Assembly: GCA_028285085.1 (NCBI GenBank)
Contig: JANQQI010000113.1
Span: forward strand, 1 to 64,000
Length of the DNA stretch: 64,000 bases
From: Saprospiraceae bacterium
Lineage (GTDB): Bacteria > Bacteroidota > Bacteroidia > Chitinophagales > Saprospiraceae
Direction of reading: 5' to 3'
Shown here: piece after piece, positions 1 through 64,000 of the stretch
Layout: each line of letters begins with the position of its first letter
How positions within the stretch are numbered: position 1 is the stretch's first letter
Notes under the pieces: generated by a model
Told to the model about the DNA's origin: nothing
The model's database searches: none
Seen by the model: the letters and a program-made list of their open reading frames with translations, nothing else
Program-made: the position numbers and the translations under genes

Positions 1-109
1 TTACGCGACCTGCATCTGCAGCACCACCTTTTACATTTTCCAATGCTTTGTCATCAAGAATGTCAATAGTGGTTTTGTTCAATTGCAGTTTTTTACCTAG
101 ATCTTTCAT
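1..109 (-). CDS. GG-leader RiPP-type precursor peptide, truncated by window edge
   Basis: Reverse strand from ATG at 109 reads MKDLGKKLQLNKTTIDILDDKALENVKGGAADAGRV... and runs off the left edge; near-identical leader to the 340-519 peptide. Confidence 0.8.
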   Translation of the reverse strand, partial: MKDLGKKLQLNKTTIDILDDKALENVKGGAADAGRV

Positions 110-339
110 GATTTATGAATTTGAAAGTGAAATAAATAAGACCTACTCTGTTAAAGGTTTTCGGATGCCCCTTATATATTCAAAATGCATAATGAATCGA
201 GAAAAAATGTCCAGTACTAAATGAATAAATTGATGGGCGCGTACTTCTTGGGATGTATATAGGAACATCGTTTTTGAAATCACATGCCCGTACCATCAAG
301 ATCAATTAAATAATACTGGCTAATGGAGAGGGCTAGTGA

Positions 340-519
340 CTAGTTCTCTTCTACTTCTTCCTCTTCTTTTGGACCATTACAAGATCCACAAGCGATAGAT
401 AGCAAGCCACAGCTTACACGACCAGCAGCAGCACCACCTTTTACACTCTCCAATGCTTTGTCATCAAGAATGTCAATAGTGGTTTTGTTCAGGTTAAGTT
501 TTTTACCTAAATTTTTCAT
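340..519 (-). CDS. GG-leader RiPP-type (class I lanthipeptide-like leader) precursor peptide, 59 aa
   Basis: MKNLGKKLNLNKTTIDILDDKALESVKGG|AAAGRVSCGLLSIACGSCNGPKEEEEVEEN*; the L.LNK.TI..L.D..L..VKGG leader is typical of Bacteroidota class I lanthipeptide-type precursors; core has 3 Cys and 3 Ser. Confidence 0.82.
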   Translation of the reverse strand: MKNLGKKLNLNKTTIDILDDKALESVKGGAAAGRVSCGLLSIACGSCNGPKEEEEVEEN

Positions 520-579
520 AATTAAAGGGTTTTAAGAAATTAAAAATATGTGTTAGAAATAATTTTATTATTCAGTCGA

Positions 580-1062
580 TCAGGGATTGTATTTATTTTT
601 TGTTTCCATTTTTTCAAAAAAATGAATCACACAATGCGTCTTATTTTTTGAAATGGGATATTTTCCTTTTTTTATACTAATCCAATATTTTTTATCGCGT
701 CGTAGTCGAAAAAAAGAAGTCTGAAAATCTTCCTGGACTAAAAAAAGATCTGAGGAAAAATATTTTTTTAAACAGTGTGCATCTAATACGGTAGTCAAAA
801 ATTCCAAGTCTAACCTTTGGTCTTGCCAGTAGCGAACTAAGGCTAAATATCCGGCTGTACAGTGTGTTGTTCTTCTAATATCTGTAGTGATGGTTTCTGC
901 GAGTGGGTTGAGACGACAGATCCCATGATTTTTACAATTTTTACCAAGCACACCAAATTCTACCGATGCATAAAACTTCAAGAAAGGAGATGTCGAGTTG
1001 GAGTGATGCTGCCAGTCCGTACTATCGACCACTATTTTTTGGTTTCCATTGGCAATATCCAT
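580..1062 (-). CDS. Uncharacterised 160-aa Cys-containing protein (GVLGKNCKNHGICRL motif)
   Basis: ORF track; co-directional with the GG-leader peptides, 60 bp gap to the downstream precursor; five Cys including CxxxxxC. Confidence 0.6.
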   Translation of the reverse strand: MDIANGNQKIVVDSTDWQHHSNSTSPFLKFYASVEFGVLGKNCKNHGICRLNPLAETITTDIRRTTHCTAGYLALVRYWQDQRLDLEFLTTVLDAHCLKKYFSSDLFLVQEDFQTSFFRLRRDKKYWISIKKGKYPISKNKTHCVIHFFEKMETKNKYNP

Positions 1063-1093
1063 GATGTGCTTCGAGTTCTAATGGTTGAGGATT

Positions 1094-1231
1094 TTAAATC
1101 CCGTAATCGTCTTCGATAATTATTTGATGGATTTGTTGTTCTTGTTCTAAGGTTAAATTATCCAGATCTGCAGGTGTGTCAATAATGCCCATGGAGATCA
1201 GTAGCGCGATAATTGCAGTAGTCAGTGTCAT
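1094..1231 (-). CDS. Small hypothetical protein, 45 aa
   Basis: MTLTTAIIALLISMGIIDTPADLDNLTLEQEQQIHQIIIEDDYGI*; first gene of the leftward small-gene block; internal ATG preferred over the longer track ORF. Confidence 0.5.
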   Translation of the reverse strand: MTLTTAIIALLISMGIIDTPADLDNLTLEQEQQIHQIIIEDDYGI

Positions 1232-1284
1232 AATATTTTTTGTTTTCGTTTGAACTAATGGGGATTTGTTTGTTTTCGTTGATT

Positions 1285-1292
1285 CAAATGTA
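1285..1292 (-). promoter_or_regulatory. Possible Bacteroidota -7 box (TACATTTG) for the leftward small-gene block
   Basis: Minus strand reads TACATTTG (TAnnTTTG consensus) about 55 bp upstream of ATG 1231; no clear -33 element seen. Confidence 0.35.
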
Positions 1293-1619
1293 GTGGCGAA
1301 AACTAGGGGACACACGGACAGAGATTTTTGCTTTAGCTTACTTTTTTATATCTTGGGCTTTGGCAAGTTTTTCCATCAATTCACTGATAATCAACGTTTT
1401 ATTTTTTCGCTTTGGTAAGTTTTAGTATTCTCAAGGCAAGCCTTTTACGGGATGGACAATTCCTCCTATTTTAGCCACTCCGCTCTCCACACAAAAACCT
1501 GGCAACTAAAAACACATCACATTGAATATCAACAACTTAAGATATTCAATCATCTATCTTATGTGAGAAAAACATGATGCGATCTAGGGAGTTTGGATCG
1601 CTTAAAAGTTGGGTGGAGT

Positions 1620-3146
1620 ATGAAAAATCTAAGACAAATTATCAACATCGTTAAGCATATCAAGCTTAAACCTTCGGACCTTATTACCTTCGATCAGTCG
1701 GCTGATACTAAGATCAATCAGTTTTATCAGAAGATTCAGAATGGCGCATTTACGACAGAAGATGAAGCCGCTCAGTTTTTCTATGGCTCGAACGTCAATA
1801 ACTCGAGTTACAAAAACCTCAAGAGCAATCTGCGCAATCGATTGATCAATACCTTATTCTTTATTAACTCAACTAAGAATCAGAACGAGCGAGAAAATGC
1901 TTACCTGTATTGTAGCAAATACAGTGTAGCGGGAAAGATCTTGTTCATCCTAAATATTAGGGAGGCAGGTACCGATTTATTCCAGAAAGTCTTACGCCGG
2001 GCGATTCATTTCGATTTTACCGAATATGTCATCGAAGCCGCTTATGCATTGCGTTCACATTATGCCATTCGCATTGGTAATGAGAAAAAGTTTGAGTACT
2101 ACAACGAAATGCTCAATCGCTACCATAAGATTCGAGAAGCCGAATTTCTCGCCGGAGAGTTATATCTACGCATCCTGATTCCCTACATTAAGAACAAGTC
2201 AATCAAAGAAGACACTTATCAACAAGCTAAAGATGCGCTCGATAAATTGGCACCTTATCTAACCCAGTACGATTCACCTTATTTACATTATATCGGCTTT
2301 TACATTGAATCACTCATCTACCTCAGTAAGAATGATTATGCGACCACGGTAGAGGTCTGTGTTCGAGCGATCGACTTTTTTGATCAAAAACCCTACGCCT
2401 ACAACACTGCCATCAAAGCGTTTTTGCACCAGCAGATTTTGTGTTATACCCAATTGAAGCAATTTCAGGAAGGGCGCCAGGCCATCGAAAAAAGTAATGC
2501 GATTGTGCGGGCCGGCAGCTACAATTGGTATGTCAACACCGATTTGCACGAAACTCTGGAATTACATTCCAAGAATTACCAAGAAGCCTATTACGTTTTC
2601 AATAAAGCCGTCGGACACAAAAAATTCAGTCAGCTCAACGATCGTATCCGCGAAAAGTGGCAAATCTATGAGGCCTATATTCATTTTCTTGTTTTTACCG
2701 AGCGCGTACAACCTATTCGAGGTGACAAGCGCTTCACGAAGTTCAAGATGGGGCGTTTTCTCAATAGCGTGCCAACCTTCTCTAAAGATAAACGCGGTCT
2801 GAATATTCCGATCTTGGTGATTCAGATTGTGTTTATGATTGTCAAAAAGGACTACGAGCAGGCCGTCAATCGCATCGAAGCAATCGATAAATACCGCTCG
2901 CGCTATTTGCGTAAAGACGACAACTTCCGCAGCAATTGTTTTATAAAAATGCTACTGCAAATTCCGATTTCGGGATTTCATAAAGCCGGGATTGAACGTC
3001 GTGCTAAAAAATACGTGGATATGCTCAGTTCGGTACCGCTAGAAATTGCCCGCCAAGCCAATGAAATTGAAATCATTCCTTACGAAGATTTGTGGGAGAT
3101 CATTATCGATGCCTTGGAAACGCGATTCTATCGACCGAGGGGCTAA
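1620..3146 (+). CDS. Uncharacterised ~508-aa helical/TPR-like protein, paralog of 50392-51882
   Basis: ORF track; ATG at 1620 (MKNLRQIINIVKHIK). Strong C-terminal similarity to 50392-51882 (K(F/P)KMGRFLNSVPTFSKDKRGLNIPILVIQI / RFPLGKFMNEVPIASQDKTGSNINILLVQI). Confidence 0.75.
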   Translation: MKNLRQIINIVKHIKLKPSDLITFDQSADTKINQFYQKIQNGAFTTEDEAAQFFYGSNVNNSSYKNLKSNLRNRLINTLFFINSTKNQNERENAYLYCSKYSVAGKILFILNIREAGTDLFQKVLRRAIHFDFTEYVIEAAYALRSHYAIRIGNEKKFEYYNEMLNRYHKIREAEFLAGELYLRILIPYIKNKSIKEDTYQQAKDALDKLAPYLTQYDSPYLHYIGFYIESLIYLSKNDYATTVEVCVRAIDFFDQKPYAYNTAIKAFLHQQILCYTQLKQFQEGRQAIEKSNAIVRAGSYNWYVNTDLHETLELHSKNYQEAYYVFNKAVGHKKFSQLNDRIREKWQIYEAYIHFLVFTERVQPIRGDKRFTKFKMGRFLNSVPTFSKDKRGLNIPILVIQIVFMIVKKDYEQAVNRIEAIDKYRSRYLRKDDNFRSNCFIKMLLQIPISGFHKAGIERRAKKYVDMLSSVPLEIARQANEIEIIPYEDLWEIIIDALETRFYRPRG

Positions 3147-3213
3147 TTCTACTTTGCTTGCCCAAGCAGCGTATTTTTTACAACTTAGTGCCTTCTCAAC
3201 AGATTTATAAGGT

Positions 3214-4158
3214 ATGAAAAACATGATTTTGGCTTGTCTGCTATGGTGCTTTGCGATCCAATCAGCAGCACAGCCATCGGAAGATTACTTCCAATACCAT
3301 CAGCAATTCAACGCCGCGATGCAGATGCTGGCCGAGGAAAATTTCCAAGCTGCCGAAACACAACTGGATTCGCTTTTCGCTAAGTTTTCCTATGTTTTCA
3401 CCAAGGACTACGTTATTGCCGCACAAGTCGCGATGCTCAACCAACATGAGGAGCAAGCGATACACTGGCTTAGCCAAGCGATTCAGGGTGGATACCTAAA
3501 AGAATGTATCCATTCGATTCCTATCTTACGACCATTACTTAATCAAACTGCCGGACAAACGCTCATCCAGCAGTATGATGCACTACGTGCTCATTATTTA
3601 AGTCGTATTCGACTCGACCTCCTTTATCATCTCAGCAACCGTTATGTCGAAGAGCAAATGGCTAAGCGGAGCCGGGCATACATTCGAATTGTGGAATATA
3701 ATTTTCAAAGTATTAAGATCCTCGCCTCGGAATTAGGATTTCCCGGTGAGCGCTACGTTGGGATTGATTACGCAAAAATGGCGCAGGGCATCGATGACTG
3801 TGCCGTAGGTAATGCAAAAGTAGTCGTCACTTTATTGCATTACCCCTACCCCATTGCGGAGCTCGGAGAAGCTTTTTTCGTAGAAGCTATCCAACGCGGC
3901 GAACTACACCCCAGGGAATTTGCTCATATTTATAATTATGAAGCTGGCCGAGTCTCCGTCCTCTATAAACAAGTAGAGCTACACCCCAATTCTCTCCCTC
4001 AGTACTATTTCAATCTCGCCTTTGGTCCAAAAACGGATGATCAACAGCAAGTTGATCTAGATCGACGTCGGTTTGGCATTATTGATCTAGCCACAGATCG
4101 CCGTTTGCAACAACTCGAACGTCAATACGGCTTACAGTTATATTTTGGATATAAATAA
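3214..4158 (+). CDS. Secreted hypothetical protein, DUF6624-like C-terminus
   Basis: Signal peptide MKNMILACLLWCFAIQSAAQ; C-terminal VVVTLLHYPYPIAELGEAFFVEAIQRGEL...RRRFGIIDL. Confidence 0.6.
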   Translation: MKNMILACLLWCFAIQSAAQPSEDYFQYHQQFNAAMQMLAEENFQAAETQLDSLFAKFSYVFTKDYVIAAQVAMLNQHEEQAIHWLSQAIQGGYLKECIHSIPILRPLLNQTAGQTLIQQYDALRAHYLSRIRLDLLYHLSNRYVEEQMAKRSRAYIRIVEYNFQSIKILASELGFPGERYVGIDYAKMAQGIDDCAVGNAKVVVTLLHYPYPIAELGEAFFVEAIQRGELHPREFAHIYNYEAGRVSVLYKQVELHPNSLPQYYFNLAFGPKTDDQQQVDLDRRRFGIIDLATDRRLQQLERQYGLQLYFGYK

Positions 4159-4166
4159 GGTGATAA

Positions 4167-4205
4167 AAAAGGGATCAAGTCCCATAATCGGCCCTGATCC
4201 CTTTT
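4167..4205. terminator. Bidirectional Rho-independent terminator
   Basis: AAAAGGGATCA ... TGATCCCTTTT inverted repeat between convergent genes. Confidence 0.75.
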
Positions 4206-4229
4206 CGAGAGGATTATTTTACTTACCTC

Positions 4230-7136
4230 CTACTCTACTAATACCATTCGCTTGGTCACGCGTCCTTCTGCTGTCGTCAGCTCGTAATACCAGATCCCGC
4301 TTTGTCCCAAATCTGCACTTTGCAAATCCACTTCGTGGTAGCCTGCGCCGTACTCTCCGGCCACTTGCCAGTGGGCACGGCCAGCTGCATCGTAGATCCG
4401 CAACTGTGCCTGGCCGGCCTGCGGCAGATAAAAACGAATGTTGGTGCTCGCCTTGAAGGGATTAGGCTGGTTTTGGAAAAGCACCACCCCGGGAGTCGTG
4501 GTCTCCGTTTCGGGCGAAACAAATTGTAGTTCCATGTCCATGGCCGCGAGGGTTTCATCATAAGCAATGGCGGAGGTTAAGCGCGAGCTCAAGCTAAGAA
4601 TATCACTGAGGCGCGCGTTGCGCTGCGCTACGAATTGTAAACTAAATGCTGGTAAGTCTTCGCTAGCCGTACCATCCCAGCTAAAGGTCAACGCTTGTCG
4701 TTCGGGCTGCCAGAAGTAATTTTCATCGCTCAACCCTTGTAAGCCCAAGCCTTGCAAATCAACAAATTCAACTGCCTCTGGATCGAGTTCTAAAGTCATT
4801 TGCATGCCGCGTAAGCGCTCTAATTCCAGTGCACTGATGTGAATATCATAAGTTTCGCCGGCCAGCAATTCGCGATCTGCTACTTGCAAGGTCAGAGAAG
4901 TCGCACCACGCTCGTCTCCACCATTTGTCAAATTAGATGGATCGGCATTTCCCGACACATCTCCCACTTTGATCCCGTAGAGATGATAGCCATCGGCTTC
5001 GATATCTGGTTGTCCGCTAAAGGTGCGTAAATCTTCAAAATCATCCAGAAAAGGATTCGTCGGATCAGTAAAGACATGATCCGCATTGAGGAATCGCCAA
5101 GAGGTATTATTCGGGAAGGTATCCGTAAAAAACAGAACCACTTTGCGCAAATCCACCAGATCCAAGCCACTGACCGTACCGCTGCGATTCGCATCTGCAG
5201 CGATAATTTGATAGGGTGAATCCAGTTCATCCAACTCCAAGATGTGTTGACGGATCATGATAATATCAAGGGTACTCAGCCCATTGCCGTGATTAATTGA
5301 TTTCTCAGCGGTGAAATCATAGCTTGGGCAACGACTAAAATCTGTAAACATAAAAGTACCGTCACTACCGGTAGTAATCACTTCACCCACGTCAGGATCA
5401 TCCTCGGGGAACATATTTACGGCCACTTGTCCTACGGGGTCACCACCTTCGGTGATAATACTTCCTGCAAGCGCTTCGTAAGGATTACCATTGCAACCGT
5501 CATAGTCAGGATCAGCGATGAACACATTGGGTTGCATCACTGTGATACCAACGTTACGCATAATGATATCGCGCATCGTTGTACTCTGAATCATCTCCAC
5601 ATCCGCCTCACTGAGCCCTGGATCAATCTCGTAGTAAAACCGATCACCATCACGCAAAGCACCAAATTGCTGCATCATAATTTCCATGATCACTTCTCCG
5701 AACAGCGCATCCGACATTCGCTTCTCGGCCAGCATCCCTACCCAAGGATCCACATCGTTGATATCTCCGTAAAGATTTTCCATGGCAGTAGCAATTACCG
5801 TATCGGGATTCAATTCCAGAAAAGAAATATAAGGTGTAAGCCCTAAATCTTGCCGAATGGTGTTAAAATCGGGTAAACCCCGCTCACGACCACGATTGAT
5901 ATTGATCGATGCCAGATCGAGTCCACCGAGCCCCGCCGTTGGCGGCCCAAAGAGAAAATTGCGAACATCATCCACAATCTTGCAATCCAGCTCTTGTGCC
6001 GTTTGCGCGGCCATACCTTTGAAAAGAGGTAAGATGCCTCCAGCGTTGGATATTTCCTGAGGATTAAAAAAGGCGTCAGCCAAAGTCGTGTGGCCTTCAG
6101 GAATCTCGTTGCCATCTTCGTCCAGACGTAAGATCACATTATTCAATAAGGTGTGCCCCAAACGGAAAGCCGCCGCGGAAAAGACGTTGGAGATATTCGG
6201 ATTCACCGAAGCGTCGTAGCCGGCATAATCAGATAAATATACACCAAGAGCAGGCAGCCACTCATCGTAGACGACCGACTGGATTAACCCAATTACCAAG
6301 CGACGAGCATGTTGATACAATTCTTCATCAGTCCAATCGGGATGGGCCAATATCAGTTCATCGCACAGGTAGTTGTGCTCACGAACAAACAGTGTATGCA
6401 TGCCCGCCAGCAAAATATTTTCGTTGGCGCGAGGATCGCCCGCTACCATTAAAAATGGATTGAAGGGATTTTCATTCTCCATGTGTGGCGCCGAAGGATC
6501 GATGTTTCCATCAACTTCATAGGTATCCGTATTATAGGGCAATAAATCTCCGGCGGACACTTTGAGTTTCCCTTCGGAGAAAGTACGCAAGTAGGCGGCC
6601 CGCAGAGAGTCGGAACCGTACACGCTTGAGGCGTCGATCCAAGCTGTGATGCGATTGGTGTAGCCACGTGGGTTGCCGGGGCCAGTTCCGGTGCCTTCAT
6701 GCACCGCTGAGCGCGACATATTGATCGTGATATCGGGGAAAGCGCCACCGGGGTTGAAGTGAACATCATGAAAATTAACCGGAATATTCAGTGGCTCCGT
6801 TGGATCATTTTCCACCAGGATTACATCGTGATCGATGAACTGTCCGAACACCCAAGTGTAATCACTGAGGTTCATCGGTTCGAATAATGCACTATCCTGA
6901 GCAAATAAAGTATTACTAATCACCCGAGGATTAGGGCGATCTACACCGCCGGGGCTGGAGTAGCCATCTGCGAAAGCGGGGGTCGTAATGGTATTCAATT
7001 GGGCGTCGGTGGCGCCCCAATTCGTTTCTTGCAGATTGTTATTACTTCCATCGATTGTCCGATTCTGGGCCAAACCTAAACTGGCAATCAGCATCAGCGC
7101 GAAAAGCATCATCTGTTGGTACATGAGTATAGACAT
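4230..7136 (-). CDS. Animal-type haem peroxidase with dockerin-like and cohesin-like modules and T9SS sorting domain
   Basis: FGQFIDHDVILVENDP..., GMHTLFVREHNYLCDEL..., FRLGHTLLNNV peroxidase motifs; dockerin-like NGLSTLDIIMIRQHILELDELDSPYQIIAADANRSGTVSGLDLVDLRKVVL; C-terminal LFQNQPNPFKASTNIRFYLPQAG...GRVTKRMVLVE. Confidence 0.9.
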   Translation of the reverse strand: MSILMYQQMMLFALMLIASLGLAQNRTIDGSNNNLQETNWGATDAQLNTITTPAFADGYSSPGGVDRPNPRVISNTLFAQDSALFEPMNLSDYTWVFGQFIDHDVILVENDPTEPLNIPVNFHDVHFNPGGAFPDITINMSRSAVHEGTGTGPGNPRGYTNRITAWIDASSVYGSDSLRAAYLRTFSEGKLKVSAGDLLPYNTDTYEVDGNIDPSAPHMENENPFNPFLMVAGDPRANENILLAGMHTLFVREHNYLCDELILAHPDWTDEELYQHARRLVIGLIQSVVYDEWLPALGVYLSDYAGYDASVNPNISNVFSAAAFRLGHTLLNNVILRLDEDGNEIPEGHTTLADAFFNPQEISNAGGILPLFKGMAAQTAQELDCKIVDDVRNFLFGPPTAGLGGLDLASININRGRERGLPDFNTIRQDLGLTPYISFLELNPDTVIATAMENLYGDINDVDPWVGMLAEKRMSDALFGEVIMEIMMQQFGALRDGDRFYYEIDPGLSEADVEMIQSTTMRDIIMRNVGITVMQPNVFIADPDYDGCNGNPYEALAGSIITEGGDPVGQVAVNMFPEDDPDVGEVITTGSDGTFMFTDFSRCPSYDFTAEKSINHGNGLSTLDIIMIRQHILELDELDSPYQIIAADANRSGTVSGLDLVDLRKVVLFFTDTFPNNTSWRFLNADHVFTDPTNPFLDDFEDLRTFSGQPDIEADGYHLYGIKVGDVSGNADPSNLTNGGDERGATSLTLQVADRELLAGETYDIHISALELERLRGMQMTLELDPEAVEFVDLQGLGLQGLSDENYFWQPERQALTFSWDGTASEDLPAFSLQFVAQRNARLSDILSLSSRLTSAIAYDETLAAMDMELQFVSPETETTTPGVVLFQNQPNPFKASTNIRFYLPQAGQAQLRIYDAAGRAHWQVAGEYGAGYHEVDLQSADLGQSGIWYYELTTAEGRVTKRMVLVE

Positions 7137-7817
7137 TTAGTTCATGGGCTATTGCCTGTGTTTTGTTTAATGCTTTCTTCTTTTGGCAGCGGCCAATTTC
7201 CTATTGATGAATAAATTAGGAAGCGCACATGGGAGTGCAGTGTTGACCTTTACCATTAGCAATGGCAAATACTGTCAAAAAAGATTTTACTTCAAAACCG
7301 GTTATTGGGTAGGTAGCTGTAGTTATACTCGTAGGAGGGATCGAACGGATTTCAAAGATAACGATTTTGGGACGCAAATGCTTAAATCATTGTCAGAAAT
7401 TCGTCCTTTTTTAGCATTTCTTGCCTAACACTACTTCCGTCTCAAATGTTGTGTAGGTCCTATTAAGGTCGTTAACAACTGGCTTAAACATCTGTTAAAG
7501 AGCGACGGGTATATATAAAAATTTAACACAATTGATTTTCCATCTTTTCTTCTCTTATTTTTTCAAATTACGATCAATCACCATCCCCATCACCTTCATT
7601 TTCAATTTTTTATAAAAAATATTTTCAAAAATAAAACAATTAACACCTATCTTTCGGCCCGAAAAAACGATGCATCAATTCTTAAGAAATCCCGTAAAAG
7701 AGTCCTTTAGAGATTGAAAAAACGGATTAACTTTCCACTTTCTACATCGTCTAATTTTAAACTTCTCCCCTCCGAAAAGTCGGAATACAATTGCTTAAAC
7801 CTTTAAAACCCAGCGCC

Positions 7818-10800
7818 ATGAATGGAACAATCAGGAAAACTTGGATGCTATTTGTCTTTGTATTGAGTGTGATACAACTCAAAGCACAGGTGTCCACTTA
7901 CGAGCGGGTACCTGGATACTGGACTTTTGGAATCAACGGTGGATTGGCTTACCAACAGAGCGATATCAATCCTACATTAGATGGCTTCGGGGTCGGTTTG
8001 ACCTTGGGCAAAAATCTTTATTACCAACCTGGTTCAATTTTTTCTTTCGATGGTCGTGGGCGTTTCCTGTACTCACGTACTTATGGACTCGATACCCGAC
8101 GATCTTTCGGTATTGAAAATAATGATGCCCTCAATGGCACCATTGGCCCGGATTACACCACCGAAGGTGGCGGACCAGGTTTTTCCTTCTTGAACAATCG
8201 TACCGACCACGCTGAATTGGCGGTAGAGGGGGTGCTAAATTTTAATCGCTTACGCGAACGCACCAATGTGATCCTTTCTATTTTCGGTGGTATTGGCCTG
8301 GACTGGTACAACACTAAAACGGACCAGTTGGATGACTTTGGCCAGATCTACGACTTCTCCAGCATTCCAGCAAATAGCTCGGTGTCCTTCACTAAGGATC
8401 AATTACGCAATAGTATTCTTGATGGTAGCTACGAGACCGATGCCCATGGTTTTGACGATCAAGTTGGTCGACTGGGAATTATGCCTGCCCTTGGCGTGGA
8501 ATTAGGTTATCAGTTGACGCCCCGTTTTTCAGTGGGTGTGGGGCATAAAATGACCTTTACCAATACAGATATCTACGATGGTCATCAGTGGAAAGATAAT
8601 GGTGACTTGACCGGTGACAATGATATTCACCATTACACCAATTTGCACTTGCGTTGGATTATCGAGCCCGCCGAAGAACGACTACGACCTCCGGTGATCG
8701 ATGTACGTCGCCCTGCAATATCGCCACATACGACAACGATTGCTAATCAGGTTATAGAAGCCGATATCAAACATATTAATAGCTCCATGGATGTGGATTT
8801 CACCGTCAATGGCTACCGTGAAACCTTTAATTACCGCAAAGGGCGTTTCACTAGTCAAATCCGACTACGTCCCGGCCAAAATGAAGCTGTAATTACTGCC
8901 ACAAATAGCGAAGGTTCGGATCAGGAAACGATTATCATTTACTACGAAGAGCCCGTAATCGATAATCCTCCAACGATTGGATTTCCAACTGTTGATATTA
9001 CGAATCCGCCCTACGATGATTACCGCGTTAGTGATGAGCGATTTATGGTTCTTGCTCAGTTGAGCAATGTGCAGGATAGCCGTGATATTCAGTTCTCGGT
9101 AAATGGCTACGACTACGATAATTTCTTTTACGATACGAATCGTGGCACCTTTGAATCAGGCATTAACCTGCGTGAAGGTCGTAACGAAGTGCGCATCACG
9201 GTCCGCAATCCACGTGGTAGCGATACTGACCAAGCGACGATCATCCTCGAACGCCAGCAAGATATTTTGCCGCCGTTCGTACGTTTCACGACACCAACCT
9301 CGGATCCGTACTATACTGCGGCTAATCGAGTTAACATTGAGGCAGAAGTACAGAATATTCAGGATAAAAATGATCTGACCATGATCGTCAACGGTAATTC
9401 TACCCGCGACTTCAGCTACAGCAATGGTCGTGTATATATGGATTTATCATTGTATCAAGATCAAACTGAGGTGATCATCACTGCGACTAACCCTGCCGGT
9501 CAGGATAATGATGACTTACTGATTATCCGTGAGGATGATCAGCCTGTAGAGCAGGCGCCAGTGGTCAACATTACCTCTAGCAGTCAGCCAACAATTGATC
9601 CTTTTGATCCTACGAACTGCCGTAGCACGGTAATCGCAACGGTACTAAACGTCACCAGTGCAAATAATATCCAGTTGACGTTGAACGGAAGCAGTTTCTA
9701 CGATTTCAACTTTGATCCCGGCACTCAAGTACTGCGTACGACCGTACCGTTACAGCAAGGATTCAACGAACTAATTATTGAAGCTTTCAATAACGCTGGC
9801 TCGGATAGTGATCGCGTGACCATGGAGGGTTGCTCAAACGGACAACAGAATGATCCACCGGTAGTTACGATTACAACACCTGCTCAGCCTTCTACGACGC
9901 AGCCTAGTCCGCAAGCAAATATCGTAGCTACGGTATTAAATGTCGATAGTGGAAATGATATTACCTTTTTCGTAAATGGTAATAGTACCAATAATTTTGA
10001 TTTCAACGCCAGTACTAATGTATTCTCGGCAAGCATCAGTTTGCAAGAAGGTTGGAATGAAGTACGTGTTGAAGCACGAAATGCAGAAGGTCAAGATAGC
10101 GATGCTGTAAGCATCCGCTTTGAGAAGCCAATTATTGGTGTTGAGGAGCCACCAATCGTAGATATTTTGGAGCCAGCGAACAATAGCGGCTTTACGCAAC
10201 CTAATATCACTTTGGTAGCCCGAGTACAAAATGTATCCAGCAAATCACAGATTGAGTTGTTTGTTAATGGCCAGTCGACTAATAACTTCAGCTTCGATGC
10301 CGGCCGTGAGGAAATCAATGCATCAATCACGCTGAGCCCGAACAGCAACGTTCTACGTGTGAAAGCCACCAACAATGATGGCACCGACGAAGAAAGTGTA
10401 CAAGTACGTTTTAATCCACCGGCACCTAAGCCGCCAACGGTTGAATTTACTAAGCCTTTGCCAGAAGTTACTACCACAACTTCAAACAAAGCGAGTATTG
10501 AAGCCGTAGTCAAAAATGTATCTGAGAAGCGTGATTTGACGCTGACACAAAATGGTCGACGCATCAATAACTTTAGCTTCAATAACGGCATTGTTCTGGC
10601 TACACTAAGCCTTGAGCCGGGTAAGAATACCGTTATATTACAAGCACGCAATGATGACGGCAATGCCCAAGATCAGCGGGTGATCAATTACAATCGTCCA
10701 GCTAAACCGCCAAAGGTGACGATTAGTACACCAAAAGATAATGCGATTCTGGCCAAAGATAAAACCGAGGTCAAAGCGACGATCCAGAATGTAGAGTTGA

Positions 10801-12362
10801 AAAATGATATCCAGGTCTTGATCAACGGTAGATCGATCAGCTTTAGCTATCGCAACGGTACTTTGACCACAGACGCTCGCCTGCGCGAAGGCAGCAACAC
10901 CATTTTGGTAAAAGCGCAGAACGCAGACGGCGAAGCACAGGATCAGCACACCGTACGTTATGAGCGACCTAAGAATCCACCAACCGTTGACATAACGACA
11001 CCAAAGGATGGTGCCACTGTTAGAACGAATAAAACAACGGTTAAAGCAAAGATTGAAAGAGTCCAGCGACAGAATGATATTCAATTGCTGGTGAATAACC
11101 GAAAGCAGAATTTCACTTTCTTCAATGGACAGTTGAGTGCACAAATCAACCTGAAAGAAGGTAAAAACATCATTCAGGTAAAGGCAAAGAATGCGGATGG
11201 CGAAGCACAGGATAAAGTCACGGTTCGTTACGAGCGGCCGAAAAAATTGCCAGCCGTAAATATTTCAACACCAAAAGATGGCTTAACAGTCAAACAAGCC
11301 AAGAATACGGTAAAAGCCAGTATTCAAAATGTGGAGCGACAGAGTGACATTCAGTTGCTGATCAACGGAAAGGCGCAAACCTTCACCTTCTTCAATGGAC
11401 AATTGAATGCACAGGTTACGCTGAAGTATGGCAACAATACCATTTTGGTAAAAGCCAAAAATGCAGACGGTGAAGCGCAAGATCAGCATCAGGTGAAGTA
11501 TCCACGCCCGAAAACACCACCACAGGTACGGATTACGACGCCGAAGAATAATGCGAAGTTAAAAACAGCTAAAACACAAGTCGTTGCTACGGTCAAAAAT
11601 GTGACGAAAAAAAGCGAATTGCAATTGCTCGTGAACGGTAAGAAGCAGAACTTTAGCTACGGTGACGGCAAATTGACGGCAACCGTTAACTTGAAGCCAA
11701 AGACCAACACCATTGTCGTTAAGGCTAACAACCGCGATGGCAGCGACGAAGCTCAGGTCAAGGTCACTTATACACCACCACAGCCTAAGCCAGTGGTTAA
11801 ATTTACGAATCCACGACGTGGTGGTGCCACCGTGAAAAAGGCTGCTTATACCGTGAAAGCAACCGTGCAAAACGTTACGGATAAGAAGAACGTCATTTTC
11901 CAAATGAACGGAAAATCGGTTAAAAACTTCAGCTTTAACGCTAGTTCGGGTGCAATTTCCGCAAACGTCCAGCTGAAAAGTGGAAAGAATACCTTTGAGA
12001 TTAAGGCATCAAATAGTGCAGGTTCCGTGAAAGCCAATACGGATATCTCGTTGAAGCTACCGGTGATTGAAGAGACCAGACCTCCAAGCGTCAAGATCAG
12101 TTCGGTGAGTACGCCTACGGTTGATCCTTTCAACCCGGATCAAGCTAAGAGTACAATTATTGCCAAGCTAAGCAATGTCGCGAGTGAGCGTGAAATTACC
12201 TTCACCGTTAATGGCAACAAAGTGACGAATTACAACTTTGATCCGGCCAGTGGTAGTTTCAATATCACGATTACCTTGCAACGCGGGGATAACACCTGTA
12301 TTCTTAAAGTGAACAACCGAAACGGCAGCGACAAAGTCAGCCGAGTGATTACTTTCGAATAA
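7818..12362 (+). CDS. Outer-membrane/surface protein with N-terminal barrel-like region and 13 Ig-like tandem repeats
   Basis: ORF track with ATG at 7818 (MNGTIRKTWMLFVFVLSVIQLKAQ). Repeats of the form PPxVxIxTPxx...VxAxIxNVxxxxDIxLxVNGxxxxFxFxxGxLxAxxxLxxGxNxIxVxAxNxDGxAxD. Confidence 0.85.
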   Translation: MNGTIRKTWMLFVFVLSVIQLKAQVSTYERVPGYWTFGINGGLAYQQSDINPTLDGFGVGLTLGKNLYYQPGSIFSFDGRGRFLYSRTYGLDTRRSFGIENNDALNGTIGPDYTTEGGGPGFSFLNNRTDHAELAVEGVLNFNRLRERTNVILSIFGGIGLDWYNTKTDQLDDFGQIYDFSSIPANSSVSFTKDQLRNSILDGSYETDAHGFDDQVGRLGIMPALGVELGYQLTPRFSVGVGHKMTFTNTDIYDGHQWKDNGDLTGDNDIHHYTNLHLRWIIEPAEERLRPPVIDVRRPAISPHTTTIANQVIEADIKHINSSMDVDFTVNGYRETFNYRKGRFTSQIRLRPGQNEAVITATNSEGSDQETIIIYYEEPVIDNPPTIGFPTVDITNPPYDDYRVSDERFMVLAQLSNVQDSRDIQFSVNGYDYDNFFYDTNRGTFESGINLREGRNEVRITVRNPRGSDTDQATIILERQQDILPPFVRFTTPTSDPYYTAANRVNIEAEVQNIQDKNDLTMIVNGNSTRDFSYSNGRVYMDLSLYQDQTEVIITATNPAGQDNDDLLIIREDDQPVEQAPVVNITSSSQPTIDPFDPTNCRSTVIATVLNVTSANNIQLTLNGSSFYDFNFDPGTQVLRTTVPLQQGFNELIIEAFNNAGSDSDRVTMEGCSNGQQNDPPVVTITTPAQPSTTQPSPQANIVATVLNVDSGNDITFFVNGNSTNNFDFNASTNVFSASISLQEGWNEVRVEARNAEGQDSDAVSIRFEKPIIGVEEPPIVDILEPANNSGFTQPNITLVARVQNVSSKSQIELFVNGQSTNNFSFDAGREEINASITLSPNSNVLRVKATNNDGTDEESVQVRFNPPAPKPPTVEFTKPLPEVTTTTSNKASIEAVVKNVSEKRDLTLTQNGRRINNFSFNNGIVLATLSLEPGKNTVILQARNDDGNAQDQRVINYNRPAKPPKVTISTPKDNAILAKDKTEVKATIQNVELKNDIQVLINGRSISFSYRNGTLTTDARLREGSNTILVKAQNADGEAQDQHTVRYERPKNPPTVDITTPKDGATVRTNKTTVKAKIERVQRQNDIQLLVNNRKQNFTFFNGQLSAQINLKEGKNIIQVKAKNADGEAQDKVTVRYERPKKLPAVNISTPKDGLTVKQAKNTVKASIQNVERQSDIQLLINGKAQTFTFFNGQLNAQVTLKYGNNTILVKAKNADGEAQDQHQVKYPRPKTPPQVRITTPKNNAKLKTAKTQVVATVKNVTKKSELQLLVNGKKQNFSYGDGKLTATVNLKPKTNTIVVKANNRDGSDEAQVKVTYTPPQPKPVVKFTNPRRGGATVKKAAYTVKATVQNVTDKKNVIFQMNGKSVKNFSFNASSGAISANVQLKSGKNTFEIKASNSAGSVKANTDISLKLPVIEETRPPSVKISSVSTPTVDPFNPDQAKSTIIAKLSNVASEREITFTVNGNKVTNYNFDPASGSFNITITLQRGDNTCILKVNNRNGSDKVSRVITFE

Positions 12363-12391
12363 CACCTACCGAAAAGCGATAACTGATGAGG

Positions 12392-12420
12392 CCGCACCTT
12401 TTAGGAGGTGCGGTTTTGTT
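12392..12420 (+). terminator. Rho-independent terminator
   Basis: CCGCACCT...AGGTGCGG followed by TTTTGTTGTTTT. Confidence 0.7.
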
Positions 12421-12462
12421 GTTTTAGGTCACCACTTGGATTCACCAGAGATATTCTTCCTT

Positions 12463-12600
12463 TCAAGAGCCAATAATACCCAAACGTCCCTTCCACAAGT
12501 CCGCAAGCCGCCAAAACTCCGGCTCTAACGCACCAATCTGAGCCCAATATTCGTAATATTGATAGTGAGAATGCGTTAGGTGAACAACATACAATTTCAT
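12463..12600 (-). CDS. Small hypothetical ORF, 45 aa, Tyr/Trp-rich
   Basis: MKLYVVHLTHSHYQYYEYWAQIGALEPEFWRLADLWKGRLGIIGS*; below the track length cut-off. Confidence 0.3.
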   Translation of the reverse strand: MKLYVVHLTHSHYQYYEYWAQIGALEPEFWRLADLWKGRLGIIGS

Positions 12601-12708
12601 TTTAACTTAAAACACGCTGCTTTATCGCATCTCATTAACGTATAGTCCACCCTTTTTAAAAGGAAAAGACGCCGTATAAACGGATTAGATAGATTGCTTC
12701 GATGCTTA

Positions 12709-15700
12709 ATGAATAAAATCCTTAGCTGCATATTATTCCTGCTGATTGCTTGGGGGACCAGTTCTGCGCAAACGCCGCTGTCCAACCAACGCATCCAACG
12801 TGTGGCCATTAAGGATTTACCACAAGCACTCGATTCGCTTACCGTCATCCCCAACTCTCTGGAAGTATGGACAGCCGCCGGTGCCCGACTAGATTCTAGT
12901 TTTTATGAACTCAAAGCCGAACAGTTACACTGGCTTGGCCCACCCTCGAAGGACAGTCTCGAACTGCGTTTTCGGGTACTCCCCTATGATTTGGATTACA
13001 CACTTAGTCATCTGGATACCACTCGAATCGAGCTAGCACCCGATGGCACTTACATTGGCTTCGACTTTCGGCCGTACGAAGAAGATGAAGAAAAGTTGAT
13101 TGATTTTAAAGGCCTCAACTACAACGGTAGCTTCGCGCGGGGTGTCTCTTTCGGTAATACCCAAAACTTGGTGCTTAACTCTAGTTTTAATCTACAGCTC
13201 GCTGGTAAACTAGGTAATGATGTCGAAATCCTCGCCGCCATCACCGACAACAATATCCCGCTACAGCCGGAAGGTAACACCCAACAGCTCCAAGAATTTG
13301 ATCGCATCTTCATTCAACTCAAGCGAAGAAATACTAGTCTTATTGCCGGGGATTACGAGTTGGCACGCCCCAACAGCCACTTTATGAATTATTTCAAAAA
13401 ATTGCAGGGGGCAACCTTTAGCCATGAGTCCGATTTGGGTGATAATAAGCGCCTGAGTACCAAGATGAGCGTTGCCATCTCTCGGGGAAAATTTGCACGA
13501 AATATCATTCAGCAGCAAGAAGGCAACCAAGGGCCTTACCAACTCCAAGGCGCCGAAGGCGAGCGGTTCATCATTGTAGAAGCGGGAACCGAGAAAATCT
13601 TTATCGACGGGCAGATCATGATTCGGGGCTTGGATGGTGATTACATCATCGATTATAATCGCGCGGAAATCATCTTCACCAACAAACGGTTGATCACGAA
13701 AGATAGCCGGATTATTGCCGAATTCGAATATTCAGTGCAGACGTATCTGCGCTCGCTCTATGCCGTGAATACGGAGTACCAAAGTGATAAGATGCGCTTA
13801 TATTTTAATCTCTATTCGGAGCAAGATTCTAAAACCTCCGGTGGCGCACGCGATTTAGATTCTCTGGAACGTCAAATCCTCAATGATGTAGGGGACGACC
13901 TGTCTGCCGCCTTCGCCCCCGGGATTGATACCCTCGAAGAATTTAGCGAATTCCGTATATCGTACAAACAGGTAGATACCTCCTTCTCCATTCAGGGTAT
14001 TCCAGCCGGGCAAACGATTCTGGTGTATACCACTAATAAAGATAGTGCTCGTTTTACCGCCAATTTTTTGGAGGTAGGAAGTGGCAATGGCGATTATGTG
14101 ATTGATGGCACCACCGGGGCTAACGGGCGAGTGTTTCGTTGGGTCGCTCCCGACCCGAATACCGGAATACGGCAGGGAAATTACACACCGGCCATCCGGC
14201 TCATTGCTCCCAATCAACTCCAACTGATGACTGCCGGTGGAGAGTTTCAGCTCTCCAAAAACAGCTATCTCAAGACCGAACTTGCTTTCAGCCACAACGA
14301 TCCTAATCGCTTTTCCAGCATCGGCAACGACAACAATACGGGGCTGGCGCTTTTCACCAACTTTCGGGACGAACGGCAAATCGGTAAGACCGATAACGGT
14401 TGGAAGCTAGAAACGGAGGCCAATTACGAGATGGTGCAAGAGACATTTAAAGCTTTGAACCCTTATCGGAACGCAGAATTTAATCGAGATTGGAATATCA
14501 GCCAGGTTAACAATAACAGCAATGGTCCTCAACAACCTGCCTTAGAACATCTTGGTAATGGGGGAATGACCATCGTCAAAAGTGGCTATGGCCAGCTCAA
14601 ATATCAGTTTGGTGGTTATGTACGGCAAGGCCTCTATAACGGTACACGGCACGTCGCCTTGTTTCAGTTTAAACGGAATGGCTATGATGTACGACTAGAG
14701 GGCAACTGGTTATTTTCAGATAGTGAGCGAGAGAATACTCGATTCTCAAGGCCACGTGTAGAGCTTTCGAAGACGTTTAAGCAACTCAATAACTGGAAAA
14801 TTGGCTTTTACGGTGAGCGGGAACGCAACCAACGGCAAGCCAGCACCAGCGATACCCTGAGCAATAATAGTTTCTACTATGATCTGTACCGCATCTTTCT
14901 CCAAAGCCCGGAGAATAATGGTTTCCGCTTCGGCGCCAACTACCAGCAGCGCTACGATTATCTCCCCCGCCAAGCGGATTTTGGCCAAGCTACCGTAGCG
15001 GATGAATTCAATCTCAACGGAGGGTGGCAACAGGGACGCAACTCACGCCTCGGCTGGAATCTGACCTATCGCAAGCTCGTAATCACTGACAACAAACTCA
15101 TTGATCTCGATCCACAGGAGACTTTCCTCGGGCGAATCGAGCACTCTTTGAACTTGCTCAAAGGTGTGATTCGCTCAAACACGAACTACGAACTCGGCTC
15201 GGGTCAGGAGCGCAAGCTGGAGTTTCAATATCTGCCCGTTGCCGCTGGAGAAGGCGTTTACACGTGGGTAAATGACCTAAACGGAGATAGCATTCCACAA
15301 ATTAATGAGATCGAAGAAGCCGTTTTTCAAAACGACGCGAATATTGTGCGCGTATCGCTTTTCACGGATGAATTTATCCGCACGAACAACGTAGAATTCA
15401 ACCAAAGTCTACGCCTCGAACCACGGAGTATTTGGTACCGAAAAAAGGGGATTAAAAAGTTTATCAGCCGTTTTTCAACCCAATCTACCGTACGGATCAG
15501 TCGAAAAACTCGAGAAGCAGAAGGTGTTTCGGCTTGGAATCCTTTCCAATTGGCGATTGCGGATACTTCACTGGTCTCGATTACTTCGGGGATTCGAAAC
15601 ACGCTATTCTTCAATCGTTCTAACCCTAAGTATGATCTACAATTTGGACAGTTAGACAATCGAAATAAAGTGGTGCTCACTAGTGGTTTTGAAAGCCGCA

Positions 15701-16221
15701 CAAATCAAGAATATTTTTTCCGAGCTCGCTGGAACATCACCCAAAAATTCACCACCATCATCAACCTAGCTCAAGGGACCAAACAGAACGATTCAGAGTT
15801 TTTCGATAATCGAGATTTCAATATTGAGTTTCAAAAAATAGAACCTCAATTGTCTCTTCTTCCTTCCCAAAATTTTAGAAATATTTTTAATTATAAATTC
15901 CAAAAAAGTACGAATACGCTTGGTGGTGAAACGGCGGTCATTCAGGACTTTGGAATGGAAACGACTTACAACCAAAGCAACAAAACTTCATTGCGCTTAG
16001 ATCTGTCCTTTGTACGCATCCGCTACGACGGGAGCGCGAATTCTTCCCTGGAATTTGCTATGTTGGAGGGGCTACGTGATGGCGCCAACTACCTCTGGAA
16101 TGTCTCCCTGGATCGACGCCTCGCCAGAAACATCCAACTCAACATTAGCTATGAAGGCCGTAGAAGTGGCGATAATCCGACAGTTCACGTTGGTCGTGCA
16201 CAGGTTAGAGCTAGTTTTTAG
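12709..16221 (+). CDS. Large outer-membrane protein, predicted beta-barrel, hypothetical
   Basis: Signal peptide MNKILSCILFLLIAWGTSSAQ at ATG 12709; extended aromatic/alternating beta-strand-rich C-terminal half ending in ...VHVGRAQVRASF. Confidence 0.75.
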   Translation: MNKILSCILFLLIAWGTSSAQTPLSNQRIQRVAIKDLPQALDSLTVIPNSLEVWTAAGARLDSSFYELKAEQLHWLGPPSKDSLELRFRVLPYDLDYTLSHLDTTRIELAPDGTYIGFDFRPYEEDEEKLIDFKGLNYNGSFARGVSFGNTQNLVLNSSFNLQLAGKLGNDVEILAAITDNNIPLQPEGNTQQLQEFDRIFIQLKRRNTSLIAGDYELARPNSHFMNYFKKLQGATFSHESDLGDNKRLSTKMSVAISRGKFARNIIQQQEGNQGPYQLQGAEGERFIIVEAGTEKIFIDGQIMIRGLDGDYIIDYNRAEIIFTNKRLITKDSRIIAEFEYSVQTYLRSLYAVNTEYQSDKMRLYFNLYSEQDSKTSGGARDLDSLERQILNDVGDDLSAAFAPGIDTLEEFSEFRISYKQVDTSFSIQGIPAGQTILVYTTNKDSARFTANFLEVGSGNGDYVIDGTTGANGRVFRWVAPDPNTGIRQGNYTPAIRLIAPNQLQLMTAGGEFQLSKNSYLKTELAFSHNDPNRFSSIGNDNNTGLALFTNFRDERQIGKTDNGWKLETEANYEMVQETFKALNPYRNAEFNRDWNISQVNNNSNGPQQPALEHLGNGGMTIVKSGYGQLKYQFGGYVRQGLYNGTRHVALFQFKRNGYDVRLEGNWLFSDSERENTRFSRPRVELSKTFKQLNNWKIGFYGERERNQRQASTSDTLSNNSFYYDLYRIFLQSPENNGFRFGANYQQRYDYLPRQADFGQATVADEFNLNGGWQQGRNSRLGWNLTYRKLVITDNKLIDLDPQETFLGRIEHSLNLLKGVIRSNTNYELGSGQERKLEFQYLPVAAGEGVYTWVNDLNGDSIPQINEIEEAVFQNDANIVRVSLFTDEFIRTNNVEFNQSLRLEPRSIWYRKKGIKKFISRFSTQSTVRISRKTREAEGVSAWNPFQLAIADTSLVSITSGIRNTLFFNRSNPKYDLQFGQLDNRNKVVLTSGFESRTNQEYFFRARWNITQKFTTIINLAQGTKQNDSEFFDNRDFNIEFQKIEPQLSLLPSQNFRNIFNYKFQKSTNTLGGETAVIQDFGMETTYNQSNKTSLRLDLSFVRIRYDGSANSSLEFAMLEGLRDGANYLWNVSLDRRLARNIQLNISYEGRRSGDNPTVHVGRAQVRASF

Positions 16222-16463
16222 CAAGATTGTACACTGTAATTTTTCGAAAATGAGCTAGTTTAGGGGCTATTTGAAGATCATTTATGGACTTATTGCCTGC
16301 TCAAAAACCGACAAGTATCGCTTTTTATTCCATTCTTCATCTTATAAGCGACAAATTATCAATTGTAATTTTCATAAACCCCACAACCAAAGTATCTTTG
16401 ATGGGTTGATATTTAATAAACATTGTTTCCTGCTGAAGCACAAAATCAAAATAAAAAATCGAA

Positions 16464-19400
16464 ATGCGTAATCTACTACTATTGCTTTTCCTCTCCTGTG
16501 CGATAAGCTTACAAGCGCAAAACTTCTGGTCGGCTGCCAATGAGTCGGCTTTCGCTGCCTCCCGCAATTTAGAGCGTCGGCTCGATCCAGCCAATTACAC
16601 TACTCTGCAATTGGATTTGACAGGCTTAAAAACTTATTTGCGTGAAGCACCAATGGAGCGCACCAGTGCAGCTGTTTCATCGCCGCTTGCGGTACAATTC
16701 CCTACCCCTGAAGGAGGTTTAGAAACATTTTATATTTACGAATCCCCTCTAATGCCGGATGAACTGGGTTCTCGCTATCCAATGATCCGTTCATTTGCTG
16801 GACGTAGTGCCGGTGAAGGACAAAGCGCTGTTCGCTTCGTCTATTCCGAAAAGGGCTTTCACGCTATATTCAATACGCCTAGTGGTTTGCGTTTGATTGC
16901 GCCTTACGCAGAAGGTGATACCGAATATTATATCAATTATTTCCACCGTGATATTGATGGAGAAGAGCGTAATTTTGTTTGTGGTTTAGATCACGATCAT
17001 GATCATGATCACGGAGAATCGCACGAGCAATCTCCTCTCGAAGGTTTAGAATTCAATGAAGAAATCCAGTCCCATCAATCCGCTAATGCCCGTAATGAGC
17101 AAGTAGAATTGTTGGAATATGAGATGGCAATGGCTTGTACGGCAGAATGGGCAGCCCTTCACGGTGGAACGATGAGTGGTGCCATGTCAGCCATGAATGT
17201 AGCGCTCAACCTTTTGAATGGGGTATACGAACCAGAGATTGCCATCCGCTTCGTCTTCATTCCAAACAATGATGAATTGGTTTTTACAGATCCAAATACA
17301 GATCCTTATACGGACGTCGATATAGGTGGTGGTCTACTGAATCAAAATCAGAATGCGTTGAATAACATCATCGGTCTAAACAACTTTGATATTGGTCACG
17401 TGATGACTATTGCTTGTCAGGACGTTGGAGGTATTGCTGGTGGTACAGTTTGCTCAAATGGTAAGGCACGTGGTGTAACTTGCCAATATAGTAATCTAGA
17501 AACGGTTGTCCTTAATGTTGCAACGCACGAAGTAGGGCATCAATTTACTGCTAGCCATACATGGGACAACTGCCCGGGTATTCTGGAGCAACGTTCTGGT
17601 ACTACGGCTTTTGAGCCAGGTAGTGGAAGTACTTTACTTTCTTATGCAGGTTCTTGTGGTGCACAAAACGTCATGTTTGGTGGTGATATTTACTTTCACG
17701 TTGGTTCATTGCAGCAAATGTACGACTACAGTCAGTTTGCGTTAGGTGCCGAGTGCCCTGACATTATCCCAACGGATAATAATAAGCCCGAATTAGAGAT
17801 TCCTTTAGAAAATGGTTTTTATATTCCCATTAGTACACCTTTCGAACTAACGGCTACTGCTACGGACCCGGATGGCGATGATTTGACCTATTGCTGGGAG
17901 CAATACAATACGGGGCCATTAAGCGAATTGGGTAATCCACTTGGTACAGCGCCAAGTTTTAGATCTTATCCGCCGACAACCTCTCCGACCCGTGTTTTCC
18001 CTCGAATTCAGTCTATTTTAACCAATAGCTCTCAAGTCGTTGAGGTACTGCCAACTTACACACGTAATCTCAAATTCCGCTGTACGGCTCGTGATAATGA
18101 CCCAATGGCCGGTGGAACAGTTTGGGAAGAAGTTTCCTTTGAAGCAACGGAGAGTGCTGGTCCATTCTTCGTAACAAATCCAAACACTTTCATTGATTGG
18201 GAAGTTGGAAGCTACGAAGAGGTCACCTGGGATGTAGCTAATACTAATCTCAGCCCTGTGAATTGCCAAGAGGTGGATATCTATTTGTCAATCGACGGTG
18301 GATTCACTTACCCTTACACGCTTGCAGAGAATGTACCGAATGATGGTTCTCATTTTGTAACGGTACCTAATGCGATTACGGGTGGTGCACGCGTGAAGGT
18401 TAAGGCTTCTAACAGTATTTTCTTTGATATTTCAAACTTCAACTTTGAAATTATTGCGCCATCGGAGCCTGGTTTTGCTTTAGATGTTTCGCCATATAAC
18501 CAATTGGTATGCTCTCCTGATCCTCTCGTAATCGATTTGAATACACTTTCATTATTGGATTATGATAGCTTGGTGACCTTCTCCATTGAAGGGTTACCTT
18601 CGGGTGCTGTACCGCAGTTTTCGGCTAACCCGGTATTGCCAAGTGATGGCGCTACGCTGACCGTTGAAACGGATGCTTTGACGGAAAATGGCACTTTCGA
18701 TTTATTGGTTACTGCGATTGCGCAGGGTGGTGATACTTTAGTTCGTGAGGCCTCCTTTAATCTGGTGATCAATGATTTCTCGGCATTCTCTCCGAGCAGC
18801 CCTGCAAACGGTGTCTCTGGTATTTCTGAGTTACCTACTTTCACTTGGGAAACGTCGCCTTACGCGGAGAGTTACGATATTGAGATTGCAACAAGCCCTG
18901 AGTTTGGCAATACCATTGTAGAAAGTAACACGGGGATCGTTGGCAACAGCTATGATCCTGATCTCCTTTTAGAAAAGAACACTTTATATTTCTGGCGTAT
19001 TCGTCCTTCCAATGCTTGTGGAAAAGGAGAATTTAGTCCAGTTATCGCTTTCCACACAGAAACATTTGCTTGTAGCTATACGCCAAAAGCAGGAGACCCC
19101 ACCGCCATCTCAGCTGACGGCCTTGATGTGGTTGAGGACCCAATCATTATAACGAATAGTGGGCAAGTAAACGATTTGAATGTATACGTTAATGGAACGC
19201 ACGACCTGGTATCCCATCTGGATGTTTCGTTGATTAGTCCGGCTGGTACAGAGGTGTTGCTCTTCGCTAATGAGTGTCCGACAACAACCGTGTTCAATTT
19301 ATCATTGGACGATGAAGCACCGGGAGAAATCAACTGTCCTACACTTGGACTTTCATATCAACCAGAGGGTAGCTTATCTGATTTTGATGGTGAAGAGGCG

Positions 19401-20114
19401 TTGGGTACTTGGATTCTAAAAGTAGAAGTAAATAATACGGCTGGTTCAGGTGGTTTCTTGGTAGATTGGGGGATTGAAATTTGTACTAACGTTACTGCAA
19501 ATCCACCATTCCTGGTGACTAACGATACGTTGCCATTGCCTTCTGGTATTGCCAGAAAAATCACCAATGACTTCTTATTGTCAGAGGATGAGAATAATGG
19601 TCCAGAAGATTTGACTTATACTTTGGTCACTGCACCTCAGTATGGTACCGTTTATTTCCAAAACGAACCATTAGGCGTTGGTGGGCAGTTCCGCCAAAGC
19701 AGTATTAATGCTGGTAATGTGAAGTACTTGCACGATGGTGGTTCTGAGATTTTTGACCAATTTAACTTTGCGGTAGAAGATGGCGAAGGTGGTTGGTTTG
19801 GAACACCAGCCTTCAACATCAAAATTGATGAAAGCGTAATGGTTGGTGTTGAGGATTTGGATAATGATAATGACATATTCTTATTCCCGAACCCTACAAG
19901 GACTCAGTTTAATATTCAGTTCATTCGCCCGATTAGTGGTGATTTAGATATACGCTTAGTTAACGTACAAGGCCAAGATATGGGATATATTTCCCGCGAA
20001 GGGAATAATACGAACATCTACCCTATTGATGTTCAGCATTTGGCTGCCGGTATTTACTTTGTACAAGTGAGTACAAGTGAAGGCGTGTTTACCAAGCGCT
20101 TAGTTATACAGTAA
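16464..20114 (+). CDS. Reprolysin-like (M12) zinc metalloprotease with P-domain and T9SS sorting domain
   Basis: HEVGHQFTASHTW (HExxHxxxxxH); proprotein-convertase P-like domain (NDLNVYVNGTHDLVSHLDVSLISPAGTEVLLF...GTWILKVEVNNTAGSGGFLVDWGIEI); C-terminal FLFPNPTRTQFNIQF...GVFTKRLVIQ. Confidence 0.9.
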   Translation: MRNLLLLLFLSCAISLQAQNFWSAANESAFAASRNLERRLDPANYTTLQLDLTGLKTYLREAPMERTSAAVSSPLAVQFPTPEGGLETFYIYESPLMPDELGSRYPMIRSFAGRSAGEGQSAVRFVYSEKGFHAIFNTPSGLRLIAPYAEGDTEYYINYFHRDIDGEERNFVCGLDHDHDHDHGESHEQSPLEGLEFNEEIQSHQSANARNEQVELLEYEMAMACTAEWAALHGGTMSGAMSAMNVALNLLNGVYEPEIAIRFVFIPNNDELVFTDPNTDPYTDVDIGGGLLNQNQNALNNIIGLNNFDIGHVMTIACQDVGGIAGGTVCSNGKARGVTCQYSNLETVVLNVATHEVGHQFTASHTWDNCPGILEQRSGTTAFEPGSGSTLLSYAGSCGAQNVMFGGDIYFHVGSLQQMYDYSQFALGAECPDIIPTDNNKPELEIPLENGFYIPISTPFELTATATDPDGDDLTYCWEQYNTGPLSELGNPLGTAPSFRSYPPTTSPTRVFPRIQSILTNSSQVVEVLPTYTRNLKFRCTARDNDPMAGGTVWEEVSFEATESAGPFFVTNPNTFIDWEVGSYEEVTWDVANTNLSPVNCQEVDIYLSIDGGFTYPYTLAENVPNDGSHFVTVPNAITGGARVKVKASNSIFFDISNFNFEIIAPSEPGFALDVSPYNQLVCSPDPLVIDLNTLSLLDYDSLVTFSIEGLPSGAVPQFSANPVLPSDGATLTVETDALTENGTFDLLVTAIAQGGDTLVREASFNLVINDFSAFSPSSPANGVSGISELPTFTWETSPYAESYDIEIATSPEFGNTIVESNTGIVGNSYDPDLLLEKNTLYFWRIRPSNACGKGEFSPVIAFHTETFACSYTPKAGDPTAISADGLDVVEDPIIITNSGQVNDLNVYVNGTHDLVSHLDVSLISPAGTEVLLFANECPTTTVFNLSLDDEAPGEINCPTLGLSYQPEGSLSDFDGEEALGTWILKVEVNNTAGSGGFLVDWGIEICTNVTANPPFLVTNDTLPLPSGIARKITNDFLLSEDENNGPEDLTYTLVTAPQYGTVYFQNEPLGVGGQFRQSSINAGNVKYLHDGGSEIFDQFNFAVEDGEGGWFGTPAFNIKIDESVMVGVEDLDNDNDIFLFPNPTRTQFNIQFIRPISGDLDIRLVNVQGQDMGYISREGNNTNIYPIDVQHLAAGIYFVQVSTSEGVFTKRLVIQ

Positions 20115-20135
20115 ATGCTGTAGATTAAAATTTGG

Positions 20136-20172
20136 AAAAAAAGCTGATCGGAATTTTCGATCAGCTTTTTTT
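20136..20172. terminator. Bidirectional terminator, overlapping the end of the CHAT gene
   Basis: AAAAAAAGCTGATCG GAATTTT CGATCAGCTTTTTTT perfect 15-bp stem. Confidence 0.85.
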
Positions 20173-23028
20173 GTACCATTGATAAAACCCGAAAGAGAAT
20201 AAAACCAATCCTATCCACCACCAACGATGGTAACCTAATTGGGCATGAATCGCTTGTGTATCACCAATCGTAATAAAGGGCGACCATAAAAAGGGATGGG
20301 CATCATGATGATCTGCGAGAGATAAGTAATTGAGTTTTGCGCGTTGATTAGCTATATCTTTAGGATATCCATCCTGAATTTCATCGTAAAACAACTCCAT
20401 CATTAGAAGTGCCTTATCATCGGCCACTTTCCAAAGTGTGGTATTAATACATCCTGCTCCGGCATATGAAAAACTTCGTGCCAAGCTAATCACGCCTTCT
20501 CCTTCACGTAGTTCACCGATACCTGTTTCACAAGCACTTAAAGTCACCATATCTGCTCGTAGGGCTACGTTGTAAATATCTTTTGTAAATAAATATTCAT
20601 TTTCAATTGTATCATAAACTTCAGAAAAAGCAAGAAAGCTGTAATCACCATCAACATCGTCTGCTTTTCCATGTGTAGCGAGGTGAATGATCTGATGTTT
20701 TTTTGAAAGATTCGTGAACTCATCCTCTGTCGCTTTACGGCCGCTTATTACTGTTCCTCGCCCGAGTGTTGCCGAGACACTTTCTGCTTCGGGAATATTA
20801 TAAACCAAAGGCGTCAATCTCGTAGAACGTAAATGAAAACTCCGAGTAATTGTGCCAAAGGACGGCGCAAAGGCAATAAAAGATTCCTCTGCAATATCGT
20901 CTCGTTTATCGATCATTTCTTTCAGCAAGGTGCTTGAATAACAATAACTGACAGCATAATCCCGAATCAGATATGCGTGATTCTTATACAAGTGTGTCAC
21001 TTCTGGCGGGCTCATCAAAAATGATTCAAAGGGAATGCCCGCAAGGATGCTCCCAGGAATAATGATCAATCGCTCCGGTAAATCCTCTTTTACCGGCATA
21101 ATGAGTTCCTGATACAAGTCAAAAGCGGCAATCGTATAATCAAGGTGGTATTCGCTGGGCAGATTAAATGGATACTGGAATCGAATAATTCCTTCTCGCA
21201 AAGCTGTCACCCACTCCTCAAGTGGATACGATTTCGCAAGGCGTTTAACCTGAAATTGATCTTTTTTAATTAGAAAGAGAAATACAGCTTCTTCCCCGAC
21301 GAAATACTCTAAGATGGCCTGGTCAGAGTCAATGATATCTTGTATTTCGGCAATTTGGATAGTGCTCAGATCATATTTAAGTTGATAATACTGAGGATAA
21401 TTTTCTTCAAAATGAGCGATTAGTTGGTTTAGCTGTTGTTTCAAGTCAAAAATATTGCTGTTATATCGCGCTAAACTTGTAAGATCACGTTGCTCTATTA
21501 TTTTTTGTTCTTCTTCGTTTTTTAGTTTCTCATAAGTCGTGATATCTGTTTTAATTTTCGTTTCTTTTTCAATTAAGTCTTCTGGAATACCTGCAAAACG
21601 TTTTGCTTTCGAGAGTCGAAGTGCTTCCAGCAGCACAAAGCTGGAACTATACTCGCATCGCCGGAAGGCTTCATGAAGATATTTTTCGTTTTGGGTTTGT
21701 AAAAAAAGAGCGTAACTCACTTCGATAGCATCGTTAAAAATATGTTGATAACGCTCAGCTAGAATTTCTTTTGACGTCTCCTCTTGAAACTCGGATCTAA
21801 ATTTATTGAGTAGATCGATCAAATGGGTGTAAGCTTCATTGGCTAAGAGGAGATGGTCACTGGATTGTTTTCGATACATTTCCCAATGTATTCTTGCCTT
21901 AATATCTAAAGCTTCCAGTATTTGAACGTTATAGTTTGCCTTGAAATCCAATTGACGAGGCTGGTAACCAAAGGCATCCAGTGCAAAATTGATTTTCTTA
22001 AGGGCTATTGTTGGCTCGTTTTGTAAAAAGCGTATTTCTGCAATCTTAGCGAGGCAAATTGCTGTTTCAGGATGCTCATCGCCAAATATAGCGTGATTAG
22101 TGCGATGTGCTTTTTCGTAATATGCTTTTGCCTCAACTATTGCTCCCATCTCTAGCTGACTATCAGCCATTGCGTAATAATTACTTGCTACTTCAGGGTG
22201 ATTCTCGCCAAGTACCTCTAGCCGGATCGCCAAAGCTTCACGAAAATGTTGCATTGCTTTTTTGTAGTTCTTGAGGCCGTGGAAGATGAGGCCCTGAGTA
22301 TAAATAATTCGCGCTCCTTGAGAAGAACTAATAAGCCCATGCCTGTTGTTTATAACATAGGCAAAGTCTATTGCATTTTTTGCTTTTACAAATTCCTTTT
22401 TCTGATAATAGCAGGTGGCAATGTTATTAAAATCGCTAGCCATTTTATAATACTCTCCTCCAAATGAATTAATTGTTATTGATGACGTGTTTCTAAAAAA
22501 ATTTAATGATCTAGCAATATCACCTTTGTAGTTAAGGCAGATGGCAATATTATTATGTGTAACGCCTATTCTAGGATCATCATCTGACAAAGTCTTCTTA
22601 TACAAAATCAAGGCCTGCTCATAATACTCAATAGCTCGATCATAATCAGCCATATAATCATAATAAATCCCAATGAGTACGTAAGCATCGCCAATCTCCT
22701 TGGCATCCTCTGGTAAAGTTGCTTGCATTATTTCTAACGCCCGCTGTAAATAATTTAGAGCTTTAGAATACTCTGCCACATCTAAATAACAACTCCCCAA
22801 GTGATAATAAATCTTAGCTGTCTCTTTACTTATTTCACCACAAACAGATAAATAAATCTCTAAGGCATTATATAAAACAGGTATGGCATCTTTAGGACGG
22901 TATTGACGTTCTAAATCAGTAGCTTCTTTCAATAATAACCTAGCCGCAGTTGTATCGCGTTGAGTTTGTCCGAATAAAAGATTGAAAGAAAAAATAGAAA
23001 GGGATAAGACCGTACAGACGTACCTCAT
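20161..23028 (-). CDS. TPR repeat and CHAT domain-containing protein (signal peptide, C-terminal TM)
   Basis: TPR array; CHAT motifs HLATHGKAD and TLSACETGIGELREGEGVISLARSFSYAGAGCINTTLW; C-terminal WWWIGLVLFSFGFYQWYKKS. Start MRYVCTVLSLSIFSFNLLFGQ preferred. Confidence 0.9.
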   Translation of the reverse strand: MRYVCTVLSLSIFSFNLLFGQTQRDTTAARLLLKEATDLERQYRPKDAIPVLYNALEIYLSVCGEISKETAKIYYHLGSCYLDVAEYSKALNYLQRALEIMQATLPEDAKEIGDAYVLIGIYYDYMADYDRAIEYYEQALILYKKTLSDDDPRIGVTHNNIAICLNYKGDIARSLNFFRNTSSITINSFGGEYYKMASDFNNIATCYYQKKEFVKAKNAIDFAYVINNRHGLISSSQGARIIYTQGLIFHGLKNYKKAMQHFREALAIRLEVLGENHPEVASNYYAMADSQLEMGAIVEAKAYYEKAHRTNHAIFGDEHPETAICLAKIAEIRFLQNEPTIALKKINFALDAFGYQPRQLDFKANYNVQILEALDIKARIHWEMYRKQSSDHLLLANEAYTHLIDLLNKFRSEFQEETSKEILAERYQHIFNDAIEVSYALFLQTQNEKYLHEAFRRCEYSSSFVLLEALRLSKAKRFAGIPEDLIEKETKIKTDITTYEKLKNEEEQKIIEQRDLTSLARYNSNIFDLKQQLNQLIAHFEENYPQYYQLKYDLSTIQIAEIQDIIDSDQAILEYFVGEEAVFLFLIKKDQFQVKRLAKSYPLEEWVTALREGIIRFQYPFNLPSEYHLDYTIAAFDLYQELIMPVKEDLPERLIIIPGSILAGIPFESFLMSPPEVTHLYKNHAYLIRDYAVSYCYSSTLLKEMIDKRDDIAEESFIAFAPSFGTITRSFHLRSTRLTPLVYNIPEAESVSATLGRGTVISGRKATEDEFTNLSKKHQIIHLATHGKADDVDGDYSFLAFSEVYDTIENEYLFTKDIYNVALRADMVTLSACETGIGELREGEGVISLARSFSYAGAGCINTTLWKVADDKALLMMELFYDEIQDGYPKDIANQRAKLNYLSLADHHDAHPFLWSPFITIGDTQAIHAQLGYHRWWWIGLVLFSFGFYQWYKKS

Positions 23029-23106
23029 AGTAGTTATTTTGTGTTTTGCTTTTTCCAAAATAACAAAAAGAACACAAACCCACAAACACGTTACTAAGTA
23101 CTACCT

Positions 23107-24396
23107 TTAAACCAAACGAAGACGACGATAGTAGAATGTCAAAGAAATCCCTCGGGCTAACATAAATAGCAGAAATGCTAACCATAGCCCATGATTATCC
23201 AATAGAGGGAATAGAGCATAATGCAATGGTAAGTAAATCAATAACGACAGTAACATACTATTCCTCATTTCACGCGCTGCCGTTAAGCCAATAAAGATAC
23301 CATCCCAAAGGTAACACGGCGTCGCTAGCAAAGGAAAAATAATCATCCAAATGAGGTAAACCCCAGTCGCTTCAATGAGATAAAGCTCATCCGTAAAAAA
23401 CGACACTAAATAGCCCCCAAAGAATAAATACGCTATTCCAAAAAGCCCAGCTAAACCCATTCCCCAAATAAATATCTGCCGGATCGCATACCTTAGTCGT
23501 TTTGAGTCAGAAGCACCAACGTATTTACCAACCAGGCTTTCCGCCGCGTAAGCAAATCCATCGACCCCATAGGACATCCAGTTTAAAAATTGCAATAAAA
23601 TCGTGTTAACTGCTAATATGGTTTCGCCCGCTAAAGAGGATTGGCTATACAAAAATCCAAAAGCAAACGTCAGACAAAAAGTGCGTAAGAAGATATCACC
23701 ATTGATCTGCATAAAACGTTGCAATCGCTCCCAAGCTAAAATCTGACGCCAATCGAGCTTGACAAAATCACGACCATAGCGTAAATACAAAAGCATAAGG
23801 CCTATGATAAGTCCCAGATACTGCGCTCCGACCGTCGCATAAGCCACTCCATCAACCGACATATCCAACCATTTGACGCAAATGACGTTGCCCACGATGT
23901 TCGCAACGTTGATCACAATGGTCAGTAATAACGGAAAAAAGGCATTCTGCATGCCAAAGAACCACCCAAATAAAGCATAGAGCATCAGTGTGGCCGGAGC
24001 AGCCCAAATTCTGATACTAAAATAGGTATCAACTAGTGGCAACTGTGCTTCGGATAAGTTCATCAGCCAGTACGTTAATCTGGCAAAAGGCAACTGCAGT
24101 AAAATGATTAGCGCTGCCAAAGTCAAAGCTAATACCGTCGACTGCATCAAAATTTGCTGTGCTTTGCTTCGACTACCCTCTCCGTATGCTTGTGCAGTCA
24201 TCCCCGTCGTCCCCATTCGCAAAAAACCAAAGTTCCAGTACAAGAAGTTGAATATCATCGTTCCTACACCAACAGCCCCCAAATGTAAGGCAGAGATTTG
24301 CCCCATCAGGATCGTATCCACAGTACTCAATAGAGGTACCGAGATATTACTGATAATATTTGGAATGGCAAGCCTAAGTATTTCTTTGTTCATCAC
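23107..24396 (-). CDS. MATE family efflux transporter
   Basis: MNKEILRLAIPNIISNISVPLLSTVDTILMG..., multi-TM MATE/DinF-like sequence. Confidence 0.9.
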   Translation of the reverse strand: MMNKEILRLAIPNIISNISVPLLSTVDTILMGQISALHLGAVGVGTMIFNFLYWNFGFLRMGTTGMTAQAYGEGSRSKAQQILMQSTVLALTLAALIILLQLPFARLTYWLMNLSEAQLPLVDTYFSIRIWAAPATLMLYALFGWFFGMQNAFFPLLLTIVINVANIVGNVICVKWLDMSVDGVAYATVGAQYLGLIIGLMLLYLRYGRDFVKLDWRQILAWERLQRFMQINGDIFLRTFCLTFAFGFLYSQSSLAGETILAVNTILLQFLNWMSYGVDGFAYAAESLVGKYVGASDSKRLRYAIRQIFIWGMGLAGLFGIAYLFFGGYLVSFFTDELYLIEATGVYLIWMIIFPLLATPCYLWDGIFIGLTAAREMRNSMLLSLLIYLPLHYALFPLLDNHGLWLAFLLFMLARGISLTFYYRRLRLV

Positions 24397-24421
24397 CCTT
24401 TGGGAAGCAGTTAGTATATAA

Positions 24422-24452
24422 TTGTTTTTGAATATTAATTGCGCTAAATTTG
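24422..24452 (+). promoter_or_regulatory. Candidate Bacteroidota promoter (TTG-20bp-TAAATTTG)
   Basis: TTG at 24422-24424 and TAAATTTG at 24445-24452, 8 bp before a small ORF start. Confidence 0.45.
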
Positions 24453-24459
24453 CGGCGCG

Positions 24460-24627
24460 ATGATCAACTTTGCGGACAATTTTGCGTACCCCACAGATAG
24501 TCGTTCATTCGTAGCAGATACTCAATTCACCAATACGAAACGCAAAGCTCGTGATATCTTGGGAGAAAATGAGTTGATTGATGCTGAAATTACTAAGCTA
24601 AGAATTTCAAATTTACTGCGGTGTTGA
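24460..24627 (+). CDS. Small hypothetical ORF, 55 aa
   Basis: MINFADNFAYPTDSRSFVADTQFTNTKRKARDILGENELIDAEITKLRISNLLRC*; just downstream of a promoter-like sequence. Confidence 0.35.
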   Translation: MINFADNFAYPTDSRSFVADTQFTNTKRKARDILGENELIDAEITKLRISNLLRC

Positions 24628-24728
24628 TTCAGCTAAATCGCCCCAATAGAAATTTGATTAACTCAAGTTGCATTTACTATTAAAGCAGGGAAGAATCGGC
24701 ACAGTTTCTTCCGCTTACAATAAATAAT

Positions 24729-27419
24729 ATGAAAGTAGGTATTCTCTTTGGTGGCCCCTCACGCGAGCGTGAAATCGCTTTTGCTGGTGGACGAACCGTT
24801 TACGATAATCTCAATAAATCACTCTTTGAGCCCGTTCCTATTTTTGTGGATAGCCACCGTCAATTCATCCTGCTTGATTGGAAATACATATATAAAGGTA
24901 CAATCCGCGATTTCTATCCGCCGGTCAACCATCTCCCCCCTTCTCCCAACGCCTTTCAGGTTTATCTCGAAAGTTTAGGATCATTAACGGCCGAAGAGCA
25001 AGACAAGATGATGCAAGAAGTCGGCCGTAGGATCGAGCCGTCAGAGCTTTTATCTTTAATTGATGTTGCTTTCCTGGCGCTGCACGGCAGCTACGGTGAG
25101 GATGGACAAATCCAAGGACAAATGGAAAGTCTAGGGATTCCCTATACCGGCAGTGGAATACGCGCTTGTGCCATCGGGATGGATAAGGCCTTTCAAAAGA
25201 AGATGATGCAAGCGGGCCAGTTTCACTGTCCCATAGTAGAGGTCATCAGTCGACAAGACTGGTACAACATGGAAATTGCCTCCCTTTATCAGCGTTTATC
25301 CCAAAGTATTGGTTTTCCGATGGTCATCCGTCCGGCAAACCAGGGGTCTTCTATCGGCGTAGCCATTATTGACGAAGCGGCTGGCCTTGGTGGTTTTACG
25401 GAAGCTGTCGATCGTGCTTTTTTCCGTCAGACGATCACCGCAACTTATTGGAATAGCCTAAATGAAGCACAGCGTATTAATGACGTCCGTGAGTTGACCG
25501 ATATTCGAGATGGCCTTGGATTTCCACTTGATATTGCAGGACAGACGATTTACCACCCGGAGGAATTACTCTCCTTTTTGAATCGTGAGTTGTCACAAAA
25601 AGAAAGCGTAACCCTAGAAGCACATCTAAGTGAACAAACCGTTATCATTGAAGAATTTATTGAAGGGAAAGAATTTTCGTGTATTGTTTTAAAAAAGGAA
25701 GATGGTCAAATCATTGCCTTACCGCCTACTGAGATCGTAAAAGGTAAGGAAGTGTTCGATTATCGATCCAAATACTTACCGGGCCTTTCCCGAAAAGTAA
25801 CCCCAATCGATCTGCCGCACGATCAGATCAATGCTATACGTACGGAATGTGAGCGATTATTCCGTTATCTGGAATTCAATACCTACGCTCGTATTGACGG
25901 TTTCATCAAATCCGATCAAACCATCATTCTCAATGATCCCAATACGACCTCGGGGATGCTGCCTTCGTCTTTCTTCTTTCACCAAGCCGCCGAAATTGGG
26001 CTCAATCCGTCCCAGTTTCTCACCTACATTATTCGGATTTCGCTCCAGGAAAGACAAGAGACGGCACTTGAGCGCTCTAATCTCGAATCACTCATCAATC
26101 AGTTAGACCAGGATATCCAAGCTTTGCGTAGTAAAAGCGGTGGTAAACGAAAAATCGCCGTGTTCCTCGGTGGTTATTCCTTTGAAAGACACATCTCGGT
26201 AGAAAGTGGAAGAAATATTTTTGAAAAGCTGGCTAGTTCCACCAAATACGATCCGATTCCGATTTTCCTAACCGGCAATGCCAAAGGACATGAATTGTAT
26301 CAAATTCCTATCAATCTGCTCCTAAAAGATAATGCCGACGATATTCGAGACAAGATTGTTACCTATGCCCCTCACCCAGTTGTGGAATCCATAAAAGCGA
26401 ATTGCTCGGATATCACACGAAAGTTTGCTTCACAGCATACCGTCTTTGCCCCCCAAAAGATCAGTTACACTGAACTAGCTGAAATGGTCGATGGTGTCTT
26501 TATCGCCCTACATGGCCGCCCCGGTGAAGATGGTACGGTGCAGCAAAAACTCGAAGCACTTGGCTTACCTTACAATGGCTCGGCCTTCGATTCTTCGCAG
26601 ATTACCATTAATAAATACGATACGCTCCAACTGCTAAAACAACATGGTTTTCCGGTAGCCAATCAACAGCTGATTCGAAAAGCCGATTTTTTGGCGAACA
26701 CCTCGGAGACTATTGCCTTTATCGAAGCAAACTTTGATTATCCTTTTATCGCTAAACCCGTTGATGATGGTTGTAGCTCAGCGGTAAAAGTCATCCGAAA
26801 TCGCGAGCAGATTGAAGTGTTTTTGGGCACTATCTTTCGAGATACTGAGCCACTGCCCGAGGCAGCGCTGGCCACTTTGCAGCTCAAACCTAAAGAAGAG
26901 TTTCCTCAGAAAAATACCGTGCTTATCGAAAGCCTAGTGACCGCCGAAGGCGCTCAACACTTCTTGGAAATCACTGGCGGATTGACAACGCATTACCGAA
27001 ACGGCGAATTGGTGTACGAAGTATTCGAACCTTCTGAGGCACTGGCTGGAGGCGAAATCCTCTCACTCGAAGAGAAATTTCTGGCCGGCGAAGGGCAAAA
27101 CATTACCCCCGCCCGCTTTGCCGATAATACCAGCGATTATGAGTATATTGCGGCCCAAGTGAAAAAAAGCCTTGAAAAAGCCGCCCGACTGTTGGGCGTT
27201 AAAGGCTACGCTCGCATCGACGCCTTTGTACGTATCTACGAAGATTTGCGGGCCGAAACTATTATCATTGAAGTAAACTCCCTGCCGGGTATGACACCCG
27301 CAACCTGCATATTTCATCAGGCCGCCATCAATGGCTACAAGCCTTATGACTTTATTGATCAAATCCTAGAATTTGGTTTCTATGAAAGAGACATTCGCGA
27401 AGGTGTGGCTCAAGCTTAA
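24729..27419 (+). CDS. ddl: Tandem-fused D-alanine--D-alanine ligase (two Ddl/ATP-grasp halves)
   Basis: Two N-terminal signatures MKVGILFGGPSREREIA and KRKIAVFLGGYSFERHIS; two C-terminal signatures LNDPNTTSGMLPSSFFFHQAA and IEVNSLPGMTPATCIFHQAA. Confidence 0.88.
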   Translation: MKVGILFGGPSREREIAFAGGRTVYDNLNKSLFEPVPIFVDSHRQFILLDWKYIYKGTIRDFYPPVNHLPPSPNAFQVYLESLGSLTAEEQDKMMQEVGRRIEPSELLSLIDVAFLALHGSYGEDGQIQGQMESLGIPYTGSGIRACAIGMDKAFQKKMMQAGQFHCPIVEVISRQDWYNMEIASLYQRLSQSIGFPMVIRPANQGSSIGVAIIDEAAGLGGFTEAVDRAFFRQTITATYWNSLNEAQRINDVRELTDIRDGLGFPLDIAGQTIYHPEELLSFLNRELSQKESVTLEAHLSEQTVIIEEFIEGKEFSCIVLKKEDGQIIALPPTEIVKGKEVFDYRSKYLPGLSRKVTPIDLPHDQINAIRTECERLFRYLEFNTYARIDGFIKSDQTIILNDPNTTSGMLPSSFFFHQAAEIGLNPSQFLTYIIRISLQERQETALERSNLESLINQLDQDIQALRSKSGGKRKIAVFLGGYSFERHISVESGRNIFEKLASSTKYDPIPIFLTGNAKGHELYQIPINLLLKDNADDIRDKIVTYAPHPVVESIKANCSDITRKFASQHTVFAPQKISYTELAEMVDGVFIALHGRPGEDGTVQQKLEALGLPYNGSAFDSSQITINKYDTLQLLKQHGFPVANQQLIRKADFLANTSETIAFIEANFDYPFIAKPVDDGCSSAVKVIRNREQIEVFLGTIFRDTEPLPEAALATLQLKPKEEFPQKNTVLIESLVTAEGAQHFLEITGGLTTHYRNGELVYEVFEPSEALAGGEILSLEEKFLAGEGQNITPARFADNTSDYEYIAAQVKKSLEKAARLLGVKGYARIDAFVRIYEDLRAETIIIEVNSLPGMTPATCIFHQAAINGYKPYDFIDQILEFGFYERDIREGVAQA

Positions 27420-28296
27420 AGCAATCGGTAAAGAAATATACCTGTTTGCATCAAGTATGGTTTTTTTGAAAAACTTTGGGGGCGTCGTCGCTTTGCTGAG
27501 TTTTCTGACTTTTTGCACCTTTTGGTGGATGCACTGCTTCACCAACCACGGCGAATCATTGCAAGTCCACGATTATCGCAATATGCTACTCGAAGACGCT
27601 ATCGAGAAAGCACAAAGTCGCAGCTTTGAAATTGTTGTCAACGATTCGACCTTCCTGCCCGGGCGAGAGCCCGGTATCGTGCTGGATCAAACACCGGCAC
27701 CACTATCACGCGTGAAGGAAAATCGAAAAATATATCTTTCAATCACCAAAACGATTCCAGATAAAGAATACGTCCCTGCGCTGGTTGGTGGGAATGATGA
27801 TCTGAGGAACTTTACCCGTAAGTGTGAAAAATTACAATTCGTCACCGAAGTTGTAGGGCGACGCTACAGTAATCGACTTGAGCCCAATACTATTCTCGAA
27901 GTGATTTATCGCAATGATACCATCACCGATCAACTTAAAGAAGGCTATCAAGTACCAGTTGGAGATACAATCCAGTTGGTCGTTTCTCAACGTGGCGGCG
28001 GCAGTGTCCCAATCCCAGAGCTCGTTTGCAAACGTTATGACGCGGCCATATTTCTCATCGGTAATTACAACCTCAATATTGGCTCTGTGATCGAAGATGC
28101 GACCGTTTCCGATCGTAATTCAGCTTATGTCTGGCAACAAAAACCACGTTACAGTGCTAACGGTCAAGTCAGAATTGGCGAGCAAATTGATATCTATCTC
28201 ACACAACGTATTCCTGAAAGCTGTACCGGCAAAAGCATTGAAAACCCAGATGCACCATCTTCTGGTAGCGACGGAGAGTCATTTGATGAGAATTGA
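27382..28296 (+). CDS. PASTA domain-containing protein
   Basis: Single TM then repeated PASTA units (LLEDAIEKAQSRSFEIVVNDSTFLPGREPGIVLDQTPAPLSRVKENRKIYLSITK...); start overlaps the ddl 3' end. Confidence 0.85.
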   Translation: MKETFAKVWLKLKAIGKEIYLFASSMVFLKNFGGVVALLSFLTFCTFWWMHCFTNHGESLQVHDYRNMLLEDAIEKAQSRSFEIVVNDSTFLPGREPGIVLDQTPAPLSRVKENRKIYLSITKTIPDKEYVPALVGGNDDLRNFTRKCEKLQFVTEVVGRRYSNRLEPNTILEVIYRNDTITDQLKEGYQVPVGDTIQLVVSQRGGGSVPIPELVCKRYDAAIFLIGNYNLNIGSVIEDATVSDRNSAYVWQQKPRYSANGQVRIGEQIDIYLTQRIPESCTGKSIENPDAPSSGSDGESFDEN

Positions 28297-28438
28297 CAAA
28301 TACCATTCTTTTGCACCGAACACTGGCGGTTAAGAGGCAACAAAAGCAATTATTCTCCGTTCTCCAAATTGATGTACGAAAGCAGACCGACTGGAATCGG
28401 TTAGAAGGCTGAAACGATTAAAAAATTATTTATTCTGT

Positions 28439-30988
28439 ATGCGTTATTTGATTACCCTGATTACAGTCGCTATAAGTTGTCAAGTCCTGTCCGCTCAAAT
28501 CGAATTGCAAGAAATCCCGCTGGAGCGAAATACGGTTATACAAAAGCAACATCATCAACAAGAACAGGCAAAAGTGGACCGCTTAGCTCGTCTTTTTGGG
28601 AGCGAAACGCCCTTGGCTACTGCTCGTAATGGCAGTAGTGACTGCGAGGATGATGGACAATATGAAGATGGTGAAAATGTATATGTGCTTTCAGGGGAAA
28701 CCATCGAATTTTGCCTCGACACTATTGGATTCATCACTTTCACCAACCTCAGCGTTGATGGTAACCACGGTAACGTCACCGTTGATAGCAGTTGCTTTAC
28801 TTATGTTTCTAATCCCGGCATTGAACTGGGCTTGCAGGATACCATCCGAGTGGAATTGTGCATCACTGAGGATAATTGTTTGATCCGTGAATTCCCGGTT
28901 GTAGTAAAGCGAGAAAATCAATCGTTTATCGAACCGTCTACCGTCCTCTCAATCGAAGAAAGTGCTACCATCTGTGTTAGTCCAGCTAATTTTGACATCC
29001 CGGACGATATTGGAGGAAGTTGTGTACTTATTAATCATAATACAAATTGGATTAATGTAGAAAATGGGGTCAAACGGGATAGTTGCATCTTCGTCACCGC
29101 TAATCGCTTCGCGGCCATCGATACTATCGCACTAGAAGTTTGCAATAATTTTTGCATCTGCGACACCTTTAATTTTCCCTATCAAATTATTGCCGACACG
29201 CTCGATTTGCCTTTCCTTGATGATTTTTCCTACAATGGCCCCTACCCTAATCAGTTGTGGTTAGACAAAGAAGTATACGTTAATAATACCTGGGCGCATC
29301 GCCCCCCCTCTGTCGGCATAGCTACCTTCGATGGTCTTGCTCCCTCGGGAACGCCTTATGGCATTGGTTATGGCCGCTGCGATGAATTGACTTCAGCCTA
29401 TCTCGACTTGAGCCCATACAATAGCAGTAGTAATGTCTATCTCAGTTGTTATGTCGAACCCAAAGGCTATGGCTATCATCCAAATATTGATGTGGGCGAT
29501 TCTCTGGTGCTGGAATTTAAAACTAGCCAAGGAGATTGGAATCAAGTGGCCTCCTTCCAGGGATTAGGTAATGGTGTCACCTTGGATTCACTGAATGATT
29601 TTAGTTTTTTTAGTATAAAAATTGAGAATAACGCTTACTTCTATAGTGGCTTCCAGTTCCGCTTTGCCAATTACGGGCAGCGAGCTGGCATCCGTGATGT
29701 CTGGCATGTTGATTATGTACGCCTAGCCGCTAATGAGGTCCCAGATGGGACTTTTGAAGATATCGCCTTCACGGTACCACCCAATTTTTTGCTACAACCT
29801 TATTCCAGTATGCCTTGGAAGCATGTCATGGGCAACGAAGGCAATCTCGTCCGGGATCAATTTGACATCGGGCTCTACAGTCAGTTCGAGGTTGTGGAAA
29901 CCGCAGAACCTAGTCAATTCGTTTTACGAGAATTGGTCAACGATGCGGAAATCCTGACGACTTCTACTTTGTTGGAAGTACCGCCGACTGCTCCCGTTAA
30001 TCAGCGGAACGTACCGCCAGCGGAGCATCGTTTGTACACAAATCCATTCAGCATCCCTGATTTTCCAAGCCTGGCTGGCGACAGCCTGGTCTTTGAGCTG
30101 GAATATCGCTTCACAGTCGACGGCCAGAACCCAGGCTTGTTCCCCGAAGTTGCGCGCAATGATACGGTGCGTAGCCGCACTTATTGCACAAATTATTTTG
30201 CTTACGATGACGGTACCGCCGAAGCAGCCATCCAAGTGGGATTCGGAGAGTCTTGGCGCATCGCTCAGGAATACGAAGCCCAAGTCGAAGATACGCTACG
30301 CGGTGTTCAGATTCACTTTCCGCACTTCTCAGGAAATGATAATAATAACACCAATGCCAGCTATAGTTTGCAAATCTTCATTGGGGATTTAGATACGGAG
30401 CCCGTCTATGAGCAATTTTTGATCAGCCCATTCTATCCCGATGAGTTATACGACACTTTACAGGCTTTCACTTCACTCCGCCTGATTGATGATAATAATA
30501 ATCCCTTGCCCATCATTGTCCCGGCGGGTAAATTCTACGTTTCCATAGAACAGGTATCCAACTCATCCAGCCCGGTATTTGTCGGCCTCGATCGCAATAC
30601 CTTAGAAGCGATACCCGCACAATTCACTTTCGATGGCGCAGAGTGGTTTCCAGTCGCCAACCGAGGAGCAATGATGATGCGTCCTGTATTCGGTAGTTTC
30701 TTTCCACAAACCTCAGCTACAGAGGAAGTCGATGAATGGTCCGCGCAGATCACCGTTTACCCTAATCCGGCGCGGGATATATTATATTTTGATCTGGGAA
30801 AGGTCAACAGCGAGGATTTACAATTGAGTTTATTCAACGCTCAAGGACAGTTGATTCAGCAACAAGCACTTAATACTAATCAACTCCATACAGACCATCT
30901 AACGGAGGGTATGTACTTACTCCGGTTTGATAATTTGCGGGAGCAATACAGCGAAACCCATAAAGTTTTTATCTTACGCTCTAATTAA
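28439..30988 (+). CDS. T9SS type A sorting domain-containing secreted protein
   Basis: Signal peptide MRYLITLITVAISCQVLSAQ; C-terminal ITVYPNPARDILYFDLG...LTEGMYLLRFDNL. Confidence 0.85.
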   Translation: MRYLITLITVAISCQVLSAQIELQEIPLERNTVIQKQHHQQEQAKVDRLARLFGSETPLATARNGSSDCEDDGQYEDGENVYVLSGETIEFCLDTIGFITFTNLSVDGNHGNVTVDSSCFTYVSNPGIELGLQDTIRVELCITEDNCLIREFPVVVKRENQSFIEPSTVLSIEESATICVSPANFDIPDDIGGSCVLINHNTNWINVENGVKRDSCIFVTANRFAAIDTIALEVCNNFCICDTFNFPYQIIADTLDLPFLDDFSYNGPYPNQLWLDKEVYVNNTWAHRPPSVGIATFDGLAPSGTPYGIGYGRCDELTSAYLDLSPYNSSSNVYLSCYVEPKGYGYHPNIDVGDSLVLEFKTSQGDWNQVASFQGLGNGVTLDSLNDFSFFSIKIENNAYFYSGFQFRFANYGQRAGIRDVWHVDYVRLAANEVPDGTFEDIAFTVPPNFLLQPYSSMPWKHVMGNEGNLVRDQFDIGLYSQFEVVETAEPSQFVLRELVNDAEILTTSTLLEVPPTAPVNQRNVPPAEHRLYTNPFSIPDFPSLAGDSLVFELEYRFTVDGQNPGLFPEVARNDTVRSRTYCTNYFAYDDGTAEAAIQVGFGESWRIAQEYEAQVEDTLRGVQIHFPHFSGNDNNNTNASYSLQIFIGDLDTEPVYEQFLISPFYPDELYDTLQAFTSLRLIDDNNNPLPIIVPAGKFYVSIEQVSNSSSPVFVGLDRNTLEAIPAQFTFDGAEWFPVANRGAMMMRPVFGSFFPQTSATEEVDEWSAQITVYPNPARDILYFDLGKVNSEDLQLSLFNAQGQLIQQQALNTNQLHTDHLTEGMYLLRFDNLREQYSETHKVFILRSN

Positions 30989-31071
30989 TCTAAGTTGTAG
31001 GTAAGGACGTTTTTTTAAGAAATGATCTGCAACTTGAATCAACGATACAGTTATAAAACCAATTATTAGAA

Positions 31072-31374
31072 ATGGATATTACAGTTCAAGAATTAAAAGA
31101 AAGATTGGACCGCGGTGATCAATTCGTATTCATCGATGTACGCGAGCCCTACGAATTCGAAGAATTCAATCTTGGTGCTCAACTGATTCCTCTAGGAGAT
31201 ATTCCAGCGAAACTCTCCGATCTTGAGTCTCATAAAAACGAAGAAATTGTGGTACACTGTCGTTCGGGAGGGCGCAGTGGCATGGCGCAGCAATTAATGC
31301 AACAAGCTGGCTTTACCAATGTCCGTAATCTCACGGGAGGTGTACTAGCTTGGCAGGATGCTTTTAAAAGCTAA
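31072..31374 (+). CDS. Rhodanese-like domain protein
   Basis: FIDVREPYEFEEFNLGAQLIPLGDI...EIVVHCRSGGRSGMAQQLM...GGVLAWQD. Confidence 0.95.
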   Translation: MDITVQELKERLDRGDQFVFIDVREPYEFEEFNLGAQLIPLGDIPAKLSDLESHKNEEIVVHCRSGGRSGMAQQLMQQAGFTNVRNLTGGVLAWQDAFKS

Positions 31375-31395
31375 TGACCTAAACAACCATGAATT

Positions 31396-31432
31396 AAAAA
31401 GCCCCGATGGTCAATCCAATCGGGGCTTTTTA
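31396..31432. terminator. Bidirectional Rho-independent terminator
   Basis: AAAAAGCCCCGAT ... ATCGGGGCTTTTT between convergent genes. Confidence 0.85.
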
Positions 31433-31451
31433 ATTGCAATAATTCAAGCTG

Positions 31452-32312
31452 CTACTTTTTCAACACTTCCAAATAGGCTTTCACCTTATCATTTGGCACC
31501 AGAATCGCCAGGTTATAATGAGCCAATTTCCAGCCAGCCGTTGTTTTACGCACAATGCCTGATCCACGACAAGTCCCCATCCAAGTATCCAGTTTTTCCT
31601 CAAACCAAACCGTCTCCCCATCGTCAGCAAAATATAATACCCGATCAGAAGGGGTGAAATCCCAAGCGGTCTCTTTTGCAAAATAAGGTTTCGACCACTC
31701 CTTCATATCATCGCGCAGCCAACGCTCACTCGCATCGGTCCCTAAGTAAATACCATCCTCAGTCATACTGCCGAAGAAAACCTCTTCGTCCGCCTTAGCC
31801 GCCGCTTTGTGCCATTGATCCATCAAGTTGTTAATCAGCGTACTATCACTTGGTGCCTCCTCCCAGCAATTACTCCGGCGTCGTGTATCCGTAATATTAA
31901 TGATTTTCCAACCTGCATCACTATGAAATAGCTGAAAGGCGTTGACCCCACAATGGAGAAATTTATCACCCAAATAGAAGCTGTACTCAGTCCATGCGGA
32001 AGCCAAAAGGCCGTCTACATCTACTTTGTAACTCCAAATTCGCTCATCAAATACGGCGTCGTGAGGTGTTCCGACTTGCTGGGCAAACTCTTCAAGGCTG
32101 CCTTTATGTAGCCGCCGATTACCCTGTCGGTCAACGAAGGTAGTCATCATCTGGGCATTGGGATCAAATACAGATTTCAAAGTCGCACTGTCCCCCGCCC
32201 GCATCGCGTCAAATAAGGTTTCAATGGTTTTAATTACTGCCGCTTCTTCCGTTTGGGCTTGCAGGCCCGAAACAAGGATACAGCTCAATAAAAAGGGTAT
32301 CAATCGTTTCAT
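31452..32312 (-). CDS. Secreted protein with two NTF2/SnoaL-like domains
   Basis: Signal peptide MKRLIPFLLSCILVSGLQAQ; VIKTIETLFDAMRAGDSATLKSVFDPNAQMMTTF and LMDQWHKAAAKADEEVFFGSMTEDGIYLGTDASERW...GWKLAHYNLAILVPND. Confidence 0.85.
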   Translation of the reverse strand: MKRLIPFLLSCILVSGLQAQTEEAAVIKTIETLFDAMRAGDSATLKSVFDPNAQMMTTFVDRQGNRRLHKGSLEEFAQQVGTPHDAVFDERIWSYKVDVDGLLASAWTEYSFYLGDKFLHCGVNAFQLFHSDAGWKIINITDTRRRSNCWEEAPSDSTLINNLMDQWHKAAAKADEEVFFGSMTEDGIYLGTDASERWLRDDMKEWSKPYFAKETAWDFTPSDRVLYFADDGETVWFEEKLDTWMGTCRGSGIVRKTTAGWKLAHYNLAILVPNDKVKAYLEVLKK

Positions 32313-32630
32313 AAAATTGGTGTTATAAAAAATAATCACCCAAATTACTTAAAAGCTTCATGCTCAAGGTGGAAAATCTTGGGAATCTGAAAATCCTCTA
32401 ATTTGGAGTCCACAAACTTTCTCAACAAAAAAGTAGCAGGTTTAGAATAATTAGTGTAATTTTGACACGAAGTTTAAAAAAGTACAGTTTAGCGTGGTAA
32501 TTTAGTGGTATTAAACTGGTTTATACGATTTGAAACAGCTAAATTCAGGCATCAACATTCAAACATCTTCATACTCCTGTATTCTGGTACTCCGATCAGA
32601 CTACCCAAACCTTTCTAAACCAACCCTTAA

Positions 32631-34565
32631 ATGAGAAAACGAGTCATTGTCGAAAACGTAAAACCCGACATCAACAGCGGTCGATACTTCATCAAACGCG
32701 TTATTAACGAAGCGGTAGACGTTGAAGCCGCAGTCCTGGCCGATGGCCACGATGCTATCCGCGCTTCTGTACAATATAAAAAAGCCAGCGGTCGAAAATG
32801 GAATGAGGTATTCATGACTGCCCGTGGAAATGACGAATGGACAGCCAGTTTCACACCTACCGAAAAAGGATTCTACGAATATCGAGTCATCGGCTGGATT
32901 GATCATCTGCTCAATTGGCATCGAGGATTTTTGAAAAAGGAAGCAGTTGGCCAATACCTCAGTGTAGAATTACAGGAAGGCGAAGTGCTACTCCGTAAAA
33001 CCGCCGCAAACTATCCTAAAAAAGACCAAAGTGATCTGCTCCGCTACGCGGATCTCCTGGGGAATACTCAAGCTTACAAAGATGCCGTAGCCGCTGTACT
33101 GACCGACGAATTCGCAGCCTTGGTGCATCAATTTCCACTTAAGGAATTCATCACCGAAAGCAATACCTTCAAGGTTCGGGTCGAACGTACCAAAGCACTT
33201 TTCAGCACCTGGTACGAATTCTTCCCACGTTCTGCATCCCAAGACCCCAATCGTGCGGGTACCTTCAAAGATTGTGAAGCGTTGATTCCTCGTGTGGCCG
33301 AAATGGGCTTTGATGTCCTCTATTTTCCGCCGATTCACCCGGTAGGTAAACTCAATCGAAAAGGAAAAAATAACGCAGTTACCGCTGAGCCCGGTGAGCC
33401 CGGTTCCCCTTGGGCAATCGGTAGCGATGAAGGCGGCCACAAATCCGTTAGTCCCGAGCTGGGAACAATGGAAGATTATGAAAACGTCATTCAACTGGCT
33501 AAAGAGCACGGTATCGAAATCGCTCTTGATCTGGCTTTCCAATGTGCACCCGACCACCCTTACGTAAAAGAACATCCAGAATGGTTTATCTGGCGCCCGG
33601 ACAACACGATCATGTACGCCGAGAACCCACCAAAGAAATATCAGGACATCGTTCCACTCAATTTCGAATGTGATGAGTGGGAAAGTCTTTGGGAAGAGCT
33701 GAAAAGTGTTATCATTTTCTGGGTCGAAAAAGGGATCAATATTTTCCGGGTTGATAACCCACACACTAAGCCAATTCCTTTTTGGGAATGGGCCATTGCC
33801 GAAGTACACAAGCAATACCCCGATGTATTGTTTCTTTCTGAAGCCTTTACGCGTCCCAAAATCATGGCTTCACTGGCGAAAGCAGGTTTCAACCAGTCTT
33901 ATTCTTACTTCACCTGGCGTACCAGCAAACACGAGATGCAAGAGTATCTCACAGAGCTAACGCGCACCGAATCTCGGGAATTCTTCCGCCCAAATTTCTG
34001 GCCGAACACCCCGGATATTTTACCTTATCACTTGCAAGGCGCCAGCTCTAATACGTTCGTACAGCGTGTGCTCATGGCGGCTACTCTGTCTTCGAATTAT
34101 GGTCTCTACGGGATGGCTTACGAAGTTATGGATAACCAAGGCAACACCAATGGTAAAGAAGAATATCTCGATTCTGAAAAATACGAAGTCAAGCACTATA
34201 ATTGGAACCTCCGTAATCGCGTCACCGACGCGATCGCAAAGATCAATCAAGTCCGTAAAGCCCATCCGGCGCTCCAGAGTACCTGGAACATCCACTTCAC
34301 TGGTACTGACAACGATCAACTGATGAGTTACGTCAAAATAGCGGATGGTGACATCGTCTGGTGTATTGCCAATTTTGATGCGAACCATACCCAAGCTGGT
34401 TTTGTGGAAGTCCCTAAGGACTTACTTGGTATTGAAGGCAGCGTTAATTTACGCCTGCATGACCTGCTAACGGGTCAATATTTCCAGTGGAATAATGATT
34501 GGAACTACGTTCAGTTGAATCCAGATTATTATCCATTGCACGTTTTACATGTCGAATTTCTTTAA
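32631..34565 (+). CDS. glgE: Alpha-1,4-glucan:maltose-1-phosphate maltosyltransferase
   Basis: N-terminal RVIVENVKPDINSGRYFIKRVINEAVDVEAAVLADGHD; GH13 INIFRVDNPHTKPIPFWEW. Confidence 0.93.
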   Translation: MRKRVIVENVKPDINSGRYFIKRVINEAVDVEAAVLADGHDAIRASVQYKKASGRKWNEVFMTARGNDEWTASFTPTEKGFYEYRVIGWIDHLLNWHRGFLKKEAVGQYLSVELQEGEVLLRKTAANYPKKDQSDLLRYADLLGNTQAYKDAVAAVLTDEFAALVHQFPLKEFITESNTFKVRVERTKALFSTWYEFFPRSASQDPNRAGTFKDCEALIPRVAEMGFDVLYFPPIHPVGKLNRKGKNNAVTAEPGEPGSPWAIGSDEGGHKSVSPELGTMEDYENVIQLAKEHGIEIALDLAFQCAPDHPYVKEHPEWFIWRPDNTIMYAENPPKKYQDIVPLNFECDEWESLWEELKSVIIFWVEKGINIFRVDNPHTKPIPFWEWAIAEVHKQYPDVLFLSEAFTRPKIMASLAKAGFNQSYSYFTWRTSKHEMQEYLTELTRTESREFFRPNFWPNTPDILPYHLQGASSNTFVQRVLMAATLSSNYGLYGMAYEVMDNQGNTNGKEEYLDSEKYEVKHYNWNLRNRVTDAIAKINQVRKAHPALQSTWNIHFTGTDNDQLMSYVKIADGDIVWCIANFDANHTQAGFVEVPKDLLGIEGSVNLRLHDLLTGQYFQWNNDWNYVQLNPDYYPLHVLHVEFL

Positions 34566-34582
34566 CCAGCCCCTACTGCCCT

Positions 34583-37918
<3,336 letters not shown>

Positions 37919-37996
37919 CATCACGTTTTTGAGAATTATTGAAATATCTATTTTAAATCATTTTAAAATCATCCAACCACAAAATTTTAGTTCAAA

Positions 37997-38650
37997 ATGA
38001 GTTTGAAAAAGCAATTTTTAAAATCAAAGCCAGTCTGTAAAGTAACTTTTAGTTTACCTAAAGAGGCTGCGGCTACTGCCAATGAAGTTGTGATTCTTGG
38101 TGAATTCAACAACTGGGATCCAAGCAATGGTGTACCGATGAAAGTAAGCAAGAAAGAGTACAAAGCCGTTCTCGAATTAGAGTCTGGCCGCAACTACGAA
38201 TTCCGCTACCTGATCGACCAAAACACTTGGGAAAATGATTGGGCAGCTGACGATTACGTGCCTACGCCATTTGGTGTGGACAATTCAGTGGTATTCGTTC
38301 CTGCTATCGAAAAAGCGCTGACGACCAAAAGCACAGCGAAAAAAGCACCAGCTAAAAAGGCGCCAGCACCAAAGGCTGCTCCTAAAGCTAAAGCCACTAA
38401 AGATGATCTGAAAAAGATCGAAGGTGTTGGTCCAAAAATCGCTAGCTTGTTGAATGCAGCGGGTATCGTCACTTTCGCAGATCTTGGTAAAGCGAAAAAA
38501 ACAGAGTTGAAAGCCATTTTGGAAGCTGCAGGTAGCCGCTACAAAATGCACGATCCAAGCACTTGGGCGAAGCAAGCTAAATTGGCCGCTAAAGGTGATT
38601 GGGACAAGCTAAATCAACTACAAGCAGAATTGAACGGTGGCCGTGCGTAA
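37997..38650 (+). CDS. CBM48/AMPK-CBM-like domain fused to helix-hairpin-helix domain
   Basis: EVVILGEFNNWDPSNGVPMKVSKKEYKAVLELESGRNYEFRYLIDQNTWENDWAADDYVPTPFG, Ala/Lys/Pro linker, then DDLKKIEGVGPKIASLLNAAGIVTFADLGKAKKTELKAIL. Confidence 0.85.
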   Translation: MSLKKQFLKSKPVCKVTFSLPKEAAATANEVVILGEFNNWDPSNGVPMKVSKKEYKAVLELESGRNYEFRYLIDQNTWENDWAADDYVPTPFGVDNSVVFVPAIEKALTTKSTAKKAPAKKAPAPKAAPKAKATKDDLKKIEGVGPKIASLLNAAGIVTFADLGKAKKTELKAILEAAGSRYKMHDPSTWAKQAKLAAKGDWDKLNQLQAELNGGRA

Positions 38651-38674
38651 GCCCCACTTTTCTATACATTTTTC

Positions 38675-38712
38675 AAAATGGGTCATTCCTGCGGGGATGG
38701 CTCATTTTTTTT
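38675..38712. terminator. Rho-independent terminator
   Basis: AAAATGGGTCATT ... GATGGCTCATTTT (13 bp with G-U pairs) followed by T tract. Confidence 0.65.
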
Positions 38713-38744
38713 AGGTCCAATTTTGCTTTCGCTAAGCATAGCAC

Positions 38745-40976
38745 CTAAAACACATATCCCAGATGGAAAATAAAATTGAGGTTGGTACTAATAAAGTTAT
38801 ACTCACCACGTAATGAAATCGGCCCAATGGCGGTGTAAGCGCCAAGCTCTAAGCCTATTCCCGATAGCAAATCCTCCCACTCTTCCAAGGTCACTAATCC
38901 ATCTTCTTCGAGAATGGAAAACTCAGGTTGCCGGGCGTAGCCCACATTATAGTCTACCGAAATGTACTTGTCCAATAACGGCTCGACTTGCAGGCGCAAG
39001 CCCGTAAAGGCATAGCGGTCCACAGGGAGCTCCATCAATGCTAAGCCCGTGAAATCGACAAAACGCGATTCGTAGGGAATGGCGCGGCCGAGGTAAAATA
39101 AGTTATTAAATTCAGGTGCACTATCGAGCCAGGCTATTCCAGCACGGTTGTTCCAGCGCAAGGTCCAGCGTGAATGTAGCCGAAAAATTTGGCTAAAATC
39201 CAGCATCGCGTAGCGGTTAAACTGCTGACCACGCGTTTCTTTCTGCCCAAAATCAATTCGCATATCTCCGGCTAAGGTAATATCGGTCCAAAGCGAAAGG
39301 CGAGTACCTCGCGTCGGAAAATGCTTACGGTTGAAGGTTTCGTAGGCCAGCTCAATATGACTACGGACTTGCAGAATATCAACATCATTGGTTTCTATAT
39401 CAAAGAAGCGACGGCTTTGGCTGACGTACTCAGCGGTGCCACCAACGGATAGCGATAAATCTCGACGAATCCCCGAAAATAAATCCAGGCGCACCGCGGC
39501 GTGCCGATATCGAAATTCATCCATGAGCTCGTAGTCATTGTAAAAATAAGCGCGGTAGAAATGCATCAGTCCTCGCATACGCAATCCAATATTCGGTCGG
39601 GTTTTGGTATACAGACGAAAATCGGTCAGCAAAGCAGGATTCTCCGATAAGCGAAAATCCACAGAGAGTAAGCTACTGCGCACGCCGATATTACGCAAAG
39701 TGGCGTTGAGGAGAAGTCCAGCATTGAGATCACTATCGTAATTGGCGCTGAGTCGCAGTAAGTTCTTGTCTACCTCGCGAGTAAACACCACCAAGCGATG
39801 GCCATCGCCCTCCGGTAGCAGCCGATAGTACGTCTTTTCAAAAAAGCCGGTGGCAATGACACGCTTAATTTTCTTGTCGAGTCGGGCGTGGCTCAATGTG
39901 CGCGGTGGCTTAAGCTGTAGAATATTTAGAAAAGAGGTCGCAGCTTGACGATCTACACCGCGTATTTCTACCGTATTGATTCTCAAATCGGCAGGGGAAA
40001 TGGCTGTTTCATCGACGCCAATCGGCACCTTCTTGTCATATTTATTGAGTAGCCGGCGTAATTCAGGTATGGCTCGGCGAGCCGCACGTTCGCCGACTGC
40101 AATTAGCGAATCCAGTGCATTAAAATTCAGGAAGGAAAAATCGTTAATGTTATCCGGCACAATGACCAAATCGGCGAGTGCCAGTTGCTCTGCATTCTTT
40201 TCTACAATTCGATAACTACTGGTTTGGCTGAGAATACTAAGAATAGACGTTAACTCCTCACGGGTATACAAAGGAGCCCCTACATCTACAGCTACCGTAA
40301 CGTTCGCGCCCATATCCAAGGCGTCTTGTACCGGTAAATTGCGGATCACGCCACCGTCGACAATCAAGGTACTATCTTTATCAAAAGGCTCAAATACCGT
40401 TGGGATACCGATACTACAGCGAATCGCATCGGCCAGATCTCCTTCGCTAAATACAACGGCCTGCCCGGTTTCCACATCGGCACCAACACAACGAAAGGGA
40501 ATTTTGAAGTCGTCGAAATCCTGAATGTGATGCACCGGCATCGTCAATTGTGATAAAAGCAAAGCCAGGTTTTGGCCATCGACAAAACCCGTCGGTAATT
40601 TTACCTGCCCATCCCGCCATTCAAAAGACAATAAATACCGTTCTACATCTGATTTTATCTCGATGGGGAAAAAGCTGCGATCAAAAACGTCCGTAAAGTA
40701 TTCCGTCCAGTTAAGCTCCTTGGCTAATTTTTCCAAATCACTCGCCCGGTAACCAATTGCATAAAGTCCACCCACCACACTTCCCATACTGGTCCCCGTA
40801 ATGTAATCCGGATAAATACCTTCTTCTTCTAAAACTTTTAGTACACCAATATGCGCCAATCCTTTAGCTCCTCCCCCACTCAGTACCAGGCCAACCTTGG
40901 GGCGTTTTGTCGATTGAGCGATCAGGCTTCCGACAGTACTGAGTATAAAAATGATTAGTAGTAATTGTCGAATCAT
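38745..40976 (-). CDS. Patatin-like phospholipase with POTRA/outer-membrane barrel (PlpD-like)
   Basis: RPKVGLVLSGGGAKGLAHIGVLKVLEEEGIYPDYITGTSMGSVVGGLYA; DGGVIRNLPV; long barrel-like C-terminus ending in FIFHLGYVF. Confidence 0.9.
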   Translation of the reverse strand: MIRQLLLIIFILSTVGSLIAQSTKRPKVGLVLSGGGAKGLAHIGVLKVLEEEGIYPDYITGTSMGSVVGGLYAIGYRASDLEKLAKELNWTEYFTDVFDRSFFPIEIKSDVERYLLSFEWRDGQVKLPTGFVDGQNLALLLSQLTMPVHHIQDFDDFKIPFRCVGADVETGQAVVFSEGDLADAIRCSIGIPTVFEPFDKDSTLIVDGGVIRNLPVQDALDMGANVTVAVDVGAPLYTREELTSILSILSQTSSYRIVEKNAEQLALADLVIVPDNINDFSFLNFNALDSLIAVGERAARRAIPELRRLLNKYDKKVPIGVDETAISPADLRINTVEIRGVDRQAATSFLNILQLKPPRTLSHARLDKKIKRVIATGFFEKTYYRLLPEGDGHRLVVFTREVDKNLLRLSANYDSDLNAGLLLNATLRNIGVRSSLLSVDFRLSENPALLTDFRLYTKTRPNIGLRMRGLMHFYRAYFYNDYELMDEFRYRHAAVRLDLFSGIRRDLSLSVGGTAEYVSQSRRFFDIETNDVDILQVRSHIELAYETFNRKHFPTRGTRLSLWTDITLAGDMRIDFGQKETRGQQFNRYAMLDFSQIFRLHSRWTLRWNNRAGIAWLDSAPEFNNLFYLGRAIPYESRFVDFTGLALMELPVDRYAFTGLRLQVEPLLDKYISVDYNVGYARQPEFSILEEDGLVTLEEWEDLLSGIGLELGAYTAIGPISLRGEYNFISTNLNFIFHLGYVF

Positions 40977-41456
40977 ACTTTTTGTGCTTCATTTATAAAA
41001 TCTAGACTCTTTTTCGATCATCTTCACCCGTTTTCATCACAGGGCCACAAATCCCAAAAGCTAGAAGTGTAAAACCAGTAAACTTTTCTAGACAACAAGT
41101 TACTATAGTTAAAATTGATTTGAGATGATTAAGATGTAAAAAGTACAGGATGCACTTTCATCTTCTAAGCACGATAGGGGCTCGTAGGGGGCATTTCCAC
41201 TTAACCACATTCCTACAGAATAAAGTCTTTTATGACGCAGTTTTTCGTAATTCTTGTTAATTTAAATGCTGCAAATCAGGAGATAAAACCATAGTCAAAT
41301 TGCCTTTTTGACCCGCTTGTTTAAAGTGGATGAATTTGATGCCATGAAAGCTAGGGGTGAAGAACTCCTGACGATTACCAGATAAGTTGCTAAGCAATTG
41401 ATATAGAGGGGAATGACAAAAAGTGTATTTTCTACACTAACTATTAAAAAAAACCT

Positions 41457-41464
41457 TACCTTTG
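41457..41464 (+). promoter_or_regulatory. Candidate Bacteroidota -7 box (TACCTTTG) upstream of glgB
   Basis: TAnnTTTG match 21 bp before ATG 41486. Confidence 0.45.
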
Positions 41465-41485
41465 CGAAAAACCTAACCTTTTATT

Positions 41486-43402
41486 ATGCCCACCACCAAA
41501 AGTAAACATGCTACGCGCCTAACGGATTTCGATATCGAACTCTTTCGCGCAGGAAAACATTTCAAGCTCTACGAAAAACTAGGCAGCCATATTACAGAAA
41601 TTGATGGCGAAGCTGGTACCTATTTCGCCGTTTGGGCCCCTAGTGCTCAGCAAGTATCGGTGATCGGCGATTTCAATTATTGGAATAAAGACGAACATCC
41701 CCTTTTTCCGCGCTGGGATCAATCCGGTATCTGGGAAGGTTTTATCCCCAATGTAGGGAAAGGGACAATTTATAAATATCATATTCAGGCACCCGATGGG
41801 CGGCACCTTGAGAAAGGTGACCCTTATGCCTTCAGTTGGGAAATTCCGCCGCGTACGGCTTCCGTAGTTTGGGATTTAGATTACAAGTGGAAGGACAGCA
41901 AATGGATGAAAGCGCGCAAAGCTTCAGCCGGACAAATCCAGCCTTACTCTGTCTATGAGGTACACCTCGGCTCCTGGAAAAAGCTTGGACACGAAGGCAA
42001 TCGTTCTTTGACCTACAAAGAGTTGATCAAAGAGCTAGTGCCTTATGTAAAAGATTTGGGCTTCACCCATATCGAGTTCATGCCGATCATGGAGCATCCA
42101 TTTTACGGATCGTGGGGCTATCAAGGAACAGGTTATTTTGCCCCCACGAGTCGCTACGGTAGCCCACAGGATTTTATGGCCTTGGTTGATGCCTTCCACA
42201 AGGCTGAAATTGGTGTCATCCTCGACTGGGTACCATCACACTTCCCGAGCGATGCACATGGTCTGGCGGATTTTGACGGTACGCACCTCTACGATCACGC
42301 TGATCCGCGTAAGGGTTTCCACCCGGATTGGAAAAGCTGCATTTTTAACTACGGTCGCCACGAGGTACGCTCATTCTTGATTAGCAATGCCCTCTTTTGG
42401 CTAGATTGCTACCACGCTGATGGCTTGCGTGTTGATGCCGTAGCTTCCATGCTTTACCTCGATTATTCGCGCAAAGAAGGTGAATGGATCCCTAATGAGT
42501 TTGGGGGACGAGAGAACACTGAAGCTATCGCTTTCCTTAAAGAATTCAACGAAACGGTCTATCGCGAATTCCCGGATGCCGTCACCATTGCAGAGGAATC
42601 AACAAGCTGGACCGGTGTATCACGTCCCACCTATTCCGGCGGATTGGGTTTTGGGCAGAAGTGGATGATGGGCTGGATGCACGATACGCTTGAGTTTTTC
42701 AAAAAAGAACCTATCCACCGTCAATACCACCAGAATGAAATTACTTTCAGCCTGGTATATGCCTTTACCGAAAACTTTATGCTGCCACTATCTCACGATG
42801 AGGTCGTGCACGGTAAGGGAGCCTTGATTTCGCGTATGCCCGGTGATGAGTGGCAACGCTTTGCGAACCTACGTTTGCTTTACGGCCAGATGTTCACTCA
42901 CCCCGGCACACAATTGCTCTTCATGGGTGGCGAATTTGGCCAAACCAGTGAGTGGAACCATGACAAAGGGCTAGAATGGTGGCTGTTGGATTTCCGCTTC
43001 CACAAAGGGGTACAAAACTGGATTCGGGATTTGAACCAGTATTATCGCAACCAACCGGCCATGTACGAGCAACAATTTAGCAACGAAGGCTTCCAATGGA
43101 TCGATTATAGTGATAGCACAAATAATGTCATCATATTTTTGCGGAAAGGCTTACCACCTCGTAAACCCGTATTGATAGTTTGTAATTTCACGCCGGTGGT
43201 TCGAGAGAATTATAAAGTAGGTGTTCCTTTTGCCGGCCAGTGGAAAGAAGTCCTTAATAGTGATCGGGCGACTTACGGTGGTAGTGATGTACAAAATGCA
43301 GAACCATTGACGACCTCTGAAATTAATTATCACGGTCAGCAACATGCATTATTTTTAACCCTAGCACCCCTCGCTATTCAGATTTTTGAGGCGGTGGAAT
43401 AA
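41486..43402 (+). CDS. glgB: 1,4-alpha-glucan branching enzyme
   Basis: DFNYWNKDEHPLFPRWDQSGIWEGFIP; ADGLRVDAVASMLYLDYSR; LPLSHDEVVHGKGALISRMPGDEWQRFANLR. Confidence 0.95.
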   Translation: MPTTKSKHATRLTDFDIELFRAGKHFKLYEKLGSHITEIDGEAGTYFAVWAPSAQQVSVIGDFNYWNKDEHPLFPRWDQSGIWEGFIPNVGKGTIYKYHIQAPDGRHLEKGDPYAFSWEIPPRTASVVWDLDYKWKDSKWMKARKASAGQIQPYSVYEVHLGSWKKLGHEGNRSLTYKELIKELVPYVKDLGFTHIEFMPIMEHPFYGSWGYQGTGYFAPTSRYGSPQDFMALVDAFHKAEIGVILDWVPSHFPSDAHGLADFDGTHLYDHADPRKGFHPDWKSCIFNYGRHEVRSFLISNALFWLDCYHADGLRVDAVASMLYLDYSRKEGEWIPNEFGGRENTEAIAFLKEFNETVYREFPDAVTIAEESTSWTGVSRPTYSGGLGFGQKWMMGWMHDTLEFFKKEPIHRQYHQNEITFSLVYAFTENFMLPLSHDEVVHGKGALISRMPGDEWQRFANLRLLYGQMFTHPGTQLLFMGGEFGQTSEWNHDKGLEWWLLDFRFHKGVQNWIRDLNQYYRNQPAMYEQQFSNEGFQWIDYSDSTNNVIIFLRKGLPPRKPVLIVCNFTPVVRENYKVGVPFAGQWKEVLNSDRATYGGSDVQNAEPLTTSEINYHGQQHALFLTLAPLAIQIFEAVE

Positions 43403-43440
43403 TGCTAAAATTTAGAGCATAACTATCTACATGTATATAA

Positions 43441-43478
43441 AAATGGTTTGAGAAGTAGTTCTCAAACCATTTCTTTTT
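43441..43478 (+). terminator. Rho-independent terminator after glgB
   Basis: AAATGGTTTGAGA AGTAGT TCTCAAACCATTT then CTTTTTG. Confidence 0.85.
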
Positions 43479-43966
43479 GTAGCGACCTTCTCTTCTAAAT
43501 GCCTTAGGTACAAATTCGATTTTTTTAATAAGTTACTTATTAAAAAGAGTTAATATTAAAAAAAACATAGCTTTTTTAAACATTATCACTTAATTTAGGG
43601 TTAATCATACGTTCATTTTCAAAATACTATTATCCTCGTATACCTTTCAAACTTGCCTTTAATAGGGTAATAGAATTTCTACTTGTACTTTCGTTATTTA
43701 CTTTTATTCAACTAAATACAGCTATATTCAGTTGAATTAATCCTTGGTAAATAATAAATAGGGTTAACAATAAATATATTTTAAGCTAAGACTTTATTGC
43801 TCCTAGTGTATACCTCGGTAATGCTGAATAAATAATTATTCAGTATGCCAAATGCCTCTGTATCATAGTGTGATCTTTAATTCAATCTCAGTGGCTCGAG
43901 ATTGGGATAATATGTTTATGCCATTAGTATAAAAATCTATTTCCACAACCTTAAAATTTGATTAGT

Positions 43967-45040
43967 ATGAAAAAGCTAATTTTTTTACTTTTTAGTTTCA
44001 CGCTATTTAGTGCCACAGCCGCTTTGGCGGTTTCTACCTCCTTAAGTGGCCCCAGCAGTACCTGTCCTGGTGGTACTTTGACTTACAGTTTTTCGGCAAC
44101 CACTCAGAGTTCTACTTTATTTCCGATATCCTTTGTACGGATTCGCGTCACGGGGACTGGAAACACACTATTTGCTACTGCCAATGCGGCTAACGGCTCC
44201 GTCTGTACGACTGTCAACCCAACAACTGTTATTTGCAGTAATGGTGCAGTAGCCGGAAGTGGGGTCTCAGGCACAGCCTTCGCTACTTGGGCGACTAATG
44301 GATCAATTATTTTAGAAGCATTTAATGGCGGTGGATCTGTCACTTCTTCAAAAACAATTAATGTCAATGCTACCGCTCCAACCCCCGGTTCGATTACCAT
44401 TGGCGGGGCTTCTCCGGTAAATACTATTGAAACTTTTGCTTATTCAGCCCTAACCAATCCATTCTCACATACACTAACGAATACAACCTGGAGTATTTCG
44501 CCCACCTTTGGTTTTACGCTTACTGCACCAAATCAAAATTCCCGGCTTATTAATTTTAATACCGAAGGCAATTACACTATTACTGTGAGCGGAACGGTAA
44601 TTACGCCTTGCGGAAATTCGGCGACACGGACGAGTTCGCGTATCATTGTAGTCGATAATGATGAAGCACCACAACCCCTTATCGCTGATGATGGTCCAAT
44701 TGTAGCCGACACCGATCGAGCCAATCCAAATGATACCTCGGCAGATTTGGTTGTACCAACGCCTTTAGCTCCTACTGGCTCGGAAGCACAAATCACACCT
44801 ACCCGATTGGCTCCTAATCCGGTACAGAGCAATCAAATGTTGCAAGTGACTTTATCCGATGAATTTGTAGATGGCAATGTTCAAGCTCAAATTTTTGATA
44901 GCAATGGTCGCCTAATGAAGGTGTTACCTTTGCGTGGTAAAACCGCAGAAATTGCTGTTAATGAATTTTCTGCGGGATGGTACATTTTGCGCTTAAGCAA
45001 TTCTACTGAGTCCGAAACGATTAAATTTATTGTCAAATAA
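43967..45040 (+). CDS. Secreted T9SS sorting domain protein, tandem paralog 1
   Basis: MKKLIFLLFSFTLFSATAALA; shared SPVNTIETFAYSALTNPFSHTLTNTTWSISPTFGF module; C-terminal LAPNPVQSNQMLQVTLSDEF...SAGWYILRLSNSTESETIKFIVK. Confidence 0.85.
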   Translation: MKKLIFLLFSFTLFSATAALAVSTSLSGPSSTCPGGTLTYSFSATTQSSTLFPISFVRIRVTGTGNTLFATANAANGSVCTTVNPTTVICSNGAVAGSGVSGTAFATWATNGSIILEAFNGGGSVTSSKTINVNATAPTPGSITIGGASPVNTIETFAYSALTNPFSHTLTNTTWSISPTFGFTLTAPNQNSRLINFNTEGNYTITVSGTVITPCGNSATRTSSRIIVVDNDEAPQPLIADDGPIVADTDRANPNDTSADLVVPTPLAPTGSEAQITPTRLAPNPVQSNQMLQVTLSDEFVDGNVQAQIFDSNGRLMKVLPLRGKTAEIAVNEFSAGWYILRLSNSTESETIKFIVK

Positions 45041-45051
45041 AACACAACTGC

Positions 45052-45092
45052 ATATCCGGCAATCGCATTTTTGTGATTGTCGGATATTTTAT
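45052..45092 (+). terminator. Rho-independent terminator
   Basis: ATATCCGGCAATC ... GATTGTCGGATAT then TTTAT. Confidence 0.65.
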
Positions 45093-45477
45093 CTGATGTT
45101 ATTAAAATTATTTAGACCAAGCTATTGCTTTATTAAAATTCTACCACTATTTTAGCAAATATTCTAACCGCCACTACAATTATAATTTTCTATCCTCTTT
45201 GCGATTATTTTAAAAGTAGATCAATAATCTATTGAAAATTACTTTTAACTGAATTCATGCCATGTGTATACCTGAAGTTGGTGCTTAAATTAAGCAAAGC
45301 ATCCTGACAATTAATTACCAACTCTTTTTGCTAATAATTATTAATTCGAATTTTCGAACTAATAAGCATGTACCCCTAATAGAAAATAATTCTCATTGGG
45401 ATGAGTAAAATATGTACAAAAGCAAAATAAAGAGTTCAAGAGTTACTAATTATTTTCAAACTTCAAATCTATTTCAC

Positions 45478-46539
45478 ATGAAAAGAGTTTTATTGTTCTT
45501 AATTGTAGCACTATCATTAAATTCAAATGATAGCTTTGCCCTTTCTGCTTTTTTAAGCGGTCCTGATGTTGTTTGTCCAGCTCCTGCCACCTCCACTTAT
45601 GCAGTAGCAGGTTTAACCAATGGTTTATCGACCTTACAAAAAATTCAAATTTCCGTACAAGGAACGGGGAATTTAGTAACGGCTACGCCAGTTGATGGAG
45701 AATCCGTTTGCACCCAGCTAAGTGCGACCTTGGTCGAATGCCGAAATCTGGTCAATGGTGGATCGGATGTATTTGCAACCGCTACAGCATCCTGGTCTAG
45801 CACGGGAAGTATTACCGTTGAAGTATTTAATGGCAACGGTAATGTGCGGGCTACAGAAACCATCAATGTCACTTTCGACACCGCTCCGGGTAGCCTTTTC
45901 ATTGGAGGTCCTTCTCCGGTAAATACTATCGAAACGTTTACTTATTCAGCGCTGACCAATCCGCTATCGCATAATTTAACCAATACGAGCTGGAGCATTT
46001 CGCCAACCTTCGGTTACACCGTTACCGCACCAGATCAAAATTCGAGATCAATTAATTTTGATATCGAAGGAAATTATACGATTACGGTCACCGGAACGGT
46101 CACTACGCCTTGTGGTAATGCAATTACTCGTACGGCAAGCAGGGTAATTGTAGTCGACGATGACGATGCCCCAATTCCATTTATGGAGACCGATGGCCCG
46201 ATAATCGCCGAAAATGACCGACAAATACAGGGAGCGGATCAACAATTAATTTCACCAAATTCCCAGCCACTAGTTAATGCCGATACAAATTTGGCTAGCG
46301 CACGTCTATTTCCCAACCCCGTAGAAAAAAATCAAAACATACAGGTTATCCTCTCCGATGAATTTACGGCAGAGAATACATTAGCCCAATTCTTTGATAG
46401 CAACGGTCGTTTAATGAAGTATGTATCCTTACGTGATAAAGTAACGGATATTGCTCTTGATAATTTTCCAACAGGATGGTATGTTTTACGCCTAGTTAAT
46501 TCGAATCAATCAGAGACAATTAAATTCGTTGTAAAATAA
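45478..46539 (+). CDS. Secreted T9SS sorting domain protein, tandem paralog 2
   Basis: MKRVLLFLIVALSLNSNDSFALSAFLSGPDVVCPAPATSTYAVAGLTNG; same module and C-terminus as paralog 1. Confidence 0.85.
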   Translation: MKRVLLFLIVALSLNSNDSFALSAFLSGPDVVCPAPATSTYAVAGLTNGLSTLQKIQISVQGTGNLVTATPVDGESVCTQLSATLVECRNLVNGGSDVFATATASWSSTGSITVEVFNGNGNVRATETINVTFDTAPGSLFIGGPSPVNTIETFTYSALTNPLSHNLTNTSWSISPTFGYTVTAPDQNSRSINFDIEGNYTITVTGTVTTPCGNAITRTASRVIVVDDDDAPIPFMETDGPIIAENDRQIQGADQQLISPNSQPLVNADTNLASARLFPNPVEKNQNIQVILSDEFTAENTLAQFFDSNGRLMKYVSLRDKVTDIALDNFPTGWYVLRLVNSNQSETIKFVVK

Positions 46540-46889
46540 ATTATTCAATAATTGCATTTCTATGTTCGTTAACGAATATTCTCAATTTTAAAAATGCATT
46601 TTCAATCACTTACAATTTAATTTAGGGTCTATTTATTTATATCTCAATATAGCTTTTCGTTTCATCTAAGTATACTGACAATTAATTCTCAAACTCCTTT
46701 TGTATTTGTCAATTAATTTGATTTTCTCAAATTAATTATTGTGTTTCATTTTCAATAGATAGCATTATTGAAAATCAGGATTATTTATTCCAAACTAAAG
46801 GATTTCAGGTTGGAATGGGCAAGTTATGTCCTCAAGTGAAAGGAGCGTTTTCTATTGTCAACTTTTTTCAAACTTCAAATCTATTTTCT

Positions 46890-47954
46890 ATGAAAAAGTT
46901 TTTATTTGTTTTAACGATGTTACTTTGCTTTGGATGGCAAAACGGTAATGCTCTTTCGGCCTTTTTAAGTGGGCCGGAAGTCGTATGTCCCGTTCCTGCC
47001 ACCTCTACTTATTCCGTAGCGGGTTTGACGGATGCACCGGGTCTGGTCAACGTTGAAAAAATTCGGATCAGAGTTTTGGGAACGGGCAATGGCGTGACAG
47101 CCATTGGAGCTACTCCTACCTCAACTTGTACTCAAATTGCCGGAAATGAAGTTGAATGTGTCAGCACAACTTCAGAAGTCTTTGCTCTGGCGACAGCATC
47201 TTGGGTGAGTCCGGGTAGCATTGTTGTCAATGTATTTAATAGTAGCGGAAATATAGCCTCCTCTACTTTGCTAAATACTAGCTTTGATACTTCTCCTGGC
47301 AATATTGTCTTAGGTGGCAATTCGGTTATTAATACACTGGAAAGTTTTGCCTATACGGCTGTTACACGGCCCTTTTCGCATACGTTGACAAATACCAGCT
47401 GGAGTATCTCACCGACCTTCGGCTATACCGTCACCGCTCCCAATCCCAACGAGCGGATATTTGACTTCAATACCGAAGGCATCTACACGATTACGGTCAC
47501 CGGAACCGTCACGACGACCTGTGGTAATACCGCGACGCGAACCACAACACGGACGATCACCGTCAGCGATGATGACGCCCCCATCCCTTTCCAAGAACAA
47601 GATGGACCAATGTTATCCGCAGAGCGTAAGGCCAGCAGTGAGGATGGTTTACTGGGGGTTGAGCTTACAGAATTATCGCCCACTCAATCGCACGATCTAG
47701 AAATAACTGCTAGTGTATTGAGTCCAAATCCAGTCAAGGTGGGTCAACAAATGCAAATTCAACTTGGCAGTCAATTTCAGCAGGAAATGTCTACTATCAA
47801 TATATTCAACACACAGGGGCAATTAGTCAAAACCTTTGTGCAGCGCGATGCGATGGCCGACTTTTCAACTGCAGAATTAAGTGAAGGTATTTACTTCCTA
47901 CGAATTTCAAACAGCCAAGACTCGGAGACGATCCAATTTGTAGTGACGCGCTAA
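46890..47954 (+). CDS. Secreted T9SS sorting domain protein, tandem paralog 3
   Basis: MKKFLFVLTMLLCFGWQNGNALSAFLSGPEVVCPVPATSTYSVAGLTDA; same module; C-terminal GIYFLRISNSQDSETIQFVVTR. Confidence 0.85.
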   Translation: MKKFLFVLTMLLCFGWQNGNALSAFLSGPEVVCPVPATSTYSVAGLTDAPGLVNVEKIRIRVLGTGNGVTAIGATPTSTCTQIAGNEVECVSTTSEVFALATASWVSPGSIVVNVFNSSGNIASSTLLNTSFDTSPGNIVLGGNSVINTLESFAYTAVTRPFSHTLTNTSWSISPTFGYTVTAPNPNERIFDFNTEGIYTITVTGTVTTTCGNTATRTTTRTITVSDDDAPIPFQEQDGPMLSAERKASSEDGLLGVELTELSPTQSHDLEITASVLSPNPVKVGQQMQIQLGSQFQQEMSTINIFNTQGQLVKTFVQRDAMADFSTAELSEGIYFLRISNSQDSETIQFVVTR

Positions 47955-48068
47955 GGCCTCACAACCAAAATTCAAATTGCATGTTTATTTATTGTGTTTC
48001 ACTGTCTCAGATTGATTCTACTGGTGACAAAACAAAATTTAGGCATGCTTAGAAAAAATGCCTATTTT

Positions 48069-48109
48069 AATCCTGCTTACCAGTCATGAGGCTGGCGAGC
48101 AGGATTTTG
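48069..48109 (+). terminator. Terminator-like hairpin
   Basis: AATCCTGCTTACCAG ... CTGGCGAGCAGGATT followed by TTGT, between the trio and lnt. Confidence 0.6.
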
Positions 48110-48137
48110 TATAAAAATGGATGAAAAATAAATTGCT

Positions 48138-49772
48138 ATGAACTCGCGACTATTACACATCGGTTGGGCGGTGCTCTCCGGTATCCTCTTGGGACTTGCG
48201 GCCCTCTTCCCTCCAGCCGTTATTTTATTATTCGTGGCGGTAGTGCCTTTGCTGGAAATCAAGAATGATATTGTTAAAAATAAAGGCAAAAAGCGCAGTT
48301 TCTTTTTGTACAGCACCTTGGCCTTCTTTGTCTATCACCTAATTGGTGGCAATTGGATGCTAGCGCTCGGTGCGGGTAAGATGAGCCTGGCCTTTTTCAT
48401 CAACAGTTTAATTTTAAGCACCTTCGTATTTGGAGCGATTGTCGTTCATCAGCGCTGGAATCGCTGGCTGGGTGATATTTTTTTCATCGCAGGTTGGATC
48501 GCCTTTGAATACTTGCATCTCAATTGGGAATTGTCTTTTCCGATCCTGATGAACGGTCATCATCTCGCCGTTTTTCCCCAATTGATCCAATGGTATACCT
48601 TCACCGGTATTCTGGGGGGGACACTTTGGGTATTAGGGGTTAATGTCTTGCTGTCACAACTTTTCTCGGAACGTCGGCAATGGAAAGAGCGTACATTTTG
48701 GCAAGCGCAGCGCAGCCGCTGGTTGACTACATTGGCCGTACTATTCTTGCCCATTCTCATTTCTGTGGTACAATACAGTACTTATAATGATTCGGGCGAA
48801 GAAGTTGAAGTGGTCAGTTTACATTCCGACCTCGACTGTTATAACACCAAATATCGGCTTAATCAGGGAGAACTAGTCAGTGCTTACTGGAATGCCACCA
48901 AAGATGCACTGACGCCCTTCACACGCCTGATCCTGTGGCCGGAAAGTGCGATCACGGATTTTGGCTGGGTCGAAGGCCTGGATAATTCCGAATTGGTGGC
49001 TCAATTACGGGATTCAATTCGCGCTTACTGCCCGGCCGATTTGGTTACCGGCGGTATTATCTACGAGCTTTTCGCCAACGGAAATCCTCCCAATCGACCA
49101 GCGACCGTCGGTTATTCGCCCGAAATCAATCAATCCTTTTACACCTATACCATGGCGATGCAAATTCGCAACAAAAGCAATGAAGTCTCCATGCGTACCA
49201 AGAAAAAGCTGGTGCCATTTGAAGAAACCATCCCCTACCCCAGTCTACTCTCTGGTGTTCATAAGCTAGCGGGTTCTCTCGGGGGCTTTACGTTTTCTCC
49301 AAAAAAGCGTGATGCTAAATACATGGAACTCCCCGAAGGGATTCGTACCATCCCTCTGATTTGTTATGAATCCGCCTACGGTGCCTTCACCGCAGATGCC
49401 GTCCGGAAGCGGAATCTCAATCTGCTCACCGTCATGCTCAATGAAGGCTGGTATAGTAATATTGCCGGTGCCAAGCAACTCCTCAACGCCTCGGTGGCGC
49501 GCGCCATCGAGAATCGAAAATCCGTACTCCGTTCCTCTAATCGTGGTGTCAGTGCTTTGATCAATCCACGCGGCGAGATCGTCGAGCAGGTCGATGAATT
49601 CAAATCGGCAGCTATTCGTCGAAAAGTTCAGCTAAACGAAGATCAAACACCTTACATGGTTATTGGAGACTGGTTGGGTTGGTTGAGCTTCTTGGCGATG
49701 CCTATTACCTTGGGGGGAGCACTGCTAAGACGCCCGCAAGTAAAACCTCAGCAGAAAAAAAGGAAAAGGTAA
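48138..49772 (+). CDS. lnt: Apolipoprotein N-acyltransferase
   Basis: Multi-TM N-terminus (AGWIAFEYLHLNWELSFPILMNGHHLAVFPQLIQWYTFTGILGGTLW) and CN-hydrolase-type WPESAITD..., KKKLVPFEETIPY..., ICYESAYG..., NEGWY. Confidence 0.93.
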   Translation: MNSRLLHIGWAVLSGILLGLAALFPPAVILLFVAVVPLLEIKNDIVKNKGKKRSFFLYSTLAFFVYHLIGGNWMLALGAGKMSLAFFINSLILSTFVFGAIVVHQRWNRWLGDIFFIAGWIAFEYLHLNWELSFPILMNGHHLAVFPQLIQWYTFTGILGGTLWVLGVNVLLSQLFSERRQWKERTFWQAQRSRWLTTLAVLFLPILISVVQYSTYNDSGEEVEVVSLHSDLDCYNTKYRLNQGELVSAYWNATKDALTPFTRLILWPESAITDFGWVEGLDNSELVAQLRDSIRAYCPADLVTGGIIYELFANGNPPNRPATVGYSPEINQSFYTYTMAMQIRNKSNEVSMRTKKKLVPFEETIPYPSLLSGVHKLAGSLGGFTFSPKKRDAKYMELPEGIRTIPLICYESAYGAFTADAVRKRNLNLLTVMLNEGWYSNIAGAKQLLNASVARAIENRKSVLRSSNRGVSALINPRGEIVEQVDEFKSAAIRRKVQLNEDQTPYMVIGDWLGWLSFLAMPITLGGALLRRPQVKPQQKKRKR

Positions 49773-50103
49773 AAGCCGGAGCGACTTCAAGTCCATCAAG
49801 AGTAAGTAACGACCTCTGCTCTAAACAGCAAATCAAGAAAACGGACTGATAAATTTTAAAAATAAATCAGACAAGAAGGTGATCACTATCGCCTTAAATG
49901 ATTTGCTTTTCGTAGAGAGAAGAAATTAGCAAGGCTTTGCAAATCAGCCTTTTAGCTAATCACAGTTCTTTCTACGAACCTGATTATCAACAACATAAGC
50001 GAGAGTACGAAGGCTTATCCGGGTTTCACCCCAAGCATTTTTTTGCCTATATTTAGCGTATAGTTTATCTATAACTACCTCCGCTCTCTCATTTATAAAA
50101 AAT

Positions 50104-50241
50104 CTACATGCTGTCGACATCAACGATCACGATCGTTGTATCGGCATCTGTAGTTGTATCCGTTCCACCTTTAATTTGTGCTTGCTGTTGTGCATTAAGT
50201 ACAACCAGCTTATCGTTGTGTATGAGTTTCAAAATATCCAT
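50104..50241 (-). CDS. GG-leader peptide, 45 aa, Thr/Asp-rich core
   Basis: Reverse strand reads MDILKLIHNDKLVVLNAQQQAQIKGG|TDTTTDADTTIVIVDVDSM*; below track cut-off. Confidence 0.65.
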   Translation of the reverse strand: MDILKLIHNDKLVVLNAQQQAQIKGGTDTTTDADTTIVIVDVDSM

Positions 50242-50391
50242 AAAGTTATTATCTTATGGGATTGAAATTAGAGATTCGCTTCGATAGCTAGGCAGGGAAA
50301 GGGCGACTTCCATCGCCATTGATTTGAGGCATTTCAAACCAACAAATACCAACAAGTCTCTTATTATCAAACAGTTAGCACTTTCTAGGGT

Positions 50392-51882
50392 ATGATTGCA
50401 CTTTACGAGTTGATACAATTATTGCCTGCCTCTTTTGAAGCCCCTTTCCGCAATCGCCTTAATGAGCTCTATTTATTCCTACGCCAACACCCCGGATTAA
50501 GCGAAAAAGAAGCGGCCCAACATTTTTTGGAGGGCAATGATAAGCATTTCAACAAACTCAAAAATCAACTTAAAGAGGCGATTTGCGCTTATCTCATCAC
50601 TCAGCCCGCGAATTGGGCCGATAATGATCAAAAACAGACGTTCGATACGGCACTCAAACAATTCACAGTGTCAAAAATCCTATTAGCTGCTAGTCGCCGA
50701 AAAGCAGGTATTGAAAGAGCTTTAGCGGTATTGAAAAAGCTAGAATACTTGGAAGCACACGCTTTGATCTATTCGGTAGCGATTGATTTACAATTCCACT
50801 TTTCCAGTATCGATCCCAATGCAAAACTGGCGCGATATTATGCTAAAGTTGTTGAGCAACAAACTGAGTTTATCCGCATTGAAAGTGAGGTGCGATTAGC
50901 TTATAGCAGAATCGGATTACTTTGTAATAAGCGAAATAGTTATCCGCCTTCTATTGTTATAGAAGTGGAGGCTATCGCAAAAAAATGTGAGGGATATTCT
51001 AATGTGGCGTCCACCCCAATACGCCGCTTTGTACATACCATTCAGGCTATTCGGTATATCATCAGTTATGATTATGAGCATACGATCCAGCAATGTAATG
51101 CTGCCTTACGTGCTTTTGATCGTAGCTATGCGAATTACAATGCGATCTGCTTTGATTTCATCTCTAAGCAGATTCCCGCTTTGCTGGCAACAGGACAACT
51201 GAAGAAAGCCAAAGAGATGGCTAAAAAGGCCGGTCAGATGATGCCGAAAGGTCAATTCAACTGGCAGTATGCCTTACTTTGTCGTGTCATTGTTTGTTTT
51301 CATCAAGGCCAATACCAAGAGGCTTATGATTTGGCGAAAGCTAAAGGAAAAGCAACACCATCCTACCCTATCTTAGCGGAGCAATGGAAAATCATTAAAG
51401 GCTATATGCATTTTTTGATTCTTACCGGTCATATCGAGCCTTATCGCGAGGAACGCTTTCCTTTGGGGAAATTTATGAATGAAGTACCGATTGCCAGCCA
51501 AGATAAAACCGGGAGCAATATCAACATTTTGCTCGTCCAGATTCTCATTCAAATGTACCGCGGTGAATACGGCAAAATCATTGATCGCATTGATGCATTA
51601 CGTGATTATGTCCGCACCTATACCAGAAATCCCGAGACGATTCGGGCGAATTTATTTCTAACAATGATTCTAAAAATGGAAGCCGCCAGTTTCCATCGGG
51701 CCGGTACCGAACGAAAAACCGGTCGACTGCTGAAAAAATTAATGCAAACACCCATTGCACTCAGTCAAAATATTGGCGTGGAGATTATCCCTTATCCAGT
51801 GCTCTGGCAAATGATGCTAACGCTGCTAGAGAATAAATTCCGCACGCCTAAAACCAGACGTTCCAAAACGTCAATGTCCTAA
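50392..51882 (+). CDS. Uncharacterised 496-aa helical/TPR-like protein, paralog of 1620-3146
   Basis: ORF track; aligned C-terminal blocks with 1620-3146, e.g. ASFHRAGTERKTGRLLKKL vs SGFHKAGIERRAKKYVDML and VEIIPYPVLWQMM vs IEIIPYEDLWEII. Confidence 0.78.
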   Translation: MIALYELIQLLPASFEAPFRNRLNELYLFLRQHPGLSEKEAAQHFLEGNDKHFNKLKNQLKEAICAYLITQPANWADNDQKQTFDTALKQFTVSKILLAASRRKAGIERALAVLKKLEYLEAHALIYSVAIDLQFHFSSIDPNAKLARYYAKVVEQQTEFIRIESEVRLAYSRIGLLCNKRNSYPPSIVIEVEAIAKKCEGYSNVASTPIRRFVHTIQAIRYIISYDYEHTIQQCNAALRAFDRSYANYNAICFDFISKQIPALLATGQLKKAKEMAKKAGQMMPKGQFNWQYALLCRVIVCFHQGQYQEAYDLAKAKGKATPSYPILAEQWKIIKGYMHFLILTGHIEPYREERFPLGKFMNEVPIASQDKTGSNINILLVQILIQMYRGEYGKIIDRIDALRDYVRTYTRNPETIRANLFLTMILKMEAASFHRAGTERKTGRLLKKLMQTPIALSQNIGVEIIPYPVLWQMMLTLLENKFRTPKTRRSKTSMS

Positions 51883-52090
51883 AGGAATTTCATAAAATAA
51901 CGGCCATTCTCTCCTGAGGCTTTCTTGCTCAGCCCGTACACCGAGAATCAGATTGAACAAGCCAACTAATCTTTATGTCCTCTCTCCCATCCGCTCGCTA
52001 AAGACGGCCGGAATGTTCTTTGCACTGCTCACAAAAGATTAAATTTGTCAACAAACCATTTTTACTTTTACTAAAACGATTTACTTAAGC

Positions 52091-55000
52091 ATGAAAAAGA
52101 GTCTAATCCTATCATTCGTTATTGCTTTATTGAGTTGTGTGAGTGCGCAAGCGCAAATGGACGCTGTCTGGGAAGCCCTCGCCCGTCAAGATCAAACCAA
52201 GGCTCGAAATTTATTGGAAAAAGCCTTAAAATCAGAGACTAATCCGACTGATGAAGCAATGACCCTCATCCTCCTAAATACCCTGGAAGGAAAAGAAGAT
52301 AATTTGTCTATTATGCGTGAGGTTATCGACAAAATGAATGATCCTTCGCCTTACTTGTATAGTATGTGGTTTAACGATGCCGTAACCGATGGCTACGCCC
52401 GCAAAAAATCCGATCGGTTGAAATTCGTGAAAAACCTACTTAAGAATGATAAGGTCAATGCCAGCATCAAAGCCGCAACGGGCTACGTACTCGGTATGCA
52501 TTATGGCTACGAAAACGATATGAAATCCGCGGTGAAGTATTGGAATCAAGTCCAATCAGTCCATAACTGGCAGTTTGTGGGGCCCTTTGACAATAGCTCC
52601 GGTAGTGGTTTTGATAAGTTTTACGGCCCAGCGGAGCAAGCAAAAGCAGAAGCCCGCTTTACCTCTAAGACTAACTCGGAAATTCACTGGTTTACCCCCA
52701 AGTACTACGAGCAAGATCCCTGGACCTCTACCGTCTATCACGTAGAAGCCAGCCAAGCGGTCATTTACGCTCAAACTTTTATGGACTTACCCGAAGCACG
52801 AGAGGTGATTGTCGCCCTGGGTGGTTCAGGGAATCTCAAACTCTGGATTAACGATAAGCTGGTCATCAGCGAAGAAGAAGAGCGCACTACTGAGCTGGAC
52901 ATTTACAATCGTCGAGCAACTTTACCCGCCGGTACTAATCGCATTGTTGTGCAATTGGGTTATACGGAAAAGACCAGCTATCCCAATTTCATTCTTCGTT
53001 TTCTTACACCTCAAGGGCAAACTATCGAAGGCCTAACCAGTAGCCCCGAATATCGTGCTTACAATGCACCTAAAACAGTACAACTGGGAGAGCAATTGCC
53101 GCATTTCGCTAAGACCTACTTCGAACAAAAAATGAAAGCGGAGCCAAATAATCCGATTCACGCCATTTTGTTATCGAAAGTCTTCGCGCGTAGCGGGCAT
53201 TACAACGAAGCCCTCGAAGTCCTGCTGACGGCCCGCGAAGCTTTTCCGCAAAATGTATTGATCGAGTATCAGCTCATCCAATTGTATCGTGGCACGCAAG
53301 ATCGAACACAAATGCTACAGCAGGTTGAATATCTTCGACAGGTAGATCCCAACTTAGTCTTTTTTGCGATTTATGATTTTCAACAAAAAATTGAAAGTGA
53401 AGACTACGCCGAAGCCGAAAAGCATTTGAACACGATTGGGCAGGCTTTAGGTAAAGATTCAGAAACGTATTTGGAGTATTTAATTCGTTTGCAATCGGCG
53501 CGTCAGGAATATCAGCAAATGATTATGACCATTGAAGCAGCCTACGTGAAATACCCGGAAAATTCGACTTTTTTACAGTATAAATACCAATTAGAAAAAG
53601 GGCAAAGCGAAGAGCCTTTGCGCGCACTTTCTATTTTAGAAGATTACGCCAAAGAAAATTATAATTACCGTATTAATCAATTAATCATTAACGAATATAC
53701 CAAGGCCGGGAAAAAGAAAAAGGTTGAGAAATTATTGCAGAAACAGTTGGACATGTATCCCAACGATATTGATTTCATGAATCAACTGGCGAGTTTTCAC
53801 TACAAGGCACGTGACTATGACAAAGCACTTAAATATATTGACATGGTACTCGGAAATGCGCCCTTCAGTGATGATGCCTGGCTAGATCGCGGTTATATTC
53901 ACGAAGCTTTAGAACAACCCCAAGCAGCTATTAAAGATTGGGACATGGCCATTTTTCATAATCCTAATTTATTTACTGCACGAGAAAAACGCCGGGAATT
54001 ACAAAATAAAAAACCCATTTTATCTTACGTTAAAAATGACCAGAGCTATGATTTAATCTACGCTGAATTAGATAATCCAGAATTATCGGATGATAATTTC
54101 AGTTATATTTTTAACGAAAAGAATTATGTTGTTTTCCCGGAAGGCGGTTCCGTAGAATTTGGATCCCTGGCCATTAAAATCCACAACGAATCGGGTATCC
54201 AATATTGGAAAGAAGCATCCCTTCCTTATTCTTCTTCTCAGCGCTTAATCGTTGATAAAGCGGAGGTCATTAAAAAGAATCGTCAAAAAATAAATGCTGA
54301 ACAAAATTATAATGAATTTGTGTTTCCCTCACTCGAAGTAGGCGATGCCATTTATATTGATTATCGTTTGGAAAATTATACAGGGGGTATTTTAAGTAAA
54401 GAATTTTGGAGCGAATATGTCTTCAATGATTTTGTGCCGGTTAAAAGTATGAAATATCGAATTTTCACCCCGCAAGATTATAAACTGTACATCGAGACGG
54501 CAAATATTGAACAAAAGCCAACGAAAAAAACAGTTGACGATTTTGTGTGCTACGAATGGGATTTTTCCAATTTGCCAAAATGTAATAGTGAAGATTACAT
54601 GCCTAGTATTTTTGAAGTGGGCATGGCGGTACACATTTCGACCATCCCATCCTGGCAAGTCATTGCCGATTGGTACCGTGACCTCGCGCTACCGCGCGCC
54701 AAGGAAGACTACAATGTGAATAAAGCCTACGAGCGTATTTTTGCCGACCAGCAATTTAATTCGGATTACGACAAAGCTAAAGCGATCTACGATTATCTCT
54801 GCGAAACGATCCGCTACAGCTCCGTAAGTTTTCGGCAGAGCGGCCACGTACCACAAAAGCCGATGACCACCTTGAGTACGCAGCTCGGTGATTGCAAAGA
54901 TTTGTCGACGCTCTATCATACGCTGGCGCGCAAAGCTGGGCTAAAAACAAATCTGGTGCTCGTCAATACCCGGGATAATGGCGAAGAAACGATGAAGGTG

Positions 55001-55846
55001 CCTACGATAGACTTCAATCATTGCATCATTCGTATTGAATTAGACGATCAGATCTTGTATCAAGAATTGACCAGCGAAAAGCTCCCTTTTGGTGCTGTTC
55101 CTAATAATTTGGCCAACGCCCAGGCACTAGTGATTCCGAATTCTTCCGAAGATAAAGTCGGAGAAGAGCTCATGCATATTCCGTTTTCACCTATGATCGA
55201 AAGCAAATTGATTCGTAATACCTCGATTCAGCTCAACGATTCGGGTACAGGTACAGCACAATCAGCATTGACAACGACCGGAAGTGCTGCGGCGAATTAC
55301 CGTTATCATTTTCTAGGGCTGACCCAGGAACTCACCCGCGATGAAGTACAAAATATGCTCGGGCGTTATTTTAAAAATACGCTCAAGCTCGGTGAATATA
55401 AGTTTGACAACCTGGATAGCCGCGTGGCAGAGTTCAAGCTCAGCACAGATTTTAGCTTGGAAGATGAAGTGCTTTCACTCGGTGGCCTAAAAGCATTTAA
55501 GCCGCCTTATTTTGAAGAGATTTTTTCACTGGCGCCTTTCCCCGAGCAAGAGCGAGAGCATCCGGTATTATACTGGAACTACGAGCCCAATGATTATTAC
55601 GAGTGTACACTAACTATCGACATTCCTGAGGACGCGAAGATTATCGAAATTCCCGAGGGTTTGGCCATTGATAACGAATTCATCAAATACGAATTGGTCG
55701 CCGAGCAAATTTCGGAGCGCCAAGTCAAGCTCACACGACGTGCTACTATTAATAAGGCAAATATCTCAGCGGATAAATACGAGACTTTCCGCGAAACGAT
55801 TAAAAAGATCGTAAAAGCCGAGGAAAGCTATATTGCTTATAAATAA
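52091..55846 (+). CDS. TPR, DUF3857 and transglutaminase-like domain protein
   Basis: Signal peptide; TPR; QRLIVDKAEVIKKNRQKINAEQNYNEFVFPSLEVGDAIYIDYRLENY; transglutaminase IRYSSVSFRQSGHVPQKPMTTLSTQLGDCKDLSTLYHTLARKAGL. Confidence 0.88.
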   Translation: MKKSLILSFVIALLSCVSAQAQMDAVWEALARQDQTKARNLLEKALKSETNPTDEAMTLILLNTLEGKEDNLSIMREVIDKMNDPSPYLYSMWFNDAVTDGYARKKSDRLKFVKNLLKNDKVNASIKAATGYVLGMHYGYENDMKSAVKYWNQVQSVHNWQFVGPFDNSSGSGFDKFYGPAEQAKAEARFTSKTNSEIHWFTPKYYEQDPWTSTVYHVEASQAVIYAQTFMDLPEAREVIVALGGSGNLKLWINDKLVISEEEERTTELDIYNRRATLPAGTNRIVVQLGYTEKTSYPNFILRFLTPQGQTIEGLTSSPEYRAYNAPKTVQLGEQLPHFAKTYFEQKMKAEPNNPIHAILLSKVFARSGHYNEALEVLLTAREAFPQNVLIEYQLIQLYRGTQDRTQMLQQVEYLRQVDPNLVFFAIYDFQQKIESEDYAEAEKHLNTIGQALGKDSETYLEYLIRLQSARQEYQQMIMTIEAAYVKYPENSTFLQYKYQLEKGQSEEPLRALSILEDYAKENYNYRINQLIINEYTKAGKKKKVEKLLQKQLDMYPNDIDFMNQLASFHYKARDYDKALKYIDMVLGNAPFSDDAWLDRGYIHEALEQPQAAIKDWDMAIFHNPNLFTAREKRRELQNKKPILSYVKNDQSYDLIYAELDNPELSDDNFSYIFNEKNYVVFPEGGSVEFGSLAIKIHNESGIQYWKEASLPYSSSQRLIVDKAEVIKKNRQKINAEQNYNEFVFPSLEVGDAIYIDYRLENYTGGILSKEFWSEYVFNDFVPVKSMKYRIFTPQDYKLYIETANIEQKPTKKTVDDFVCYEWDFSNLPKCNSEDYMPSIFEVGMAVHISTIPSWQVIADWYRDLALPRAKEDYNVNKAYERIFADQQFNSDYDKAKAIYDYLCETIRYSSVSFRQSGHVPQKPMTTLSTQLGDCKDLSTLYHTLARKAGLKTNLVLVNTRDNGEETMKVPTIDFNHCIIRIELDDQILYQELTSEKLPFGAVPNNLANAQALVIPNSSEDKVGEELMHIPFSPMIESKLIRNTSIQLNDSGTGTAQSALTTTGSAAANYRYHFLGLTQELTRDEVQNMLGRYFKNTLKLGEYKFDNLDSRVAEFKLSTDFSLEDEVLSLGGLKAFKPPYFEEIFSLAPFPEQEREHPVLYWNYEPNDYYECTLTIDIPEDAKIIEIPEGLAIDNEFIKYELVAEQISERQVKLTRRATINKANISADKYETFRETIKKIVKAEESYIAYK

Positions 55847-55862
55847 GTCAAATTTTAATTAT

Positions 55863-55908
55863 CAAAGCCACTTCCGTTGTTGATAAAATCAAGATGGAGG
55901 TGGCTTTG
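55863..55908 (+). terminator. Terminator-like hairpin
   Basis: CAAAGCCACTTCC ... GGAGGTGGCTTTG; weak T tract. Confidence 0.5.
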
Positions 55909-55969
55909 GTATTTAAATTCGGATAAAATTAAAGGCAAAGAATAATCTAATCACTGATTTAGCAGAATT

Positions 55970-56524
55970 ATGATCATCCACATCATCGGCGCGTCCGGCT
56001 CGGGCACGACCACTTTGGGTCGAACGCTCGCTCAGGCACTGAGCTGTTCGCATCTAGACGCTGACGATTATTACTGGGTCCCGACCGAGCCGCCTTTTCA
56101 GCAAAAGGTGCCGCTGCCGGAACGCAATGCTAACATCACCCGGGATCTAGAAGCAGCGGGCGACGCCGTCCTCAGTGGCTCCATGGTCAGCTGGGGGGAG
56201 CAGTGGTTAGAGGCTTTTGATCTGGTCATTTTTCTTTGGATTCCCGCCGAGCTCCGCCTGGCTCGCCTGCGGCGCCGCGAAGAGGAACGCTACGGCCCGC
56301 AACAGGATTGGGATGCTACTACACGAACTAATTCCGAAGCCTTTCTCGAGTGGGCCGCCCATTATGATGATTCAGATTTTAGAGGCCGCAGCCGGGTTAT
56401 TCACCGGCAATGGATGGCGCAACTTAATTGCCCTGTCCTTCGGATTGAAGGCGACACCAGTGTTGACGAACGCCTCCAACGTAGCCTGCAGATGATCGAA
56501 AACATAAATAAAGGTCGCCCGTGA
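55970..56524 (+). CDS. P-loop kinase-like NTPase (adenylate kinase-like)
   Basis: MIIHIIGASGSGTTTLGRTLAQALSCSHLDADDYYW Walker A and LID-like RLRRREEERYG. Confidence 0.85.
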   Translation: MIIHIIGASGSGTTTLGRTLAQALSCSHLDADDYYWVPTEPPFQQKVPLPERNANITRDLEAAGDAVLSGSMVSWGEQWLEAFDLVIFLWIPAELRLARLRRREEERYGPQQDWDATTRTNSEAFLEWAAHYDDSDFRGRSRVIHRQWMAQLNCPVLRIEGDTSVDERLQRSLQMIENINKGRP

Positions 56525-56537
56525 TCGAGCGACCTTT
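56510..56537. terminator. Hairpin overlapping the stop codon of the P-loop NTPase gene
   Basis: AAAGGTCGC ... GCGACCTTT; TGA at 56522-56524 lies in the loop. Confidence 0.5.
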
Positions 56538-56779
56538 ACGTCATTTATAATCCTACAAATCGTTGTCGGAAATAGGAATTGATTGAGAGCGTATTGGGGA
56601 TTTAGTAATCGAACTTATTTGTCCACTAATTTGCTTATACTTCTTTCCCAAAACTGTCATTTAGCTCAGGCTAAACTCTATTTTTTGAGCATCGTCTAAT
56701 CAAATTATTAATCAAATCGTCACAAAGACCAAATTCCCCAACACGCTCTTTTAGCCTAATAATTATTATCTCGTTTGAC

Positions 56780-58801
56780 TTAGCGTTGTACAGCCATTTG
56801 CTGCTGAGCGACAACTTTACCATCCGCAAAAATGGCGTATAAGTATGTACCATTGCTCAAATTGCTAGCGTCGAATTCAATTTGACCTTCACCGGGAGCC
56901 AAAGTAAAATCAGCTACAGGCTGTCCGTTGATGCTATAGACCATCAACTTCGCACCGATCATATCTTCTGGTAAAACGTAGTCAATAACGGTCACATCTT
57001 CGAACGGGTTTGGACGATTGGTTGCCAATACGACGCGGCTTGCTGCTGCAGGCGTAATTGTTGAAGCATTACCATTTGCAGACTGCTGATCAACCAAAGT
57101 ATTTACCATCGCCTCCAGGCGATTCAGGCGATCTTGCATCGCAGCCATTTCACGCGATTGCTCATCAATAATCTCATACTGAACATCGATTACTTCTTGT
57201 TGGTCTTCAAAGGCTTCCACCAAAACGGGAATCATACCGGTCATATTGACGCTATGTGTACCATCTTCATTGGTGCGTACCAATTCAGGCAATTGACGTT
57301 CCAAACCAGCATAATCAATAGCGTAAACGTCCTGGTCTTGCTGACCTTCGAGCGATAATACCTTATCCAAAGCACGATCAATCGTTTTAGCTGCATCGCG
57401 ATTCGAGCGAGGAGTTTCACTTTGCCATACCCCACCGTTCAAATTAACATCTCCATTTACAAGAATACCTAAGCCTTCGGCACCAGTTCCACCGATCGAC
57501 AATACCAAAGTACCACAGCTAGCGCTTGTACCATTACGGAATTCCAGATTCGAAGCCGTGTTATTCCACAATACGGTTGGCTGCTTGGTAACTTCGTTGA
57601 CACCAACATTGACAGAATTGGTTGGATCAAGCTGTGCACGGTAGCCATACAACTGGCAATTTGTACCACCCGGACCACCGGATTCTCCTAAGCCGACAAA
57701 TTTACCGGCAGGCGAACCGTTAGGTGACAACAAAATATTGTTACCACGGACATCCAATTCAACCGTTGGGCTACTCGTACGGATTCCTACGCGATCTCTA
57801 AAGACCCCTCTACCGTTTACAAATAAACCTAGTGTTCCACCAGCTGCAGTTGGACCTAAGCGTGCTACGGTAAATCCGCAGGAGGTTTCAGAGATGTTGT
57901 TGTCAAAATTAAATTCGAGATCCACCTCACCGTTGTTCCAAAGGATCGTAGGTATACGCTTCTCAGCCTGGATACCAAAGTTGAATCCATCGGTAGGATT
58001 AAGCTGGGTACGCAATCCATAAAGGTTACAAACAGGAGCGGAAGGGCTACCACCAGATTCACCCAGTGCGACGAATTTACCTTGGGTAGGGTCATCTGCA
58101 TCAGCAGATGGTGCCAGGAATAAATTGTCACCACGAATGTCCGCCTGTGCAATTGGATTGTGGATACCGACGCCCAAACGATCTGACATCGTGACATTAC
58201 CAAACACTTTTAAACCGGTCAAAGAGGAAATGTCTTCATTAGGGCCAGTGAACTGAGCTACCAAATTACCACAGTTGATACCGGAACCGTTGCGGATCTC
58301 AAAACTTTGGTTTGGATTTTCCCAAAGGATGAGTGGCGTAAAATCAACGTCCAATCCGAGGTTTACAGCATTGTTCGTGGCACGCTGAGCGCGGAAGCCA
58401 TAGAGGTCACATAAATTGCCTCCGCCACCGGGGATACCACCAGATTCACCGATCGCTGCAAATTTAACTGACAATTGCGGGAGGCTTGGCCCCAAGAAAA
58501 TATTATTACCGCGAACGTCTAACTGGGCAATTGGGTTGGTCGTATTAATTCCCAAACGCGCCTGATCGGTTAAACTCATTCTGGTCGTTCCATCCAGTCG
58601 GAAATCTAAACGGCCATTACCACGAGCGTTAATGTATCCATTGGCGTTATCGTGGCCAATTTCTGTCCAATTGCCAAAGCTACCTACTGCACTGGCCCGG
58701 ATAATACCGTTAAAATTAAATACCTGCGCCATCAACGCACTGGAAAAGAAAAGAAATGCGAGGGTCATTACACCCCAAGTCATGTGATGTTTGATGTTCA
58801 T
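56780..58801 (-). CDS. Repeat protein with S74/tail-fibre-chaperone-like region, coiled coil and T9SS sorting domain
   Basis: Three ~125-aa modules (PIAQLDVRGNNIFLGPS.., PIAQADIRGDNLFLAPS.., PTVELDVRGNNILLSPN..); ALDKVLSLEGQQ...PELVRTNEDGTHSVNMTGMIPVLVEAFEDQQEVID; C-terminal ATNRPNPFEDVTVIDYVLP. Confidence 0.8.
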   Translation of the reverse strand: MNIKHHMTWGVMTLAFLFFSSALMAQVFNFNGIIRASAVGSFGNWTEIGHDNANGYINARGNGRLDFRLDGTTRMSLTDQARLGINTTNPIAQLDVRGNNIFLGPSLPQLSVKFAAIGESGGIPGGGGNLCDLYGFRAQRATNNAVNLGLDVDFTPLILWENPNQSFEIRNGSGINCGNLVAQFTGPNEDISSLTGLKVFGNVTMSDRLGVGIHNPIAQADIRGDNLFLAPSADADDPTQGKFVALGESGGSPSAPVCNLYGLRTQLNPTDGFNFGIQAEKRIPTILWNNGEVDLEFNFDNNISETSCGFTVARLGPTAAGGTLGLFVNGRGVFRDRVGIRTSSPTVELDVRGNNILLSPNGSPAGKFVGLGESGGPGGTNCQLYGYRAQLDPTNSVNVGVNEVTKQPTVLWNNTASNLEFRNGTSASCGTLVLSIGGTGAEGLGILVNGDVNLNGGVWQSETPRSNRDAAKTIDRALDKVLSLEGQQDQDVYAIDYAGLERQLPELVRTNEDGTHSVNMTGMIPVLVEAFEDQQEVIDVQYEIIDEQSREMAAMQDRLNRLEAMVNTLVDQQSANGNASTITPAAASRVVLATNRPNPFEDVTVIDYVLPEDMIGAKLMVYSINGQPVADFTLAPGEGQIEFDASNLSNGTYLYAIFADGKVVAQQQMAVQR

Positions 58802-59406
58802 ACCTTTTAAATTTAGAGGGTTAATAAAAACTGATGATTTATAATGGACACCGAAGTGGATTTTTAGTTTTTATTTTTCACAACCGCTCCCTCTTGGCCG
58901 TTGCTATTTATATCTTCATAATTTAATTATTCAATTCAACAATATTTTTAGATTTAATTTTAATTAAAAAACAGTATTAATTATTTCAATTAAAAGATTT
59001 TCATTTTAAATCATAATTTATTTTTATTCTCTATAAAAAAATTATTATAACTAATATTTCTTCTCACTTTTCCACATACTTCTCTCATCTGTTACAGCTA
59101 CGTCAATGCATCACAAAAACACATTAGCTATAAACAGTAAAACAATCCATTAATTTTCACAGCTAGTAAAAATGTAGAAGTCAGGTACTTTTATATTTAA
59201 AAACTCATTTTTATTGATAAAAAACGAACTACTTGCTTAGACAACAAACAAGTATTTTTTTATCTAAAATGTACTTTAAATAATCCAGTAGAATCAATAA
59301 CAATTATTTATTTGGGTATTTAAAATAAATTATTGCTATTCACTCTAACTCATACAGAATTAAAAACATACCAATCCTGTAAGCAATAAGTAGTAAAATA
59401 TAAAAG

Positions 59407-59446
59407 TCACTCGCCTCCGAAAGGAGACACTGCAAGTGTGAGTTGA
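59407..59446 (+). other. Possible structured RNA: compact three-way-junction fold
   Basis: Outer stem TCACTC/GAGTtGA enclosing CTCC-GAAA-GGAG and ACACT-GCA-AGTGT hairpins. Confidence 0.3.
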
Positions 59447-60094
59447 AAATAAATTAAAGCGTGGAAAGGGCTTTAGTTTATTTAAAAAAGTCTGGAGGTT
59501 TGGTAGGCTGGAAGGCCTCTGCTATAAAATGTAGTATTTTGTGTAGGTACAAGGTGTAATCACCCGATTGCATTCGAAATATAATAATGTTTTTGCAAAA
59601 AGTCTAATTTTATAATATTCTTTTGCCAGTTAGATGACAACTTTAAAAATATTGCAACAAAATGTCATTTACATTAGATAACAATGCTTCTAGGGCCTTG
59701 GATTTCTAGCCAGCGGTAGACAATTAGTGGCTATCTAAAACTGCACTTAATGAATACCATTCAGGCTGGCATTACCTTCATTGCGGATCACAAGCTGTTT
59801 TATTCCTGGGCATTGAAATGCTATAGATGAGGCTATAGCATCCCTGCGATTAACTGCTCCATGGATGTCGAGCTCCCGATCTAAATGGCTTTGCCCAGTC
59901 ATCGCTCCGAGCACCACATCAAAGGCATACGTATCGTCCCTCATACTTTAACAGGTTCATAACAGTTTCAAGACTGGTCTATATAGGGTATAGATAAAGG
60001 AAAATCTTAATTTTACGAGGTCAAGCAGCAAACAATGTCGAAAGATAGATGTTCGAATTGTTTTGACCATTTTACTAATCAAAATCTCAAGATC

Positions 60095-60940
60095 ATGAAA
60101 AAACTGCTATGCGCATTATTAGTATTGAGTGTGCTGGCTTTGCCAAGTATGCAAGCACAGGTTGTCACACCAGCGCCCAGCCCAAATGCTAAAATCGAGC
60201 AAAAGGTGGGTTTGACCGACATTACTATTGACTATTCTCGCCCCAGCAAAAAAGGCCGGGTACTTTTCGTAGATGTAGAATCATGGGGAAAGCCATGGCG
60301 TACCGGTGCCAACCAATCGACCAAAATCACCTTCAGTGATGACGTCATGGTGGAAGGCAAAAATGTACCTGCGGGTACTTATGCGATCTACAGTATCCCA
60401 GATCAAAACAACTGGACTATTATGCTTTACGAAGACCTGAATCTGGGCGGCAATATGAACGCTTACGATCAGTCTCGTGAACTGATGCGCTTTAAGGTAA
60501 AAACGCAAATGATGCCTGTAGAAATGGAGACGTTCACCTTTATGGTTTCCGACATCAAAGATAATACAGCTAACATCGGTTTCTGGTGGGGTAAATATCA
60601 TGTCGCTTTCGGCGTTGAAGTAGAAGTAGAAAAAGTTGTTCTAGCCAGTATCGAAAAAACTATGAAAGGGGTTTCCCGCAACGATTACTACCAAGCCGCT
60701 CGCTACTACAAAAACAGTGGCCGCGATTTGAAGCAAGCTTTGGAGTGGGCACAAAAAGCCAACGAAATCGGCGCACGCTACTGGCAGTTGCGTCTCGAAG
60801 CGCAGATCCTAGCAGAAATGGGTGACCACAAACGTGCCGTTGCCAAACTGACTGAATCTACTGCTGCCGCTAAAGAAGCAGGCAATACCGATTATGCTGC
60901 AGCCAACGAAAAAATGGCCGCGAAGTGGCGTAATAAGTAA
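60095..60940 (+). CDS. DUF2911 domain-containing secreted protein
   Basis: MKKLLCALLVLSVLALPSMQAQ; IDYSRPSKKGRVLFVDVESWGKPWRTGANQSTKITFSDDVMVEGKNVPAGTYAIYSIPDQNNWTIMLYED. Confidence 0.92.
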   Translation: MKKLLCALLVLSVLALPSMQAQVVTPAPSPNAKIEQKVGLTDITIDYSRPSKKGRVLFVDVESWGKPWRTGANQSTKITFSDDVMVEGKNVPAGTYAIYSIPDQNNWTIMLYEDLNLGGNMNAYDQSRELMRFKVKTQMMPVEMETFTFMVSDIKDNTANIGFWWGKYHVAFGVEVEVEKVVLASIEKTMKGVSRNDYYQAARYYKNSGRDLKQALEWAQKANEIGARYWQLRLEAQILAEMGDHKRAVAKLTESTAAAKEAGNTDYAAANEKMAAKWRNK

Positions 60941-60941
60941 A

Positions 60942-60969
60942 TTAGACTTTAGACTTTAGACTTTAGACT
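60942..60969. repeat. Four tandem copies of a 7-bp unit (TTAGACT)
   Basis: TTAGACTTTAGACTTTAGACTTTAGACT directly after the DUF2911 stop codon. Confidence 0.85.
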
Positions 60970-60983
60970 TTAAGTCTGTCTAC

Positions 60984-61019
60984 AAAAATCGAAGTGGCCA
61001 TGCTGCTTCGATTTTTTTT
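60984..61019 (+). terminator. Rho-independent terminator
   Basis: AAAAATCGAAG ... CTTCGATTTTT followed by TTT. Confidence 0.8.
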
Positions 61020-61277
61020 GTGAACTGATTTAACCTTTAGGCAGTCAGAATAAGTTAAAATCAGTCCTATGCCCAAAACTTTTTTCAAAAAAAATGATCC
61101 CTTCGGTTACCTTTTTTATCCCCCCGTTATAAAGATTTGAATTGAATAGAAAGATAAAATTATGAAAACTGTTACTTTGACGAATTCCTAGTCTGTTATC
61201 TAATTACAAACCGTTCTATCGTCAAAGATAAATCTGTGTGCCTCTACACACCCTACTTTTTTTATCAAACCTCTGCG

Positions 61278-61357
61278 TACTGACAATTTTTTGAGCAGAA
61301 AGATGAAGTGCAGCGATTATTGATATCGCACTGATTTTTGAGAATTAATTGTCAGTA
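61278..61357. repeat. ~80-bp imperfect inverted-repeat element (MITE/REP-like candidate)
   Basis: TACTGACAATT (61278-61288) and AATTGTCAGTA (61347-61357) exact 11-bp termini, with inner GCGAT/ATCGC stem. Confidence 0.5.
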
Positions 61358-61361
61358 TATC

Positions 61362-61404
61362 AATAAGTCGCAAGCGCGGACAATGGTCTACGCTTGCGCT
61401 TATT
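61362..61404. other. Strong hairpin, possible terminator or RNA element
   Basis: AATAAGtCGCAAGCG ... CGCTTGCGCTTATT with a single bulged t. Confidence 0.55.
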
Positions 61405-61924
61405 ATTTCTGGCAATCCAAGATAGTCTAAGCCGATCCGGATGGCATAATATGACGTTTTTTAAGAAGTTGATTTAAAGTACGTTCAAAAATGAATCAGA
61501 AGCCAATTCTTTTACCAATCGAGTCGATTAAGAAGCGCCATCTCGATAAGAAATACAATGTAAAAGACAGGTACTAAGATCATTCGAGCATCTTCAAAAA
61601 CTTCGATAACCACTCTTTATCATATCACGCTTTTCCAGATCATTGATTTATCATCAATGATTTGATTTCGAAGCGTATCACCATTGGGTAGGAAGGCAAG
61701 CCTTTCGACTAAATTTCATTATCAAACCGTAAAGCATTACAATCAATGGTAAGTTAAGCGCATTTCTCAAATTCTGAACACGTAACCAATTAAGTACTGA
61801 TCCACTTAGCTCTATGGTAGAATCATTTCACCATCGAGGCCTGAGTATTAATATGGTCTAAGAAGCTGACTGATGCTGCTTGGTACTAAGAGATTGCTAT
61901 GCTTCACATCAAATCTTTCGAATC

Positions 61925-64000
61925 ATGAGAATATGGACATGTATCGTTATCATGTTGCTTTATTGCTCTATTGCCCTGGCTAATGTGGCAAGTTTCGCGG
62001 AAGTAAGAGAGATCGCTAAAGAGAGCGATTTCCCACTTCGCCAACAGATAGTTGAACGAATCAATAAAGAAGGGCCATTAAAAATCAAATGGTTTCGTTC
62101 ACCTCTGGAACTCAGAACAGTTCTTTTAGATCAAACTCTAATCCCCATTTTAGAAGACTACGAATCGCAAATCGAGCTGGAAATTGTTTATGTACTTAAT
62201 CAAAATGAAGCCGGACAATTTAAAGCCTTGGCTGGTCCTGCAGAATTAGAGGAAATCACCCGGCAATTAGTTTTGCAGGAGTATTATCCAGATCAATTCT
62301 ACAGGTATTTAAAAATTAGAGGTGATGTACTATTCAGAGATGATTGGGAAAGCACTATTCAACTTTTAGGCTTATCAGTATCTCGCTTCAGATCTCAAAT
62401 GCAAGAGGAAAACATCAAAAAACTTTTGCAAGAACATCATAATCACCTTGAAGCATCTTTTTCAGAATTTTATGATTCCCCTATACATATCAACAATCAG
62501 CCTTTTTTCAATGACCCTGCCTCATTCGAAGAAAGTTGTTGTAATATTTTCCAATGCCTTTGGAATTGTTTGGAAGGTGAATTTGGAGAAGACCCCCTTG
62601 AAACCTTTACGCTTTTCCGGGATATTTTTCAGGACTGTCCTGAATGCAGGTACCTTGCATTAAATAAATGTTGGGATTGTATTGAATCCCTTATTATTGT
62701 AATTACTGATGTGGGAGAATGTATTCTTGATTGTATCGTTAATCCCTGTGATTTTGATGGAGAAATCAGTTGTCAAATTAAAGACGAGTATTGTCATAAG
62801 ACCTACTCCATGCTTCCTACATACAATCCGGCAGGCCCTCCTATACCAGTAATATTTAGAAACGCTACTTGTGAAAAATGCCCAATCATAGAAGATTTCA
62901 CCAATGCACTAGGTGATAGAATTCTGAGCATAAAAAGTTTTCCACGTGGCAGTGATAGCCCAATTCCGGGTGTCACCACTATAGGGGAGATATATAGTCA
63001 GACGCCGACTAGTTATAAATATAAATTTACGAAAAACGATGAGACGATTGATGAAAATACCGTAGTCGTACCGTCCAATGGAACACAACCGGTTACACTG
63101 ACTCTATTCAATATTGATAGTTATGATCCCGAACCGAACGATGTATTTGTTTTAGAATACGAAGGGATGGGAGGTTATGAAGAATGTTTCAAAGGCAAGT
63201 ATATCATCAATGTAAGTTGTCCTTTTGTCACTTTTTCGTATGAAGATGACGGATTTAGAATCACCTTACAGCAAGATGGTTATCCGATTGACTACTACAT
63301 CGATTATTATATTACAGATTTTGAAGGTAATTTACTGATAAACAGTTTTGGAACATTAAGTCAAAATGAAGAAACCCTGGTCCAAACCAACTTCGAGTAT
63401 GATGTCGAATATTGTTTAAACTATACAGTAATTCCGGCAACTCCGGGAGGTGGTCTCGGCATCCTGGCAGACTGTGCAGATCCTATTTGTATCATCACTG
63501 AAAAGTGTGAACTGAGTGCATTTACCATAGACCTGGACTATGAATCGTATATGGATGAATCTGCCCCCGGTGAAAACGATGGAAAAATTGTATTAGATGC
63601 AACCGGCGGATCGGGTGATTTCGTATTCATCAACCTAGCTTCCCCCGATGAATTTGGCTCAGAGACCTTTACAGGCCTGGGTGCCGGACTGCATTGTTTT
63701 GTAGCGATTGATTTAAATACAGGTTGTGAAAGTGATGCCTTTTGTCTTGAAATAGCCTTAGACTGCACGCCCGACGAAGGGCCTCAAATCAATAACGATG
63801 GGCAAATCGTAGGAGAAGATCCGCCTCCCGGAGGAGAGAATGATGGTAAACCCGACGAAAATGGCGAAAGACCTGAACAGCGGCCAAATGGTGATCGCCC
63901 CGGAGATGGTAATTCTGATGCTGATACTTCCTCTGCAACCGACGACCCCGGTAATAATGACGGTGCTTCATGCCTGGAGTTATCCTCAATTATCACCCAC
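61925..64000 (+). CDS. Large secreted Cys-rich protein with SprB-like repeat, truncated by window edge
   Basis: Uninterrupted 692-codon frame MRIWTCIVIMLLYCSIALANVASFAEV... to the window end, absent from the ORF track because it has no stop; SprB-like NDGKIVLDATGGSGDFVFINLASPDEFGSETFTGLGAGLHCFVAIDLNTGC. Confidence 0.85.
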   Translation, partial: MRIWTCIVIMLLYCSIALANVASFAEVREIAKESDFPLRQQIVERINKEGPLKIKWFRSPLELRTVLLDQTLIPILEDYESQIELEIVYVLNQNEAGQFKALAGPAELEEITRQLVLQEYYPDQFYRYLKIRGDVLFRDDWESTIQLLGLSVSRFRSQMQEENIKKLLQEHHNHLEASFSEFYDSPIHINNQPFFNDPASFEESCCNIFQCLWNCLEGEFGEDPLETFTLFRDIFQDCPECRYLALNKCWDCIESLIIVITDVGECILDCIVNPCDFDGEISCQIKDEYCHKTYSMLPTYNPAGPPIPVIFRNATCEKCPIIEDFTNALGDRILSIKSFPRGSDSPIPGVTTIGEIYSQTPTSYKYKFTKNDETIDENTVVVPSNGTQPVTLTLFNIDSYDPEPNDVFVLEYEGMGGYEECFKGKYIINVSCPFVTFSYEDDGFRITLQQDGYPIDYYIDYYITDFEGNLLINSFGTLSQNEETLVQTNFEYDVEYCLNYTVIPATPGGGLGILADCADPICIITEKCELSAFTIDLDYESYMDESAPGENDGKIVLDATGGSGDFVFINLASPDEFGSETFTGLGAGLHCFVAIDLNTGCESDAFCLEIALDCTPDEGPQINNDGQIVGEDPPPGGENDGKPDENGERPEQRPNGDRPGDGNSDADTSSATDDPGNNDGASCLELSSIITH

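Follow-up and report, generated by a model that had tools for sequence, protein, structure and literature searches.

A conserved F1-F2-F0 gene cassette heads a class I lanthipeptide operon in a Saprospiraceae bacterium and is likely to act as a peptide/TPR-protein switch

The start of the stretch of DNA analysed here, 64,000 nucleotides that we call the window, raises the question of what two small genes are doing in front of a pair of apparent RiPP precursors. The sequence-only reading had placed two GG-leader precursor ORFs and two further small co-directional genes at positions 1–1231, assigned the leaders to the Bacteroidota class I lanthipeptide type, and inferred maturation or export genes to the left of base 1, whose absence it named as grounds for refutation. 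All of this held, and the RiPP reading is supported, but the two small genes are not RiPP genes: they are parts of a separate conserved cassette, whose link to the divergent gene at 1620–3146 had been missed. Positions 1–3146 are in our view likely to be the head of a class I lanthipeptide operon controlled by a peptide/TPR-protein switch, of which the peptide binding, export and DNA binding are inferred. The features concerned are as follows.

Positions 1–109 (ORF 2–109), minus strand: LanA1, 5′ part of the second precursor, leader MKDLGKKLQLNKTTIDILDDKALENVKGG followed by AADAGRV, truncated at the contig end
Contig C23, positions 22233–22358, minus strand: remainder of LanA1, reached through a 61-bp identical overlap
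Positions 340–519, minus strand: LanA2 precursor, 59 aa, GG leader MKNLGKKLNLNKTTIDILDDKALESVKGG (above the NF038153 cut-off) and core AAAGRVSCGLLSIACGSCNGPKEEEEVEEN
Positions 580–1062, minus strand: F0, accessory protein, 160 aa, motif VEFGxxxKNCxxxGIC
Positions 1094–1231, minus strand: F2, candidate pro-signal and first gene of the operon, 45 aa from its ATG, MTLTTAIIALLISMGIIDTPADLDNLTLEQEQQIHQIIIEDDYGI
Positions 1285–1320, minus strand: promoter element TGTCC-N23-TACATTTG, upstream of F2
Positions 1620–3146, plus strand: F1, candidate peptide receptor/regulator, 508 aa, divergent from F2
Positions 50104–50241, minus strand: F2b, a second such peptide, double-glycine leader MDILKLIHNDKLVVLNAQQQAQIKGG followed by TDTTTDADTTIVIVDVDSM, with no same-strand gene after it
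Positions 50392–51882, plus strand: F1b, second F1 paralog in the window, 496 aa, 299 bits with the A2 profile

The window is contig C88, taken from its first base, of a 7.47-Mb assembly in 140 contigs, and its positions 1–61 are identical to the last 61 bases of contig C23. Because this 61-bp overlap spans the AADAGRV codons, which tell LanA1 from the neighbouring LanA2, the two contigs very probably abut, with a single LanA1 gene spanning both. In a genome search the LanA1 precursor sequence was found only at these two contig ends and in its neighbour A2; two separate gene copies with 61 bases in common are an improbable arrangement that is not fully excluded. Completed on C23 as MKDLGKKLQLNKTTIDILDDKALENVKGGAADAGRVSCGLLSIACNSCNTQEEEDDAELSGN, the joined precursor consists of the leader MKDLGKKLQLNKTTIDILDDKALENVKGG and the core AADAGRVSCGLLSIACNSCNTQEEEDDAELSGN.

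The two leaders scored 30.5 and 30.8 bits against NF038153 (lant_leader_L1a; curated cut-off 22), with E values of 3–4e-6 in a whole-genome search, and are therefore not chance resemblances. The LanA2 core carries three Ser and three Cys and an acidic tail, and both precursors meet the definition of a class I precursor with a recognised leader and a Ser/Thr and Cys core. The sequence-only reading had also asked for conservation in relatives. No homologue of the LanA precursor was found in 197 genomes, the own genome aside (E ≤ 0.01), and the NF038153-type leader family is present in only 7 of the 197; core conservation cannot be used as evidence because there are no precursor relatives in the related genomes searched. 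To the left of the window, where the maturation and export genes had been expected, contig C23 reads on from LanA1 as follows, which excludes the named refutation.

C23, 344 bp after LanA1: LanC, 398 aa, PF05147 (133 bits)
C23, after LanC: Bac_luciferase/LLM flavoenzyme, 306 aa, PF00296
C23, after the LLM gene: full-length LanB, 1039 aa, PF04738 (439 bits) and PF14028 (210 bits)
C23, after LanB: C39-peptidase ABC transporter, 740 aa, PF03412, PF00664 and PF00005
C23, after the transporter (L006:3761–4252): short HlyD-like protein, 163 aa
C23, after the HlyD-like gene: TonB-type outer-membrane receptor, 790 aa

These genes and the precursors form a class I lanthipeptide cluster, whose thioether-bridged product is inferred. 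The requirement for a LanB with glutamylation and elimination domains is met by PF04738 and PF14028 in one protein, and that for a stand-alone LanC cyclase by the PF05147 match; the LanC sequence contains the stretches GWCYGP and LCHGTAG, which we take to be where the LanC zinc ligands lie. LanB would dehydrate Ser residues in the core, LanC would convert core Cys residues into thioether rings, and the C39 transporter would cleave the precursor after the GG and then export the product. Bacteroidetes class I LanAs with an LxLxKx5L motif, GG ends and C39 proteases have been described by Walker et al. (PMC7268733), and the present cluster resembles these lanthipeptides, the pinensin group included, in leader motif, GG site, C39 protease, LanB and LanC. 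It differs from the pinensin cluster, in which LanB is split (PMC7268733), in its full-length LanB, and nothing akin to its core GRVSCGLLSIAC(G/N)SCN with acidic tail turned up in the related genomes searched. The LLM-family enzyme recalls the luciferase-like LanJC reductases known from birimositide (PMC7268733) and by analogy may reduce a dehydro residue, cofactor and reaction being untested; its closest curated family, however, is the MsnO8-type LLM, just under whose cut-off it falls. The cluster thus adds one member to an already known type, and the main novelty of the locus is the F1-F2-F0 cassette.

A second class I lanthipeptide cluster lies in the same genome (G000 contig C68:20384–32250, L023), with three GG-leader precursors, LanC, an LLM-like protein, LanB (1070 aa), a second LanC-domain protein (634 aa), a C39-type ABC transporter and a full-length HlyD-like protein. 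The latter has 425 aa against the 163 aa of its counterpart on C23, in which a long coiled-coil region is seemingly missing; either another export adaptor is used or the short gene has suffered an internal deletion, both of which are conceivable.

In the window the genes are ordered F2, 31 bp, F0, 60 bp, LanA2, with F1 divergent. The F0 family occurs in 31 of the 197 genomes, most of them without lanthipeptide leaders, and its neighbourhoods contain two recurring partners, F1 of about 505 aa and the tiny ORF F2 between F0 and F1. Scanning GTDB genomes with an F1 alignment gave 210 related stretches, from which the best 80 loci were retained; nearly all come from Saprospiraceae and Lewinella-type records, among them Lewinella cohaerens DSM 23179 and Flavilitoribacter nigricans DSM 23189, and F1 occurs in more remote families as well, being present in 22 of 398 genomes sampled from the whole phylum. 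F0 adjoins F1 in 51 of the 80 loci, and F1 is accompanied by F2 at every full-length paralog of the own genome as well as in distant members of the phylum. F1, F2 and F0 constitute a conserved, previously undescribed cassette that here heads a lanthipeptide operon. The model of F0 is β-rich (pLDDT 81), with Cys 43 nearly invariant and Cys 49 invariant across the family. F0 was rejected as a RiPP enzyme or a known fold, there being no match in Pfam, NCBIfam, PADLOC or the PDB, and a reading of F1 and F0 as a known anti-phage defence system was rejected, neither having a PADLOC match.

F2 peptides are 17–54 aa long with a conserved C-terminus of about V/I-I-I-x-D-x(3-6), as in ...DVIIIDIAGV, ...KVIVVDIIAPSA, ...EIIIIDMNGV and, after a VKGG leader end, VIVVDIIAPL. 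Over the 80 loci this signature, defined as an I/V-rich run and then an Asp no more than ~10 residues from the end, was present in 39 of 1731 small ORFs in the two positions beside F1 and in 19 of 13,844 elsewhere (Fisher p 5e-24), and a position-specific scan placed F2-like peptides at about 45 of the 80 loci. The F2 set was gathered by motif, so that the conservation of its residues is partly by construction, and for this reason the positional, codon-level and own-genome paralog tests are the more independent evidence. Between homologous F2 pairs the last ten codons showed 47 synonymous and 28 non-synonymous changes against 61 and 183 in the rest (p 1e-10), and third codon positions in the I/V-D block are near-random. 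The C-terminus is thus conserved at the protein level; its reading as a DNA element was rejected, the third positions being free to vary. In the own genome a divergent F2 lies within 127–388 bp of each of the eight full-length F1 paralogs, compared with 0 of 91 control genes (p 6e-12); the pattern used had been loosened slightly ahead of the control run.

The N-terminus of F2 is variable. Two F2 of the own genome have double-glycine leaders, the shortest one there is MLLELILSIIIVDITEG, and in a distant family F2 ends in ...LPYIIDRGEEN, with four tandem separate ORFs in one locus; in another, a 47-aa ORF (L191:900–1043) contains the three repeats LIIDRGENN, FIIDRGEGN and YIIDRGEEN. In many divergent F2 a strongly hydrophobic N-terminus leads into an acid-rich linker without a clear cleavage site, and others are hydrophilic or only 17–19 aa long. 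Hydrophobic or GG leaders are found in part of the set, and many F2 have no recognisable export signal. F2 satisfies the requirement of RRNPP/RRNPPA systems for an adjacent small propeptide gene with a conserved C-terminal signal.

The AlphaFold2 model of F1 (67 sequences; pLDDT 88.8, pTM 0.84) is all helical, and its top PDB folds in Foldseek are mostly TPR proteins (MalT domain III, LGN, Tom70, RapI, RapH and KLC1), none of them matching with E ≤ 0.001. Family members match several Pfam TPR models weakly; F1 belongs to no specific family in Pfam, NCBIfam or PADLOC, and its sequence found nothing in the PDB but a designed TPR at E 0.35. The model thus predicts a TPR-like solenoid without a close family, for which peptide binding is inferred. 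The requirement of RRNPP/RRNPPA systems for a TPR-type helical-repeat receptor domain is met by the model, Foldseek and the weak Pfam matches; that for homology to Rap, Rgg, NprR, PlcR, PrgX or AimR is not. In place of the N-terminal HTH of Rgg, NprR, PlcR, PrgX and AimR or the three-helix bundle of Rap, no HTH or other DNA-binding domain was recognised in F1. Its first ~85 residues are modelled as helices of their own, which carry conserved basic positions and match no family, and it is no more than a guess that the helical region at residues 30–81 (consensus YxNLKxxLKxRL) could contact DNA.

Several F1-related genes depart from this picture. Three truncated copies in the own genome (G000 C140:66307, C82:75225 and C120:7062) have no detectable F2 and might be decayed channels. 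At L216:2412–3950, apparently on the same contig as L154, the F1 that precedes genes for a C39 exporter and for nine double-glycine peptides contains an in-frame stop, and is either broken or affected by a sequence error. Proteins of ~516 aa with the N-terminus MPKQKTDDLIQLIKSLTRAEKRHFRLF (L089:6151–7710, L095:1123–2673 and L219:8304–9854) seem to form a related family; at two of these loci they are neighbours of F1 and at the other of a GG-leader peptide, and they are possibly related receptors.

The promoter region of F2 often has the form TGTC(C/T), 22–24 (mostly 23) bases, then TANNTTTG. The TANNTTTG box is the usual Bacteroidota −7 element. This arrangement was found in 27 of 61 F2 upstream regions versus 1.3 in shuffles, a count in which TGTCG was accepted too, as was a second box starting with C; in over half of the F2 upstream regions it was not found. 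The 80 loci together (1.06 Mb) hold 54 sites, of which 47 lie within 2 kb of F1, a zone comprising 20.5% of the strands (p 2e-25), with extra sites before the cargo gene in L150 and L138. Within the loci studied, TGTC(C/T)-N23-TANNTTTG is thus nearly confined to the neighbourhood of F1. The own genome contains six matches, one of them the F2 promoter at 1285–1320, and the reversed control also contains six, so that a genome-wide TGTCC regulon was rejected and none can be demonstrated past the local site. Since the sites are nearly confined to the vicinity of F1 without genome-wide excess, the factor that reads them appears to be locus-bound, with F1 the sole conserved candidate. No TGTCC box was found upstream of F2 at the other seven F1 paralogs of the own genome. 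Two of these paralogs, on C60 and C96 (L177 and L178), have in its place a near-identical TTTTACAA-type stretch upstream of F2, reading AGTTTTACAAT...TTGATTTTGTAWAA, which could be another regulator-specific site.

What follows F0 differs between loci: lanthipeptide, NHLP, NRPS, PKS-type and double-glycine-peptide clusters and giant SdrD-like proteins were all seen, and the cargo is specialised metabolism or giant surface-type proteins.

L152: JmjC protein and DUF4135 (LanM-type dehydratase) protein
L071 and L139: adjoining NHLP-like leader genes (in L071 a label read from the sequence, without a model match)
L085: NRPS modules
L084: CmlA-type hydroxylase, NusG and a neighbouring phosphopantetheinyl-transferase-like gene (the last labelled from its sequence only)
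L083 and L099: ketosynthase, ketoreductase and ACP genes (ACP labelled by sequence, without a model match)
L122: SPASM protein and apparent ATP-grasp partner (the latter again labelled by sequence)
L121: radical SAM protein and TonB-type receptor
L216: exporter and at least nine double-glycine peptides
L101, L129, L138 and L150: giant SdrD_B-domain proteins, mostly where F1, F2 and F0 are co-directional

In the switch that we propose, the ligand would be the C-terminal 8–12 residues of F2, bound by F1 in its TPR groove, and the F1-peptide complex would activate the TGTCC promoter and with it F2 itself, by positive feedback, F0 and the cargo. There are no binding, export, import or expression data, and each of these steps is inferred, as are the export and re-import of the peptide. 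A bolder reading makes of this a peptide-pheromone system that spans the phylum of the Gram-negative Bacteroidota and is evolutionarily distinct from RRNPP. The C-terminal peptide of F2 would be secreted and then detected by F1 within the cell, and F1 would read the TGTC(C/T) box, thereby switching on natural-product clusters and the giant surface proteins; a single genome would hold some eight such channels in parallel. We rate this extension slightly less likely than not.

Of the alternatives, two survive best, both of them improbable. F2 could be a cell-internal partner of F1 whose C-terminus docks on the TPR protein as EEVD-type motifs do on TPR co-chaperones and whose hydrophobic N-terminus holds F1 at the membrane or inhibits it there, without cell-to-cell communication. 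The many divergent F2 with hydrophobic N-terminus, acid-rich linker and no clear cleavage site speak for this, as does the position of the signature at the very C-terminus, but the hydrophilic or 17–19-aa F2, the double-glycine leaders and the three-repeat ORF suit processed, exported signals. Alternatively, a dedicated factor other than F1, such as an ECF sigma factor or an orphan activator, could read TGTC(C/T)-N23-TANNTTTG, with F1 acting indirectly as Rap does on its partners. The lack of a recognised DNA-binding domain in F1 and the presence of Rap proteins among its fold matches are in favour; against it, no other regulator gene is conserved in the cassette, and the own genome has no excess of sites past F2, which makes the reading factor seem locus-bound.

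Two further alternatives are very unlikely. In the first, F2 is a translated leader, that is, a ribosome-arrest or attenuation peptide for the downstream genes, and F1 a bystander. The variable N-terminus, the conserved C-terminus near the stop codon and the position of the window F2 31 bp before F0 would fit, but several F2 of the own genome (window 50104–50241, C8, C14 and C68) have no close same-strand gene behind them, by which the attenuator reading is disfavoured; a long perfect inverted repeat follows the C68 F2, and the repeated units in one ORF and the F1 link at 8/8 full-length paralogs are likewise against it. In the second, F2 is a bacteriocin or RiPP substrate and F1 an immunity or recognition protein. 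F2 peptides are indeed small and sometimes tandem or GG-leadered, but no modifying enzyme is conserved beside F1 and F2, the unit also precedes NRPS, PKS-type and surface-protein genes, and F2 can be as short as 17 aa. Finally, the locus might be no more than a standard class I lanthipeptide operon preceded by two small hypothetical genes that have nothing to do with it. The presence of every lanthipeptide part speaks for this, but as a full account it is all but ruled out because F1, F2 and F0 recur jointly in dozens of loci with entirely different cargo and without lanthipeptide genes.

The peptide/TPR-protein switch that we prefer has a close parallel in Rgg/SHP, where RiPP operons are controlled, with positive feedback, by a regulator with a TPR domain and a short hydrophobic peptide encoded divergently from it (PMC13361665, which also reviews the Group I/II layout and the control of RaS-RiPPs); layout, peptide style and targets are strikingly alike. 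Some RRNPPA propeptides are also pseudo-repeated (PMC9765709). Unlike Rgg and other RRNPP regulators, F1 has about 505 aa, lacks a recognised HTH and matches no RRNPP member significantly in sequence or fold; the cassette hosts are Gram-negative Bacteroidota, the most constant position of F2 is an Asp a few residues from the C-terminus, and there is a third gene, F0, and a Bacteroidota-type promoter. Rap-Phr offers a TPR receptor without HTH beside a small propeptide gene, with RapI and RapH among the structure matches of F1, but their TM-score normalised by F1 is only about 0.3, among generic TPR matches, and Rap targets response regulators or activators, of which none is conserved beside F1. 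Because the homology test failed and no DNA-binding domain was recognised, we describe F1 as working like RRNPP and do not call it RRNPP; by analogy, F1/F2 looks likely to be a Gram-negative counterpart of Rgg/SHP signalling. RRNPP-type systems have been surveyed in Firmicutes (PMC10075063), and the genera in which RRNPPA genes are reported belong to the Firmicutes, all except one to the Bacilli (PMC9765709); we found no report of F1/F2-type peptide signalling in Bacteroidota or Saprospiraceae in the literature searched.

The combined signature of F1 profile, F2 C-terminus and TGTC(C/T)-N23-TANNTTTG points to unannotated clusters, and the switch can be tested now, as two of the loci (L138 and L141) are in the cultured type strain Lewinella cohaerens DSM 23179. 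If it is confirmed, synthetic peptides of 8–12 residues would serve as inexpensive inducers, the RiPP, NRPS and PKS-type clusters of Saprospiraceae would have a candidate regulator, and Bacteroidota would gain peptide signalling of a kind so far described from Firmicutes.
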